From assembly GCF_000169175.1 (NCBI RefSeq), contig NZ_AAWS01000058.1:1-57212 (forward strand): DNA of 57,212 bases. The letters run 5' to 3'. Numbering within the stretch: the first letter of the stretch is position 1; every line of letters starts with the position of its first letter. The position numbers and the translations under genes were made by a program. The DNA is from Microscilla marina ATCC 23134. GTDB taxonomy: Bacteria; Bacteroidota; Bacteroidia; Cytophagales; Microscillaceae. Under the pieces are notes generated by a model. That model was not told where the DNA came from. It searched no databases and saw nothing but the letters and a program-made list of their open reading frames with translations. Positions 1 through 57,212 of the stretch are shown here, one piece after another.

Positions 1-2707
1 CAAAACCCTTGACAGATCCCGCGCTGCCAAAAAAAGCACAGATGGCAGCGGTTACCACCAGCTTTTCTCCTGCCTGGTCCAGGTTGGCACCAAATGTTTT
101 GCGCAGGGCACTGGCAAAAGTGCCGTCTTTCATGAGGTTGTCCATCAGGTCACCTGCATACTCCTGAGTGGTTTCGGTGGCTACGTGTGCCCCATAACGA
201 ATGGCTATGTTGTTGATAAAACTATTGATCACTATTTTATGGGCTGGCTTGTTGAGCAGCTTGAGCAATGGCAGCCTGCCCCCTACCAAACCCTGAATAA
301 TACCCTCGCCCAGCCCCGAGTATTCGCTTTGCCCCGCCAGTTTAAAAGCAATGCTATTGACCAATGCTGCCCTAAGTACGCGGGTAGTGCGTTCACCCAA
401 ACGAAGGGTTTTTACCAAAGCATTGCCTGCCCTGGCAATGGCGGGCAAAGTACCTACCCCCTCGGTGATCAGAGTAGTAGCCATAATCTCAAGCATCACC
501 GGAATACTCGTGCCAATGCCTGTGCCTATTTGTTCAGTAAGGCTTTGCTTAGCACGGCTTAGCTGTTTTTTGGTCAGTGCCAAGCCCTCATATTGCATGT
601 TTTGCGCCATCGACTGCGCAAAATCAGTATTGGTGCTATAGTTTGTCCAAAAAGTACTTTCGGCGAGCCCCTCTATCAACGAATTCGCAAAACCAGTGCG
701 TTCGCTGCTGGCAAAGTCTTCGTTCAGAAAATAAGTTCTTGCTACCGCCCTAAAAGCCTTTTTTGCGTCTGATAACAGCTGTTTATCATATTTCACCAAG
801 CCTCTTTCTGCACTTTCGTCGTGCCTTTCGCCGTAGCGTAGGCTAATTTTACTGTTTTTGTACTGAACGGCATAGAGCGCCTCGGTTGACTTTTTGAGCC
901 TTTGTTTGGTATATCTATAGCGCAAATAATAGTCAGTGACCATGTCTTTGAGCTTGGTTTTAAAAACTTTAGTGGGAACACTGCCGTTGCTTTGACCCCC
1001 GGTGGCCCCCTGGGGCAAGTCAATCCTATGACCATTCACATAGTCATATATAGGTTGGTAGTGTTCGTTTCGGGCGCCATAAATGACTCCCTCCTGAAAG
1101 TTTATTTTATCAAGCAAAGCATACAAACCTGCTTCTTTAAACAATTGTTTCCAATTGGTTTTGCCCAATAGCTTTTCCAGACTCAACATTCTTCGCTGGA
1201 TCAAACCTACGACCCCTTGGTGATAAAGCGCCATCAGTTGATCATTGGCTTGCCACACTACCTTATCAGTTTTGGTCAATATAGTTTTTGCCTCTGCTTT
1301 GGCAGCATTAAAAGCGTCTTCCCGCGATTTAAATAATTGCTTTTCCAGCGATTTGCCTTTTTTACGCAAAGTCCATTCGCTAAACCTTCGCAAAACTTCT
1401 TGTCGGGCATCATAGTCAAAGTTTACCTTGCCATTTACATCTAAAATAGACTGATAGTTGTGCTTTTTTCTTATCTCCTCTATGATCACCTTAAGGCGTT
1501 TATCCTGGAGTTTGGTGGGTAGCTCAAAAATCTTCCGGTACTTTGGGTTGTCAATCAACTCGCCAATGACCTGATACATCGCGTAGTTGGTCTCGGAGGC
1601 ATATTGGGTGGTTACCGGATCAACGATTCTCTCCTCTTTTTCTATTTTTATTTCTTTCTTCGGTGTTAGGTCACGGTGTTCATACCGATTGATCAAACCC
1701 AACACCTCAGTCGTCAGTTGAGCTACAAAAGGTTGTTTGCCTTTATAAGCCCCCTGTATAGTGGCAAGCCCTCTTTTGAGCTTGTGCATAAAAGCATTGG
1801 TTTGCCGATGGTCTGGGGCGGTGTTTGTCCCCCCGCTATTCTGGGTTTGCTTGTCCAGCATCCGCAGCAAAGGTACCTTTAAGTTGCCTTCAAGGTATTG
1901 CTTCATGGCATGCCGAATATCCCCCAGTGTTTTTACCAAACTCGGTTGGTTTACCTGGGCTATCTTTCCAGCCACAATCAAATCAATGATGTTTTGGGCT
2001 GCCACAAACGGATCCCCTTCCCGGTTTTGATAGTGCACAATGTACGCTATCAAGCGATTGGCACCCAACTTTAGCTCAGGGTCTTGTTGTACCAACTTCT
2101 GAGAAGTCAGTAGCTGTAAAGCTTGTAAAATACCATGCAGCAATTGATTGGTTTTGCGGTTGTCAAAACGATGAGCCCCATAATTATTGCGTTGTTTCTC
2201 CAGGTGTGCCAAAAAGTCCCAAACACCTTCCTCTTTGCTTCCAACTTTTGCGCTTCCCTCTTCGCCCACCCCCAAAAACTGCCCAAATTCTTGCTTGAAA
2301 CTCAACACAATTGCTTTGAGTTGAGCAAATGATAAAGCCTGAGGGGTGTTTTTTAAGTAATTGAGCAGTATCAAAGCAAACTCGTCTACAGTATGCGCTT
2401 TAATTAGGGAAATGGTCTTATGGTGAGGCTTGGTGGGCGTTCTTCTTACCAAAACCTTAGATGAAAGCGCGCCAAAGGGGTCTTCACGCCGTTTGAGCAG
2501 CAATGGCATAGGCTTTTCCCCTCTGCGGGTCAATACCGCCCGTCCCTCTTCATTGGTGGGGAATTGATAGTTGGGGGTAGAAAGCAGCCTGGGTTTGCTG
2601 CCATCAGCTGAGGCAAGCCTGCTTACTTGCGAGGCAAACACCTTGGGTGGGTCAACATTGCTTTTTGACGTAGGAGTGTTTCTTGCAACATCTTTAGTTT
2701 TATCCAT
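1..2707 (-). CDS. Large protein of unknown function, 3' part cut off by window edge
   Basis: An open frame starts at an ATG at 2707 and runs without a stop to base 1, so about 902 residues are visible and the C-terminus is missing. I do not recognise a family. The first 100 residues are polar and low in structure, the middle (about 100-700) is charged and looks helical, and from about residue 725 the sequence becomes rich in Gly, Ala and hydrophobic residues (for example IGTGIGTSIPVMLEIM) with amphipathic stretches and a TTQEYAGDLMDNL segment. There is no signal peptide or lipobox. The long soluble body followed by glycine-rich hydrophobic helices resembles large secreted toxins or contractile-injection payloads, but this is only a resemblance. 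The coding frame is clear because the other five frames are broken throughout. Confidence 0.8.
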   Translation of the reverse strand, partial: MDKTKDVARNTPTSKSNVDPPKVFASQVSRLASADGSKPRLLSTPNYQFPTNEEGRAVLTRRGEKPMPLLLKRREDPFGALSSKVLVRRTPTKPHHKTISLIKAHTVDEFALILLNYLKNTPQALSFAQLKAIVLSFKQEFGQFLGVGEEGSAKVGSKEEGVWDFLAHLEKQRNNYGAHRFDNRKTNQLLHGILQALQLLTSQKLVQQDPELKLGANRLIAYIVHYQNREGDPFVAAQNIIDLIVAGKIAQVNQPSLVKTLGDIRHAMKQYLEGNLKVPLLRMLDKQTQNSGGTNTAPDHRQTNAFMHKLKRGLATIQGAYKGKQPFVAQLTTEVLGLINRYEHRDLTPKKEIKIEKEERIVDPVTTQYASETNYAMYQVIGELIDNPKYRKIFELPTKLQDKRLKVIIEEIRKKHNYQSILDVNGKVNFDYDARQEVLRRFSEWTLRKKGKSLEKQLFKSREDAFNAAKAEAKTILTKTDKVVWQANDQLMALYHQGVVGLIQRRMLSLEKLLGKTNWKQLFKEAGLYALLDKINFQEGVIYGARNEHYQPIYDYVNGHRIDLPQGATGGQSNGSVPTKVFKTKLKDMVTDYYLRYRYTKQRLKKSTEALYAVQYKNSKISLRYGERHDESAERGLVKYDKQLLSDAKKAFRAVARTYFLNEDFASSERTGFANSLIEGLAESTFWTNYSTNTDFAQSMAQNMQYEGLALTKKQLSRAKQSLTEQIGTGIGTSIPVMLEIMATTLITEGVGTLPAIARAGNALVKTLRLGERTTRVLRAALVNSIAFKLAGQSEYSGLGEGIIQGLVGGRLPLLKLLNKPAHKIVINSFINNIAIRYGAHVATETTQEYAGDLMDNLMKDGTFASALRKTFGANLDQAGEKLVVTAAICAFFGSAGSVKGF

Positions 2708-3354
2708 GTTTGCCAGGGGTTGGTAAAATTGAAGATGCCTTCAAGTTAGGGTTTATTTTGTGTTTTCAAGAAATAATACCATTAAAGATGCATAGTTTTA
2801 TTTTTGCAAAATAAAGCGCGTGTTAAGTTGAATTGTCTACGTAAGCCAACAGTAGACTTAAAAAAGCTGAGATTTTTACAAGATTGGCTTTCCTTTAGGT
2901 TGTGAACTATTTTTGCTGCGAAAACAAGTCTCAATATTTGTACTTATACAAACGTTCAAGTCTACTAAAGGAAGACTTAAAAGAGCTAGTACACCAGCTC
3001 CTAAATTTGTAAAGTCTATTTTGTGTTTTTTGCCCCCTGATTTCACTTCAAAAATATCACGTAGCTTTGGCTATGCTCAATTTTTAAAATTCATCAGAAA
3101 ACAAAACACACTTAAATACTCTATTTACCTATTTAAGAGCAAGTGTACTAGGGTAGTAAGCGTATCCAGGGAGTAAAAATACCAACAGATTTTTCACCTG
3201 CGTCCAAAATGACACATAATCCGTGTTTCGCATTGTCATCTCGATTTATGTTTCTTGGAGTCAAGAAACCGACCGTAGTGAGCTCAATGCAGTTAATTAG
3301 GACTCGGAACGACAGAAAAAAACAGTTTGCGAACCATCAAACCACCAAACAAAA
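2708..3354. other. Intergenic region with a diverged palindromic repeat
   Basis: No convincing gene. Around 3055-3105 the sequence has the same layout as the core of the 161-bp repeat found at 9753 and 47947: an A-rich run, a TAGC-TTTG-GCTA hairpin and a T-rich run ending in a CAGAAAAC-like segment. A second stretch near 3121-3151 resembles 34501-34531. These look like decayed members of repeat families. The short open frame at 2913-3176 owes its sequence to the repeat and is not credible as a protein. Confidence 0.5.
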
Positions 3355-4791
3355 CTACCTCACCCCCGAAGCCATACCACCTGGTTGCGTGTCGAGCGAG
3401 TGGAAAGTATGAAAATAGGTTTGTCCCCGTTTGATGTCAAAACTAAAATTATATGCCTTGCTTTGGCTACTCGATTGAGGCGTAAACTTTATCGATTGTT
3501 TACCTTCGGGCAAGTGTATTCGGGTATAATAAATACTATGGGGCACCGATTGCCAGGCGCGGGTATCTGCTTTTTCGGTCACCGCATTGAAGGCACTCAA
3601 GATAGCAGCACCCGCGTTTTTATCTTGATGACGCAAGGCATACTCACTTCCTTTTTTGAGCGCCAACCTTAGCAACGATTTGCCCACCTCGTATAGCATG
3701 CGCTGTTCCAGGCTTTTCAAGGCAAGTTTACTCACATTTTCGGCTTGCTCAAGCGAAAAGGTTTGATTGTTCCAGTGTAAGGTGGCTCCCTGATACAGGG
3801 GAGATCTTAGAATATATTTGGGAAAAGTAACCCTGATAAACTCCATTTGCTCTAGCCCACTGTTTTGGTAGCGGTCATTGTCTACAAAAAAAGGAAAGCT
3901 CCATCCATATTGATCATTCTTAAAAGTAACATTTCCTCCTTCGCCCCGCAAAATATTGAAGTTGATCGACCACTCTGCTTTGATAGGGCCTAGGCCATTG
4001 TGCCAAAAAAACACCAGGTCGCCACCACCCTTGGGTAAAGGCTGGTATCTTTGCCCAAACATTTCTTCATAACGTGCTTTTTCTTCTTTAAACCCAGTAA
4101 GGTGGGCTGCCCGTATAATGTCTTTTTTGAGCTGATCAGGCACCCCCAACCCAAACATTTTCTTATAAGTACCCTGGTATATATTTACCGCATTGCGGTA
4201 AGCAATAAAAGCATTGTTGTAGTCGTGGTTTGCCTCATAGATGATGCCCATTAGATTGTGCACAAAAGCATCTTTATGATATTTGCCTTCTATATTTTTG
4301 TATTTGGTACCCAAGGCATTCAATTTTATATTCATTCGTTTGCACTCTACCAAAGCGGCTTCTTTGTCGCCCATTTTCAAAAAATTAAGTGCTTTGTAAT
4401 AATGAATCATCAAGAGTTCAAAATCTTCTCCTTTGTATTCGGTCACCATCGGGTTTACCAAAAAAGAAGCCGCTTCTTTGAGGTAATTTACCCGGTAGTT
4501 TTCGCCAATGCGGTGGGCTTGTTCAAAATATTCATTGCTTCGGGCATAGTTTCCCATAATAGAGTTAACCGTGCCCAGGTTGAGGTAGTACAACAATTTG
4601 GTGTTTCGGCGAGGACCTTTTTTGTCTTTTAACAGGGCTTGTTCGGCAGCAGGCAAATTGCCATTTTCAAAGTTTTTGTGGAAGGCATACCGGGTTTGGT
4701 AATAAGACATGCACGAACTTAAGCCCAGGCTTACCACTACCAGCCACAGTAAAGGCTTGATCGATTGACAGTATATTTGCAAGAGTTTCAT
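3355..4791 (-). CDS. TPR-like lipoprotein of the COG3014 type
   Basis: The chosen start at 4791 gives a lipoprotein signal (hydrophobic LLWLVVVSLGL then LSSC, Cys27); an ATG 105 bp upstream would bury this signal. The mature 450-residue protein has helical repeats in the first half (about 45-240) that look like TPRs, with pairs such as YFEQAHRIGENY and AFIAYRNAVNIY, and a beta-rich C-terminal part with the motif HNGLGPIKAEW. This layout matches lipoproteins of COG3014, which often sit beside LpoB-like lipoproteins. Here an LpoB-like gene lies 143 bp upstream on the same strand, so the two probably form one envelope operon. A role in peptidoglycan synthesis or outer-membrane assembly is inferred from the neighbour only. 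Confidence 0.75.
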   Translation of the reverse strand: MKLLQIYCQSIKPLLWLVVVSLGLSSCMSYYQTRYAFHKNFENGNLPAAEQALLKDKKGPRRNTKLLYYLNLGTVNSIMGNYARSNEYFEQAHRIGENYRVNYLKEAASFLVNPMVTEYKGEDFELLMIHYYKALNFLKMGDKEAALVECKRMNIKLNALGTKYKNIEGKYHKDAFVHNLMGIIYEANHDYNNAFIAYRNAVNIYQGTYKKMFGLGVPDQLKKDIIRAAHLTGFKEEKARYEEMFGQRYQPLPKGGGDLVFFWHNGLGPIKAEWSINFNILRGEGGNVTFKNDQYGWSFPFFVDNDRYQNSGLEQMEFIRVTFPKYILRSPLYQGATLHWNNQTFSLEQAENVSKLALKSLEQRMLYEVGKSLLRLALKKGSEYALRHQDKNAGAAILSAFNAVTEKADTRAWQSVPHSIYYTRIHLPEGKQSIKFTPQSSSQSKAYNFSFDIKRGQTYFHTFHSLDTQPGGMASGVR

Positions 4792-4934
4792 GGTGGTGTT
4801 TGAGTATTGGTTATATGCTTGGCGTATATTCACAAGATGCAACTCACGAGTGTAGAGTTGCATGGTATAAAAAATGAGTAATAACCCTATTGTCATTACT
4901 CATCAACTTGTTGCTTGTCACTAATAGCTTATCG

Positions 4935-5537
4935 CTAATTTGTGATATATTTTTTGATTTTCTTTTCGCCAATCCACACCAGTTCGTTGGTTTCAATGTT
5001 GGCAAGTTCCAGGTTTATCTGATAGTACACTACCTTCCTACGACCTTCCTGATCAACAATAGAGTTGATGTTGCCAAACACCATAAAATCGGCGCCTAAT
5101 TCTTTTCCCCATTTCTTTTGAGTAGACGGTGAGGCAAACTCTTGTTGGTCAGCGCGTTCTTCTCTTATTTTTTCTCTAAAAGCACTGTTTTGTACGATTC
5201 TGATAGCGCCCGACTTGATAAATTGACGCTCCATGTCTTTGATAAAAGTTTCGGATTGGATGTGTTCGTGGCTTTTATTCTTGATCATGCCTACAATCAC
5301 TACAGGTTTTTTGTTTTTGCTGGTAGCAAATTGAGTGAGCCAGGCCGCAGCCAATGCATCGCTCGACATAGCTTCGGCCACCAAACGCGAGTCGGTATCG
5401 TTCCAGCGCCCGCTTAAGTCGGTAGTTTTGTTGGGGTCTATGCGGGTTACTCGTTGGCTGGTGGTACAACTTGCTAAAAAAACAAAGGCAAAAACAAATA
5501 CAAAAGATGCAGAAGTTATAAAATGGCGTATTGTCAT
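4935..5537 (-). CDS. LpoB-like lipoprotein (penicillin-binding protein activator family)
   Basis: 200 residues with a lipoprotein signal ending in FLASC (Cys24). The mature part carries the hallmarks of the LpoB/PF13036 family: SGRWNDTDSRLVAEAM near the N-terminus, PVVIVGMIKNKSHEHI, the FIKDMERQFIKSG helix, and the final strands with GADFMVFGNINSIVDQ and YQINLELANIETNELVW. In Enterobacteria LpoB reaches from the outer membrane to activate the transpeptidase PBP1B; in Bacteroidota the partner is unknown. It is the first gene of a likely two-gene unit with the COG3014-like lipoprotein downstream. The family call is good; the PBP-activating role is extrapolated. Confidence 0.8.
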   Translation of the reverse strand: MTIRHFITSASFVFVFAFVFLASCTTSQRVTRIDPNKTTDLSGRWNDTDSRLVAEAMSSDALAAAWLTQFATSKNKKPVVIVGMIKNKSHEHIQSETFIKDMERQFIKSGAIRIVQNSAFREKIREERADQQEFASPSTQKKWGKELGADFMVFGNINSIVDQEGRRKVVYYQINLELANIETNELVWIGEKKIKKYITN

Positions 5538-6064
5538 GGTTACTCTAAAATTTAGGAATTTATGTTTTTAAAAAGACTTTTGTCGTTACAAAACTTACTT
5601 GGTTAACTACGTTGTCACCCAATAAGTTGACGCATTTATACTAATTAAAATATTTTTTATACCAAGAGTAGTTGGTAGTCAGTATTCCAATAGCTTTGGT
5701 TTACTGAAGGGACTAGGTGTTAGGTACACCCTGTTCTATAGGTAGCTAATAAATTCATAATACACTCATTTTTAATGACTTATTTATTAGTTAGAAATTG
5801 GCAGTTTTTACACACATTTAGTAATCAACTTATTATTTCGGAAACTTTTTAGATTCGTCAGGAAACAGCTATCGACTTCCATCTACCGATTTTATAAACC
5901 GCTAAAAATCAACGTCCTATAAAATCGGTAAGTTGCTTGTAGAGCAGCCTCAAACTTGAAGCACCGATATGTATCGGTATCTAAGGACTTGTCGCTAAAA
6001 GCACCGATATGCATCGGCATCTAAGGACTTGAGGCGGTAGAAGCTATTGACTGAACGCTATCGA
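5538..6064. other. Non-coding region with palindromic repeats
   Basis: No gene seen. The stretch is AT-rich to about 5950 and holds a segment near 5739-5790 related to the repeats at 37513 and 37962 (TAGGTAGCTAA type). Its right end carries the two copies of the 31-bp palindromic repeat listed separately. Confidence 0.5.
5961..6031. repeat. Two copies of a 31-bp repeat with an ACCGATAT-GCATCGGC palindrome
   Basis: Copies at 5961-5991 and 6001-6031 are separated by 9 bp. Each has a hairpin-forming half (ACCGATATGTATCGGT in the first copy, a G/C variant in the second, with compensating changes on both sides) followed by the constant tail CTAAGGACTTG. An identical second-type copy lies at 14567-14597 and a tail-only fragment at 14536-14550. 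Change of stem bases in pairs suggests that the folded form is what is preserved. Confidence 0.75.
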
Positions 6065-7006
6065 CTATTGAATCATAAAATACTGCCCAATCGCCAGCGC
6101 ATCCATCAATAAAGCCACCCCCAGGTGAATGATAATGCCCCCAAAAATACTGCGCGAATACAGGGCAATGACGCCCAGAATGTAGCCGCCAAATATAGAA
6201 CCAATTGCCTCAGCCATAGGTTTTTCGAAGTGCAACAAAGCATACACAGCTACCATAGGCAAAATACTGTGTTCCTTCATTACCCGTGCCATACCTATAA
6301 TAAGCGCCCCTCTAAAAATAAGCTCAGTATTGATAAAATCCCAGCTATAAGTAAGCTCAAAAATCCCAAACATTTGCCAACTCGTCAGCCCAAAAACCGG
6401 AGGGCGTTTCCAGGGCTTAAACGCTGGATATGCACTCAAAAAACCTGATTGAAACGACGCCCAAATCAATAAAGGCAACATAAAAGCAAGCATCAACAAG
6501 TAGGGCTTCGCTACAAAACCTTTGGTAGTAAGCCCATAGAGCGAATTATCTTGTTTGTCTTTCCACCTTTTGAACAAAATAAGCGGAATAAAAATGGTCC
6601 ACAGGCTTTTGAGGTTGCTACCCAAAGAAAACAAAAAGCGGCGTGAGTTGTAGTCTTGTACCCAAGCCTTGATCCAGTCGCGGTAAAACCAAAAACCCGC
6701 CATAATGCTGAGTATGCCCAAAAAGAACAAACTCCGCAGCCAAAATTCGCGCTGACGCAAGTAGTTGGTTTTGCTCAGCAATGCCTGAGGCACGGCAATG
6801 GCAAAATAAGCCGCCCCATAAAACAAGGCATAAGACAGCATTCGCAACCAATGCGAACGCCCTGGTGGATTGATGTATTTAGTTTCAAAATTGAATGTAT
6901 AGTTTACATAAAAACAGCCTACCATCAATAACGCAAAGTACAGGTAAAGCTTCCACTGAAAATGGTTTTGGTAGTGGGTGCGCAGGTATTTAAAAATCGT
7001 CTTCAA
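6065..7006 (-). CDS. CPBP/CAAX-protease-like integral membrane protein
   Basis: 313 residues with about eight hydrophobic segments. The last third has the CPBP (Abi, CAAX-protease and bacteriocin-processing) architecture: a first motif NTELIFRG, a second with His in YALLHFEKP, and a third HLGVALLMD. In the family the first motif is normally EExxxR; here the first Glu is Thr, so catalysis is uncertain (see findings). The reading frame begins with a TTG at 7006, 4 bp after the stop of the DUF58 gene, and the first internal Met lies inside a membrane helix, so TTG with translational coupling is the most likely start. The pairing with DUF58 suggests one transcript. Confidence 0.75.
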   Translation of the reverse strand: MKTIFKYLRTHYQNHFQWKLYLYFALLMVGCFYVNYTFNFETKYINPPGRSHWLRMLSYALFYGAAYFAIAVPQALLSKTNYLRQREFWLRSLFFLGILSIMAGFWFYRDWIKAWVQDYNSRRFLFSLGSNLKSLWTIFIPLILFKRWKDKQDNSLYGLTTKGFVAKPYLLMLAFMLPLLIWASFQSGFLSAYPAFKPWKRPPVFGLTSWQMFGIFELTYSWDFINTELIFRGALIIGMARVMKEHSILPMVAVYALLHFEKPMAEAIGSIFGGYILGVIALYSRSIFGGIIIHLGVALLMDALAIGQYFMIQ

Positions 7007-7010
7007 GCCC

Positions 7011-7937
7011 TTATCTCATCTTGCTTCTTTTCACCAAATATGTTTGTAGGATTTGCTCGAATCCCTCGGCAATGTCTGCCTCGATAAAATCAATTTTGTA
7101 CTGACCACACTTGAGCTTTAAGTCGTGCTTGAAGGTTGCCACGTGTTTTTTATAGTGATCTTTGATCTGTGAAGGTTGCAGCTTTACTTTTTGCCCGGTT
7201 TCGAGGTCGATAAACTCGTGTGGGCGGTCGTCAAAGTCAAATTCTTGTTCGGTTTTTTTATCAGTTACATGAAACAGCACTACCTCGTGGCGGTTGTGTT
7301 TGAGGTGCTGCAGTGCCGAAAAGAGTTGATCTGCCTGTTCAGAGTTGTCAAACATATCGCTAAAAATGATGACCAGGGCACGGCGCCCTATTTTATCGGC
7401 AATCTTGTGCAATACATCCGCTACCGAGGTTTTGGTTTCGGTTTTTTCGCGGTGCAACAAATTCTCTAGCAGAGTAAATATCTTGTGAATATGCGAAGGG
7501 GTAGACTTGGTTTGGGTATGCTCCTCTATGTCGTCCGAAAAAGTACCCAAGCTCACCGCGTCGCGTTGTTTTTGTAGCATATAAGCCACTGCTGCTGCTG
7601 CCATAATGCTAAAAGTGATTTTTCCATTGTTTTCGGCAGGGTAATACATCGAAGGCGATACATCAATCAGCAACTGACAGCGTAAGTTGGTTTCTTCTTC
7701 GTAGCGCTTGGTATACAAACGATCGGTTTTGGCAAATACCTTCCAGTCTATATGGCGGGTGCTTTCGCCCGAATTGTACAGGCGGTGCTCGGCAAACTCT
7801 ACCGAAAAGCCGTGAAAAGGCGATCGGTGCAAACCAGTAATAAAACCTTCTACCATTTGGCGAGCCAAAAACTCTATGTTACCAAATTCTTTGATACTGC
7901 CCAGGTTGTTGCCAGTAATCACTTGCTGTTTTGACAT
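7011..7937 (-). CDS. DUF58 domain protein with vWA-like fold
   Basis: 308 soluble residues matching DUF58 proteins. The signature NSGESTRHIDWKVFAKTD lies at about residues 55-72, followed by a von Willebrand A-like core that starts with LLIDVSPSM (a DxSxS metal site) and continues with ALVIIFSDMFDN. DUF58 proteins are usually encoded with MoxR ATPases and BatA/B-type membrane proteins; neither is in view here. Instead a CPBP membrane protein follows after 4 bp. It probably works as a cytoplasmic chaperone-like factor for a membrane complex, which is a family-level inference. Confidence 0.85.
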   Translation of the reverse strand: MSKQQVITGNNLGSIKEFGNIEFLARQMVEGFITGLHRSPFHGFSVEFAEHRLYNSGESTRHIDWKVFAKTDRLYTKRYEEETNLRCQLLIDVSPSMYYPAENNGKITFSIMAAAAVAYMLQKQRDAVSLGTFSDDIEEHTQTKSTPSHIHKIFTLLENLLHREKTETKTSVADVLHKIADKIGRRALVIIFSDMFDNSEQADQLFSALQHLKHNRHEVVLFHVTDKKTEQEFDFDDRPHEFIDLETGQKVKLQPSQIKDHYKKHVATFKHDLKLKCGQYKIDFIEADIAEGFEQILQTYLVKRSKMR

Positions 7938-8041
7938 ATATGTGTGATGGTTTGTTTTTTAAAGATAGAAAATCAACAGTTAATGTTCAGTTTTTAAACC
8001 TGAAAACCAGTAATGTTGTAGACAGGCAATGACTACAAAAC

Positions 8042-8066
8042 CCCTAAAGGCTGATGGTATTTAGGG
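8042..8066 (-). terminator. Terminator downstream of rlpA
   Basis: On the minus strand the arms CCCTAAA and TTTAGGG fold around an 11-nt loop and are followed by GGTTTTG, 35 bp after the rlpA stop. Confidence 0.5.
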
Positions 8067-8100
8067 CATTTTCCAATACTCAATTAAAAAAGTAATATGG

Positions 8101-8931
8101 TTATTTTAGGTGGTGACGCGCCAAAAAGCCCTTAAACCCACCTCGCCTGAGCTGTCTTTGGGTAAGCGAAGACGCACTTTTGTTGGCAAATGAGCCTACC
8201 ATTACGCGATAAATCTTGCGCTGTTTTTTATTGTCCCACCCCACTTGTATAAATACCTCTTGTATGTTGGTGGCACCTGTTACCTCGCTGCATTGTTTTT
8301 TGGCACTTGCCAAAGTGGTAAAGTAAGCCACTTGTACTCCATAACCGTGGGGGGTTTTTTCAAATCCAACCGCATCGTAAGTTTTGCCAATTTTAAAATC
8401 TTTTTCGACCGAAGCCCTGGTGGTTTTTGAGTTGGTATTGACAATGGTCGTAATTTTCTTTGCTGGGATAGGGGTTATTTTTTTAGGGGTTTCTTTGGTC
8501 ACTACACCGTCTCTACCCACAGCCTGTATGAGCACTTTGGCGGTACCAGTAGCGTATAAACCAATCAGGTTGGCGGCAGACTTGGATACATCTATGATGC
8601 GCCCATGGGCATAAGGTCCCCGGTCGTTGATGCGTACAACCACCGATCTTTTATTGGCAAGGTTGGTTACTTTGACCATTGTATTGAAAGGCAGTTTTTT
8701 GTGAGAGCCCACTAGTTCACGGTTGTCAAATATTTCGCCGCTGGCTGTTTTTCGGCCATCGAAGCGGTCGGTATAATAAGAAGCAATGCCCCGTTGGATA
8801 AAGTTTTTCTGAGCGTATAATTTTGAGAAACCACCAAAAACATACATCGATACAAAAACGAAGCATAAGGTATTTTTTATCGCAGTTGCATCATAGCGGC
8901 TATGCCATCTTTTGTTTGTTTGATTATACAT
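8101..8931 (-). CDS. rlpA: RlpA-like protein with double-psi beta-barrel and SPOR domain
   Basis: 276 residues with an N-terminal hydrophobic signal (CFVFVSMYVFGGFSKLYAQ). Residues about 45-135 form the RlpA double-psi beta-barrel, with GIASYYTDRFDGRKTASGE, VVVRINDRGPYAHGRIIDVS and SAANLIGL. A linker rich in Thr and Lys leads to a C-terminal SPOR domain (about 197-270; YGVQVAYFTTLASAKKQ, YRVMVGSF), which binds denuded septal peptidoglycan. RlpA proteins of Pseudomonas are lytic transglycosylases of the septum. It stands alone, with a terminator behind it. The first 18 residues are polar and unusual for a signal peptide; the Met at residue 29 is too deep to be a better start. Confidence 0.9.
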   Translation of the reverse strand: MYNQTNKRWHSRYDATAIKNTLCFVFVSMYVFGGFSKLYAQKNFIQRGIASYYTDRFDGRKTASGEIFDNRELVGSHKKLPFNTMVKVTNLANKRSVVVRINDRGPYAHGRIIDVSKSAANLIGLYATGTAKVLIQAVGRDGVVTKETPKKITPIPAKKITTIVNTNSKTTRASVEKDFKIGKTYDAVGFEKTPHGYGVQVAYFTTLASAKKQCSEVTGATNIQEVFIQVGWDNKKQRKIYRVMVGSFANKSASSLTQRQLRRGGFKGFLARHHLK

Positions 8932-9389
8932 AGTTTTTAATTATTCTCTTCAAAACGAGTTTGAAAAGTGATCAGTGCTTTTTGAGTTTTTAGAACTTTG
9001 TGAGGGTAAATATACTCAAAGTCAGTCACAAATTTTGCCTAATAAATCTTTAACCTATATAACCTACTGTAGTAGAACCAATTAGCTCCCGGCTAAGCCC
9101 TAGGTAGTACAAAATGAATGATTGACTTATCCCTTACAAAAATAGAAAACATATTTGATAAAAATAGGTGAAATGTTTTAAATAGATTGCTGAGAAGGAA
9201 ATGATCTCTAAAACGAAAAAATATTTTTTGCTCGTCACTTTTGTTACTTGGGCAAAAATATTTTAATATGATAACTCTATATTTATTTGAATCATCAATA
9301 TAAAATGTTAATTTATTATTCAAAACGTTTTTGTTAGAAAGAATAATATTATAACTTTACTTAACATTCAACTTTAAAATTTAGACAAA
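8932..9389. other. Divergent intergenic region between rlpA and the DUF3276 gene
   Basis: AT-rich DNA with no credible gene. A 76-codon open frame on the minus strand at 9093-9323 has no family features, no ribosome site and an AT-biased composition like spacer. The right end contains the promoter listed next. Confidence 0.45.
9330..9359 (+). promoter_or_regulatory. Candidate Bacteroidota promoter of the DUF3276 gene
   Basis: TTTG at 9330-9333 and TAACTTTA at 9352-9359 are spaced by 18 bp and match the Bacteroidota TTTG / TAnnTTTG pattern with one mismatch. Transcription would start near 9365, about 25 nt before the GTG start codon. Confidence 0.45.
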
Positions 9390-9713
9390 GTGGAAGATAA
9401 GAAAGAAAAAGAAAGAGACGAAATTTATTCAAAAAGAGTAAGAGCGGGGAAAAGGACTTATTTCTTTGATGTCAAATCTACTCGTTCCAACGATTACTAC
9501 CTTACCATTACAGAGAGCAAAAGAAGGTATCGTGACAATGGTAGTTATACCTATGAAAAGCACAAAATTTTTCTATACAAAGAAGATTTCAACAAATTTG
9601 TTGAGGCGTTGAAGGAATCAGTCGAGTATGTGAAAACTGATCTTCTACCTGACGTTGATTTTTCGCAGTTTGATGACAATTCAAGCGACGAAGAAAAGTT
9701 GAGTTGGGACTAA
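9390..9713 (+). CDS. DUF3276 / Pur-alpha-like nucleic-acid-binding protein
   Basis: 107 residues, starting at a GTG. The segment from RDEIYSKRVRAGKRTYFFDV through KSTRSNDYYLTITESKRR to IFLYKEDFNKFVEAL is the single PUR repeat of the DUF3276 family, which folds like Pur-alpha and binds single-stranded DNA and RNA. The acidic C-terminal tail (DVDFSQFDDNSSDEE) is usual for the family. The GTG is chosen because family members start with a few charged residues before the ERDEIY motif, and no upstream start is in frame. It is a single-gene unit ending at the bidirectional terminator at 9920. Confidence 0.9.
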   Translation: MEDKKEKERDEIYSKRVRAGKRTYFFDVKSTRSNDYYLTITESKRRYRDNGSYTYEKHKIFLYKEDFNKFVEALKESVEYVKTDLLPDVDFSQFDDNSSDEEKLSWD

Positions 9714-9752
9714 CATATTTACTATACCAATGTAAGTATCCATTTAGTCTTT

Positions 9753-9913
9753 AGTGATCTTTCATAAATAATTTGAGCCATTAAAGTGTATCTATTGCCC
9801 TCATTCTTCTCAAAAAAAAAGCCTCATAGCTTTGGCTATGCACCGTTTTTTTTGAATCGTCTGAGAACAATATATTTTCTTAAATTGGCACATCTTATTT
9901 TTTCCAGATCACT
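9753..9913. mobile_element. 161-bp MITE-like element, copy 1
   Basis: Begins AGTGATCT and ends AGATCACT, perfect 8-bp terminal inverted repeats. The inside holds a second, larger hairpin: TTCTCA plus an A-run, then CATAGC-TTTG-GCTATG, then a T-run and TGAGAA. A copy of the same length with essentially the same sequence lies at 47947-48107. No target duplication is clear. The sequence codes for nothing on its own, although it opens an accidental frame that starts at GTG codons in both copies. Confidence 0.75.
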
Positions 9914-9919
9914 TAACAG

Positions 9920-9959
9920 AAAAAACTCCCGTAATTGCCAAAATTACAGGAGTTTTTTT
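9920..9959. terminator. Bidirectional terminator between the DUF3276 and LRR genes
   Basis: Arms around AACTCC(C)GTAATT and AATTACAGGAGTT with an A-run on the left and a T-run on the right serve both strands. The right arm lies inside the last codons and stop of the LRR gene. Confidence 0.75.
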
Positions 9960-11002
9960 GTGCCCTTGTGTTTATGCGCCAAATCTGATCTTTGCTTTGC
10001 CACTGGGTTTATATTGATATCTATTACCTGCAACTGCTCAAGTTGATCTATCTCTGGCGGAAGCTCTGTGAGTTGATTTCCCGCCAAATAAATTTCCTTC
10101 AATTGGGTGAGTTGCCCTACTTGCCCCGAAATGTACCCAAGTGCATTGTTTTCTACACACAACACCTCCAGATTTTTGAGTGTCCCAATACGATCAGGCA
10201 ATTCGGTGAGTTGATTGTCTCGGAGCGATAGCCTCTTTAGCTGGGGCAGTTGGGTGAGCTCTACCGGAAACTCGTCAAGCTCATTGTTTTCGAGCGACAA
10301 GGTATGGAGACTTTTAAGCAGGGTAATCTCTTTGGGCAAATCGAACAACGAGCAGGAGTGGAGGTATAAACTTTCGAGTTTGGCAAGGTGACTTATTTTT
10401 TTGAGCGTGTCTTTTTCATCCATAAAATGACTAAAGTTAATGCCAAGTTGCTTGATGTGCCTGAGTTGTTGTATTTCTATAGGTAGATTTTTATAGTTGA
10501 TGTGTGAGAGCTCCAGGCTACGCAATGACTGCATTTTTTTCATTTTTCTAAAGGCATCTTTCAAGTCTAAGTTAGGGTTGCTCCTGAGACAGAGCAAACG
10601 TAAGTTTTTGAGCTGTAGTATTTCTTCGGGCAATACCTGTAAGTCGTTGTGACTGAGGTCAAGCGCGGTTAATTGAGTCATTTGCCATATTTCGGGCGGA
10701 AGCCCCTCTTGATGAGGATAGCTTGCTACTGGTTGGTAGTCAATGACCTTGAGGCGACTGTCTTTGACATAGTATGCCACATTGTTGGGGTATACACTTA
10801 GGCGAGTAATACTTTGAGTATGGGCTTGCTCTATGCCATGTCTGATGCACAACATTGGGTGTTGGTGCAAGGCTTGTTGTACTTGTTGGCTATATTGTCC
10901 TTTAAGCCCCACACATATCTGAAAAGCAAGCGCCACATTTTGCTTGTCATCATCTTGCAATAGTTTTACGAGTTTCTGCTCATTTTCCTGCATATCCATC
11001 AT
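9944..11002 (-). CDS. Leucine-rich-repeat protein
   Basis: 352 residues, cytoplasmic (no signal). Residues about 1-90 form a helical, non-repeat head that begins with an MQENEQKLVKLLQDDDKQN segment. From about residue 95 to 335 there are ten or so leucine-rich repeats of 23 residues, with the pattern LxxLxxLxLxxNxLxxLPxxI (for example LTALDLSHNDLQVLPEEI). Such proteins are numerous in large-genome Cytophagales and act as binding scaffolds; no catalytic domain is present. The stop codon lies within the terminator at 9920-9959. Starts at Met1, Met2 or Met4 cannot be told apart. Confidence 0.85.
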   Translation of the reverse strand: MMDMQENEQKLVKLLQDDDKQNVALAFQICVGLKGQYSQQVQQALHQHPMLCIRHGIEQAHTQSITRLSVYPNNVAYYVKDSRLKVIDYQPVASYPHQEGLPPEIWQMTQLTALDLSHNDLQVLPEEILQLKNLRLLCLRSNPNLDLKDAFRKMKKMQSLRSLELSHINYKNLPIEIQQLRHIKQLGINFSHFMDEKDTLKKISHLAKLESLYLHSCSLFDLPKEITLLKSLHTLSLENNELDEFPVELTQLPQLKRLSLRDNQLTELPDRIGTLKNLEVLCVENNALGYISGQVGQLTQLKEIYLAGNQLTELPPEIDQLEQLQVIDININPVAKQRSDLAHKHKGTKKLL

Positions 11003-11188
11003 ATTATAACAAATCTGAGCCTTAAATTAATTGAAATATTTGAAGCTTTGGCAACAATTGTTGCAACTTCTTGGGCGCTGTAGAGATATTGGCATGTATG
11101 AGAACGAAAACATAGTATCACTAAAATTTTGTTAAAACACCTGGAACTAAAACCTAACAAGCAGGGTTGCAAGGGTAATAAAATTACC

Positions 11189-11875
11189 ATGACCAACAAA
11201 AATAAAGGGATGATGAAAGAATTTACCCAAAAAGATTTAGCAAGCTTAGCCAACCAGTTGAGTTGCCCAAGCGGAACCAGTGGAATTGAAGTGGGCAATA
11301 AAATGCACCAAACCAATATTAGCATGACACAGAAGGCGTTAGAAGCTGCTCAAATACTCTCCAATCAGGTAGTGTTAGAATTAGGGCATGGCAATGCGGC
11401 TCATTTGGAGCAAATATTAGCTAAGGCACAAGGAGTAACTTATCATGGGTTAGACGTGTCAGAGACGATGTATGAGCAGGCACAAAAGCTCAATAAGGAG
11501 TTTGTAGAGGTTCAAAAGGCTAAGTTTTCGTTGTACGATGGAACGAACATTCCGTATGATGTGGCTACTTTCGATAAAATTATTACGGTAAATACCATTT
11601 ATTTTTGGCAGCAGCCTGCCCAATTGGTGCGAGAGCTTTATCGGGTGTTAAAGCCTCAGGGAAGCTTGAGCATTGCATTTGCGCAAAAAAGCTCTATGGA
11701 AAGTCTGCCTTTTACCAAGTATGAGTTTGCATTGTACGATACTGATACAGTGACAGAGTTACTTGAAAAAGAAAGGTTTCGTGTGGTGAATGTGGTAGAT
11801 CAATATGAGCAGATAAATAGCAAAATAGAAGGACTGAATGAACGTGATTTTACGGTAGTTACCGTGCAAAAATAG
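11189..11875 (+). CDS. Class I SAM-dependent methyltransferase
   Basis: 228 residues from the ATG at 11189; an in-frame ATG 60 bp upstream exists but would add a basic tail with no family match. The Rossmann methyltransferase core shows motif I as VVLELGHGNAAHL (the usual ExGxGxG is relaxed), the acidic end of strand 2 as YHGLDVSETM, motif II/III around YDVATFDKIITVNTIYFWQQP, and the LVRELYRVLKPQGSLSI post-motif. This is the Methyltransf_11/UbiE-like group; the substrate cannot be told. It is a single gene ended by a hairpin at 11895. Confidence 0.85.
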   Translation: MTNKNKGMMKEFTQKDLASLANQLSCPSGTSGIEVGNKMHQTNISMTQKALEAAQILSNQVVLELGHGNAAHLEQILAKAQGVTYHGLDVSETMYEQAQKLNKEFVEVQKAKFSLYDGTNIPYDVATFDKIITVNTIYFWQQPAQLVRELYRVLKPQGSLSIAFAQKSSMESLPFTKYEFALYDTDTVTELLEKERFRVVNVVDQYEQINSKIEGLNERDFTVVTVQK

Positions 11876-11894
11876 GACTAATACAAAACCAAGC

Positions 11895-11926
11895 AAGGGG
11901 AGTACTACAACTGTAGAATTCCCCTT
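11895..11926. terminator. Bidirectional terminator
   Basis: AAGGGGA and TCCCCTT arms with an inner CTAC/GTAG stem, followed by TATTTTTAT on the plus strand. It separates the methyltransferase from the convergent small exported protein gene. Confidence 0.65.
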
Positions 11927-11938
11927 TATTTTTATAGG

Positions 11939-12289
11939 CTACTGTTTCATGTGAATTTGTAAAATCCAGGTTTTGTTATACAAGATACACCTGATATTGG
12001 CATAAGGAATGGTGAGCGTATACTCGGTACCATTGCCACGGGAATCGTTGCCTGTAATTTGTAGCGATGATGATAAATAGGTAAACTTGGCACTGCTTGG
12101 CTTGATAGAAAAGAAGTTTTGAGAAGCTTTGGCATTGCCGTATGCTTTCATAATGGTGAGGTGCTTGATGCCCGACAAGTTTACTTTACTTAGAATAGTT
12201 TGAGTATCAGCTTTGGTCATTTGAGCGTAAGACTGAGTACCACAAAAGCAAAGGGCAACACACGCGAGGATACAGATAAATTTTTTCAT
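11939..12289 (-). CDS. Small exported protein of unknown function
   Basis: 116 residues with a clear signal peptide (MKKFICILACVALCFCGTQ, probable cut after SYAQ). The mature part of about 93 residues is beta-rich (FTYLSSSLQITGND, TEYTLTIPYANIRCILY) and ends with a Lys-Gln. I do not recognise a family; the layout, with basic strands and a conserved-looking ITG turn, resembles small periplasmic proteins that are common in Bacteroidota. It is convergent with the methyltransferase across a shared terminator. Confidence 0.7.
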   Translation of the reverse strand: MKKFICILACVALCFCGTQSYAQMTKADTQTILSKVNLSGIKHLTIMKAYGNAKASQNFFSIKPSSAKFTYLSSSLQITGNDSRGNGTEYTLTIPYANIRCILYNKTWILQIHMKQ

Positions 12290-12455
12290 AATATTTGTTA
12301 AAGGTGTGAGTGTATAGATAAATGTTACCTTGCAAAGGTAAGTAGTTTGCTCATCTGATTTTTGGGCAAGTTCGCCAAGAGTCGGTTTTACTGCCTCAAA
12401 CTACGCTTTGGCTTTACGAGTCTGTATTGTAGGGCAATATCGAATATGACTGGTT

Positions 12456-13217
12456 TTAAACTTTCTTGATAAATCGTATAATCTCTACAATATTGTCTAT
12501 AAACTTACCATCCTCGTTGAGCTGAGCTACAGCGTGGCGCGTTTCTTCAGACAAACGCTTGTGCGCCTGTTCGTTGTCGGTATTGAGCACTTTTAGCGCT
12601 TGTTCCAGTGCTTCCAAAAGCGCAGAAATTTGGGTTAATTGCTGGTTTTGGCTTTTTTGATACTGCTCGTTGTCCTCCTTAAATTGCTGAAAGTTTACTT
12701 TGAGTACGTCTACATCGTTTCGAAGGGTATACACGTCTTCGCGTGGATAAGATACCTCGTGCCGCAAGCTCGACAGCCGTTCAGAGATGTATTCATATGC
12801 TCGAATGGCGGGGCGTAGCAAGGTGAAAAGTAAAGTAGCTCCAGCGCCAAAATATCCTACAATACTTATTTTAAAATAGGACAAAGCATACAAGGCTATA
12901 GCCGACACCAGGTGCAAGCCAATGGCAAGCCATAGCGAACGGCGCTCTACTTTGCGCGCATAGCTTAGCTCTTGATCGTCTACTTCAATGTTACGCTCTT
13001 TAGATCGGCGTGCTTCCTGAAGCACTGTTTTTGCCTCAAAGTGCAGGTTCCAGGGTACAGTTACAATCACTACCAACCACATAGCCGCCCCAATGCCTAT
13101 AGCCCAGTCAATAAAGCTGCCCGGAGGAGTAGACAGCCAATGCAGCAAGCTGTAAATAACCAGTGCTACAACGCCCACAATGATTGCCGCACTCAATATT
13201 TTGCCTATATGTTTCAT
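12456..13217 (-). CDS. Membrane protein with C-terminal coiled coil
   Basis: 253 residues. Four hydrophobic segments: about residues 7-27, 37-55, 97-115 and 120-135, with a cytosolic basic loop (EARRSKERNIEVDDQ) between the second and third. From residue 150 a long heptad region (VDVLKVNFQQFKEDNEQYQKS and on) forms a coiled coil to near the end. No enzymatic motif is visible. It might be a scaffold or a stress-sensing membrane protein. The gene is isolated, with its own intergenic spacers on both sides. Confidence 0.75.
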   Translation of the reverse strand: MKHIGKILSAAIIVGVVALVIYSLLHWLSTPPGSFIDWAIGIGAAMWLVVIVTVPWNLHFEAKTVLQEARRSKERNIEVDDQELSYARKVERRSLWLAIGLHLVSAIALYALSYFKISIVGYFGAGATLLFTLLRPAIRAYEYISERLSSLRHEVSYPREDVYTLRNDVDVLKVNFQQFKEDNEQYQKSQNQQLTQISALLEALEQALKVLNTDNEQAHKRLSEETRHAVAQLNEDGKFIDNIVEIIRFIKKV

Positions 13218-13491
13218 AAACTAATTCACCTAGGTTTGGTTGTGATTCTAATCTACCGATTATTGGTGAATTTTGCTAACAAATAAGCCGTAATAGTACC
13301 AGCCCCTTTTGGAAACGATTTTTCGTGAAAAATGAATAAATTACGGACTTGGGTAAACAAAGCCAACGCGAAATTAATTACCTTTCGAGCCTTTTATTTT
13401 GACACCATTCCTTAGTACGGTGAGTATTAAGAATACCTGCAATTAACTCAACGTTATTTTGCCCTCTGATGAACTTTAAAGACAAGCAACA

Positions 13492-14478
13492 ATGAATGAT
13501 CCACATATACAACTTATTAGCTACAATCAGCAAAACCAAAAGTATACCCCAGCTTTAGAAGCAAGCCTGGTAGCCTCTCAGTTGATCGAAGGTCAAGTGA
13601 ACTGGGTAGATATTGTTGGACTGGACGCAATAGAACAACTTCGTCCTGTATCAGAGCACTTTGGTTTGCATAGTCTTACCCACGAAGATATTCACGATAT
13701 AGAAATTATGCCTAAGCTGGAATTTTTTGAGAATTATACCTTGGTGATATTGCCTATGTTTGCCTACGATGTTGAATTGAAGCGTTTCCAACCTCATAAC
13801 ATTAGCCTGGTTTTTGGCAAAAACTATTTACTCAGCTTTCACCGACAGCCATCTACAGTTTTTCAGCCTATCATCGACCGTATTGTTCAAGGCTTGGGCA
13901 GGGTAAGAAAAAAAGGCGCTGACTATTTATTGTACTTGTTGATGCAAGCCGTGCTCAACCACAATGAACAAGTACTGGAGGAGTTTAGAGAAGACCTGGA
14001 AGAGATGGAAGAGAGCCTTATTCTTGATGTAGACGAAGAATCGGTCAAAGAAATTGTTTTCTTTAAAAAAGAGTTGAGTAAATTCAGAAAAATACTGTTT
14101 CCGGTAAAGGATTTGGCAAACCGCCTCAAGCAAGATGACTTGTTGTTGGTTGATAAAAAGAACCTGGTTTTTTTCAGGCATTTGCACGAACAAGTGCTGG
14201 AGATGGAGCATACCTACCAAAACTTTAAAGACATACTGGCTCATTTTATGGATTTATATATTTCGGGGTTGAGCCAAAACATGAACAAGATTATGAAAAC
14301 CCTGACTTTGATTACCACCATTTTTATCCCCATGAGTTTTATTGCGGGGTTTTATGGGATGAACTTTAAGCACATGCCCGAACTGAACTACCCTTGGGCT
14401 TATCCAGTAGCCATTGTGGTGATGTTGAGCTGTGGTTTGGGTATGTATTTTTATATGAGAAAGCGTAAGTGGGTTTAG
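13492..14478 (+). CDS. corA: CorA-type magnesium/divalent cation transporter
   Basis: 328 residues, the usual CorA length. A soluble N-terminal domain (about 1-240) with the alpha/beta funnel (DIVGLDAIEQLRPVSEHFGL, HEDIHDIEIMPKLEFFENY) leads to two transmembrane helices at the C-terminus. The first ends in the signature YGMN (FIAGFYGMNFKHMPEL), and the second is followed by a basic tail (MRKRKWV). CorA pentamers let Mg2+, Co2+ or Ni2+ pass the inner membrane. The start at 13492 sits 274 bp after the divergent membrane-protein gene. Confidence 0.95.
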   Translation: MNDPHIQLISYNQQNQKYTPALEASLVASQLIEGQVNWVDIVGLDAIEQLRPVSEHFGLHSLTHEDIHDIEIMPKLEFFENYTLVILPMFAYDVELKRFQPHNISLVFGKNYLLSFHRQPSTVFQPIIDRIVQGLGRVRKKGADYLLYLLMQAVLNHNEQVLEEFREDLEEMEESLILDVDEESVKEIVFFKKELSKFRKILFPVKDLANRLKQDDLLLVDKKNLVFFRHLHEQVLEMEHTYQNFKDILAHFMDLYISGLSQNMNKIMKTLTLITTIFIPMSFIAGFYGMNFKHMPELNYPWAYPVAIVVMLSCGLGMYFYMRKRKWV

Positions 14479-14535
14479 TCTATAGCCTCAAGCTTTAAGC
14501 GGCAAGGTACAAGTGATTAGTCTGGAGTCCTCACA

Positions 14536-14597
14536 GCATCTAAGGACTTGCGACTTGTTGCTTAAAGCACCGATATGCATCGGCATCTAAGGACTTG
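14536..14597. repeat. 31-bp palindromic repeat (third copy) with a tail-only fragment
   Basis: 14567-14597 is identical to the copy at 6001-6031. 14536-14550 repeats only the tail GCATCTAAGGACTTG. Flanking DNA (14487-14530) has the CAAGCTTTAAGCGGCAAGG-like words that also occur near 36985 and 56821. Confidence 0.75.
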
Positions 14598-14616
14598 CCC
14601 CTGTCGGGGCTTCCAA

Positions 14617-15192
14617 CTACCCCCTTGCCTCCAATACCTTTTGGGCTTGCATGAGGTGGCGTTGGTTATGTACTGTGATAAACTGCAATGCATCGCCCAG
14701 CTTGAACCGTAAAACCGCGCCAATAACCGAGGTTACCCTTACTTTTTGCAAATTAACCTGAGCTGCCCGGTCGGTTTGTTCAATGAAGTTTTTTACATGG
14801 ATTATAAATTCCTCACGTACTTTAGGGTTGCGTTCAGGGAGTTTGCTTGAGTCAAGGCTTTTAAAAGTTTTTACCCGGCGCTTGGGTTGCCCCGACTCGT
14901 CTAGCCGAAACGAGTTGGTAAACTTTTTTCCTATCCAACCCGGTTGAAAATCGGTGGTGGGTGCCCAGCTCTTGGCAATGCCTTTATCGATACCCGTAGT
15001 GATTTTGGGCATATAACTTCTAAAAGTAATGTTCAAATGTTCAAGACACTCGCCTACACTCCATTTATTGGGGGCAGGTTTCCAATACAATGTATCTTCG
15101 TTGAGCGTGCCAAAACTGTCTTGAGCAACCTGTATCATTTCCTGGCTGTCTTTTTTTACCTGGGCAAGCAATTGTGCGCAGTTTATTTTCAT
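14617..15192 (-). CDS. DinB-like metal-binding protein
   Basis: 191 residues with the four-helix DinB_2 layout. Visible family features are WKPAPNKWSVGECLEHLNIT near residues 37-56, with the first metal His in EHLN, and the C-terminal pair in TVHNQRHLMQAQKVL. Members bind a divalent ion at a three-His site and include thiol-dependent S-transferases that work with bacillithiol or similar thiols. A bacillithiol-linked YtxJ gene lies 1.2 kb away, which fits but does not prove such a role. No operon partner is evident; the MBL gene upstream is 90 bp away on the same strand and could be co-transcribed. Confidence 0.85.
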   Translation of the reverse strand: MKINCAQLLAQVKKDSQEMIQVAQDSFGTLNEDTLYWKPAPNKWSVGECLEHLNITFRSYMPKITTGIDKGIAKSWAPTTDFQPGWIGKKFTNSFRLDESGQPKRRVKTFKSLDSSKLPERNPKVREEFIIHVKNFIEQTDRAAQVNLQKVRVTSVIGAVLRFKLGDALQFITVHNQRHLMQAQKVLEARG

Positions 15193-15282
15193 AAGTATAA
15201 AGTTTTGTTTGTTGAATGATACAAAAGTAAGTGAAGCCCTTCATATCTCACTTGATGTAGATCAAGAACCTCCCGTAATACT

Positions 15283-16032
15283 TTATTTTTTGTACCAGTC
15301 TCGTAGACGCACCTCTATGTTGGGGTTGCCTTTGTTTACTATTTGCTTGAACTTGTTGACATCACTAAAGCCTCCTTTGCCCCTAAAGTGAAAAGGATAT
15401 ACAATGTCAGGTTTAAAATCGAGCACTGCGCTTGCGGCACTGTCTACAGTCATAGTATAGGGGAGGTTCATGCATACAAAAGCCACATCTATGCCTTTGA
15501 GTGCCCGCATTTCTTTAATATCTTCGGTATCACCTGAAATGTACAGGCGTTTGCCCCCCATGGTAAGTACATAGCCATTGCCTCGTCCTTTAGGGTGGCG
15601 GGTTTTGGCGGTTTCAGGCAAGTTATACATCGGTATTGCCTTAATTTTAATACCCATTGTCTTCATTTTTTTGCCATTTGCCAGGGTAGCCACTTGTTGC
15701 GCTTTGAGCTCACCCATTTTTGCCTTTACCGCTTTAGGCACCACCAGGGTAGCCTTGCTTAAGTCGAGTGCATCCAACGTTTTTTTGTGCAGGTGGTCGC
15801 CATGAATGTCAGTAATCAACACCAGGTTGGGGGCAGGGTAAGCCTTGTAGCGTGCTGCCCCACCGTAGGGGTCTACATAAATGGTTTTACCGTTCCATTG
15901 CAGCACCATTGCCGCGTGTAACACCGGGTGAACAGTGATGTTGCCTTTTTTGGCTTTGATTTGGTCGCTTTGTGCTTGCCCCAGAGTTGCCCAACCCAAG
16001 AAGAAAAATAAGAAGGGGTATAATTTTTTCAT
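15283..16032 (-). CDS. Exported metallo-beta-lactamase-fold hydrolase, UlaG-like
   Basis: 249 residues with a signal peptide (MKKLYPFLFFFLGWATLGQAQ). The MBL fold is shown by HPVLHAAMVLQWNGKTIYVDPYGG cut into strand pairs, TDIHGDHLHKKTLDAL (the HxxDH metal motif as HGDHLH), YISGDTEDIKEM (metal Asp) and YPFHFRGKGG (last His). This pattern matches the UlaG/L-ascorbate-6-phosphate lactonase-like group (COG2220) rather than classic beta-lactamases. The substrate is unknown; the protein is expected in the periplasm. It lies upstream of the DinB-like gene on the same strand. Confidence 0.85.
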   Translation of the reverse strand: MKKLYPFLFFFLGWATLGQAQSDQIKAKKGNITVHPVLHAAMVLQWNGKTIYVDPYGGAARYKAYPAPNLVLITDIHGDHLHKKTLDALDLSKATLVVPKAVKAKMGELKAQQVATLANGKKMKTMGIKIKAIPMYNLPETAKTRHPKGRGNGYVLTMGGKRLYISGDTEDIKEMRALKGIDVAFVCMNLPYTMTVDSAASAVLDFKPDIVYPFHFRGKGGFSDVNKFKQIVNKGNPNIEVRLRDWYKK

Positions 16033-16396
16033 TTTTTGTAAAGTTTAAAGTAGTATTTGGTTAACCTTGTCTGTTTGTGTAGTGTTTTTGTTTCTAAGGC
16101 AAATAATTACTTAACATAATTTATTGTTATAAAACATTGTGCATGTGTGTACTTTTTCCGAAAACGGGGGAGGGTAGCTTTACAGTTGCCCTAATGAAGG
16201 CAAGCCCAAAAATAGCCCCAAGTGATTGAGCTTAGCAACGCACGACCAATGTAAACAGAACAAGTGGGTAGACCAATACCAAGAGCTTGTGTTTTTCACA
16301 ACCCCTTATTTTTACCCAAAACACCCAAACGAATGGAATCATCTTACCTCCGCCATTGTTACTACAGTATAAAGGCATTAACGCAAAAAACACACA
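16033..16396. other. Divergent intergenic region
   Basis: Between the MBL gene and ytxJ. No open frame or clear hairpin of note is seen, and no exact promoter match was found on either strand. Confidence 0.4.
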
Positions 16397-16792
16397 ATGT
16401 TCAATCTATTTAAAAAAGACAAGAAAAAAACTTCTAAAGCTACTGGAGTCAATTGGTCAGTTTTGACCGATGAGGCGACTATAGAAAAGATAAAAGAGGC
16501 ATCGAGACAGGGCAGGGTACTTATTTTCAAGCACAGTACTCATTGTGGCATCAGTGCCAATGTACTCTATGACTTAGAAAGTGCCTGGGTAACCGACGAA
16601 ATGGAAGGTTTGACGCCCTATTACCTTGACTTGATTCGGTATAGAGGAGTATCTAACCAAGTAGCGCAAACATTTGGAGTGATGCACCAATCGCCTCAAG
16701 TTTTGGTGATTGAGAATGGAAAATGTATTTATCATACTTCACACAGGGCGATCAACTACGGCGATCTAAAACAATTGGCGCAAGCTGAGTAG
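16397..16792 (+). CDS. ytxJ: YtxJ-family bacillithiol-linked thioredoxin-fold protein
   Basis: 131 residues. After a Lys-rich start the thioredoxin-like domain shows WSVLTDEATIEKIKEASR, the active-site region VLIFKHSTHCGISANVLYD with one Cys, a cis-Pro loop QSPQVLVIENG and the final HTSHRAINYGDL. YtxJ (BrxC) proteins act as monothiol bacilliredoxins that remove bacillithiol from protein cysteines in the cytoplasm; the usual motif is TRCPIS or TRCSIS, here THCGIS. Bacillithiol synthesis genes are not in the window. It is a single gene with a strong terminator. Confidence 0.9.
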   Translation: MFNLFKKDKKKTSKATGVNWSVLTDEATIEKIKEASRQGRVLIFKHSTHCGISANVLYDLESAWVTDEMEGLTPYYLDLIRYRGVSNQVAQTFGVMHQSPQVLVIENGKCIYHTSHRAINYGDLKQLAQAE

Positions 16793-16822
16793 TACGCCTT
16801 TATGGTAAAAAAGAACTTGAAG

Positions 16823-16866
16823 CGCGTGGATGTTTCCTTGATAGAAACAGCCCACGCGTTTTTTTT
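16823..16866 (+). terminator. Terminator of ytxJ
   Basis: CGCGTGG / CCACGCG arms with an inner TGTTTC / GAAACA stem, then eight T. It lies 30 bp after the ytxJ stop. Confidence 0.8.
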
Positions 16867-16887
16867 GAGCCTAAGGAAGGTTTATCA

Positions 16888-17517
16888 TCAGGTTTCGGGT
16901 TTGTCTTTCAACATGTTTTTTTGATTAATCACATACCCAAACAAACCACCACACAAACCTCCAATGATATGGGCAAACTGTGAAATGTTTTGAGTACCCG
17001 GCGAAGGGTTCACGGCATTGAAAAGCTCTTTGCCCAAGTATAAGATAGCAATCAGGATAAATGTCAAAGGGATGCTGCCTGACTTAAAGTTGGTAAAAGA
17101 AACCAGCAAAATCATCATAAAAACTACCCCACTGGCGCCCAACAGTCCGCTACGGAAAAAGATGGTTTGTAATATTCCGGTAATGGTGGCTGTGAGCAGA
17201 ATCATTACGAGCAAAGGACCCGATTTGTAGCGTTCTTCGAGAATAGGCCCTATCAACAAAATAAATGAGAAGTTGCCCAGCAAATGGTTCCAGCCTCCGT
17301 GCCCCATAGAGTGCGAAAAAACCCTGAAATAAGAGAGCACACTGTCAAAACTCATTTTGTTAGGGTAGAGTGTGAAGAATTGCCCCGTAACTGTATTGGG
17401 AAAATTGGCGCTTTTGGCAAAGTCGCCATATATCATCCAGTCAAAAAATGTGACTGCCACACAAATTAAAGTATAAGTGAGTACTACCGGAGAGTTATAT
17501 TGAATTTTGAGTTTCAT
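16888..17517 (-). CDS. Rhomboid-family intramembrane serine protease
   Basis: 209 residues, six hydrophobic helices. Conserved rhomboid elements are present in order: SHSMGHGGWNHLLGNFSF (L1 loop and helix 2), the helix 4 motif LLGASGVVFM with the catalytic Ser, and FAHIIGGLCGGLFGY with the catalytic His. It would cut membrane helices of unknown substrates. The gene ends convergently with ytxJ across the shared hairpin at 16823. No fused domain is present. Confidence 0.9.
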   Translation of the reverse strand: MKLKIQYNSPVVLTYTLICVAVTFFDWMIYGDFAKSANFPNTVTGQFFTLYPNKMSFDSVLSYFRVFSHSMGHGGWNHLLGNFSFILLIGPILEERYKSGPLLVMILLTATITGILQTIFFRSGLLGASGVVFMMILLVSFTNFKSGSIPLTFILIAILYLGKELFNAVNPSPGTQNISQFAHIIGGLCGGLFGYVINQKNMLKDKPET

Positions 17518-17881
17518 GTAGTAGGTTATATTTGTTTAAAGTCAGAGAGTTAAAAACGTCAAGGTTCAAGCCAAATGTTAAGTGAGGTTACCCTGGCTGA
17601 TCACTTGTTTAACAGTTTGGTTGCCAGAGAAGTTGTTTTTGAACCCGGCTTTTCATTCAAAAATATATACTTTTTACGTAGTTTTAAATTTTTGGGTCAA
17701 AACCTTCAGTATTTTTTCTTGAAAACTACCATAAGTTGTCTTGCAACACTTTTCTGGTAGAGCACCTGGGCATATTCTTGTTTATTTCTTGTCTCTTTAA
17801 GTGACCTTCTTAAAAATGAATGTACCTATACCTATGGGACAGTTGAAAACCCTTTTTTGCAATGTTAAACCCTCAATTTTT
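17518..17881. other. Divergent intergenic region
   Basis: Spacer between the rhomboid and the metallophosphoesterase genes. Short open frames here have no family features. Nothing else is seen. Confidence 0.4.
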
Positions 17882-18589
17882 ATGTCTATTTACTTCTTAG
17901 GCGATCTACATGGTAACTTTCAGTTGGCACAGCAACGCATTGTTCAACAAAACGTTCAAGACTCCGTCATTATTCAGGTAGGAGACTTTGGCGTAGGGTA
18001 TGCGTCATTTTTAGAGGAGCTTAAAGCTGTGGGTGAACTCAATGCAATGCTCAAACAACGCAATACTTTTATGTATGTAATCAGGGGTAACCACGACAAT
18101 CCAGCTTATTTTCAAGGACCAGTCCCACGTGCTTTAGACCAGTCTCACATTACATTTGTGGCAGACTATAGTGTGCTTGAGCTCAATCAACAACGATTTT
18201 TGTTGGTAGGAGGGGCGCTCTCGATAGACCGCCACACACACAACGAGGGCGAAGGTTATTGGCAAGCCGAAAAGTTTGTGTATAATGAGGCAGCCATTAC
18301 CGCCTTGCACGGTATCGACGTGGTAGTTACCCATAGTGCCCCCAACTTTGCTCCACCTTTTGAGTTCAGCGACTTGGTACATACATTTGCTGCACAAGAC
18401 CCTCACCTGATCCAAGACCTGCACGAAGAACGTACTCTACTTGCTCAAATGTATCAACAGCTTGCCCGCCAATCTTCTAACCCATTGACCCATTGGTTTT
18501 ATGGACATTTTCATGCAAGCAAGCGTTACCAGCATCAACACACCCGTATGGTATTGGTTGCCATGAACGAGTTGCTGTTTTTTGCTTAG
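17882..18589 (+). CDS. Metallophosphoesterase (calcineurin-like)
   Basis: 235 residues from the ATG at 17882, chosen because the first metal motif IYFLGDLHGN must follow within a few residues; upstream in-frame starts add an unrelated tail. Metal ligands follow the family order: GDLHGN, QVGDFGVGY, IRGNHDNP, VVTHSAP and WFYGHFHAS. This is the Metallophos fold of phosphodiesterases or protein phosphatases with two metals. The substrate is unknown. Its stop codon overlaps the stop of the convergent SRAP gene by 4 bp. Confidence 0.9.
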   Translation: MSIYFLGDLHGNFQLAQQRIVQQNVQDSVIIQVGDFGVGYASFLEELKAVGELNAMLKQRNTFMYVIRGNHDNPAYFQGPVPRALDQSHITFVADYSVLELNQQRFLLVGGALSIDRHTHNEGEGYWQAEKFVYNEAAITALHGIDVVVTHSAPNFAPPFEFSDLVHTFAAQDPHLIQDLHEERTLLAQMYQQLARQSSNPLTHWFYGHFHASKRYQHQHTRMVLVAMNELLFFA

Positions 18590-19317
18590 TCAATTCTCAG
18601 TACCGTATCATTGATTTTCTTTACCAAAGCTCTTCCATTGAGTTGAGGGTTTTTGATTCCGGCATCTATCGGGTAAGCCTGCATGTGGTGGGCGTTGTAG
18701 GGCTTAAGCAAGGGCAATATTTCATCAAGAGCAGCATTGCTCAACCACTGTTTTTCAGCAGCTTTAGGTAATATTACCGGAGAGCGATGATGAGGAATTT
18801 GCTGTAGCAAAGCATTGGGTATGGTAGTAATGATAGCAAAAGAATTGACGAGTAAGTTTTTGTCTTGGTCTACCCACGAGTCCCACACTCCGGCAAAACA
18901 AAATGCTTGCTTGTTGCGGTCAGTCAGGTATACCACATAGGGTTTGTTGAGTTTTTCTTGGGTAGGTCCTTCTACAAAAAAATTGGCAGGAATAAGACAA
19001 CGTTGCGACCGAATGGCCTTTTTGAAGGCAGGTTTGTTGCCAATGCCTAATGCTCCGGTATAGCCTGGGTCGTTGGTTTTATTGTGGTCACCCTCAGCGC
19101 GGGCATTAAACAAATACATGCGTTTTTTTGCCCAATGTGGGGTAAGCCCAAACTGAAAAAACTGTAACACATCAGGTTTTTGATTGGTAATTACTGGTGA
19201 GTAGTCGCCCGGCGATGTATTATAATTAGGGGCAAAATTGCTTTGTTCAGGAGGAAATACCTGCAGTTGTTGCGCCAAATCATCTATATTGTTGATCATT
19301 CCAAATCTTCCGCACAT
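18586..19317 (-). CDS. SRAP-domain protein (HMCES/YedK type)
   Basis: 243 residues from the ATG at 19317, chosen because SRAP proteins need Cys as residue 2 and the frame here gives MCGRFG; an ATG 24 bp upstream would hide this Cys. Other SRAP residues are present: FNARAE (Asn), the Glu in FFVEGP and the His in PHHRSPVIL. The family makes a reversible thiazolidine bond between Cys2 and abasic sites in single-stranded DNA and so protects them during replication. It is convergent with the phosphoesterase with a 4-bp overlap, so neither gene has a terminator of its own there. Confidence 0.92.
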   Translation of the reverse strand: MCGRFGMINNIDDLAQQLQVFPPEQSNFAPNYNTSPGDYSPVITNQKPDVLQFFQFGLTPHWAKKRMYLFNARAEGDHNKTNDPGYTGALGIGNKPAFKKAIRSQRCLIPANFFVEGPTQEKLNKPYVVYLTDRNKQAFCFAGVWDSWVDQDKNLLVNSFAIITTIPNALLQQIPHHRSPVILPKAAEKQWLSNAALDEILPLLKPYNAHHMQAYPIDAGIKNPQLNGRALVKKINDTVLRID

Positions 19318-19373
19318 AAGGGTATGGTCTAAAAGGTACAAGTCAACTACAAAAATGCGGTTTTTTGGAGCAT

Positions 19374-19410
19374 AAAAAAAAGTAAAGCCCTAAATGAGCT
19401 TTACTTTTTT
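19374..19410. terminator. Bidirectional terminator, copy 1 of an identical pair
   Basis: AAAAAGTAAAGC and GCTTTACTTTTT arms around a CCTAAATGA loop. The same hairpin of at least 34 bp recurs at 21100-21135. This copy follows the SRPBCC gene on the minus strand. Confidence 0.8.
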
Positions 19411-19466
19411 AAGCCTGTAGTGACTCATTAAAAAAACGAATCGACCTCCTTTCAAAACAGGAGAGT

Positions 19467-19970
19467 CTAAGCCGCTTTTTTTGCATATTTGGCTATCTCT
19501 TTGGCTTTGCGGGGGCTGGGCTTGCCCGTTTCTACATAATGCCTAAAATCTTCAATAGCGTTGGTCAAAATCCCTCCCATTTGCATTCGCATCATAGGCG
19601 ACATGAGTTTGCCTACCCAACCCTTGGTTTGCATTTCCAGCTTCATAGAGACCCTCGTCTGATTCCCTTCTTTGGTAAGTTTCCAGGTGTTTTGCCCCAG
19701 TTTCACAAAAAACGGAAAGCCTTCTATCACTTCGTAGCTTAAAACATAATTTTGAGGATCAAAAACCCTGATTTCCTCTTGAATTGCTCCCAAACTAGTC
19801 GTATCACAAGCTCGGTTGCTACAGCTAGCCCCCTCAAATACCGGGTTGCCTTGTCCTTCTGAATATTTCAATCCACTTGCCCACTTGTAAGCGGTCGTAT
19901 ATTGGTTACCTAATATTTCCCAGGCATCACTGATAGAAGCATTGATAACGGTTTCTCTGTAAAATTCCAT
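19467..19970 (-). CDS. SRPBCC (START-like) ligand-binding protein
   Basis: 167 residues. The SRPBCC fold is shown by MEFYRETVINASISDAWEIL, the variable middle with a Cys-rich loop (GASCSNRACD), LSYEVIEGFPFFVKLGQNTW, KEGNQTRVSMKLEMQTKG and a long C-terminal helix (ILTNAIEDFRHYVETG). Proteins of this polyketide_cyc2 group bind hydrophobic ligands. Upstream at 20028-20056 is a promoter nearly identical to that of the sigma gene next to it, so it is probably a target of that sigma. It ends in a Lys/Ala-rich tail. Confidence 0.8.
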   Translation of the reverse strand: MEFYRETVINASISDAWEILGNQYTTAYKWASGLKYSEGQGNPVFEGASCSNRACDTTSLGAIQEEIRVFDPQNYVLSYEVIEGFPFFVKLGQNTWKLTKEGNQTRVSMKLEMQTKGWVGKLMSPMMRMQMGGILTNAIEDFRHYVETGKPSPRKAKEIAKYAKKAA

Positions 19971-20027
19971 GGTGCAAAAAGTTTAGTGAGTATTAAAATG
20001 ATTGAACTTATAAGTGATGTTCTACCA

Positions 20028-20056
20028 TTGGATGTAACAATTGGGCAGGTGTTACA
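20028..20056 (-). promoter_or_regulatory. ECF-type promoter of the SRPBCC gene
   Basis: On the minus strand TGTAAC (20056-20051), 15-bp spacer, ACATCCAA (20035-20028). The 16-mer TTTTGTAACACCTGCC covering the -35 is identical in the promoter at 21044-21072. Confidence 0.65.
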
Positions 20057-20135
20057 AAACTCACCAATAAATAAAGTAAAAAGAAAATTAATATTTGTTA
20101 GATGATTGATAGTCAGGGATTTGAGTGCGATAAGA

Positions 20136-21005
20136 TTACTTGAAATACTTTAATAAATTATCGTCGTTCAATATTTCTGACACAATGGTTTCGGCACTAA
20201 AATCTTCTTTGGTAGGGTGTTCACGGTACAGCTCAGTGTATTTTTCTTCAAAACGCTGGGCTGTTTCTTCGTAGCGAGGTGCTACATACAACGCTATTTT
20301 GTTTTTATAAGAAATGTTAAACTGTAAATTGTTCTCATCCAGTAACCCCATTTTTTTTAAAGCCTTGGTTTTTTTAGGGCAACGACATGGGTTGTCTTGA
20401 TTGACCAGACCACATTTATTATTCATAAAATTGTAGAGCTCTTTGCGTGCCCGGTGCAGCTTTACCCGAAAGTTAGGGGGCGTAAGGTCAAAAATTTCTG
20501 CCCCTATCCGATGATTTGCTCCAAATGTGTCGCCAATAATATAGATGAGCCGTTGCTCTCTGGTGAGGCACATCAGCATGCCTGACATACACTTGACCTG
20601 CATCTCACGCGAAAGCTCTTGAAAAGTAATGTATTCTTCCTCGTTTAGGTCAGGGTTGGGGATTGAGTCCAACTTTGCTCCATAGTCTTCGAACGAACTA
20701 AAACGTTGCGCCCCTTTTCTTCTTTTGGTTTGCAAAAATTCATTGACCACAATGCGGTACAACCAAGTACGAAAAGCACTTTTAAAATTAAATTGTGACA
20801 ACTTCGTGATTACCTTCAGCAAAGTTTCCTGGGTAAGGTCCAGTGCATCATTGGGGTCATGCACCATTTTCCAGGCAACATTGTATATAAATGGTTGATG
20901 CAAGTGAATAAGCTCTTCTATGGCTTTACGGTCACCATTCAACGATTTTTCTACCAAAGTCCGGTTTTGTTCTTCTGAGTATTTGTCTGATAATGGATTG
21001 TTCAT
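20136..21005 (-). CDS. ECF-type RNA polymerase sigma factor with C-terminal extension
   Basis: 289 residues from the ATG at 21005; a longer frame from 21053 would run across its own promoter. Region 2 is seen in FIYNVAWKMVHDPNDALDLTQE and FRTWLYRIVVNEF, region 4 in LTREQRLIYIIGDTFGANHRIGAEIF cut into its two helices and FRVKLHRARKELYNF. Beyond region 4 is a 95-residue extension starting with a small Cys cluster, NPCRCPKKTK, as in a known Bacteroidota subgroup of these sigmas; the rest is helical and may be the sensing part. No anti-sigma gene is adjacent. The shared promoter sequence argues for autoregulation. Confidence 0.9.
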   Translation of the reverse strand: MNNPLSDKYSEEQNRTLVEKSLNGDRKAIEELIHLHQPFIYNVAWKMVHDPNDALDLTQETLLKVITKLSQFNFKSAFRTWLYRIVVNEFLQTKRRKGAQRFSSFEDYGAKLDSIPNPDLNEEEYITFQELSREMQVKCMSGMLMCLTREQRLIYIIGDTFGANHRIGAEIFDLTPPNFRVKLHRARKELYNFMNNKCGLVNQDNPCRCPKKTKALKKMGLLDENNLQFNISYKNKIALYVAPRYEETAQRFEEKYTELYREHPTKEDFSAETIVSEILNDDNLLKYFK

Positions 21006-21043
21006 TGTATAATATATTAAGGAATAACCAATTGTTTTTTTGA

Positions 21044-21072
21044 TTAGATACAATGCTCAGGCAGGTGTTACA
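21044..21072 (-). promoter_or_regulatory. ECF-type promoter of the sigma gene
   Basis: On the minus strand TGTAAC (21072-21067), 15-bp spacer, GTATCTAA (21051-21044), 39 bp before the start codon. It matches the SRPBCC promoter at 13 of the first 13 bases after TGT and at the same spacing. Confidence 0.65.
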
Positions 21073-21099
21073 AAATGTCACTTTTTAAATATACCCCAT

Positions 21100-21135
21100 A
21101 AAAAAAGTAAAGCCCTAAATGAGCTTTACTTTTTC
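21100..21135. terminator. Bidirectional terminator, copy 2 of an identical pair
   Basis: Same hairpin as 19374-19410. It follows the acyl-CoA dehydrogenase stop on the minus strand by 28 bp and insulates the sigma promoter from it. Confidence 0.8.
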
Positions 21136-21162
21136 AGATATATTAATTATGGATTAAAATAT

Positions 21163-22977
21163 TTACACAATCAATTCTTTCTCAACTTCTACAGTCAAGG
21201 TGTCGTCTTTGTCCATCAAACGAGTCATTAAGCCCAAAGTTTTTGGCAACTCATAAGAGAAGAAATAACGCATAGTATGTATTTTACTTTCGTAAAATTT
21301 AAGCTTTTCGCCTTCGGGATTTCCAGTAACCATTGCTTTTTTAGCCACGGTAGCTTGTTTAAGCCACTGCCAACTAATTACAATTAGGCTGAAAAACTCC
21401 ATATAAAGGGTAGCGTCAGCCAAAGCAAGCTCCATTTTGCCTTGCATGGCCATTCCGCCCAACTGTTGGGTTACTTTCTGCAAGTCCTGAAGTTTTTCCT
21501 GCAAAGCAGTGACGTATTTTTTCAAATCATCGTAAGTGCTAGCTTCGTCAGTTACTTTCTTTACTTCTTCGGCCAACAACATCAATGACTTGCCTCCAGT
21601 ACCCATAATTTTACGGGCTAATAAGTCAAGTGATTGAATGCCAGTTGTACCTTCATAAATAGAAGTAATACGGATGTCGCGGTAGTGTTGCTCAAGCGGG
21701 AAGTCGGTTGTGTAACCAAATCCACCCAAACACTGCATACCTTCGCTTACCGACTTGATGCCGTACTCCGCCGGGAATGTTTTGGCCACTGGAGTAAGCA
21801 AGTCAAGCAAACCTTTGTAACGTTTTCTGGCTGTTTCGTCTTCTGTAGTCATTTCAAGGTCGGCATAACGCGAACACTCAAAAATCAACGAAAGTCCGCC
21901 TTCTACTACCGACTTCTGGAACAACAACATACGCTTTACGTCGGCGTGGTTGATGATAAAAGTCTGAGGCTTATCTTTAGCGCTTTGCTCGCTGATTTTA
22001 CGTCCTTGTGGGCGCTCGTTGGCATATTCCAAAGAAGCATAATAAGCGGCTGAAGCAATGGCTGCTCCCATCAAACCAACCCCCAAACGGGCTTCGTTCA
22101 TCATTTGGAACATGTAGCTCAAGCCTTTGTTAGGCTCGCCTACCAACCATCCGTGACAGTTGTCGTTGTCACCGGCAATGTAGTGAACAGCTGGCGTACT
22201 TTTTTGTCCCATTTTATGGTAAACCCCGGCTGTAGTTACGTCGTTGTCTATCAAGTTGCCATTCTCGTCTTCGCGAAGCTTAGGTACCACAAACAAAGAA
22301 ATACCTTTAGTACCCAATGGTGCCCCGTCAATACGTGCCAACATCAAGTGTACCACGTTTTCTGTACCTTCATAGTCACCCGAAGAGATAAATATCTTTT
22401 GTCCTTTGAGTTTGTAGTGTCCCTGATCGGTAGGAGTAGCCGAACTTACAATGTCAGACAATGAGCTACCTGCCTGAGGCTCGGTCAATGCCATCGTTCC
22501 CTGCCATTCGCTGCTCAACATTTTGCCAGTATATTTTTCTTTCAATTCTTTTGACCCAAAAGAGGCAATCAAGTGAGCCGAACCAGCTGTCAAACCAGTA
22601 AACATTACTACCCCATTGTTGGCAGCACTCATAATAGCACCCGAAGCAGCTGTTACCATTTGTGGAAGTTGCTGCCCACCATGCTCAAAAGAAAAACTGC
22701 CTCCAATAAAGCCAGCTTCTCCCATTGCTTTTATATATTTTATTATTTCAGGGTGGATGGTTACTTTGCCATCTTCAAAAGTATGATCAGCGCGATCTAT
22801 TTCTGTGTAGAAAGGAAAGAGGTGACGGTCTGAAATGTCAACAGCTGCATCCAAGATCATGTTTACAGCTTCAGTATCTGTTTCAGCATAGTAAGGAGAC
22901 TCTAAAACTTCTTCTATATTAAAAACTTCATTTAATAAGAATTTTAGATTTTCTATGCTTATATATTTTTTTGCCAT
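21163..22977 (-). CDS. Acyl-CoA dehydrogenase with extra C-terminal domain
   Basis: 604 residues from the ATG at 22977 (MAKKYISIENLKFLLNEVF), which fits the family N-terminus; the longer frame to 23088 crosses the promoter. Acyl-CoA dehydrogenase N-terminal, middle (TEPQAGSSLSDIVSSA, KIFISSGDYE) and C-terminal FAD domains are followed by the IYEGTTGIQSLDLLARK motif and a further 130-residue helical domain of the PF12806 type. This long form belongs to the group that oxidises longer acyl-CoA esters in beta-oxidation with FAD. A palindrome beside the promoter suggests repression by a TetR-like fatty-acid regulator. Confidence 0.93.
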   Translation of the reverse strand: MAKKYISIENLKFLLNEVFNIEEVLESPYYAETDTEAVNMILDAAVDISDRHLFPFYTEIDRADHTFEDGKVTIHPEIIKYIKAMGEAGFIGGSFSFEHGGQQLPQMVTAASGAIMSAANNGVVMFTGLTAGSAHLIASFGSKELKEKYTGKMLSSEWQGTMALTEPQAGSSLSDIVSSATPTDQGHYKLKGQKIFISSGDYEGTENVVHLMLARIDGAPLGTKGISLFVVPKLREDENGNLIDNDVTTAGVYHKMGQKSTPAVHYIAGDNDNCHGWLVGEPNKGLSYMFQMMNEARLGVGLMGAAIASAAYYASLEYANERPQGRKISEQSAKDKPQTFIINHADVKRMLLFQKSVVEGGLSLIFECSRYADLEMTTEDETARKRYKGLLDLLTPVAKTFPAEYGIKSVSEGMQCLGGFGYTTDFPLEQHYRDIRITSIYEGTTGIQSLDLLARKIMGTGGKSLMLLAEEVKKVTDEASTYDDLKKYVTALQEKLQDLQKVTQQLGGMAMQGKMELALADATLYMEFFSLIVISWQWLKQATVAKKAMVTGNPEGEKLKFYESKIHTMRYFFSYELPKTLGLMTRLMDKDDTLTVEVEKELIV

Positions 22978-23055
22978 AGTACTTCTGTGTTTTTGTAACA
23001 GTATTTTTTTATGGTTATTTAACTTATATACACGTGATGAATTAATTCTAAAATA

Positions 23056-23085
23056 TGACCAGCGGTCAAACTTTAAGCAAATATA
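23056..23085 (-). promoter_or_regulatory. Promoter box and palindromic operator of the acyl-CoA dehydrogenase gene
   Basis: On the minus strand TATATTTG (23085-23078) is an exact TAnnTTTG box; 9 bp further comes the palindrome TGACC-GCT-GGTCA (23068-23056), which would lie over about +3 to +15. A repressor bound there would block the start. The rest of the gap 23086-23372 shows nothing else. Confidence 0.55.
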
Positions 23086-23372
23086 CACAAAATACTAAAA
23101 GTATTATGCGTGCATAACATTTTTTTTGGGGCTAAAACTTACATACAATATAAGATTATTAGGGGATATAGAGGTTTATACTAATAAAGTATGCAAAAGG
23201 GTTTGAAAAGCTTTCAAAATTATTTGTGATGTGTAATCCTGTATGACAAAGTATATGGGGGTAGTGAATAGCCCATCGCTGCTAACTTTTTTGCTTATCT
23301 GGTGGAGGCTGTCCCTTAACCTATTGCTCCAAGAGGCGTTAATACACTCAACACTACTATATCAAAAACAAT

Positions 23373-24596
23373 ATGAAACGAATAACACTATCTGCTCTGA
23401 TGTTGGTCAGCGTGGTATTATTGGCACAAGCCACCCCCCGTAACTTATACGAGCAACTCTGTGAAGTAAATCAGGAATGGCACAAACATCGGGCTACAGC
23501 CCAAAAAATGGGCTTGGTACAGGCAAAGCCTCTCAAACATGAACAAGATTTACTCTCCTTTCACATTCGTACGCTTGGGCAAATATTTCGGCAACGCCCC
23601 ATTGCCCACCTCAGCCCCGCCCAACAACGCCAAAGGCACCAACACCTCAAAGTACTCGACAAATATTGGCAACGGCGCGACTGCCCCCGCAATGATTACC
23701 TGCCTTACCGCAACCCAGTGTTTATCGACCACGAGGGGCGTTATTGTGCGGTGGGGTATTTGATGCTCAAGAGTGGTAAAGGTAAGTTTTGTAAAGCGGT
23801 ACAAAAAAACAGCAATTTTATTTATATCCGTCAGATCAAGTCAGCTGATTTTGATGCTTGGCAAAGCCAAAGCGGGTTGTCAATAGAGGAGCTTGCCTGG
23901 ATACAGCCGGGGTATACCCCAGCTGTCAGGCTTGAGCAAATACACCGACTGGGGGTTGATCGCAAGCCCCGTTTTGTCGACTCATTGCAAGCCACCAGGA
24001 TATACAATGCCCATTTTGATAGGGCAGATATGTTTGGGTTTCAGCGGATGTTTTGGGGAACTGCTTTCAGGCGGGAACGAGCACTCAAAAAGTATAAAAA
24101 ATACAAGGGTAAACCTGATTGGGAAGCGCTCAGAAAAACGCATGGCAGCATCAATGCCCTCACTGTGTACCAAAGCGTGCTATATGCCGCCGTAGATACT
24201 ACCCTGGCAACCCCTACCGGTTCGGTAGCACCCCTGACTAAAATTGTAAAGTGGCACCCACAAAAAAAATGGGTCGTGGTGCACAAAATCATCGAGCCAA
24301 CAATCAATCGAAACCACCAAAATGTAATTTATACGTTTTTTAGCAATCGAGGCAAGCTTTACGCAGGTGGAGGTTTTGAAACCCTTTATAACGATGCTAC
24401 ACAACAGCCCCCCCGCACTCATTCTTACCTGGTATGTTTCAATGGCAGGTCGTGGAAGAAGGTAAAGCAAGAATATGGAGGGATTATATTTGGGTTGATT
24501 TATAAAAACGGTAAGCGTTACCTGGGCACGGTGATCAATGGCATGGCGGGCAATACCAGAGCGCCTATTCATCCTACAGCCAAGGTAAACAAATAA
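23373..24596 (+). CDS. Exported protein of unknown function with a CAVGYLM motif
   Basis: 407 residues with a signal peptide (MKRITLSALMLVSVVLLAQA). The best conserved-looking part is YRNPVFIDHEGRYCAVGYLM at about residues 110-129, a His/Asp/Cys-containing segment that I recall from many exported proteins of Bacteroidota and Myxococcota without a known function. The second half (about 260-395) looks like two or three beta-propeller blades (LTVYQSVLYAAVD, YTFFSNRGKLYAGGGFETL). The protein is basic and ends with PTAKVNK; the end may be shorter than in relatives. A strong hairpin follows after 23 bp. Confidence 0.75.
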   Translation: MKRITLSALMLVSVVLLAQATPRNLYEQLCEVNQEWHKHRATAQKMGLVQAKPLKHEQDLLSFHIRTLGQIFRQRPIAHLSPAQQRQRHQHLKVLDKYWQRRDCPRNDYLPYRNPVFIDHEGRYCAVGYLMLKSGKGKFCKAVQKNSNFIYIRQIKSADFDAWQSQSGLSIEELAWIQPGYTPAVRLEQIHRLGVDRKPRFVDSLQATRIYNAHFDRADMFGFQRMFWGTAFRRERALKKYKKYKGKPDWEALRKTHGSINALTVYQSVLYAAVDTTLATPTGSVAPLTKIVKWHPQKKWVVVHKIIEPTINRNHQNVIYTFFSNRGKLYAGGGFETLYNDATQQPPRTHSYLVCFNGRSWKKVKQEYGGIIFGLIYKNGKRYLGTVINGMAGNTRAPIHPTAKVNK

Positions 24597-24619
24597 TTTG
24601 TTTGGTTTGCTATATTTAC

Positions 24620-24665
24620 AACGAGCCTCCTTTACTGATGTTAAATCCAGCAAAGGAGGCTCGTT
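24620..24665. terminator. Bidirectional terminator
   Basis: An 18-bp nearly perfect stem (AACGAGCCTCCTTT pairing with AAAGGAGGCTCGTT) with a 10-nt loop lies between the exported protein and rnz, which converge on it. Confidence 0.7.
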
Positions 24666-24688
24666 GTTTGGGGCAATGCCCATAATCA

Positions 24689-25636
24689 TTACTCCACGGG
24701 CATCAATTCTTTTTCAAGCACAAAAGTACTGCCTTCTACCGCAAGGTAAGACTCACTAAACACTTCGCGGGCTTCTTTGATCAAAGGGTCTAAATAATTG
24801 CGGTAACGCGACGAAAAATGCCCAATCAATAATTTGCCTACTTCGGCTTTGGTGGCTATAGTAGCTGCCTGACGAGCCGTAGAGTGAAACGTATCTGTTG
24901 CCCGGTCAATTTCTTCGCTGGTAAAAGTAGCTTCATGATACAACATGTCTACCCCTTTGATGTGCTCTATGATGGGTTCGTGGTAAGCCGTATCACTGCA
25001 ATAAGCATACGCCCGGCTTTTGGGTTGTACTGTCACGTCTTTGGCGCTGATCAATACCTTGCCTTCTGGGTCCAGAATGTCGTCACCTTTTTGTAAGGTC
25101 TTGGCATACTGCCAATCCCATATTTCTTCTGGAATTTTTTCTTTGATAATTTTTCTTTTCTTAGGGTTTTCCTGAATCAAAAAACCATTGCAAGGTATGC
25201 GGTGGCTCAAAGGAATAGTGCGAATGGTAAACATGCCATCGCTCATGATCTCTTCCGACTCGCCTACCTTCAACTCTTTGAAATGAATTTTATAGTTGAA
25301 CCGGGTTTGACTGTACTTAAGTTGTACGCTAATGATTTCGGCAAGCCCCGGAGGACCGTATAAATACAAGTCTTGATTGCGTTTGTTGAGGTGCATTGAC
25401 GATAACAAACCTATCAACCCCAGGTAATGGTCGCCGTGCAAGTGACTGATAAATATATGCTTGATTCGGTTAATCCTGATTTTTAGCTCCTGCAATCTCA
25501 TCTGGGTTCCTTCGCCACAGTCTATCAGCAAGTGGGTATGAGGCAAAGAAACGATTTGAGAAGTTGGATAACGCCGGAAATCGGGAGCAATAACAGGAAG
25601 GGCAGCACCACTACCTAATATGGTTACTTGAAACAT
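24689..25636 (-). CDS. rnz: Ribonuclease Z
   Basis: 315 residues, the usual short-form length. Family motifs in order: LGSGAALP, LIDCGEGTQMRLQ, the metal motif SHLHGDHYLGLIGLL, LSHRIPCNGFLI, YCSDTAYHE and LLIGHFSSRY. The enzyme cuts the 3' trailer from tRNA precursors that lack an encoded CCA, using two zinc ions. STAS-rnz neighbourhood on one strand is common in Bacteroidota; here the two are 204 bp apart with a terminator between. Confidence 0.95.
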   Translation of the reverse strand: MFQVTILGSGAALPVIAPDFRRYPTSQIVSLPHTHLLIDCGEGTQMRLQELKIRINRIKHIFISHLHGDHYLGLIGLLSSMHLNKRNQDLYLYGPPGLAEIISVQLKYSQTRFNYKIHFKELKVGESEEIMSDGMFTIRTIPLSHRIPCNGFLIQENPKKRKIIKEKIPEEIWDWQYAKTLQKGDDILDPEGKVLISAKDVTVQPKSRAYAYCSDTAYHEPIIEHIKGVDMLYHEATFTSEEIDRATDTFHSTARQAATIATKAEVGKLLIGHFSSRYRNYLDPLIKEAREVFSESYLAVEGSTFVLEKELMPVE

Positions 25637-25767
25637 GTGATGGTATTACAAAAATAGTATGCACCTTATAGGTATAAGGGCTTGACTGAAAAATTTTTGA
25701 TGGCTGGTGTTGTTTGCGCGTAATGGTTCGGGTTGTTATGCTTGTTTGGTTCTTAAAAAGAATTAAA

Positions 25768-25813
25768 GAGTCTGTTTGGGCATTATACCAAGGTACAAAA
25801 CACAAACAGACTC
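25768..25813 (-). terminator. Terminator of the STAS gene
   Basis: Arms GAGTCTGTTTG and CAAACAGACTC with a 24-nt loop; on the minus strand followed by TTTAATTCTTTTT, 27 bp after the STAS stop. Confidence 0.65.
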
Positions 25814-25840
25814 CTTATATTTAAACCAACAATGATTGTA

Positions 25841-26227
25841 TTAACCTTCTCCACCGTCTTTGGCAACGTCGTTTTCCACTTCATTCATGTGTATAAATTG
25901 AATGGCTTCTTCGTTGGTAGGCAAAATCTTCAATACTTTGTCAAGTTGAGAGATTTTTATAAGCTTCATTACGTGGTCGGTAATACCAGTTAACACCATT
26001 GTTCCTTTTGCATCCATGCAAAGTCGGTTTGCAATCAATAATGCACCCAATCCAGAAGAGTCTACGTATTTCACTTTGCTCAAATCAATCACAAAATTCT
26101 TGGCACCTTCTGCATTGAGGGTTACAAAAGTACTTTTAAGCTCAGGTGACAAAGTAGCATCCATCTTTTCGTTTTGCAACTGAATTAGTGTGTATTTAGG
26201 TTGTTTGTCGAGAGAATACTTCATCAA
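25841..26227 (-). CDS. STAS-domain anti-sigma-factor antagonist-like protein
   Basis: 128 residues. The STAS fold is plain: YTLIQLQNEKMDATLSPEL, NFVIDLSKVKYVDSSGLGAL with the phospho-acceptor Ser in DSSGLG, KGTMVLTGITDHV and the LIKISQLDKVLKIL helix. Such proteins are the dephospho/phospho switch of SpoIIAA-type partner-switching systems and bind a serine kinase. No kinase or phosphatase gene is next to it. Met1 and Met2 are both possible starts. The tail is acidic. It is 30 bp downstream of purC on the same strand, so it may be co-transcribed with it. Confidence 0.9.
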   Translation of the reverse strand: MMKYSLDKQPKYTLIQLQNEKMDATLSPELKSTFVTLNAEGAKNFVIDLSKVKYVDSSGLGALLIANRLCMDAKGTMVLTGITDHVMKLIKISQLDKVLKILPTNEEAIQFIHMNEVENDVAKDGGEG

Positions 26228-26257
26228 TATATTGGTTTATTTTGTTTAAATACAAGT

Positions 26258-27199
26258 TTATATTACGGCACTGATACGCTGTTGCAAATTTGCATAACGA
26301 TCGGTGTCTTCAGATTTTTCAAATTTATTATTTGTCAATTGCTCATAAAGTGCAATGTACTCAGAAGATACTGCGGCGATCCATTCGGGAGTCATTTCGG
26401 GTATTTTTTGTCCTTCCTGACCATTAAATCCGTTTTCCATCAACCATTTGCGTACCATTTCTTTTGAACGCTGTGGTTGTGGTTGGTTTTGCTGTTGGCG
26501 CTCCTGATAACCCTCTATGTTGAAATAACGGGATGAGTCGGGGGTATGGATTTCGTCTATCAGATAGATTTTACCCTCAAAGTGCCCAAACTCATACTTG
26601 GTATCGGCAAGAATAAGCCCTTGTTTTTGAGCGATTTCGCTGCCTCGTTGAAACAAAGCTAAAGTATACGCTTCCAATTTATCAAGAGTTTTTTTATCAA
26701 CCAACCCTTTTTTTACAATATCTTCAGAACTAATGTCTTCGTCATGTTCGCCTTGTGCGGCTTTAGTAGAGGGAGTTATGATGGGTTGGGGCAGTGGGTC
26801 ATTTTCTTTGAGACCTTCTGGCAACTTGTATCCATTCATTTCACGCACTCCTTTTTTGTAAGCTCTCCAGGCGCTTCCGGCAAGGTAGCCCCTTACTACC
26901 ATCTCTACTGGGTAGGGAGTACATTTATAACCATACGCCACGTTAGGATCGGGACAGTCGATGATCCAGTTGGGCACAATATCCTGGGTTTGTTGCATAA
27001 AAAACCAAGATATTTGATTAAGCACCTGCCCTTTGTAAGGGATGGCTTCGGGCAATATCACATCAAACGCCGAGATACGGTCAGAGGCTATGACAGCCAG
27101 ATGTTTATCAAACATATACACATCTCTTACCTTTCCCCGGTAAAAGTTTTGTTGCCCTTCGAAATGAAAATTAGTTTCTTTGATAGTATTGTTTTGCAT
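26258..27199 (-). CDS. purC: Phosphoribosylaminoimidazole-succinocarboxamide synthase
   Basis: 313 residues from the ATG at 27199; family members begin with a short MxxxIKETNF segment, so the ATG 21 bp upstream is less likely. Motifs FYRGKVRDVY, VIASDRISAFDVILP, CTPYPVEMVVRGYLAGSAW, ITPSTKA, ILADTKYEFG and DEIHTPDSSRYF are all present. The enzyme joins CAIR and aspartate with ATP in purine synthesis. This is the longer Bacteroidota/eukaryote-like form with an extended C-terminus. An exact TAnnTTTG box lies 41 bp upstream. Confidence 0.96.
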   Translation of the reverse strand: MQNNTIKETNFHFEGQQNFYRGKVRDVYMFDKHLAVIASDRISAFDVILPEAIPYKGQVLNQISWFFMQQTQDIVPNWIIDCPDPNVAYGYKCTPYPVEMVVRGYLAGSAWRAYKKGVREMNGYKLPEGLKENDPLPQPIITPSTKAAQGEHDEDISSEDIVKKGLVDKKTLDKLEAYTLALFQRGSEIAQKQGLILADTKYEFGHFEGKIYLIDEIHTPDSSRYFNIEGYQERQQQNQPQPQRSKEMVRKWLMENGFNGQEGQKIPEMTPEWIAAVSSEYIALYEQLTNNKFEKSEDTDRYANLQQRISAVI

Positions 27200-27239
27200 T
27201 GTACCTAAAAGTAGGGACATATTATTTTTCGTTGAAAGG

Positions 27240-27247
27240 CAAATATA
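27240..27247 (-). promoter_or_regulatory. Candidate -7 box of purC
   Basis: TATATTTG on the minus strand, about 41 bp before the start codon. No convincing -33 TTTG is found at the usual spacing. Confidence 0.4.
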
Positions 27248-27532
27248 ATGAAAATATCAAGAAAAAAAGTTTTCACTAATTTAAAGATTGTATTTACACA
27301 TAGTTTGGGTCATTTTTTAAATTTGAGTCCACTAGTTTTCTTTTATTTATTTGCTTTTCAGTGAGTTACTAGCCCATAATAAGGAAAAAAAACATAAACC
27401 CAATGTTTAGCTCGTACATTATTTTGATATTTATATGGTAAGTTTACCGATTTTATATTAAAAAATAAGCCTTTGTTCATATCATACCCCCTGCCTTAGG
27501 CAAACCAATGTTTTGGCAAAGTCTAAAGCAGC

Positions 27533-27562
27533 AAAAGCGGGCTTCCTGAAAAACCCGCTTTT
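27533..27562 (-). terminator. Terminator of the YwqK-repeat gene
   Basis: AAAAGCGGG and CCCGCTTTT arms with a 12-nt loop, 19 bp after the stop; the T-run serves the minus strand (and weakly the plus strand). The gap from here to purC (27248-27532) is AT-rich and shows nothing else. Confidence 0.7.
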
Positions 27563-27580
27563 GGTAAATGTAATGCCTTA

Positions 27581-28954
27581 CTACTTAAGTTCTTTTTCTG
27601 ATACAACCTCTCCTGCTTTGTACTGAATCATCTTTACCCGTTTGCCGTGCACATTGTATAAATACCAAGCGCCATTTTTGTTGTTATAAAAATAAGCTCC
27701 TTGTGCTTTTACTTTGCCCGTGGGGTAATACGACTTGTACCTTCCGTACTTATTGTCACGTCGATAATATATTTCTTCCAGTACTTGTCCATTGGGTGCA
27801 TATATTTTAGTCAACCCTTGTTTTACACTTCGGTTTTTGTTGCGCACAGCACCATACATGCGCATGACTTTATAGGTTTCGGCACGTATTAGTTTGCCGT
27901 CTTGGTTGTATGTTTTTTTAATGCCATTCATCTTACCCTCTATATAAGGCTCTTCTGTTTTGATGTTGCCGTTGGGGTGGTAATGCTTCCAGGTACCATA
28001 CTTTTTTCCTTTTTGGTAGGCTATTTTGGCTTTTACCTTGCCATTAGGGTAATATTGGGTATGTTTTTGGTCAAGCTCTTTGCGTTTATACTCGCTTTCC
28101 CGTTTTTTGGTACCATCTTTATAAAACAGTACTTCTTTCCCTTCTTTGAACCCTAACTTGTAATAAGAGCGCTGTTGAAGTTGGCCGTTCCGGTAGTTTC
28201 GAATAAACTCTTTGTCTAGTCGGTCCTTTACATAAAATGCCTTGGTTAATATTTTTCCATCGGCGGCGTATTGAATGTATGCTCCCTCTTTTTTACCGTT
28301 TACATTGAATCCTGACACCTGTACTTGACCATTTTCAAAATAGGTTTTATAAAAACCGTCCGGTTTGCCTTTTTTATAGGCTTCTTCTTTGCGCAGTTTT
28401 TCACTGGGGTAAAATGTTTTGGTAACGCCGTGTGCCCTGCCTTGTACAAAATCACTTTCTTGCTTGATTTTGCCCGACAAGAAATAAAGAAATACTTTGC
28501 CGTGTACTATGTCGCGTACAAAGTCGCTTTTCTTGAGTATTCTTCCTTGATTGTCATACACCTCTACAGTGCCCGTGAGCGAGTCGTTTTTGTATACCCC
28601 TCGCTGCGACATTTCGCCGTTGGGGTGGAAAATGGTAAATTTACCTTCTTTGCTTCCCTCGGTGTAGCCAATCTCTATTTGTTTTTTTCCACTGGCATAG
28701 TATCCAGTAAACCTGCCGTTTTTCTTTCCTTCCTCAAAGTCGCCCGTAGAAGCCAGTTGTCCATTTTGGTGGTAGCTTTTATAGGCGCCCTCTATCAGTT
28801 TGGTGTCGGCACGGGCTACCAAGGTATATTCTTCTTTGAGTTGCTGGCGCAATGAGTCATAATAGGTTTTTACAGGTTCGGTTTTTTGAGCCACTACTGG
28901 GGCACTCACCCAGACAGCAAGCAGTAACAAAAGATAATGTTTTTTAATTTGCAT
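27581..28954 (-). CDS. Exported YwqK/MORN-repeat protein
   Basis: 457 residues with a signal peptide (HYLLLLLAVWVSAPVVAQ). The rest is a row of about 17 MORN_2-type repeats of 22-24 residues with the pattern YxxGxxKxExxYxxGKxxGxxxxYxxNGxx (for example YEEGKKNGRFTGYY-like units and YYPNGKVKAKIAYQKGKKYG). Databases often label these YwqK family antitoxins, but there is no toxin gene next to it, and the exported, long form common in Bacteroidota is more likely a surface or periplasmic beta-solenoid of unknown role. The gene stands alone with its own terminator. Confidence 0.85.
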   Translation of the reverse strand: MQIKKHYLLLLLAVWVSAPVVAQKTEPVKTYYDSLRQQLKEEYTLVARADTKLIEGAYKSYHQNGQLASTGDFEEGKKNGRFTGYYASGKKQIEIGYTEGSKEGKFTIFHPNGEMSQRGVYKNDSLTGTVEVYDNQGRILKKSDFVRDIVHGKVFLYFLSGKIKQESDFVQGRAHGVTKTFYPSEKLRKEEAYKKGKPDGFYKTYFENGQVQVSGFNVNGKKEGAYIQYAADGKILTKAFYVKDRLDKEFIRNYRNGQLQQRSYYKLGFKEGKEVLFYKDGTKKRESEYKRKELDQKHTQYYPNGKVKAKIAYQKGKKYGTWKHYHPNGNIKTEEPYIEGKMNGIKKTYNQDGKLIRAETYKVMRMYGAVRNKNRSVKQGLTKIYAPNGQVLEEIYYRRDNKYGRYKSYYPTGKVKAQGAYFYNNKNGAWYLYNVHGKRVKMIQYKAGEVVSEKELK

Positions 28955-29202
28955 GTTTACTCTGATATTTTTTACAATTCTAACACTTTATTTTTCTACA
29001 TTTTTTTATTGCTTGAGGCTATAACGTAATAAAGCCGCGATAAGATATAGATTTAAAGTGTTGCCTAAAACAACGCTTATTTGCTATTACATTGTTTTTG
29101 TGATAAAATGAACAGGTGCTCGATATTTTGAGTTGTGGAGGCATGAATTTCGCGAAAAGAAAGAATAAAACAATTTTATGTGGCAAGTTCTCAGTACGTG
29201 TA

Positions 29203-29754
29203 TCAATGCTTACATTCCCGTTGGCAGTCTTGCTCTCCGGTGAGCTTACCGTGAGCGTCTAAATGATAACCGCAACAACTAATAAAATCTTTTTTGAGCA
29301 TATCTTTAGCCCTTTGAAAACGCATTTTTACATTAGACAACGAGGTGTTGAGCTGATGGGCAATCTCAGCTTGTTTGTGTCCCTGGTGGGTAAGCAAAAT
29401 CACTTGCTGGTATTTTTCGGGCAGTTCGCGAATAAAAGGCTCTAAACAACAATAGGCATATTGCTGATAAGCCAGGTTTTGTTCCGAAGTATCAGCCATT
29501 ACTTCCAGTGCTGGGTTGGTGTCTTGGGTAGCCTTATAGTGTCTACGGTAATAGTCGGCAATGACATGCCTCGAAATTTGGTATACCCAGGCTTCCAGTT
29601 TTGCGTCGTTTTTTAACTTATCGAGTTGGGTGTGTATTTTTACAAAAACTTCTTGTCTTATATCATGGGCATCTTCCGTATTGGGAATTTTGCTGCTGAT
29701 AAAATGCAACAAACGATCGGAGAAATCGCTCCATATTTTTGCTGTTTTTTCCAT
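29203..29754 (-). CDS. sigZ: SigZ-like ECF RNA polymerase sigma factor
   Basis: 183 residues. Region 2 is seen in LLHFISSKIPNTEDAHDIRQ and LEAWVYQISRHVIADYYRR, region 4 in RELPEKYQQVILLTHQGHKQ and IAHQLNTSLSNVKMRFQRAK. The C-terminal tail has a Cys/His cluster (SCCGYHLDAHGK, then EQDCQREC), as is typical of the SigZ group, and could bind a metal or sense thiol state. Upstream by 172 bp on the same strand is a tiny Cys-rich gene (29927-30076), which may be its regulatory or functional partner. No membrane anti-sigma gene is adjacent. Confidence 0.9.
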   Translation of the reverse strand: MEKTAKIWSDFSDRLLHFISSKIPNTEDAHDIRQEVFVKIHTQLDKLKNDAKLEAWVYQISRHVIADYYRRHYKATQDTNPALEVMADTSEQNLAYQQYAYCCLEPFIRELPEKYQQVILLTHQGHKQAEIAHQLNTSLSNVKMRFQRAKDMLKKDFISCCGYHLDAHGKLTGEQDCQRECKH

Positions 29755-29926
29755 CGTCTTTCTTTAGTGGTTTATAAAGAATAGTAAGCCCTTGGCTATG
29801 TAATATGACTGGTCTTTGCTACTTTTTTTTCAAATTTACGAATATAAATTTTGACAAAAGTAAAAAAAAGCTGCCAATCGAGTATAAACAGTTCATAGCC
29901 AAAGGCGGTGTTTTCAATCAAAAAAC

Positions 29927-30076
29927 TTACCCACAGCAACTATCCGCACAGCTGGTACAGTTACATTTTTCGCAGCTACAGTCCGCCGTTTTGCAGTTGC
30001 TACATTTACAATTAACACAAGTACAATTTTCACAAGTGCACCCGTTTTTTGCTAAATTATTATCTAAAGTCGTCAT
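29927..30076 (-). CDS. Metallothionein-like Cys-rich small protein (49 aa)
   Basis: A short frame from ATG 30076 to TAA 29927. Of 49 residues, 14 are Cys, arranged as C-T-C, C-T-C, C-K-C, C-S-C and C-N-C units spaced by two residues, plus a CC near the end (ADSCCG). The first 12 residues (MTTLDNNLAKNG) carry no Cys. There are no aromatic residues or His. This composition is that of a metallothionein that folds around Zn, Cu or Cd; I do not know a named family. It is upstream of sigZ and divergent from an exported protein with Cys and His metal-like motifs, so a metal-response locus is a reasonable inference. It is too short for usual gene finders. Confidence 0.75.
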   Translation of the reverse strand: MTTLDNNLAKNGCTCENCTCVNCKCSNCKTADCSCEKCNCTSCADSCCG

Positions 30077-30161
30077 ATATATCAAATTTTTGAGTAAAAC
30101 CATTTAATTTTCGCCCCATAGTCGGGGAGTAGCCCAAAAAGTCACATAAAAAAACAAAAAA

Positions 30162-31403
30162 ATGAATGCCTCTATTGTAACTCGCCAAGCTTTGCTTACT
30201 CTTGTTTTGTGGGGGAGTATATATTCGCTGAGCATTGCTCAAATAAAACCATTGCCCAACCCTGCCCTAACCAATAGCTTTACTCCCAAGCTGCATCTTT
30301 CGCCCAAAGGCAAAGTATATTTGAGCTGGCAAACCAAAAATGTCAACCAAAAACACAGCTTGTGGGTAAGTAGCCTCAAGGGTGAAAAGTGGAGTGTGCC
30401 CAGGCAAGCCGCTACCGAAACCCAACAATGGTTTGTCAACTGGGCAGATTTTCCAGCAGTCACTACCTTTGGCAAACACTCGTTGGCGGTGAATTACCTG
30501 CAAAAAAGCGCTTCTTCTACTTATGCCTATGACGTAATGTTGCGTATCTCTCACGACAAGGGCAAAACTTGGCAAAAGCCTTGGGTAGCACATCAGGACG
30601 GAACCCATACCGAACACGGTTTTGTGAGTCTTGCCCCTGCTTCAAACGGGCGGTTTTTGGCAGTGTGGCTCGATGGACGCGAAACAGCCAAAAAAACAGG
30701 CAAATCGCACGGGCACAGCCATGAACATGGGGCAAATAAAAAAGCAATGACCCTGAGGGCAGCCTTTTTCGATGGCGAGGGTAACAAGCATGCGCCTGCT
30801 TTGCTCAACGATTGGGTGTGCGATTGTTGCCAAACCTCGGTTGCACCAACCAGACAAGGCTATGTGGTGGTGTATAGAGGTCGCTCAAAAGGTGAGGTGC
30901 GCGACATTGCCTGCCAAACCTATAAAAATGGTCAATGGACTTCCCCTCATATTATTCATCCTGATGGTTGGGTAATTAATGGTTGTCCGGTAAATGGTCC
31001 CAGCGTTTCGGCAAATGGCAACCAAGTAGCCGTAGCCTGGTATACCAAGGCAAACAACAAGGCCAAAGTACAAGTGGCTTTTTCTGACAATGGCGGCGAG
31101 TCTTTTAGTTTGCCTACTCAGGTAAACGAAGGCAGCACCATAGGCAGGGTGGCTTGTGCGGCTTTGCCCAATGGCGACGCTTTGGTGGTTTGGTTGGAAA
31201 CTAACGATACAAAAACCTTTATAAAACTACGCAAAGTAAGTGCCCAGGGTAAAGCAGGCAAAATATACATCGTGAGTCAAACCAGTAGTGCACGTTCTAG
31301 TGGTTTTCCGCAAATAGTAGTACAAGGCAAGCACGCCATATTGGCTTGGACTTTGGCAAACAAGAAAAGCAAGGTGCTCAAAACTGCCACTTACGCTTTT
31401 TAA
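30162..31403 (+). CDS. Exported BNR/sialidase-like beta-propeller protein with Cys/His motifs
   Basis: 413 residues with a signal peptide (LLTLVLWGSIYSLSIAQ). Six-bladed propeller signs: Asp-box-like turns ISHDKGKTWQKP and FSDNGGESFSLP, and repeated VxxxWxxx strands. A loop holds KSHGHSHEHGANK, a His-rich metal-binding-like segment, and NDWVCDCCQTS, a Cys triplet found in a subgroup of such proteins, together with a later Cys in INGCPVNGPS. No sialidase Arg triad can be assigned with confidence, so a glycosidase role is doubtful. It is divergent from the Cys-rich protein gene with 85 bp between the starts. Confidence 0.8.
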   Translation: MNASIVTRQALLTLVLWGSIYSLSIAQIKPLPNPALTNSFTPKLHLSPKGKVYLSWQTKNVNQKHSLWVSSLKGEKWSVPRQAATETQQWFVNWADFPAVTTFGKHSLAVNYLQKSASSTYAYDVMLRISHDKGKTWQKPWVAHQDGTHTEHGFVSLAPASNGRFLAVWLDGRETAKKTGKSHGHSHEHGANKKAMTLRAAFFDGEGNKHAPALLNDWVCDCCQTSVAPTRQGYVVVYRGRSKGEVRDIACQTYKNGQWTSPHIIHPDGWVINGCPVNGPSVSANGNQVAVAWYTKANNKAKVQVAFSDNGGESFSLPTQVNEGSTIGRVACAALPNGDALVVWLETNDTKTFIKLRKVSAQGKAGKIYIVSQTSSARSSGFPQIVVQGKHAILAWTLANKKSKVLKTATYAF

Positions 31404-31533
31404 TTAAACACAAAAATAGATCAAAATACGGTACAGGATAGGATAAGCCGATAAAAATCAGTGTGCTATAAAACTCATAGCTGCTGGCGACACAAGGCAT
31501 AAAATAAGCCCTACGCACTAAAAAACTTCATAA

Positions 31534-33483
31534 ATGCAACATTTCGACAAATTATTAGAATTACTCAACATAGAAAAAGAAGAAGACCAGCGACAGTACC
31601 AAAACCAAATGGTGTTGACTCCGCTAAGCGAACGCAAAAAAAAGGGAGTGAGTTGGTACCCAGTAACCGTAAAAAGCACCGAAATAGGCACTGGTGAAAA
31701 TTATTACATCAGTTTTGAACGGGTAACCGAACTTAGGCAAAACCACAGCTTTCAGGTGGGCGATATGGTGTCGTTGTTTAACAACAGTAGCAAACAAGGC
31801 AAAAAATCGAGCATTTCGGGGGTGATCACTTACGTGAAAAGGGATGCCATGCGGGTGGCTTTTTCAGTAGACGAATTGCCCGAATGGGTGGAGTATGGTA
31901 CCCTGGGTATAGACCTCTTGTTTGACGCTGTTACTTACAAAGAAATGGATGCTGCAGTGCGCAAGGTGGTAAGCAGTGAAGACCCCAGGGTGATAGAGTT
32001 ACGCGATGTATTGATTGGTAAAAAGAAAGCCCGTTTTTTGGACAAAAGCGAGTTGCCCGACTACTATGAGGTAGCTACGCTGAACGAGTCACAAAACGAA
32101 GCCGTACAAAATATCTTGCGGGCGCAAGACGTAGCCATCATTCACGGACCTCCGGGCACTGGCAAAACTACCACTATGGTGGCTGCCGTAAAACTGACCT
32201 TGCAACAAGAAAAACAAGTGTTGGTAACTGCCCCCAGCAACACGGCGGTAGATTTGCTCACCAAACGCTTGCTTGCCAAAGGGGTAAGTGTGATAAGGGT
32301 GGGCAACCCGGCAAGGGTCAATGAAGATTTGATCCCTTTTAGCCTGGAGTCGCAAATAGCCCAACACCCCGACTATAAGTTGTTGAAAAAAATACGCCGT
32401 GATGCCGACGAGTATAAAAAAATGGCGGCAAAGTATAAACGCAACTTTGGCAAAGAAGAACGCGAACAGCGCAAGTTGATGTTTGCGGAGGCGTCGAAAC
32501 TAAAGCACGAAGCTTACGCCCTGGAAAAATACATTGTAGACAGTTTACTTAACAATACCCAAGTGGTTACGGCTACTTTGGTGGGCAGCGTCAATAAATT
32601 TATTCGTTACCGACGTTTTTCTACGGTATTTATAGACGAAGCTGGGCAAGCGCTGGAGCCCGCTTGTTGGATTCCATTGCTTAAGTCAGAGCGAGTAGTA
32701 TTTGCCGGAGACCATTGTCAGTTACCTCCTACCATCAAATCATTTGATGCAGCCAAAGGAGGGCTTACCGAGACTTTGTTTGAGCAAGTGATAAAAAAAC
32801 AGGCGGTAGATGTGATGCTCAAAACCCAATACCGTATGCACGAGCACATTATGCAGTTCTCGAACAAGGAATTTTACCAAGGCGAACTATTGGCTGCCGA
32901 TACGGTGGTGAATCATCGCTTATTTGCCCATGCTGACTTGCAGGGGGAGATGATCAATCAACCAGTAGAGTTTATTGATACTGCGGGCTGTGGGTTTGAG
33001 GAAAAAACGATGGCAGAAACCGGTAGTAAGTACAACCCCGACGAAGCGGGTATATTGCTCAAACACTGGATACAGCTTGCTACTCAATTACAGTTGGCCG
33101 AGCCTGACATGCTCAAAGAAGGTTGGTTTTCGGCGGGCATTATTTCGCCCTATCAGGCACAGGTCAAACACTTGAAAGAACTCTTTGCTGAACATCCTGA
33201 CTTGACCGAGGTGGCACCTTGGACTGATATTAATTCTATTGATGGTTTTCAGGGGCAAGAGCGCGACGTGGTGTATATCTCTATGGTGCGTAGCAACGAC
33301 AAGGGCAAGATTGGATTTTTGGAGGATACCCGACGGATGAATGTGGCGCTGACCCGTGCCCGTAAAAAACTGGTAGTAATTGGCGATAGTGGTACCCTTG
33401 GGCAAAATGCTTTTTACCAACATTTTCTCGACTATATCGACAGCATTGGAGCTTATCGTTCTGCCTGGGAATGGATGGGGTAG
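31534..33483 (+). CDS. UPF1/IGHMBP2-like superfamily 1 helicase
   Basis: 649 residues. The N-terminal 190 residues hold the beta-barrel (1B-like) region (FQVGDMVSLFNNSS, ISGVITYVKRDAMRV). Helicase motifs: Walker A HGPPGTGKTTT at about 204-214, motif Ia APSNTAVDLL, motif II FIDEAGQALEP, motif III GDHCQLPPT, motif IV TQYRMHEHI, motif V SIDGFQGQERDVVYIS and motif VI NVALTRARKKLVVIGD. This is the bacterial IGHMBP2/Dna2-type group, with 5'-3' polarity in relatives on DNA or RNA. No nuclease domain. Single gene. Confidence 0.93.
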   Translation: MQHFDKLLELLNIEKEEDQRQYQNQMVLTPLSERKKKGVSWYPVTVKSTEIGTGENYYISFERVTELRQNHSFQVGDMVSLFNNSSKQGKKSSISGVITYVKRDAMRVAFSVDELPEWVEYGTLGIDLLFDAVTYKEMDAAVRKVVSSEDPRVIELRDVLIGKKKARFLDKSELPDYYEVATLNESQNEAVQNILRAQDVAIIHGPPGTGKTTTMVAAVKLTLQQEKQVLVTAPSNTAVDLLTKRLLAKGVSVIRVGNPARVNEDLIPFSLESQIAQHPDYKLLKKIRRDADEYKKMAAKYKRNFGKEEREQRKLMFAEASKLKHEAYALEKYIVDSLLNNTQVVTATLVGSVNKFIRYRRFSTVFIDEAGQALEPACWIPLLKSERVVFAGDHCQLPPTIKSFDAAKGGLTETLFEQVIKKQAVDVMLKTQYRMHEHIMQFSNKEFYQGELLAADTVVNHRLFAHADLQGEMINQPVEFIDTAGCGFEEKTMAETGSKYNPDEAGILLKHWIQLATQLQLAEPDMLKEGWFSAGIISPYQAQVKHLKELFAEHPDLTEVAPWTDINSIDGFQGQERDVVYISMVRSNDKGKIGFLEDTRRMNVALTRARKKLVVIGDSGTLGQNAFYQHFLDYIDSIGAYRSAWEWMG

Positions 33484-33863
33484 TTTTTTGAACCCTAAAA
33501 AGACAACCAGTAAAAAGACAATCAGTAAAAAGGCTTTGTGATTGAAATATGCAGCGATGCTTGCCCATTGTACACTTTTACAAGAATTGATAAAGGTGGT
33601 GGAGTTGATTGTTTAGGGACTTGTTCAAAATAGGCATTTGGATTTTAGATAGAAATTAAAAGCCGGGTAAGGCTAAACATGCTAAAAACGGACATGACGA
33701 ACACGTCACTTAAAACAGGGCTATAAAATGAAATGGGCAGTTGTTCTCTCAATCTAACTTATTTCCCGTAGTTTGCTTTGAGCAAATGCGGGATTTTTTA
33801 TTGGCACCAAAGCCCCATCTTTGGTATAAAATACTTAACTTTGCAAAAAACAAGTTATATCCA
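33484..33863. other. Intergenic region with a -7 promoter box
   Basis: Mostly featureless. TAACTTTG at 33836-33843 is an exact TAnnTTTG box and would start transcription near 33850, just before the small gene below. Confidence 0.4.
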
Positions 33864-34247
33864 TTGGTAAAGTTTTTCGAACATACTAAAAAATTTCAAT
33901 CTGTTTTCTTTCTGCTGGGCTTACTCCTTGCAGTAGAGGCAGATGTGTACGCCAGTGGATATAAAGGGCAGTTTCAAAGCAACTATAAAGAAACACTAAA
34001 AAACAACGGTAGCCCAACTGTCAAAACTACCCACAATGTTTTTGGTTTTGTATTTCACCTCGTTGATTTGCCCTTGCCTATTCCTTGCTTTCAGGCATTA
34101 CACCAACACTATCAGCGTACCATTTACATAGCCGAACGGCAAAACAGCCAAGCTTTTTTAGTAATTAAACCTTTATTACCTCAAGTCAGGTTGTGCCAAA
34201 GCATTGCGTATGCCTCAACTGACACCCACCATATTTTATTGATATAA
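33864..34247 (+). CDS. Small exported or membrane-anchored protein, unknown
   Basis: An open frame extends from 33741, but the promoter box at 33836 suggests a TTG start at 33864, giving 127 residues. It starts with a basic stretch and a hydrophobic segment (SVFFLLGLLLAVEADVYAS) that looks like a signal peptide. The rest has no known motif and ends HHILLI. I cannot rule out that the frame is accidental; the signal-like segment and the promoter box are the only support. Confidence 0.35.
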   Translation: MVKFFEHTKKFQSVFFLLGLLLAVEADVYASGYKGQFQSNYKETLKNNGSPTVKTTHNVFGFVFHLVDLPLPIPCFQALHQHYQRTIYIAERQNSQAFLVIKPLLPQVRLCQSIAYASTDTHHILLI

Positions 34248-34617
34248 CTTCCCCAAAGCGACTCACTTATTATTGTACAGATCGACATGCTCGATTTACC
34301 TCCAATATAATATGTAGCGCTACTTCTTTTTTATTTCTATTTTTTTGCATCTAAATTTTATAAAAGTCCTTAGTACTTTAGTCCTCTAAATTAAGTATAC
34401 CATAGTGATGAATCTTGGCAGTTGATGCGCCATTTTTGAAGATCACTAAAGAACAAAGTTGATCAAAATTTCAGGCCTTTAGGTCAAGTTCAACGGGGTT
34501 CATTTACCTACTTAAAAGCTAGAGTGCCAGGACCTGAAGCACCAGGTGCATCAAATCTATACCCTGACAATATACTTACTAAGCACTGTATGGCGGGGTA
34601 TACAGACGATTATATCA
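34248..34617. other. Intergenic region before the SecA-like gene
   Basis: No gene. 34403-34448 carries an imperfect inverted repeat whose right end AAGATCACTA resembles the terminal repeat of the 161-bp element, and 34501-34531 resembles 3121-3151. GCACCAGGTGC near 34539-34549 is a short palindrome. Confidence 0.35.
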
Positions 34618-36936
34618 ATGAACTTCCAGAAAGTATATCAAAATATATCCAGAAAAATCGCCGAATCAAATGGTTCACCCATCGAGTATGACTTAAAACC
34701 TTATGAGGCTATTTTGCAAGAAATCAATGGGTTAGGGGCAAGGTTTGAACATCTGCCAGACCAGGCATTGCAGCACGAAGCCTTACAGCTCAAGGTACAG
34801 CTTTCGGGCAAGGCTTCACCAGACAGTATTTTGACAGAAGCTTTTGCCCTTTGTCGTGAAGTATGCCACCGAACGTTAGGTATGCGCCCTTACGATGTGC
34901 AGTTACTTGCAGGGTTGGCGATGTACCACGGCAAACTTGCCGAAATGAAAACCGGAGAAGGCAAAACATTGGCGGCAGTATTGCCTGCTTATTTGCAAGC
35001 TTTGAGCGGCAAAGGAGTGCATGTGCTTACTTTCAACGATTACCTGGCAAAACGCGATGCAGAGTGGATGGCGCCTGTGTATGAATTTTTGGGGCTTTCG
35101 GTAGGGTATATCCAGCAAGATATGTTGGCTAGGGACAAGAAAAATGCCTACAATTGTGACGTGACTTATGCCACCGCAAAAGAGGTAGGCTTTGATTATT
35201 TACGTTCTTTTATTGCTTATTCGCCCGATGAACTTATACTGCGCCCCTTTCATTTTGCCATTGTCGACGAGGCTGATGCTTTGTTGATTGATGAAGCCCG
35301 TAACCCATTGGTATTGGCGGGTAATATCCGGCAACAGCCCCATAACTTGTCTGCCATTGCGCGGTTTGTGGCAAAACTAGAGCCTGAAGTTGACTATCAA
35401 AAAGGAGAATATGAACGAAATGTGTTTTTGTCGGCTTTGGGCAGCCAAAAAGCAGAAAAACGTTTCAAGGTAAACAACTTGTATGACCCCCAAAACAAAA
35501 CTTTATTGACTGCCCTGAACCTTGCTCTACAGGCAAAAGCATTGTTACACAAAGACCTTGACTATGTAGTGAAAGGGGAGCAAATAATGCTGATAGATGA
35601 GTTTACGGGGAGAATAGTAGAAGATCGTAAGTGGCAAAACGGACTACAGGCTGCAGTAGAAGCCAAAGAGGGGGTACCTATACAAATAGAGGGGCAAGTG
35701 CTCAACTCTATCACCCTGCCACATTTGATCCATCAATACCCACACCTTGCCGGAATGACGGCTACAGCACAACTTTCTGCCGATGAATTTGCTGATTTTT
35801 ATGGCTTAAAAACCGTAGTGATTCCTCCTAATATTACTTCACAAAGAATCGATCATCCAGATTCAATTTTTGCCCACAAAGCAGCTAAACTTGATGCCTT
35901 GGTGACAGAAATAAAAACAGTGCACCAAACCCAACGTCCGGTATTGGTGGGGACGTTATCGGTGAGCGAATCAGAAGAAATAGCGGGGTTATTAGCACAA
36001 GAAGGTATTCGATGCACGGTGCTCAATGCCAAACAAGATGCTCACGAAGCTGAAGTAGTAGCCAATGCGGGAGCACTGGGTGCCATCACTATAGCTACTA
36101 ATATGGCTGGCAGAGGCACCGATATTGTATTGGGGGGCAAACATGAGGGGACTCAAGGGCAAGTGCGTGCTTTAGGGGGCTTACACGTGATAGGTACCAA
36201 CCGCCACGAGAGTCGGCGAATTGATGATCAACTCAAAGGGCGCGCCGGGCGTCAGGGCGACCCAGGCAGCACACATTTTATGATAAGTTTTGAAGATCAT
36301 TTGATGCAAAAGTATGACTTGAGGACCTTATTGCCTAAAAAATACCGTGACCTCAAACAAACTGCTCCACTCACTCAAGTAGGCATTGTCAAAGGTATTG
36401 CCCAGGCACAAAGGGTAATCGAGGGGCAAATGCATTATATGCGCAAAACCCTGTATGAATATTCGGCTTTTGTAGAAAAACAGCGTCAAATACTGCATCA
36501 AGAACGCCAATTGCTGTTACAGGGGGCAAGTTTTACGGGTGCGTTGAAAGAGTATTTGCTGAACCAATACGACCGACAATGGTCTAATTATTTGAACGAT
36601 GTTGCCCAAATCAAGGAGGGGATTTATTGGGCAAGAATGGCGGGCAAAATGCCCCTACATTCGTTTTGGCAACAAGCGGGGCAGGCGTTCGATCAATTGC
36701 AACACGCCTTGGATACGCTTACCGAACAAGCCCGCAAAAACTTGTTGGAAGAAAAAGAGTGGCATATCAAAAAGCCGTCTTCTACCTGGACTTATGTGGT
36801 AAACGACAACCCGCTAGGCAACGAAATAGGAATGGCAATTGCCGGAAACCTGGGTCTTCAGGTCGACTTTTTTAGTTTGCCGGCTTTGCTGGTGATGGGA
36901 ATGGTGAGAAAGTGGCGAAATAAGAAACAAGAGTAG
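34618..36936 (+). CDS. Short SecA-type translocase ATPase (second-type SecA)
   Basis: 772 residues from the ATG at 34618 (MNFQKVYQNISRKIAE). SecA motor signatures: RPYDVQLLAGLAMYHGKLAE, MKTGEGKTLAAVLPAYL (Walker A, about 108-120), TFNDYLAKRDAEWMAPVYEF, GFDYLRSF, IVDEADALLIDEARNPL, IDEFTGRIVEDRKWQNGLQ, AGMTATA, TNMAGRGTDIVLGG and GRAGRQGDPGSTHF. It is some 300 residues shorter than the housekeeping SecA of Bacteroidota and lacks the C-terminal CxC zinc tail that binds SecB. In its place is a hydrophobic end (IGMAIAGNLGL, FFSLPALLVMGMV) with a basic tail. It is likely an accessory SecA for a few substrates; none is obvious nearby. Confidence 0.85.
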   Translation: MNFQKVYQNISRKIAESNGSPIEYDLKPYEAILQEINGLGARFEHLPDQALQHEALQLKVQLSGKASPDSILTEAFALCREVCHRTLGMRPYDVQLLAGLAMYHGKLAEMKTGEGKTLAAVLPAYLQALSGKGVHVLTFNDYLAKRDAEWMAPVYEFLGLSVGYIQQDMLARDKKNAYNCDVTYATAKEVGFDYLRSFIAYSPDELILRPFHFAIVDEADALLIDEARNPLVLAGNIRQQPHNLSAIARFVAKLEPEVDYQKGEYERNVFLSALGSQKAEKRFKVNNLYDPQNKTLLTALNLALQAKALLHKDLDYVVKGEQIMLIDEFTGRIVEDRKWQNGLQAAVEAKEGVPIQIEGQVLNSITLPHLIHQYPHLAGMTATAQLSADEFADFYGLKTVVIPPNITSQRIDHPDSIFAHKAAKLDALVTEIKTVHQTQRPVLVGTLSVSESEEIAGLLAQEGIRCTVLNAKQDAHEAEVVANAGALGAITIATNMAGRGTDIVLGGKHEGTQGQVRALGGLHVIGTNRHESRRIDDQLKGRAGRQGDPGSTHFMISFEDHLMQKYDLRTLLPKKYRDLKQTAPLTQVGIVKGIAQAQRVIEGQMHYMRKTLYEYSAFVEKQRQILHQERQLLLQGASFTGALKEYLLNQYDRQWSNYLNDVAQIKEGIYWARMAGKMPLHSFWQQAGQAFDQLQHALDTLTEQARKNLLEEKEWHIKKPSSTWTYVVNDNPLGNEIGMAIAGNLGLQVDFFSLPALLVMGMVRKWRNKKQE

Positions 36937-37020
36937 CTTTTTTTTATGGAGGGTTTTTAGTTAAGAACCCCCATAGGGGGCAAGCCTTGAGCGACAAGCT
37001 GCAAGTTCTTAGATACCAGT

Positions 37021-37338
37021 GCCCCGTAAGCGGAATGTCAGCGTAGCCTCCACTAGGTACACCCTGTTATACCAAATCGTTGCCATTACCCGTACGCTAT
37101 TGTATGTCTACATCTAAAAGCCTTCACCAAGTTTGTCCCCTCCTCTTTAAGCGCAGCTGACCAAGAGAGCGGGTAACGATAGCGAAGAACTTGGTCTTGC
37201 CAAAAGCCTTAAGACCACTACAAGTGAGTTTGTATGGGTTTTCAATCAGACTTGGTATTATATACAATACTCCGCAGTACTTTTGGTGAAAGTTGTTTGC
37301 TGGTAATCAGTCATTGATGAATTTAAAAACTATTTAAC
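37021..37338. repeat. Long dispersed repeat, copy A (blocks 1 and 3)
   Basis: Block 1 (37021-37256) begins GCCCCGTAAGCGG and runs through TACACCCTGTTATACC, GCGCAGCTGACCAAGAGAG and ACCACTACAAGTGAGTTTG; it is about 90 percent like 37735-37960. Block 3 (37262-37338, CAATACTCCGCAGTAC) matches 38101-38176. Stops occur in all frames, so this is non-coding. Confidence 0.8.
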
Positions 37339-37512
37339 TGGTTGGTGTAGGCTAAAACTGAAACCCTTTTAAAAATAAAGTGAGTATACAGTCTTCATAT
37401 AAAATACTGATTAACTTCGTTGAGCTCACAAGTTCGGTTTACAGTATTTAATAAGGTGAACATTTACTCGAATCAGCTATGGACTACCGACTAAATACTA
37501 TGGACTATTGAT

Positions 37513-37640
37513 ATAGGTAGCTAACAAATTTGTAGTACGCTTATTTTGAGTAGGTTATAAGTTTTAGAAGCTTGTCTCAAATTAGCCGATGGCAGCGCCC
37601 CAAATCAAGTGCACATAGGCATCAATCTAAGCTTTAAAAA
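37513..37640. repeat. Dispersed repeat block 2, copy A
   Basis: Starts ATAGGTAGCTAACAAATTTG and ends near CTAAGCTTTAAAA. It is nearly identical to 37962-38088. A weaker relative lies near 5739-5790. The rest of 37341-37734 is AT-rich, with words such as ATGGACTATTGAT that recur near 40850 and 57190. Confidence 0.8.
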
Positions 37641-37734
37641 ATACCATGGACTATTGATTATATTAACTCGTTTTTTTCTGCATTCGTAGGTAGCTATGAT
37701 AGCCCAGTTTTTTGAGAAAGACTGTTTTAGCCTG

Positions 37735-38176
37735 CCCCGCAAGCGGGATGTCAGCGTAACCTCCACTAGGTACACCCTGTTATACCAAATCGTTGGCTAT
37801 TGTATGTCTACATCTAAAAGCCCTCACCAAGCTTGTCCCCTCCTCTTGGTCTTAAGCGCAGCTGACCAAGAGAGCGTGTAACGATAGCGAAGAACCTGGT
37901 CGGCTGTGTTAAGACCACTACAAGTGAGTTTGTATGGGTTTTCAATCAGACTTGGTATTATATAGGTAGCTAACAAATTTGTAGTACGCTTATTTTGAGT
38001 AGGTTATAAGTTTTAGAAGCTTGTCTCAAATTAGCCGATGGCAGCGCCCCAAATCAAGTGCACATAAGTGTCAATCTAAGCTTTAAAAGGATCTTTCAAT
38101 CATACAATACTCCGCAATGATTTTAGTCAAAGTTGTTTGCTGTTTATCAGTTATTGATGAATTTAAAAACTATTTA
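37735..38176. repeat. Long dispersed repeat, copy B (blocks 1, 2, 3 joined)
   Basis: Block 1 (37735-37960), block 2 (37962-38088) and block 3 (38101-38176) lie together in the order 1-2-3, whereas in the left copy the order is 1-3-2. The copy has small insertions and deletions relative to copy A but no coding potential. Confidence 0.8.
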
Positions 38177-38284
38177 TACTAACTGACCTTTCGCAGGTCA
38201 AAAATTTGTTTTCTGTGAAAAAATACCACTCAGCAAAATATGCTAATAAAAAGCAATGATTCGAGCATCTGTGAGCCATTACTT

Positions 38285-38494
38285 CCCCGAATCAAGTTCG
38301 GGATCATGGATTTGCTCCAGGTCAAAAAGTAATCAAAACCGAAGCCCTTTTGGGGGCGAGCTCTGCCTTTTCGGCTAAACCCCGCAGCTGTATTTTGTGG
38401 TTGCTAAAATTTGTTTCATTCCGCCGAACCGCAGGGCGAAGCCCAAGTTTTAAAATCCCGAACTTGATTCGGGGCTCTGCCTTTTCGGCTAAAC
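38285..38494. repeat. Inverted and direct 20-bp repeats
   Basis: CCCCGAATCAAGTTCGGGAT at 38285-38304 is the exact reverse complement of 38455-38474. CTCTGCCTTTTCGGCTAAAC occurs at 38361-38380 and again at 38475-38494. The apparent minus-strand frame over this region (38322-38648) owes its repeated LAEKAE words to these repeats. From 38495 to 38763 no gene is seen. Confidence 0.75.
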
Positions 38495-38763
38495 AGCTCA
38501 AACTCGCCTGCGGCTCAAACAGTGATCTGTTTTTACGGCTCCATTCCTCAAACCGATAGCTACAGCTTCGCTGTGCTGAGCTCACCGAAGGTAATTTCTT
38601 AACGCCCACAAAATAAGGCTGAGTCCAGCTGACGCACTCATAAAACAACGCTGTATTTTTTCTGACTTAACCAAAAATATCCACTGCAAAAGCTCAGTTA
38701 CACTAAGATGAATTGAATATAAAATACTGGTTTACAGTATTTAACAAGGTGAATGTTATTCTC

Positions 38764-39867
38764 TCAGTTTCCAAACCTTCCACCAATGCCAAACTCCAGA
38801 TTATCAACGCTTCCACGTTGACTTTTTACATGGAAAGCGATAAACATTTTTTTGTGTAAAAAGTATCGAATACCATAACGTTCATACATTCGAGTGTCCA
38901 TGCGTTGTGGCTTGTAAAAATAATAGCCAATGCCCACGTCGCCCAGCAAACGTCCGGCAATCCAACCCACTCCGGCAGTAAGGGCAAAGCGTTTATTGTG
39001 GGGTTGTTCGTCGGCTTGGGCAAGTTCGACCAATAGCGGATTGTGGAAACCTTCTAAACCAACCTGCCAAAAACTCACCTTCCCCCACATTTTTAGTAAG
39101 TGTGCGTGCAAAGCCATAATGCCATATTTTTTTCCGCCAGTAGGGTATTTTTCTGTGATACCCAGCGAGAGTCGCAGTAGCCCGTAAGTTGAACGTTTAG
39201 GAGCAGTAGCTCTGGAGGCTACACTATCGGGTTTGAGGGTGATGGTCGGCTGATAACTAAGCCCGATATTGACACTTGAAAGATTTACCCCTTGGTTGGG
39301 CAAAGTAAAAGCAGCATTCGAAAAATGGATAATGCCTGTTTGGGCTTGCAAACGAAATTGCCTTGTAAGGGCATAGCTCAATGATAAATGCCCGATCCAA
39401 GATGTGTTAAGATGGCTTCCTATCATAATATTTTTTGGGTTATGTAACCTATCAAAAGGTTTTGTTACATAACCTGCCCCCATTCCGGCGATCAAGTTAA
39501 GCGTCAATCGGGGAGGAGATGTCGGATTTCGTCGGTTTTTGCCAAAAGTCAGGAGGCGTTTTTCGGCGGTTAGTTGCACACTATACGCTTTGCCAAGCAT
39601 TGGGTCGTCGAAATCCAAGTAATTGAACGATAGCCCGACACGCGGATAATTGAAAGGTTTGTGCCACCATTTGCGCCCGTCGGTTTGTTGCAACACACGA
39701 AACTCAAAGGCATAAGGGTTGCCTCGCCCCAAATGTTGCCCGCCTCTAATGACAGAGGCTTTGTGCAAATACGTATCGAAACTCAATAGTTGTCGGTTTG
39801 TTTGTGCCTGTAAGCTAGCCATCTGACTGAACAACAGGCATATAAAATACAGTGTCTTGTTTTTCAT
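38764..39867 (-). CDS. PagL-like lipid A deacylase / acyloxyacyl hydrolase family protein
   Basis: 367 residues with a signal peptide (TLYFICLLFSQMASLQAQ). Amphipathic beta strands with aromatic ends point to an outer-membrane barrel. The segment TGIIHFSNAAFTLPNQGVN near residue 180 has the PagL His-x-Ser catalytic pair followed by the Asn-rich loop NxG(V/L)N, as in the PF09411 family. PagL removes the 3-O-acyl chain from lipid A. The protein is about twice as long as enterobacterial PagL, as is usual in Bacteroidota, with extra strands before and after. Its ATG overlaps the stop of the DUF2807 gene (ATGA), so the two are translated from one message. Confidence 0.8.
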   Translation of the reverse strand: MKNKTLYFICLLFSQMASLQAQTNRQLLSFDTYLHKASVIRGGQHLGRGNPYAFEFRVLQQTDGRKWWHKPFNYPRVGLSFNYLDFDDPMLGKAYSVQLTAEKRLLTFGKNRRNPTSPPRLTLNLIAGMGAGYVTKPFDRLHNPKNIMIGSHLNTSWIGHLSLSYALTRQFRLQAQTGIIHFSNAAFTLPNQGVNLSSVNIGLSYQPTITLKPDSVASRATAPKRSTYGLLRLSLGITEKYPTGGKKYGIMALHAHLLKMWGKVSFWQVGLEGFHNPLLVELAQADEQPHNKRFALTAGVGWIAGRLLGDVGIGYYFYKPQRMDTRMYERYGIRYFLHKKMFIAFHVKSQRGSVDNLEFGIGGRFGN

Positions 39868-40634
39868 AGTTCTCCATTAATCAGTTTGCCACTTCCTGAA
39901 CCTTGTTGATTGATAACTTTTGGGCTTCCATAATAAATAATATTACCCACACCATTGATTGTAGCGTTTAGGGTATCGCTTACCGAAACCTCAACATTGC
40001 CCTCTGCTTGATGCAAAACCGTACAAGTTTTGGTTTGTAAATGTTTGCCCTTAAAGTGTCCGAAACCAACAGGTGGCGACCAATCACTACTTGTATGAAT
40101 AAAAGCATAACGGGTGATGCCTGCCAAGTTGATATGCCCTATGTGCGTAAGTTTTGCGTGGAGTTGGTCAGTATGTACTAATAGGCGCAAATCGCCTTGG
40201 TAATTTGCACTAATATCGAGCCTTTGCGATTTTAAAGTATCCTTCGATTCAAGCACGTCATAACCACTGTGACTAATGCTTCGAAGTTGCGAATAAGGTA
40301 TTTTCAGATAAGCCTTCCTTTTGGTAAGTCTATCACATTGCGGAATGGCGGTGCCGATGTTTAAGAGCTTGTCTTTATCGGTAATTTGTATATAGGGGAT
40401 AATGTTTTTACTAGCGGTAATGGTCAATTCCTGGCTGTTATTTGGCGTAGGTGTGTCGGCTTGTTGCAAAATGCTGTGTACATGGCATTGCAAACCTATA
40501 TTGATATGTTCGAAATTGGCGACCGTGCGCGTTGTTGTAATGGTTTTTCCTGCCGGTTTCAAACAGCGTGTATCACAGGCACTGACTACCAATAAAAGCA
40601 AGAGGAATTGATATAGGTGTTTTGCGTAAAACAT
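39864..40634 (-). CDS. DUF2807 (head-GIN domain) lipoprotein
   Basis: 256 residues with a lipoprotein signal ending VVSAC (Cys20). The DUF2807 beta-helix domain shows RTVANFEHINIGLQCHVHSI at its start, ITASKNIIPYIQI, KAYLKIPYSQLRSISHSG, LDISANYQGDLRLLV and the closing GVGNIIYYGSPKVINQQGSG with the GxG turn. Such lipoproteins are common in Bacteroidota; the adhesin label is only a database guess. The gene overlaps pagL-like by 4 bp, so the two products probably act together at the outer membrane. Confidence 0.85.
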   Translation of the reverse strand: MFYAKHLYQFLLLLLVVSACDTRCLKPAGKTITTTRTVANFEHINIGLQCHVHSILQQADTPTPNNSQELTITASKNIIPYIQITDKDKLLNIGTAIPQCDRLTKRKAYLKIPYSQLRSISHSGYDVLESKDTLKSQRLDISANYQGDLRLLVHTDQLHAKLTHIGHINLAGITRYAFIHTSSDWSPPVGFGHFKGKHLQTKTCTVLHQAEGNVEVSVSDTLNATINGVGNIIYYGSPKVINQQGSGSGKLINGEL

Positions 40635-41153
40635 ACTTTCTTTGATTTAAACATAAAACATTATACCTGACAACTTTTCCAGATGAGTTCTTATCGTTAA
40701 TAATACAATATAATGGAGTTTTCTCCAAACGGAGCTTTGCGTAAGTTAATTACGAATTGTTTAATTACGAATTACGAATGAGTAAACCGACTGTAGGGAG
40801 CGCTGCTTTAGCTAATGGGCGCAAAGCGACTACCGACTCTCAACTCCGGACTATTCACTAACTTTATCATATATGCAAAATTAATAAAAATAACATTACC
40901 CTATTGACCATTGGCTACCAACCTATATGGTGCAAGCGTCTTTCGCCTCGAAGAAAAATCGGGATTTATAAACTTGTGCCTATTATTGCGGAAGGGTCTC
41001 GCTTCCATGTTTTTGCAAAAAACAAGCATGCATGCTTGAACTTACTACGCCAGACACAAGCCTAGAGGCTTGCGCTAGGAGGTGGTGCGACAGCCTAAAG
41101 CTAAGGGCTAATAGCTTTAGGCTGTAGAAGCTCTCGACTAATCACTGTCATAG
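40635..41153. other. Non-coding region with three strong hairpins
   Basis: 40750-40860 has the TTACGAATTACGAAT / GACTACCGACTC words shared with 53870-54350 and 57030-57212. Three perfect hairpins follow: CAAGCATGCATGCTTG (41023-41038), CAAGCC-TAGA-GGCTTG (41057-41072) and CAGCCTAAAGCTA/TAGCTTTAGGCTG (41091-41103 and 41112-41124). The last lies 30 bp after the ROCO stop but lacks a T-run. Confidence 0.6.
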
Positions 41154-44054
41154 CTATCGGGTACGAAAAAAGTTGGTGACCCAGACCTGTAATTGTTGGT
41201 CGAAGTTGTGCTCCGTGTGGTCGCTGATAAACTTTTTGCGAAAAGCGGCTACCTGATAATCTTCTATGCCCAAATCATCTATTTTGGCAAAGAAACCCGC
41301 CAGGTTACCTTGGTCAATCAATCGTTGAAACTCTTTGATGTGCTGGCGGTTGACATCTAAAATGCCCTCCAGCAAGCGTTTGATAGATACTACAGAGTCG
41401 TGGTCGCACACCAGTTTGGGTATGCCCGCCTTGAGGTTTTTTTCCAGCGATTTTTTTCTAAAAGTATGCGCGGGTTGGTCAGGTTGTTGGCATTCCTCAC
41501 AATAACAAGGAATCTTCTCGTCGAGTGGTGGATGGTTGAGTTCGCTATGAATGTGCTCGAAATGACTGCGAATCGTATACAGCAATTTATCGGCATCTAC
41601 CCCCCACACCTCCAGGGCAATTTGTTTGGTGGCAAGGGCATCGTTGAGGGTGACTATAGCACTGCTTTGCTCTATCTGTAGCACCACACCATCGCGCCAA
41701 AACAAGTGTTCGATAATGTAGGGATGAATACGGCAAATAAACCGACTCATAATGCCTTTGGGCATAAACTTATAATGATACTCAAAGCGCAGTAAACGGG
41801 GGGCAGTTGCCTGCAAGACGGTATAATCGGGCAAGTTGAGTGGCTTCTGGGCGGGCAGTAGCTCAGGTACTATATAGTTGCCTTGATTGTCGAGGTTAAA
41901 AATAAGTTCAAAACGCTCCATAATCCGTAATAGAAACGCGTGTTTATCGTCAAAGCGTTCATCTTGCCAAATATCGTCTAGTTGTGCCTCGTGAAACTTA
42001 CCCTCGGCTACTACCTGGCTGTCTAGCAGGCGGTAAGCGGCTTCGGTTGCCCACTCAGGTTTGAGCACCACAGTGTTTTTGAGCGAAAGATCGTCGCCAA
42101 AATGCAAAATGACCCCAATATCGTGCAATTGCTCAGCAAGAAAACCCGCCGCCTCCCGGCTCAACCCATGTTTTTCGCTTATGCGCAAATATTGTCGGTG
42201 CGAAATATAATCCTCCGTCATCGTCTCCAGCGCTTGACGCACCGCAAAACGGTCTTTGTTCCATATTTCGCGGGTATTGGGTAGCTTGAGCAGCTCTTTG
42301 GTTGCCATTTCGCGCAAAGCATCCATGCCTTCGCCCGTTTTACACGACGTTTCATGGAAATCGACAATGTTAGGAAAAGCCTTTTGCCAGTTTTGTTGGT
42401 TGATCTGTCCTTTGTACACATCTACCTTGTTTTGTACCACCAGCACCGGGGCATTGTCAGATAGCAACCGTACAATGTTGAGCCAATAATTAAACTCCGA
42501 TTTGTCTTCGCCCTTGCGGGTTTCCCACACAAACACATATACCGAGTTTTTGGTCAAAAAGAACTGGTGAGTACCATAGTTGATTTCTTGCCCGGCAAAG
42601 TCCCAAATGTTTGCCGTAAAATCTATAGGTTTGCCTTCCCGGGTACAGCCCTCTGGTTTCCATTGCTTTATTTGAATACCCTTGGTAGTAGCACGCCCAC
42701 CCACAAACGTATAGCCCGGAGTACTCATTGCCTCGGCAAGTTCGGTTTTGCCTACTTCGCCTACCCCCACAAATATCAACTTGGCTTCGTTCAACTCCCT
42801 TTGGTCGTCTTGGCGGGCAATAGAGTGTAGGTAGTCTTTGAGTTTTTGGATACCTATATTATAGGTTTCAAAAAGTTCTTGGGGGACGTTTTGAATGGGG
42901 TTGTTTTCAAGCTCAAGTACCAGTAACTGATGTAATTTATCGAAAAAGTGAACTGGAAGTTCGGTGATTTGGTTGTTTGCCAACACCAGTATTTTTAGCT
43001 CAATCAAGCCAGCCAAAGGGCAAATATCTTGAATTTGATTTACCCCTAATCCTAAACCAGTGAGCCTAGCCAAGCTTTGTAATGGACTCACATCCATTAT
43101 TTGGTTTTGTGACAAATCCAATGTGTCTAATTGAAGCAGAGAATGAAGGGCTTGTACGTCTTGAATTTTATTATCTGTTAAAGTAAGTACTGTCAACTTT
43201 TGCAACTTTGCCAAAGGCTTAAGGCTTATGATTTTATTTTCGTTCAGGTAAAGTTTTCTTAATGTGATTAAACCTGCCAGGGGTGCAAGGTCTTTTATAC
43301 GGTTTTTATTTAAAGATAAAGCCTCCAGTGTTTGAAGGCTTGCCAAGGGACTAAAATCTTCTATATGATTCTCATCCAAGCGTAAGTACGCCAGCGTCTC
43401 TAGGTTTGTCAAAGGGCTAAGGTCGGCTAATTGATTGGAGCGTAAGTAAAGGCTCCTCAAATTTTTATGCTGCTTTAAAGCTTGAATATCTGATAGTTGA
43501 CAAGAATTGAGATATAAAGTAGTTAAATTGGGTAGACTTGGCAAAGTACCCAAATCTAAAGTCTGATTCCAGTTCAGGTTTAATGTTTTAAGGCTTTCTA
43601 GCCCTGCTAAAGGGCTGAGGTCAGCAATGGTGTTTTGGCTAAGGTTTAGTTTTTCCATTGTAGGAAAGTTTGCCAATACTTTAATATCACTAATATGATT
43701 AGAGCTTAGGTTTAAAGTTTGCAATTGAGTTAAACCAACCAAAGGCTGCAAATCTTCAATGCCCCACAGGTCACCATAACCTCCAGCAACCAATGCTTGT
43801 AAGTTAGAGGGTAAAGCTTGAGGGAGTTGTATTAAGTCATTGGTTTTCCCTTGATTATTACTTGATCTACTTAAATTATTGATACCATCAAAATCCACCC
43901 ACTCATTACTCAAAATCAACGTCTCCAAATGAGTACACTCAGCAAGGCGTTTCAACACTGGTTCGGTGCCATCCAATCCACAGTTGCCCAGGTCGAGGGT
44001 AGGGTTTTTAGTTGCTAAACTTTCGTCAATCAGTTGCTTTGCCAAATCACTCAT
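41154..44054 (-). CDS. ROCO protein: leucine-rich repeats, Roc GTPase, COR domain
   Basis: 966 residues, cytoplasmic. Residues about 15-400 are 16 or more leucine-rich repeats of 22 residues (LxPLxxLxxLxxLxLxxNxI type). The Roc GTPase follows with the P-loop VGVGEVGKTEL at about 428, a switch segment FVGGRATTKGIQ, DxxG as WDFAGQE near 484 and QNKVD. The COR dimerisation domain covers about 610-850. A Cys cluster PCYCEECQQ near 850 is probably a zinc knuckle. The last 75 residues form a separate helical unit (IKEFQRLIDQGNLAGFFAKI) resembling small effector-associated domains. No kinase is present. Bacterial ROCO proteins are GTP-dependent dimer switches of unknown output, some linked to immunity. 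Confidence 0.93.
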   Translation of the reverse strand: MSDLAKQLIDESLATKNPTLDLGNCGLDGTEPVLKRLAECTHLETLILSNEWVDFDGINNLSRSSNNQGKTNDLIQLPQALPSNLQALVAGGYGDLWGIEDLQPLVGLTQLQTLNLSSNHISDIKVLANFPTMEKLNLSQNTIADLSPLAGLESLKTLNLNWNQTLDLGTLPSLPNLTTLYLNSCQLSDIQALKQHKNLRSLYLRSNQLADLSPLTNLETLAYLRLDENHIEDFSPLASLQTLEALSLNKNRIKDLAPLAGLITLRKLYLNENKIISLKPLAKLQKLTVLTLTDNKIQDVQALHSLLQLDTLDLSQNQIMDVSPLQSLARLTGLGLGVNQIQDICPLAGLIELKILVLANNQITELPVHFFDKLHQLLVLELENNPIQNVPQELFETYNIGIQKLKDYLHSIARQDDQRELNEAKLIFVGVGEVGKTELAEAMSTPGYTFVGGRATTKGIQIKQWKPEGCTREGKPIDFTANIWDFAGQEINYGTHQFFLTKNSVYVFVWETRKGEDKSEFNYWLNIVRLLSDNAPVLVVQNKVDVYKGQINQQNWQKAFPNIVDFHETSCKTGEGMDALREMATKELLKLPNTREIWNKDRFAVRQALETMTEDYISHRQYLRISEKHGLSREAAGFLAEQLHDIGVILHFGDDLSLKNTVVLKPEWATEAAYRLLDSQVVAEGKFHEAQLDDIWQDERFDDKHAFLLRIMERFELIFNLDNQGNYIVPELLPAQKPLNLPDYTVLQATAPRLLRFEYHYKFMPKGIMSRFICRIHPYIIEHLFWRDGVVLQIEQSSAIVTLNDALATKQIALEVWGVDADKLLYTIRSHFEHIHSELNHPPLDEKIPCYCEECQQPDQPAHTFRKKSLEKNLKAGIPKLVCDHDSVVSIKRLLEGILDVNRQHIKEFQRLIDQGNLAGFFAKIDDLGIEDYQVAAFRKKFISDHTEHNFDQQLQVWVTNFFRTR

Positions 44055-44099
44055 GCGTGTATGCTTGTCGTTTGATAGTTTTCAGAAGATTGAATATAG

Positions 44100-44241
44100 A
44101 ACTTGTTTAAGGTTTCTCCAAATGATTCAAAACTAGCTTTTTGATTACCTGCTTCGTTGTGTAAATACTCATTTAGCCCTGATTTAGCGCTGCTAAACTC
44201 CGTCTTACACGCCTCGCCTGAAATCAAAAATTAAACAAGTT
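44100..44241. mobile_element. 142-bp MITE-like imperfect palindrome
   Basis: Ends AACTTGTTTAA and TTAAACAAGTT are perfect 11-bp inverted repeats. Inside, TTTTTGATT pairs with AATCAAAAA, and TGTGTAA and TTTAGC with TTACACG and GCTAAA, so the whole element can fold into one long imperfect hairpin. It lies just upstream of the ROCO start and may affect its promoter. The rest of 44055-44430 shows only the terminator below. Confidence 0.6.
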
Positions 44242-44348
44242 CATAAAAAAGATTTGATTCTTGGGTAGGGGTGGGAGTATTTTTTTATTGCCTGAGGGTT
44301 AATTTGTTGGTTGCCTAAAGGAGTACAGGTTATCTGAAAAAACAAAAA

Positions 44349-44384
44349 AGCCAACTACTTACAAAAAACGATAAGTAATTGGCT
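44349..44384 (-). terminator. Terminator of the first DUF1987 gene
   Basis: AGCCAA(C)TACTTA and TAAGTAATTGGCT arms around a 10-nt loop; on the minus strand followed by TTTTTTG. It lies 47 bp after the stop. Confidence 0.75.
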
Positions 44385-44430
44385 TGGCTATTTGGCACAA
44401 TTTAAATATGCCGCCGCTTAAACCCTACTG

Positions 44431-44826
44431 CTAAGTACTTGCTTCGAAGTCCTGTTCTATGATTTCAAAAGGAACTTTCAGCGTAGCCTGATAGTCTTCT
44501 CCTGCTTCTATCATACGGTATTCTTCGGGCAAACTGTACCAGTTTATTTTTACTTGCCCTTTTCCAGAGTTATGGTATTGATCTAACATTTGCATGATCT
44601 CTAGCAACCTTTGCGAGCTGCCAGTATTGTAATACAATAACTTAAAATTAAAGGTAATAGGACCTTCGTATTGTTTGGTGTAGGCATCTATCCATTGAAT
44701 AATGGGTAAATAAAAATCCATTGAATATTCACTAAATGACTCTCCGCTAATTTCGAAAACCTTGGTGTTGGCATCAAAAGAAACCTGGGGGGTGTCATGC
44801 TTTTCGGCGATAAAAAAATTTCTCAC
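44431..44826 (-). CDS. SiaC/DUF1987-family regulatory phosphoprotein, paralogue 1
   Basis: 131 residues from a GTG at 44826. The family features are TPQVSFDANTKVFEISGES, the DFYLPIIQWIDAYTKQ helix and LLYYNTGSSQRLLEIM, whose Thr corresponds to the phosphorylated Thr of Pseudomonas SiaC. In that organism SiaC is phosphorylated by SiaB, freed by SiaA, and activates the diguanylate cyclase SiaD. No such partners are in this window. It is about 70 percent identical to the next gene 1 kb away, and their upstream regions are also alike. Confidence 0.88.
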   Translation of the reverse strand: MRNFFIAEKHDTPQVSFDANTKVFEISGESFSEYSMDFYLPIIQWIDAYTKQYEGPITFNFKLLYYNTGSSQRLLEIMQMLDQYHNSGKGQVKINWYSLPEEYRMIEAGEDYQATLKVPFEIIEQDFEAST

Positions 44827-45361
44827 TTTATGTTATTTACTTTGATAATGTGTCTATAGAATAAATGTATTTACCTTTTACTTCGAGGCAAATACATTGA
44901 CAACAAGCAGCACCTTATTTTTCTGGCAGTGCTTTGTTGATGAAACAAGACGTTTTTTTTTCTGCAAAGGAAATCAAAAAAATAATAATTTATCGAGTAC
45001 CAAATGCAAGAAATATTACACTGTAACATCTTTTTTATACGATTTACTACATTTTCTTTGTTTTGTCCTTTTTTATGTGCCTTGGGTACAAACACGATCG
45101 GGGGCAATGGGGTAGGCTTCTTAGCAACAGGAGGGGGTAATGAAAAAATAGCCAAGCAGGAGCTTTTTTTTATCAAGAGTACCTCACCTTCTCGATGAAT
45201 GCCCTGTTATTTTAGCTGAATTTTGTTCTTTGACGCACTTTAAAATTTATCCCACAGGATGGCTATATTCATAGCTACGTAAGTTTTTTGAGTAAAATCA
45301 GGGGAATAACGCCATTGGGCTAACTACAGCTTTACTTTGTCAGGTATTGAGTACTCTAGCT
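44827..45361. promoter_or_regulatory. Upstream region of DUF1987 paralogue 1, duplicated at paralogue 2
   Basis: On the minus strand TGTATTTG at 44896-44889 (one mismatch to TAnnTTTG) is the likely -7 box. Further upstream, GATGTTACA-GT-GTAATATTT at 45033-45012 is matched at 46006-45985 in front of paralogue 2. The stretch 44960-45040 aligns with 45940-46012 over its length. Short frames in the region are not convincing. Confidence 0.5.
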
Positions 45362-45369
45362 AAAAAAGC

Positions 45370-45399
45370 AAAGCCATTGGTTCATCAACCAATGGCTTT
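45370..45399 (-). terminator. Terminator of the second DUF1987 gene
   Basis: AAAGCCATTGGTT-CATC-AACCAATGGCTTT, a perfect 13-bp stem with a 4-nt loop, followed by TTGCTTTTTT on the minus strand. Confidence 0.85.
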
Positions 45400-45436
45400 T
45401 AATTTATTATAAATGAATAGAAGACTAGATAAAAAA

Positions 45437-45832
45437 TCAAGCGACCGTTACCTCATCTTGCAATACTATTTCGAAAGGTATTTGGATACTTGCCTGAAAG
45501 TCTTCACCTGCCTCTATGATACTGCTTTCGTCAGAGGTGGTATACCAATTTATTTTTACTTGCCCGCGCCCCGACTGGTGGTAGCGTTCCAGTAGCTTCA
45601 TCATCTCATAAAACCTTTGTGAGCTTCCTGTATTGTAGTACAATAGCTTAAAGTTGAATGTAAGAGTGCCCTGGTGTTGTTTGGTGTAGGCATCTAACCA
45701 CTGGATAATAGGCAAATAGAAGTCCATTGAGCACAGACCAAAAGACTCTCCTTTGATTTCAAAAACTTGAGTCGCAACGTCAAACGATACTTGTGGAGTA
45801 TCCTGATTTTCGGGAATAAAGAAATTTCTCAT
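45437..45832 (-). CDS. SiaC/DUF1987-family regulatory phosphoprotein, paralogue 2
   Basis: 131 residues from the ATG at 45832, chosen because it aligns with the start of paralogue 1 (MRNFFI); a longer frame up to 45976 lacks support. It has TPQVSFDVATQVFEIKGES, DFYLPIIQWLDAYTKQ and LLYYNTGSSQRFYEMM with the same candidate phospho-Thr. Differences from paralogue 1 cluster at the C-terminus (TTSDESSIIEAGEDFQAS). A tandem duplication including the promoter is the simplest origin. Each copy has its own promoter and its own unrelated terminator. Confidence 0.88.
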   Translation of the reverse strand: MRNFFIPENQDTPQVSFDVATQVFEIKGESFGLCSMDFYLPIIQWLDAYTKQHQGTLTFNFKLLYYNTGSSQRFYEMMKLLERYHQSGRGQVKINWYTTSDESSIIEAGEDFQASIQIPFEIVLQDEVTVA

Positions 45833-45870
45833 TAATGTATATAATATTATTTTTATAAATAGGTTTGACC

Positions 45871-46012
45871 CAAATACAAAATAAGTATGATGTCTTGTGG
45901 TATAAGTACAGTATTTTGTAAGTGAAGCCGGTTGTTTTATGCAAAAGAAACAAAAAAAAGTATAATTTACTGACAACAGTTGTAAAAAATATTACCTTGT
46001 AACATCTACACT
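45871..46012 (-). promoter_or_regulatory. Upstream region of DUF1987 paralogue 2
   Basis: TGTATTTG at 45878-45871 (same deviation from consensus as in paralogue 1) and GATGTTACA-AG-GTAATATTT at 46006-45985. Confidence 0.5.
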
Positions 46013-46083
46013 CAAATAAAACATATAAATTGAAGCCTTTCTGATACATGCTACCCCTCCTGTAAACATCGAAACACCCTGAT

Positions 46084-47850
46084 TCACCTTCTTTGTAGTC
46101 GCATTTTATGCAGTTGGGCATAGTGCCCCTGCAATGCCAGTAATTCGGCATGGGTACCTTGTTCTTGTATGCTGCCTTTGTCCAATACTATAATTTTGTC
46201 TGCTTTTTGGATAGTAGACAGGCGATGAGCAATGATGATAGCAGTACGTCCTTTCATCAGTTTTTTGGTGGCATTTTGTATCAACCTTTCAGTTTCTGAA
46301 TCTACCGATGAGGTTGCTTCATCCAATACAATAATTTGTGGGTCGTATACCATGGCTCTTATAAAAGCAATCATTTGGCGTTGTCCTACCGATAACGTAG
46401 CGCCACGCTCCATCACGTTGTAGTTGAGTCCTCCCGGAAAACGGGAAATAAATGTTTGTGCGCCTACCATCTCTATAGCTTCCCATAATTTTTGTTCGCT
46501 GATGTGGGTAGCACCCAACAAAATATTGTCTCTGAGCGATTGAGCAAACAAAAACACATCTTGCAACACAATGCCTATTTGTGACCGCAAAAAGCCAAGG
46601 CTGTAAGCCTCTATGGGGGTGTTGTCAAGCGTGATTGTTCCCCGGTTTTTTTCATAAAACCTACCCAACGCATTAATCACCGATGATTTGCCTGCTCCTG
46701 TAACACCTACCAGGGCGAGGGTTTCACCTGCTTTTACTTCAAACGATATGTCTTTTAGTACAGGCTCTCCCTGGTGATAGGCAAACCACACCTTATCAAA
46801 CCTAATGTGCCCTTGTACCTGTGGGGGAGTGTAAGTGCCCCTGTCAGGAATTTGCTCTTGCACATCTATCATTCCCAAAATATGGTGCAGGCTTACCAAA
46901 CCCGCTTGTAACACATTGAGGCGTTGGGCAAGGTTACGCACCGGACTAAACACCATGCGGATATACATGATAAAAGCTATTAATACTCCCAGCGATATTT
47001 CATTCTTTAATACACTACGTGCTCCATACCATACCAGCAAGCCAGTACCTCCTGCGGTGAGTGCTTCGGTAACGGGCAGGTATACCGACTCGTACCAAAC
47101 TGATTTGAGGTATATTTTTTTGAAACGGTGGCTTACCTCCCGAAACTTTGCCTGTTCGTTTTGTTGTGCGCCAAACAGTTGAATAATGCGCATGCCACTT
47201 ATTCGTTCCTGAACAAAAGCATTGAGTTCGGCTACAATGTCTCGTACTTCAGTCACCACTACTTTCATTTTCTCTTTAAACACAAACGAGCTCCACATAA
47301 ACAAAGGCAACAGTGAGATGCTTACCATGGTAAGTTGCCAATGAGTGTAAAGCATAATGGTAAAAATAGTAATGGTAAAAAAAATGTCGGCAATGAGTGC
47401 CGCAATGCCCGCCGAAAGAATACCCGATAGCGTTTGTACATCGGTAATATTGCGGGTCATGAGTTCGCCAATGGGGGTTTGGTCATAATACCTCAGCCGC
47501 AGGCTTAGTAGGTGTCGGTATACATGCATTCTAATGTCTCTGACTACGGTTTGCCCCAACCAAGCAGCCAAATAGGTATGAGCATACGTGAGCAATACCT
47601 GCCCCAGCACTACAGCCACCATCCACCACGATATGGTCACCAAACCTGCGTAGTTATTTTTGAGTATGTAATTGTCTACAGCCAGTTGTACTAAAATGGC
47701 CTGCGAAGGGCGAAAGACAGCAGTGATGATGGCCAGGAAAAGCAGCAGGTAAAAATAGGCTCGATAAGGGGCGACAAACTCAACCAAACGGTGGTAAATT
47801 TTCCAGTGGAGTTTTTTTCTTTGCGAGGTAGCTTTTTCTTTTACTGGCAT
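46084..47850 (-). CDS. ABC exporter with fused membrane and ATPase domains
   Basis: 588 residues from the ATG at 47850 (MPVKEKATSQRKKLHWK); the frame to 47904 adds only a weak tail. Six membrane helices fill about residues 25-320 with VRDIRMHVYRHLLSLRLRYY and GELMTRNITDVQTL of the type I exporter coupling region. The ATPase has Walker A GVTGAGKSSVINALGRF, signature LSVGQRQM, Walker B IIVLDEATSSVDSET and an HRLST switch. This is the MsbA/MdlB-like half-transporter class. There is no C39 peptidase domain. It lies 3 kb from the graspetide genes, in the opposite direction, so a link to peptide export is open. Confidence 0.92.
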   Translation of the reverse strand: MPVKEKATSQRKKLHWKIYHRLVEFVAPYRAYFYLLLFLAIITAVFRPSQAILVQLAVDNYILKNNYAGLVTISWWMVAVVLGQVLLTYAHTYLAAWLGQTVVRDIRMHVYRHLLSLRLRYYDQTPIGELMTRNITDVQTLSGILSAGIAALIADIFFTITIFTIMLYTHWQLTMVSISLLPLFMWSSFVFKEKMKVVVTEVRDIVAELNAFVQERISGMRIIQLFGAQQNEQAKFREVSHRFKKIYLKSVWYESVYLPVTEALTAGGTGLLVWYGARSVLKNEISLGVLIAFIMYIRMVFSPVRNLAQRLNVLQAGLVSLHHILGMIDVQEQIPDRGTYTPPQVQGHIRFDKVWFAYHQGEPVLKDISFEVKAGETLALVGVTGAGKSSVINALGRFYEKNRGTITLDNTPIEAYSLGFLRSQIGIVLQDVFLFAQSLRDNILLGATHISEQKLWEAIEMVGAQTFISRFPGGLNYNVMERGATLSVGQRQMIAFIRAMVYDPQIIVLDEATSSVDSETERLIQNATKKLMKGRTAIIIAHRLSTIQKADKIIVLDKGSIQEQGTHAELLALQGHYAQLHKMRLQRR

Positions 47851-47946
47851 TTTTGTGTGAATATGATTTAATTTGGCAACGGGCACTTTTTGACATGCGT
47901 GCACTATTATCCAATGTCTGTAAAAAACACCAGTTTTTATACTTTA

Positions 47947-48107
47947 AGTGATCTTTCATAAATAATTTGAGCCATTAAAGTGTATCTATTGCCCTCATTC
48001 TTCTCAAAAAAAAAGCCTCATAGCTTTGGCTATGCACCGTTTTTTTTGAATCGTCTGAGAACAATATATTTTCTTAAATTGGCACATCTTATTTTTTCCA
48101 GATCACT
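47947..48107. mobile_element. 161-bp MITE-like element, copy 2
   Basis: Same ends (AGTGATCT ... AGATCACT), length and inner hairpin as 9753-9913. It fills the space between the ABC exporter and the WG-repeat gene and stops 22 bp before the latter's ATG, so it forms the leader of that gene's transcript or holds its promoter. Confidence 0.75.
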
Positions 48108-48129
48108 AAATAAAAAAAGAAACACTTTT

Positions 48130-50109
48130 ATGAAATACCTTAATCTATTATTGCTGCTTTGCTTTGGGCAACTATTGGCACATGCACAGCTACCTGTTCC
48201 CAAAAAAGAGCAGCCCTCCCAAAAGTATGGGTTTATCAACCGCGCTGGCAAAGTGGTGATTTCTCTTAAATATAGCAATGCCCGCGATTGTTCGGAGGGG
48301 CTCATAGCAGTACAAAAAAGAAAAAAGTGGGGGTTTATTAATAAAAAAGGCAAAGTAGTGATCAGGTTTAGGTACGAAGATGCCCGCCCTTTTTCTAATG
48401 GATTGGCAAGAGTAAAGAAAGAAGACAAGTGGGGGTTTATTAATAAAAAAGGCAAAGTAGTGATTGAGTTTCAGTATGAAGAGGTTGGCTGGTTTTTGCG
48501 AGGGCGTGCCAAGGTAAAGGAGGAAGGCAAATGGGGGTTTATTGATCAAGAAGGTAAAACTGTGATTGAATCAAAATATGACCATATAGACAGCTACGCC
48601 AAAGAGGGTTTTTATCGGGTAAAAATAAACAACAAGTGGGGACTCATTGGACAAGATGGCAAAGTGATCGTACCCATTGAGTTTGACAAGGTCACAGACT
48701 TTTACCAGGGAGTAGCAAGGGTAAAAAAGGGGGATTACTGGGGCTTGGTGAACCAACAGGGAAAAGTGGTGATCGACCCCATTTTCGACAAGGTGAGGAG
48801 TACAGCCAAGCGTGGCTATATCAAGGTAAAGAAAAACGGTCAGTGGGGAATGGTAGATAGTACTAGTAAAGTAATTATTCCTCTAGAGTTTACATACTTG
48901 TACTATTATGCCAACAGCGATTTTATTTTGGTAAAGCAAGGGGTGAAGTGGGGAGCGTTTACCACAAAAGGTGGGTTATTGGTACCCATCGGGGCTGACC
49001 GGGTAAGTGTGTTGAATAAGCATTTGATCATAGTAAGAAAAGACAAACAGTGGAAGTTGGTCAATCAGCAGGGCAAACAGTTGCTTCCGCTCAAGTACCA
49101 AAGTATCCAGCTGGCCAGCAAGGCTTTGCTCATTGTAAAACAAGGTGGCAAGAAGGGCATCGTAGATACAGCAGGAAAGGTAATGCTGCCTATAGTATAT
49201 GATAAGGTCAGTGTTTTTCATAAAGGGCTTGCGTCGGTAAAAAAACAAGGCAAGTGGGGCTTTATCAACACAAAAGGCCAATTGGTCATTCCTCTGGAGT
49301 ACGATTACCTGGGGTATTTTCAAAGAGGGTTGGCATTGGTAGAAAAAAATCAAAAATACGGATTTATGGATACTACTGGCAAGGTGGTGATTCCTCTGAT
49401 ATATGACAAAGCCAATCGCTTCAATTATTCACTATCGGTGGTAAAAAAAGGAGGCAAGTGGGGCTTGATTGACTCTACTGGTAAAGTAGTGCTGCCCATT
49501 GCCATACAAGCCGATAAGGTAGTATTAAGAAATAACTTACTTTTGTCTATAGAAAAAAACAACAAAAAAGGGTTGTTGAACTTGCAGGGCAAAACGGTGA
49601 TTCCTACAAAGTACTTGCGTATATATCGTTTTTATGAAAGCGAAGAGAAGGTGTTTTGGCAGGCAGAAACCAAAGGCTCTACAAGTATGTACAATGCCCA
49701 GGGGCAGCTATTGTTTACAGCAAAACTACAACACCTCAATTGGTTTTTAAAAGGTTTTTTTGTGTTGTACAATGAAGGTAAAACTGCCTTAATAAACGAG
49801 CAGGGCAAGGCGTTGTTTTCGTGGGGCAAATACAAGTTCAGGGGCTTTTCGGAGAGTTTAGAAGATGAGTTCTTTTGTGTAACTACCACCAACGCCAACC
49901 AACACAAACAGGTAATGGTGTATAACCGCAACGGTAAGCCAATGCTGACTACTAAACTAGACTTGATCAAGCCGTTTCGAGAAGGGCTTTCCCAAATAAA
50001 AAAAGGCAAGCGGTGGGGACTGATCAATAAAAAGACCCAAATAGTAGTTGCTCCAAAATATGGCAGTATTGGCAAGTTTCGAGAGGGGCTGGCAAAAGTA
50101 GGTGATTAA
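48130..50109 (+). CDS. Exported WG-repeat protein
   Basis: 659 residues from the ATG at 48130, which gives a signal peptide (YLNLLLLLCFGQLLAHAQ); the frame extends upstream to 47980 only through the repeat element. The mature protein is about 15 WG repeats of 42-45 residues: a WGFINKKGKVVI strand pair, a YD/YE turn and an FxxGLAxVxKxGK pair. Repeats near residues 500-600 are degenerate (KTALINEQGKALFSWGKYK). WG-repeat proteins form beta-rich surface or periplasmic structures in Bacteroidota, without known activity. Confidence 0.9.
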   Translation: MKYLNLLLLLCFGQLLAHAQLPVPKKEQPSQKYGFINRAGKVVISLKYSNARDCSEGLIAVQKRKKWGFINKKGKVVIRFRYEDARPFSNGLARVKKEDKWGFINKKGKVVIEFQYEEVGWFLRGRAKVKEEGKWGFIDQEGKTVIESKYDHIDSYAKEGFYRVKINNKWGLIGQDGKVIVPIEFDKVTDFYQGVARVKKGDYWGLVNQQGKVVIDPIFDKVRSTAKRGYIKVKKNGQWGMVDSTSKVIIPLEFTYLYYYANSDFILVKQGVKWGAFTTKGGLLVPIGADRVSVLNKHLIIVRKDKQWKLVNQQGKQLLPLKYQSIQLASKALLIVKQGGKKGIVDTAGKVMLPIVYDKVSVFHKGLASVKKQGKWGFINTKGQLVIPLEYDYLGYFQRGLALVEKNQKYGFMDTTGKVVIPLIYDKANRFNYSLSVVKKGGKWGLIDSTGKVVLPIAIQADKVVLRNNLLLSIEKNNKKGLLNLQGKTVIPTKYLRIYRFYESEEKVFWQAETKGSTSMYNAQGQLLFTAKLQHLNWFLKGFFVLYNEGKTALINEQGKALFSWGKYKFRGFSESLEDEFFCVTTTNANQHKQVMVYNRNGKPMLTTKLDLIKPFREGLSQIKKGKRWGLINKKTQIVVAPKYGSIGKFREGLAKVGD

Positions 50110-50134
50110 AAATGGAGGCAATTGATACGTGTAT

Positions 50135-50175
50135 AAACCCCTTCAGGGTGGCGTAGAGCTACTTTGGAGGGGTTT
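50135..50175 (+). terminator. Terminator of the WG-repeat gene
   Basis: AAACCCCT and GGGGTTT arms with a second inner hairpin (GTAGAGCTAC), 25 bp after the stop. No long T-run. Confidence 0.55.
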
Positions 50176-50842
50176 GTTCATGAAAAAAACTGCCTGAGGA
50201 CTTTTACAGCAGTTACTTTTCTTTTCAAATTTATATCTACCTTGCTACAAAGTGCTTTTTAGATGCTTTGATGTTTATTTAGTACTATTTTTTAATTTAA
50301 AGAAATGTTTTTAAAGCAAGTTTAGAGTCCATTTACAGCACCCCAAGTAAGGTAAAATAACCTACACAGGAAACTAACTTTAATAGGCGGGTTTTCTCTA
50401 GTATAGCCAACTGACAGTTAGTAATTATATGGTTGTTCATAATAAGTCAAATGGTTATTAGTCAGTTGATTGTATTATTCATTGTGGTCATGAAAAGAAT
50501 ATTGTTTTGCTTTTTTTGAATACTTGCAAAAGTCCTCTGTTTTTTAAAAACCACCTTGAACAACGTTCCAGGAAAAGCACTCTTGTCAGAGCTTTTCCTG
50601 GAGTGCTGAATGAGTAACAGTTAAAGAGATACTCTTTGAAAAATTATATAATTACTTGTTATTCAAATAAGTTGAGATCAAAAAAAGCTGCAAACCAAAT
50701 ATTATTCTTTAGATTTTTGGAGAATAATCTCAAAACATAGAGATTGCACACATAATAAAAAAGCGAGCATGCGCATGCCTTGACTTTTAATATCACACAT
50801 ACAAGTACTTATTATTCAACTAATTACAACATAATAAATCTC
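50176..50842. promoter_or_regulatory. Upstream region of the graspetide locus with a strong hairpin
   Basis: CCAGGAAAAGC at 50568-50578 and GCTTTTCCTGG at 50591-50601 form a perfect 11-bp stem with a 12-nt loop and no T-run. It lies 242 bp before the first precursor gene. No exact TAnnTTTG box was found; TAGATTTTTG near 50711-50720 is the nearest. Otherwise AT-rich with no gene. Confidence 0.45.
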
Positions 50843-51013
50843 ATGAAAAAGAACGTTAAAAAACCATTTTTTGCCAAATTTTTAGAAAACCAGGTAAAAG
50901 AAGAAAGCTTGACTAACGCAAAAGGCGGAACTTGTATTCAGACCAGAAAGTACCCTTCTGACAGTGACGAGTATGTTACTATGAAGTACCCTTCTGACAA
51001 TGATGAGTTTTAG
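50843..51013 (+). CDS. Microviridin-type graspetide precursor 1, two cores
   Basis: 56 residues from the ATG at 50843; the longer frame from 50780 is rejected because the microviridin leader begins at MKKNVKKPFFAKFLENQ. PFFAKFLE is the leader helix that binds the ATP-grasp ligases. A double-glycine site with Leu at -7 (SLTNAKGG, Gly28-Gly29) ends the leader. Two cores follow at a 12-residue period: TRKYPSDSDEY (Thr34, Lys36, Ser39, Asp40, Asp42, Glu43) and TMKYPSDNDEF (Thr46, Lys48, Ser51, Asp52, Asp54, Glu55). Microviridin cores are TxKYPSDx(E/D)(E/D); Thr-Asp and Ser-acid esters and a Lys-acid amide are expected in each. A free Cys31 lies between leader and core. Confidence 0.93.
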   Translation: MKKNVKKPFFAKFLENQVKEESLTNAKGGTCIQTRKYPSDSDEYVTMKYPSDNDEF

Positions 51014-51029
51014 AGAGTAAGCTATCATC

Positions 51030-51091
51030 AGAGAGCACTCAAGCGATAGTGTATTACTCAATAAAATGCTTTGTTGAATTGTGTGCTCTCT
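51030..51091 (+). terminator. Hairpin after precursor 1 (attenuator or weak terminator)
   Basis: AGAGAGCAC (51030-51038) pairs with GTGCTCTCT (51083-51091), extended by CAA/TTG after one mismatch. The loop is about 36 nt. It is followed by AAAAGAGCG, not a T-run. Confidence 0.4.
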
Positions 51092-51302
51092 AAAAGAGCG
51101 TATGTGTGATGTTGGTACAATGAGCAAAAAATAGCTGTTTTTTGGGGTAACCCAAAAGCATAAGCGAATGTTTGTTGCTTAAAATATACACCCTTGAACA
51201 TACGCTCATAGCAAAACCAATCCTTTATAAACTCATCTCCTCTGTTGATGGTTAAAAACTTACCGTTGGTAAATTAGGACGATTTGTTTTATACAAAGTG
51301 CT

Positions 51303-51310
51303 TAACTTTG
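51303..51310 (+). promoter_or_regulatory. Candidate promoter of graspetide precursor 2
   Basis: TAACTTTG is an exact TAnnTTTG box; TTTG at 51283-51286 lies 16 bp upstream, a slightly short spacing. The leader would be about 80 nt. This suggests that precursor 2 and the ligases can be transcribed apart from precursor 1. Confidence 0.4.
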
Positions 51311-51396
51311 TGGCAATGAGTAGGAGCTGCTCGCTTTGGGCGAGTTACTACATCAGGTACCTAATTTTTTAATTATTATAAAACATTATTCATCTT

Positions 51397-51603
51397 ATGA
51401 AAAAGGTAAAAAAACCATTTTTTGCTCAATTTTTAGAAAATCAAATTGCCGACGAAAAACTAACCAACACCAAAGGAGGGGCAAGTGCTGCTGCTGCTTC
51501 TGACAAAAAGAAGAAGATCAAAATAGAACAAACTATGAAGTACCCTTCGGACGCTGACGAAGATTTTACAATGAAGTATCCTTCTGACAGTGACGAATGG
51601 TAG
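51397..51603 (+). CDS. Microviridin-type graspetide precursor 2, two cores
   Basis: 68 residues. The leader MKKVKKPFFAQFLENQ is almost the same as in precursor 1 and ends with KLTNTKGG (Gly27-Gly28). A spacer of 17 residues follows, first Ala/Ser-rich, then DKKKKIKIEQ. Two cores at a 12-residue period: TMKYPSDADED (Thr46, Lys48, Ser51, Asp52, Asp54, Glu55) and TMKYPSDSDEW (Thr58, Lys60, Ser63, Asp64, Asp66, Glu67). The aromatic last residue (Trp68) is as in cyanobacterial microviridins. The basic spacer is absent from precursor 1 and might be a second cutting site for a Lys-specific protease. Confidence 0.93.
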   Translation: MKKVKKPFFAQFLENQIADEKLTNTKGGASAAAASDKKKKIKIEQTMKYPSDADEDFTMKYPSDSDEW

Positions 51604-51636
51604 ACACAGCCATTGTTCATTATAACAGGCTTTTGA

Positions 51637-51713
51637 TTTTAAGCTGTTGGCTTAAAAGCTAAAAGTCTAGCTATTTACAAACTGCTTGTTTATATTTTAG
51701 ACAAGTAGTTTGT
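51637..51713 (+). promoter_or_regulatory. Two hairpins between precursor 2 and the ligase genes
   Basis: TTTTAAGC-TGTTG-GCTTAAAA at 51637-51657 and ACAAACTGCTTGT / ACAAGTAGTTTGT at 51677-51713 (one G-T pair). Neither has a proper T-run. They could lower ligase expression relative to precursor or protect the precursor message. Confidence 0.45.
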
Positions 51714-51770
51714 GCAACATTTGTTTTGTTCCCTAACCCATCCGGTTTTTCTCATAAAGCAACCCCCCGA

Positions 51771-52763
51771 ATGAAGATATTGTTATTGACCCACAGTGGT
51801 GATTTTTTTACCATAGACCGGGTACAGCAAGCTTTAGAAGCAATAGGTACCCACCCCATCAGAATCAATACTGATTTATATCCCGAAGAAATCAAAGTGA
51901 ACTTTCACCTAGAGGCAGGCACTCCCAAGGTTTTTATTGAAACCCCCCAGGGCACTATAGACACTGATGAGGTAGAAGGGGTGTGGATGCGCCGAATATG
52001 GAAACCTCGCCTGGACAAAGAAATTCAAGGTGACTTTAGGAATATTTGCCTGGGCGAATCTCAAACTGTTTTACGCAATTCGCTTTTGTTGCTCGACCAC
52101 GCGGTGTGGTTAGACCCATTAGAGCATATCTCGCGGGCGTCTAATAAGTTGTACCAACTAAAACTTGCCGTAAAGCACGGGTTACAGGTGCCTGCCACGC
52201 TGATTACCAATGAGGCAGCACAAGCGTTGAGCTTTTATGAAAATAAGCAAGACATTATTACCAAAATGCACGACCAAACTGATTATGGGATGGGGCGTTC
52301 GGCTATGCAAATGAACACCTACAAGGTAACCCCTGAGCATGTAGAAGAGTTTGAATCGCTGCAATATTGTCCAATGACTTTTCAGAAAGAAATCAAAAAA
52401 GCCTGTGAGTTACGGGTAGTATACGTAGGAGGGGAGTTTTTTACCGGAGCCATTGATACCAGCCAATCTGCCCAGGGAGGCACCGATTGGCGCCGTAGCG
52501 AAATTAACGAAGCCGAGTGGACTCACTTTAGCCTGCCAGCAGATGTACGGGCAAAACTGGTCAGTTTTATGGACGAACTCCACCTGTCGTTTGGGGCTTT
52601 AGACCTTATTCATACTCCCAATGATGAGTATGTATTTTTGGAGGTAAACCCACTGGGCGAATGGGGTATGCTGGAGCGTGACCTTGATTTGCCTATTTCT
52701 AAAGCAATTGCTCATACACTATATAAACAGATAAAAACTAAACAACACACTACTACCGCATGA
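51771..52763 (+). CDS. mvdC: MvdC/MdnB-type ATP-grasp ligase (lactam-forming)
   Basis: 330 residues from the ATG at 51771 (MKILLLTHSGDFFTIDRVQQ). The N-terminal domain has INTDLYPEEIKVNF and VEGVWMRRIWKP; the ATP-grasp part shows KLYQLKLAVKHGLQVPATLITN, the ATP-binding Lys in IITKMHD, CPMTFQKEIKKACELRVVYVGG, TDWRR and YVFLEVNPLGEWGMLERD with the metal ligands Glu and Asn. It differs from the next gene in the way cyanobacterial MdnB (Lys-acid amide) differs from MdnC. It is likely to act second on each core. Its last codons overlap the next start (ATGA). Confidence 0.85.
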   Translation: MKILLLTHSGDFFTIDRVQQALEAIGTHPIRINTDLYPEEIKVNFHLEAGTPKVFIETPQGTIDTDEVEGVWMRRIWKPRLDKEIQGDFRNICLGESQTVLRNSLLLLDHAVWLDPLEHISRASNKLYQLKLAVKHGLQVPATLITNEAAQALSFYENKQDIITKMHDQTDYGMGRSAMQMNTYKVTPEHVEEFESLQYCPMTFQKEIKKACELRVVYVGGEFFTGAIDTSQSAQGGTDWRRSEINEAEWTHFSLPADVRAKLVSFMDELHLSFGALDLIHTPNDEYVFLEVNPLGEWGMLERDLDLPISKAIAHTLYKQIKTKQHTTTA

Positions 52764-53776
52764 ATGTATTAATTATTAGCTGGAGCGGCGACAATGAGAG
52801 CGTGGCACTGGTAACCAAAGCTATAGAAGCTAAAGGAGGAAAAGCCTACCGATTTGACACTGATCTTTACCCTACTCAACTGATGATGTCGGCTGGGTAC
52901 GAGGGCAACAAGAGAACTTTGCGCCTCAAGGGTGAACAAATGGACCTTGACCTTGCCCAAGACATTGACGCGATTTGGTACCGCAGGCTTAGAATAGGAC
53001 AAGAGATTCCGCAAGAGATCAACAAGCAGCTGTACATGGCTTCGGTAGAAGAGTCTAAAAAGACTTTTGCCGGAATGTTGGGCAGTATGAAAAAATTTAC
53101 GCTGGACCCTTACCACAAGGTAAGACATACCGAAAACAAACAGCTACAGCTACAAATAGCCGCCGAACTGGGGCTTGATATTCCCCGCACTTTGTTTACC
53201 AACGATGCCGAAGCGGTCAAAGAGTTTTACCACCGTGTAAAAGCTCCTTTGATTACCAAAATGCAACATTCGTTTGCGGTGTACGACAAGGAAGGGCGCG
53301 AAAATGTGGTATTTACCAACGAAATTACTGAGGAACATCTCGAAGATCTGGAAGGGTTGGATGTTTGCCCAATGACTTTTCAGGAAAAAGTTGACAAAAA
53401 GGTCGAGCTTCGTATTACCATTGTTGGCGACCAGGTGTTTGCTGCAGCGGTAGATTCCAGTGTGTCTGAACTTTCTAAAACCGACTGGAGACGCGACGGA
53501 GTGGGGTTGGAAAACGCCTGGAAACCTTACAACTTGCCACCCGAGGTAGAAGCCAAGCTACTCAAGCTCATGGATGAGCTAGGGCTCAACTATGGGGCTG
53601 CCGACGTGATTGTTACCCACGATGAGCGTTATGTTTTTCTGGAGGTGAACCCCGCAGGTGAGTTTTTCTGGTTAGACAAATTGTTTGACAGGCAAATTTC
53701 GGAGGCATTGGCCAATGTACTGCTTGACAAAGCTCCCCGCCGCACTAACAATATACAAATGTTGGCAGAGGCTTAA
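52760..53776 (+). CDS. mvdD: MvdD/MdnC-type ATP-grasp ligase (lactone-forming)
   Basis: 338 residues. Strong likeness to MdnC/MvdD: MNVLIISWSGDNESVALV, KAYRFDTDLYPTQL, IWYRRLRIGQ, LDPYHKVRHTENKQLQLQIA, CPMTFQEKVDKKVELRITIV, AWKPYNLPPEVEAKL, LGLNYGAADVIVTHDERYVF and LEVNPAGEFFWLDKLF. In the known pathway this enzyme makes the two ester rings (Thr to Asp, Ser to acid) before the amide ring is closed. It begins with a 4-bp overlap with mvdC. No acetyltransferase (MdnD) or peptidase gene follows; the next 783 bp are non-coding. Confidence 0.9.
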   Translation: MNVLIISWSGDNESVALVTKAIEAKGGKAYRFDTDLYPTQLMMSAGYEGNKRTLRLKGEQMDLDLAQDIDAIWYRRLRIGQEIPQEINKQLYMASVEESKKTFAGMLGSMKKFTLDPYHKVRHTENKQLQLQIAAELGLDIPRTLFTNDAEAVKEFYHRVKAPLITKMQHSFAVYDKEGRENVVFTNEITEEHLEDLEGLDVCPMTFQEKVDKKVELRITIVGDQVFAAAVDSSVSELSKTDWRRDGVGLENAWKPYNLPPEVEAKLLKLMDELGLNYGAADVIVTHDERYVFLEVNPAGEFFWLDKLFDRQISEALANVLLDKAPRRTNNIQMLAEA

Positions 53777-54559
53777 ACCTGCGATAGGCGATCGGCAACA
53801 AGCGACAAGTCACAAGTGATAAAACACTTGGTGGTTTGTCGTTTTTTTATGTGTCCCATTAGGAATTACGAATTTGAGAATTACGAATTACGAATTGGGC
53901 GAAGCCATTCGTAATTTAGTCCAGAGTCGGTAGTCGGTAGACCATAGTTTTTAGCCTCGCTTTGCGACCATTCGTAATTTAGTCCAGAGTCGGTAGTCGG
54001 TAGACCATAGTTTTTAGCCTCGCTTTGCGACCATTCGTAATTAGCTTCGCAGAGCTCCTTCCAGTCGGTTCGTAATTGAAAAATTCGTCATTTAGTTGGT
54101 AGACCATAGTTTTTAGCCTCGCTTTGCGACCATTCGTAATTAGCTTCGCAGAGCTCTCCAGTCGGTCGTAGTGAAAATTCGTCATTTAGTTGGTAGACCA
54201 TAGTCACTTCAAACCCATTCGTCATTTAGTCAGTAGCGCTTTGCGCCCATTCGTAATTAGCTAAAGCAGAGCTCCCTCCGGTCGGTTCGTAATTGACCAA
54301 TTCGTAATTAATAAGCCTTGCGCCCATTCGTAATTGAATGATTCGTAATCCTCGACCAATGCCCCTTTTACATCCTCCAAAGTAGCTATTTTACCTACCA
54401 AAGTATCCAGTCATTGTTCAAGTGGTTTTTCATCGGGCACAACTGGTTGTCTGTCTGCCAATCAGGTTATTAACAACTCATTAACGTCTTGTCTAAACAG
54501 CTATCCCGTTATTTATCATCATAATAACCGCCCGATAAAGGTACCATAAACCAATACCC
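53777..54559. repeat. Repeat-rich spacer with a 63-bp tandem unit
   Basis: From 53905 a 63-bp unit (CCATTCGTAATTTAGTCCAG at its start, CATAGTTTTTAGCCTCGC later) is present as two units with a third start at 54031; a partly matching unit starts at 54130. Between and after them lie shortened pieces with TTAGCTTCGCAGAGCTC and GTCGGTTCGTAATT. The same words occur at 40750-40860 and 57030-57212. 54360-54559 shows no repeats and holds the promoter region of the next gene, with no exact consensus box. Confidence 0.75.
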
Positions 54560-56788
54560 ATGAAAAAACAACTATCAAACTATCAGAGGCTTTGCCTGCT
54601 GGTCTGTTGGCTTTTTGCCTGTTCTCTCACCTCTTATGCCAAACCCAACCCTACCCGAAACCAACAAACCTATAAGGTAAACATTGTAAGAACTGCTGCC
54701 AAGATAAAAATCGACGGCAACATCAACGAAGAAGCCTGGAAATCTACCCATGCTGCCCGCAATTTTCTCCGAAAGTGGCCTACCGACAAAGGGCAGGCTG
54801 AAGCCCAAACCGAAGTACGATTATTATACGACGATCATTTTTTGTATATCAGTGCAGTATGCTTTATTGACAAAAAACCAGTGATTCAGACGCTTAGGCG
54901 AGACGCAGGACATTGGAACAGCGATGGCTTTGCTATATTAATGGACCCTATGAACCAGCACAGCAACGGTTTTTTGTTTGGGGTAAACGCCGGAGGTGCC
55001 CAAATGGAGGGATTGACCGTGGGTGGGCAAAACTCTATGGAATGGGACGCCAAGTGGTACTCTAGGGTAAAACTACACCACGATCGCTGGGTGGTAGAAA
55101 TGGCCATTCCTTTTAAGTCATTGCGCTACAGCGAAACCATTGACAAGTGGGGGATCAACTTTATAAGAAACGACATGCAGCGCAACGCTTACTCTACCTG
55201 GGCGCACGTGCCTATTCCTTACGATGGTACCGACTTGGGCTACACGGGGGCTTTGCGTTGGGACTCACCCCCAAAAAAGGTCAAAGGCAATGTAGTGTTG
55301 ATTCCTTATATGATAGGAGGACTGTCAGAAAACTTTGAGGAAACCAGTGGGCTGGAAAGAAGAGGCAATGCCGGGCTGGACGCCAAAATAGCCATTACGT
55401 CTAACCTCAACCTGGACCTCACCATTAACCCTGACTTTTCGCAGGTAGACGTAGACCAACAAGTAACCAATTTGAGCCGTTTTTCGCTGTTTTTTCCCGA
55501 AAGGCGCAATTTCTTTTTAGAAAACCGAGACTTATTTGCCAACTTTGGTTCAGGACGGGCGCAACCGTTTTTTTCGCGCAAAGTAGGGCTCAAAAATGGC
55601 GAACCTGTGCCCATTTTGGCAGGCGCACGCTTATCGGGCAATATTACCAAATCTATGCGGGTGGGCATTTTAGACGTTCAGACCCAAGGCAACAACGAAG
55701 CCGACTCGTTGGGACAAAACCAGTTTGTGGCCACTGTACAACAGCAGATTTGGGGGCGTTCCAGCATCAACGCCATCTTGGTAAACCGACAGGCGTTTGA
55801 TGGTACCAATATGCTTGCCAATGATTTTAACCGGGTAGCCGGAATGGAGTTCAGGTATTTGTCTAATAACGGTGACCTGCGCGGAAACTTAAGGGGCTTT
55901 AAGTCTTTTACGCCCGACCACCTGGATCGAAGCCTTACGTATGGAGGCTTTGCCGAATACCGTAACCGCAAGTTCAACGCAGGGGTGTCTTATGAACAAT
56001 TTCAGGAAAACTTCATTGCCGAGTTGGGTTTTACGCCTCGTTTGCAAAACTACGATGTAGTAAACGACCGAACTGTAAATATTGGGTTTACCCGCTGGGC
56101 AGTGTGGGGCAGTTATACTGTTTTTTCTAAGGGAGGAGTCATCAACAACCACCGCTTTAACCATTGGCATGTGTTATACAATAACGACGTAACGGGGCAG
56201 TTTCAAGAACGCAGCATGGGGTTTAACTATGACCTCAACTTTACCAATAGCAGCAACTTAAGCCTAAGCGCCCGCTACAGCGAAGTGCAATTGCCTTTTG
56301 ACCTCGACCTGATTGGTGGAGATGAATATTTACCCGCCACATTTTATGCCTATAACTGGGGCAGGGCAGAATATAACTCAGACAGCCGTCAGCCATTTTC
56401 GGTGGGCACTTTTGTGCAATATGGCACTTTTTATAATGGCACCCGTTTGTCTTATGGAGGGGGGATTAATTTCAGGGCGCAGCCTTGGGGCAATTTTAGG
56501 GTAAATGTAAGCCAAAACTATATAGAATTGCCTGGTAGTTATGGCACAGCAAACCTTACCCTGGTGAGCCCTACTATAGAAATTTCTTTTTCTAACACGA
56601 TGTTTTGGACAACTTTTTTGCAGTACAATACTCAAGCCGACAATTTCAATATCAACAGTCGCTTTCAGTGGCGTTTCCGCCCCATGTCCGACTTGTTTAT
56701 TGTATATACCGACAACTATTTTGCCGAGGCTTTTAAGGTGAAAAATCGGGCGCTGGTCATTAAACTGAGCTATTGGTTGAATCTTTAG
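54560..56788 (+). CDS. CBM9-like / DUF5916 outer-membrane protein
   Basis: 742 residues with a signal peptide (LLVCWLFACSLTSYA). The first domain (about 40-240) is a carbohydrate-binding family 9-like sandwich: IKIDGNINEEAWKST, VRLLYDDHFLYISAVCF, DGFAILMDP, NSMEWDAKWYSRVKLHHDRW and EMAIPFKSLRY. The rest is DUF5916, a long series of amphipathic strands that begin with LDLTINPDFSQVDVDQQVTN and SLFFPERRNFFLENRDLF and end with LVIKLSYWLNL, as an outer-membrane barrel should (aromatic near the end). The ligand is unknown. It is a single gene between two repeat-rich spacers. Confidence 0.88.
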   Translation: MKKQLSNYQRLCLLVCWLFACSLTSYAKPNPTRNQQTYKVNIVRTAAKIKIDGNINEEAWKSTHAARNFLRKWPTDKGQAEAQTEVRLLYDDHFLYISAVCFIDKKPVIQTLRRDAGHWNSDGFAILMDPMNQHSNGFLFGVNAGGAQMEGLTVGGQNSMEWDAKWYSRVKLHHDRWVVEMAIPFKSLRYSETIDKWGINFIRNDMQRNAYSTWAHVPIPYDGTDLGYTGALRWDSPPKKVKGNVVLIPYMIGGLSENFEETSGLERRGNAGLDAKIAITSNLNLDLTINPDFSQVDVDQQVTNLSRFSLFFPERRNFFLENRDLFANFGSGRAQPFFSRKVGLKNGEPVPILAGARLSGNITKSMRVGILDVQTQGNNEADSLGQNQFVATVQQQIWGRSSINAILVNRQAFDGTNMLANDFNRVAGMEFRYLSNNGDLRGNLRGFKSFTPDHLDRSLTYGGFAEYRNRKFNAGVSYEQFQENFIAELGFTPRLQNYDVVNDRTVNIGFTRWAVWGSYTVFSKGGVINNHRFNHWHVLYNNDVTGQFQERSMGFNYDLNFTNSSNLSLSARYSEVQLPFDLDLIGGDEYLPATFYAYNWGRAEYNSDSRQPFSVGTFVQYGTFYNGTRLSYGGGINFRAQPWGNFRVNVSQNYIELPGSYGTANLTLVSPTIEISFSNTMFWTTFLQYNTQADNFNINSRFQWRFRPMSDLFIVYTDNYFAEAFKVKNRALVIKLSYWLNL

Positions 56789-57212
56789 TGAAGAGTCGGT
56801 AGCCGATAGCCCCGACAGGGGGCAAGCTTCAAGCGACAAGTCGCAAGTTACACCCTGTTTAACTGCGTTGAGCTCATCACAGCAAATTGCTGTAGATTCG
56901 GTTCACAGGTAACTACACTTTTCTATTACGTTGATTTTCAGTAACTTATAAAAATAGTAGTTAAAAGTCAATGGTCAGTAATATTGTTTTTATCAATTTT
57001 GCATATATGACAAATATGTTGAATAGTTAGGAGTCGGTAGACCGTAGTTGCATCGCGCCCATTAGCTAAAGCAACGCTCCCTTTGGTCGGTTCGTAATTG
57101 AACAATTCGTAATTTAGTCCGGAGTTGGGAGTCGGTAGACCGTAGTCGCATCGCGCCCATGCTCCCTTTGGTCGGTTCGTAATTTAGTCGATAGTCCATA
57201 GTCAGCAATGTT
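56789..57212. repeat. Repeat-rich spacer at the right edge
   Basis: 56815-56850 has the CAAGCTTCAAGCGACAAGTC words seen at 36985 and 53800, followed by TACACCCTGTTT shared with 37060. From 57030 the GAGTCGGTAGACCGTAGT and GGTCGGTTCGTAATT words occur twice in tandem at about 100-bp distance. No gene is seen before the window ends. Confidence 0.65.

Follow-up and report, generated by a model that had tools for sequence, protein, structure and literature searches.

Near one end of a 57,212-nucleotide stretch of Microscilla marina ATCC 23134 (contig NZ_AAWS01000058.1, which we call C58; the whole stretch is referred to here as the window, and the host genome comprises 9.77 Mb in 135 contigs), two short open reading frames, each with two microviridin-like cores, stand beside two genes for ATP-grasp ligases. 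Do these genes form a genuine graspetide cluster, is their layout out of the ordinary, and would the paired cores of each precursor end up joined or apart? All four genes lie on the plus strand, in the order precursor 1, precursor 2, MvdC-type ligase, MvdD-type ligase:

50843-51013, plus strand: precursor 1, a 56-aa peptide with the leader PFFAKFLEN, a GG that occupies residues 28-29, and the core pair TRKYPSDSDE / TMKYPSDNDE.
51397-51603, plus strand: precursor 2, a 68-aa peptide with the leader PFFAQFLEN, a GG, a spacer that contains Lys and varies in length, and the core pair TMKYPSDADE / TMKYPSDSDE.
51771-52763, plus strand: MvdC/MdnB-type ATP-grasp ligase, 330 aa; TIGR04185; predicted to form the omega-amide (lactam).
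52760-53776, plus strand: MvdD/MdnC-type ATP-grasp ligase, 338 aa; TIGR04184; predicted to form the two omega-ester (lactone) rings.

The two ligase genes overlap by ATGA. The MvdC-type reading frame as listed opens at TTG 51726; we adopted the ATG at 51771, and the MvdC match begins at its residue 3. A family scan within the window took in six proteins, namely the four of the locus and the two that flank it, one a WG-repeat protein and the other of the DUF5916/CBM9 type. Scans for promoter consensus (11 matches against a shuffle mean of 8.5, sd 2.6) and for terminator consensus (4 against 4.3 in shuffles) gave no clear excess, and Rfam gave no match within 47500-57212.

Microviridin precursors are sorted into three classes, in a scheme that reportedly traces to Ahmed et al. 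2017. As excerpted, PMC13039773 and PMC7823629 describe these classes, class II precursors having as many as five cores, which may or may not be divided by GG. The locus belongs to class II: it is a microviridin/graspetide cluster with multi-core precursors, and a real but ordinary member of this described family. All four genes exceed the curated NCBIfam cut-offs: precursors 1 and 2 score 60.0 and 70.8 bits against NF033738 (cut-off 26), the MvdC-type ligase 494.6 bits against TIGR04185 (cut-off 425) and the MvdD-type ligase 528.7 bits against TIGR04184 (cut-off 475). With PF12559 (cut-off 21) the two precursors reach 38.4 and 47.9 bits. The solved structures nearest to the MvdD-type ligase are 5ig9 and then 7mgv CdnC, and those nearest to the MvdC-type ligase are 5ig8 and then 7m4s AMdnB, with alignments to 5ig9/CdnC and 5ig8/AMdnB that span almost the full length; 5ig9 and 5ig8, whose entries are labelled 'ATP grasp ligase', we take to be MdnC and MdnB, respectively. 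The locus thereby holds both the lactam-forming and the lactone-forming type of ligase that a tricyclic microviridin calls for.

The sequence-only reading had described a 56-aa and a 68-aa precursor that share a PFFAxFLEN leader, each with two KYPSD cores at a spacing of 12 residues, next to one MvdC-type and one MvdD-type ligase. The reading frames and motifs are as it claimed, the core-to-core spacing is 12 residues in both precursors, both ligases pass their cut-offs, and the graspetide identity is supported by the curated models, by relatives with solved structures and by conservation. It had also stated that no cut site lies between the cores. This holds in so far as the link is just two residues in each case (YV and DF) and lacks GG, but an addition is needed: GG is present downstream of both leaders (AKGG in precursor 1, TKGG in precursor 2), so both encode a site for cutting off the leader. 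Both precursors accordingly have the one leader, two to five cores and GG of a class II precursor. All four cores fit TxKxPSDx(D/E)(D/E), with all six ring-forming positions present. The strict pattern T.K[YF]PSD.[DE][DE] has four matches in the six frames of the window, all within the two precursor frames, and none when the window is shuffled 100 times by mononucleotide; KYPSD on its own, searched as a codon pattern across the whole genome, is near chance, with 12 matches (4 of them at the locus) against 7 for the reversed control.

Are both precursors maintained? In the scan of genome contigs with the MvdD-type protein, the closest named record is that of an uncultured Microscilla sp. (L016), which has all four genes and an MvdD-type protein 97% identical to that of the window; G001 and L016 carry the locus at identical contig coordinates and were taken as one genome, hence as one comparison. 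L016 also shares the WG-repeat gene upstream, but the genes downstream are others. Precursor 1 is identical at the protein level, with one synonymous and no amino-acid codon change. In precursor 2, over 64 of 69 codons (five spacer codons excluded), there are seven synonymous changes and one amino-acid change, F/Y in the link between the cores, and the spacer after the GG is six residues longer in L016. The ligase genes follow suit, with 44 synonymous and 4 other codon changes in mvdC, and 59 and 11 in mvdD. At the DNA level precursor 1 is 99.4% and precursor 2 95.2% identical, against 85% upstream, 91% in the two gaps and 64% downstream. Because change is mostly synonymous while the spacer of precursor 2 differs in length, the leaders and cores of both precursors look to be under selection and the spacer free to vary. 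When a gene is duplicated within its locus, one copy often degenerates, so one precursor might be decayed or silent and the other the sole real substrate; L016, however, keeps both with leader and cores intact and almost only synonymous change, and we regard decay of one copy as very improbable. Spurious or chance reading frames are ruled out by the family cut-offs, the shuffles and the mostly synonymous change. Across 57 genomes (that of M. marina plus relatives from its genus, family and order), the precursor family is present in two, both of the genus.

For ring chemistry, ring order, cleavage, export and inhibition, we infer from characterised relatives how such a cluster would work. The PFFAxFL helix motif of each precursor (PFFAKFL and PFFAQFL), predicted from its sequence to bind the ligases, would be recognised by both of them; the MvdD-type enzyme would close the esters Thr1-Asp7 and Ser6-Asp9 on each core (positions as in TxKYPSDxDE), after which the MvdC-type enzyme would close one amide, Lys3-Glu10. 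Because all four cores hold the six positions needed, up to six rings are expected per precursor, three on each core. The four potential tricyclic units that had been proposed for the locus thus find support in family models, solved relatives and conservation. A C39 peptidase-transporter encoded elsewhere would cut after the GG and export the products, which would inhibit serine proteases. We put the probability of this reading, that is, a class II cluster with six rings per precursor, cutting at GG and export by a C39 protein encoded elsewhere, and serine protease inhibition, at roughly 93%.

In characterised relatives the ligases require a PFFARFL motif, and MdnC/MvdD closes two esters per core before MdnB/MvdC makes the amide (PMC7823629, in part). 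The excerpts of PMC5934393 report that AMdnC forms rings on three cores of a single precursor and also processes an engineered four-core one, that its action is distributive and loosely N to C, and that it uses an Asp (D95) for a second lactone. They also carry two cautions: the predominant AMdnA species was one ring short, with five waters lost of the six predicted, and two engineered AMdnA variants without the 'quasi core' were unprocessed. Given these, multi-core processing in Microscilla may likewise be incomplete. As to targets, Arg5 occupies the S1 pocket in the microviridin J-trypsin complex, Arg or Lys at position 5 favours trypsin and subtilisin alike, and the variant F5M is an inhibitor of subtilisin at 0.09 umol/L (all from the excerpted PMC7823629). 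Since residue 5 is Arg in core 1 of precursor 1 and Met in the other three cores, one trypsin-type and three subtilisin-type heads are expected by analogy.

What can be said of the peptidase? The excerpted PMC13039773 notes that class II and III microviridin clusters often carry a C39 peptidase-transporter. No gene for a C39 peptidase membrane protein, a feature of class II, is found in the cluster; the sources word this feature as 'often' or 'normally', so it is not strictly defining. Searching the genome with PF03412 gave three matches, on contigs C21, C6 and C65, and none on C58. Since C58 lacks a C39 match and the flanking genes are those for the WG-repeat and DUF5916/CBM9 proteins, we assume cleavage and export in trans. 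Among related loci (the window and the best 80 of 92), a crude home-made motif scan, from which no rate is implied, placed an ABC- or C39-like reading frame near 7 of 81. Nine hand-picked flanking reading frames of relatives, one from L016, included two ABC transporters (L073 and L078) and no C39 match at E <= 1e-5; the frame at L070:912-3581 is an ABC transporter without a C39 match. At the level of whole genomes, C39 matches occur in 35 of 35 genomes of relatives among the matches listed (35 of the best 80 loci).

That the arrangement of two precursors with two cores each is unusual is not supported by comparison. We compared the window with the best 80 of 92 confirmed loci, obtained by scanning contigs with the MvdD-type protein; as the set was selected with this ligase as the probe and consists largely of cyanobacterial loci, the counts are not frequencies for all graspetides. 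At least one strict-core precursor occurs in 70 of the 81 sequences, and the other 11, some of which end at contig ends, were left out of the counts. These 70 give 83 precursors, 82 of them distinct (best 80 of 92 plus window), with one strict core in 17, two in 31, three in 28 and four in 6. A spacing of 12 residues is the commonest, at 26 of 105 neighbouring-core pairs (82 distinct precursors, window included; best 80 of 92), followed by 13 residues (23/105) and 14 residues (17/105) in the same set. GG is absent from the link in 81 of the 105 pairs and present in 24 (best 80 of 92 plus window). At least two multi-core precursors are found in 9 of the 81 loci (best 80 of 92 plus window): the window, L016, L034, L054, L067, L070, L072, L083 and L091. 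One of these, L070 from Planctomycetes bacterium Pla86, repeats the layout exactly: a pair of precursors stands upstream of an MvdD-type ligase, and both carry two strict cores that lie 12 residues apart with a link free of GG, although the locus belongs to another phylum, its MvdD-type protein is 48% identical and its spacers are different. Multiple cores, 12-residue spacing, links without GG and several multi-core precursors at one locus all recur among relatives, and published accounts cover multi-core precursors of both kinds, those that have GG between cores and those that lack it. A layout unique to the window is ruled out by this comparison with the best 80 of 92 related loci.

Within the class II reading, the state of the mature product is a matter of about equal odds. 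One possibility, somewhat short of even, is that the cores are never separated and that each precursor matures into a two-headed inhibitor with tandem tricyclic units; the one from precursor 1 would carry an Arg head and a Met head on one chain. In favour of this, neither precursor has GG in its two-residue link, and some relatives do encode GG between cores (24 of 105 pairs) while others do not (81 of 105; best 80 of 92 plus window). Plesiocin, moreover, has several linked cyclised motifs, with potency rising with their number (excerpts of PMC13097080). Another protease could nevertheless act: according to the excerpted PMC13039773, class I precursors lose their leader to a bifunctional protease that is a homologue of the Zn-dependent AplP, and because class I leader removal uses this other kind of protease, the missing GG argues only weakly for a joined product. 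The alternative, of comparable standing, is that a non-C39 protease separates the cores into single microviridins and that two precursors simply raise yield and variety. In the portions of the literature available, the microviridins described consist of one core of about 13 residues, and a two-residue link would presumably leave short tails like those of known peptides; against separation, neither flanking gene offers a candidate protease and no recognised cut motif lies between the cores. Neither a joined nor a cut native product from a class II precursor appears in the searched literature as excerpted.

If there is no cutting between cores, the locus would make natural tandem cages with two protease-binding heads, that from precursor 1 being bifunctional (Arg for trypsin-like, Met for subtilisin-like proteases), and the 12-residue pitch without GG would be a bivalent design common to cyanobacteria, planctomycetes, myxobacteria and Bacteroidota; this extended proposal is tentative, and we lean somewhat against it. 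The question itself applies to class II precursors broadly, given that 81 of 105 pairs lack GG between cores (best 80 of 92 plus window).

The genome also has three further ligases that match TIGR04184 below its cut-off. The one of these on contig C3, whose best match outside its own genome is 41% identical (395 genomes of the phylum), is preceded by a 43-aa reading frame with PFFAKQLE at its C-terminal end. This frame is kept in the second Microscilla genome, and the two copies differ by three amino-acid codon changes, all within the first eight residues, and four silent changes, one inside the PFFAKQLE motif and one adjoining it. In fuscimiditide a graspetide leader engineered onto the C-terminus still works (PMC13003496, in part). 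Should the C3 frame prove to be a follower-type precursor made by nature, it would be of interest; the plain rival is that it is the remnant of a precursor whose core has been lost by decay.

How, then, does the locus relate to known systems? Microviridin clusters have been noted in Bacteroidetes, 'e.g., Microscilla marina' (PMC5934393, as excerpted), and no Microscilla microviridin product appears in the mostly open-access literature searched, as excerpted. The locus is a new member of the known class II type, or perhaps the very cluster already mentioned for M. marina. It leaves knowledge of the family unchanged, and offers a compact, conserved two-by-two class II system of four genes in Bacteroidota, handy for testing bivalent multi-core inhibitors. 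It resembles AMdnA of Anabaena sp. PCC 7120 in having one leader with a ligase-binding motif ahead of tandem microviridin cores, together with an MdnC-type ligase, in a class described with GG motifs (PMC5934393, PMC13039773 and PMC7823629, each in part), but AMdnA is one precursor with three cores, whereas here there are two genes with two cores each, in a Bacteroidota host with no C39 gene on the contig. With plesiocin the predicted products would share several linked cyclised motifs on one peptide and inhibition of serine proteases (PMC13097080, in part), although plesiocin, as excerpted, has hairpin rings made by one ligase and no sequence similarity to microviridin.

In two Microscilla loci, one on contig C3 of M. 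marina (L101) and one in a second Microscilla genome (L105), a leader-like motif, PFFAKQLEK, sits at the C-terminal end of a 43-aa open reading frame preceding an MvdD-like ligase.

L101:3035-3166, minus strand: 43-aa open reading frame
L105:1257-1388, plus strand: conserved copy

Two readings of this open reading frame are offered: a graspetide precursor of a natural follower type, or a precursor that no longer has its core. By eye, a hairpin and a T-run lie 3' of the motif. The ligase is followed by a 412-aa JmjC-like protein (PF08007, 16.6 bits, under the cut-off of 22).

Another M. marina locus also carries an MvdD-like ligase, shared with L011.

L102, contig C27:21000-27000: MvdD-like ligase, 348 bits, below the TIGR04184 cut-off

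No PFFAxFL-type open reading frame was found in these 6 kb. The adjoining gene, oppositely oriented, reads by eye like a protein kinase.

Two repeat-bearing features flank the window's own cluster.

47980-50109, upstream: WG-repeat protein (PF14903, 13 stretches)
53905-54042, downstream: tandem repeat, 63 bases, 2.2 copies, 100% match

A WG-repeat protein is also present upstream in the uncultured Microscilla locus, L016. Such proteins are not known to be linked with graspetides. In the interval separating the ligases from the DUF5916 gene, the 63-base repeat sits inside a longer patch of similar-looking repeats that reaches about 54350. Conservation against L016 is lowest here (64%), and beyond this stretch the genes of the two loci differ.

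A different gene set, recognised by eye, occurs on contig C23 and in L013.

L103, contig C23:39000-46500: ATP-grasp protein, 346-aa protein with a Cys-rich tail, six short precursors

The six precursors appear paralogous by eye, five of one type and one divergent; five of the six carry a KGG motif, then end in (Y/F)NDY.GGPV..KDGD... With the 346-aa protein, which we take to be a SPASM protein, this set resembles, by eye, a grasp-with-spasm peptide system whose precursors make up a family.
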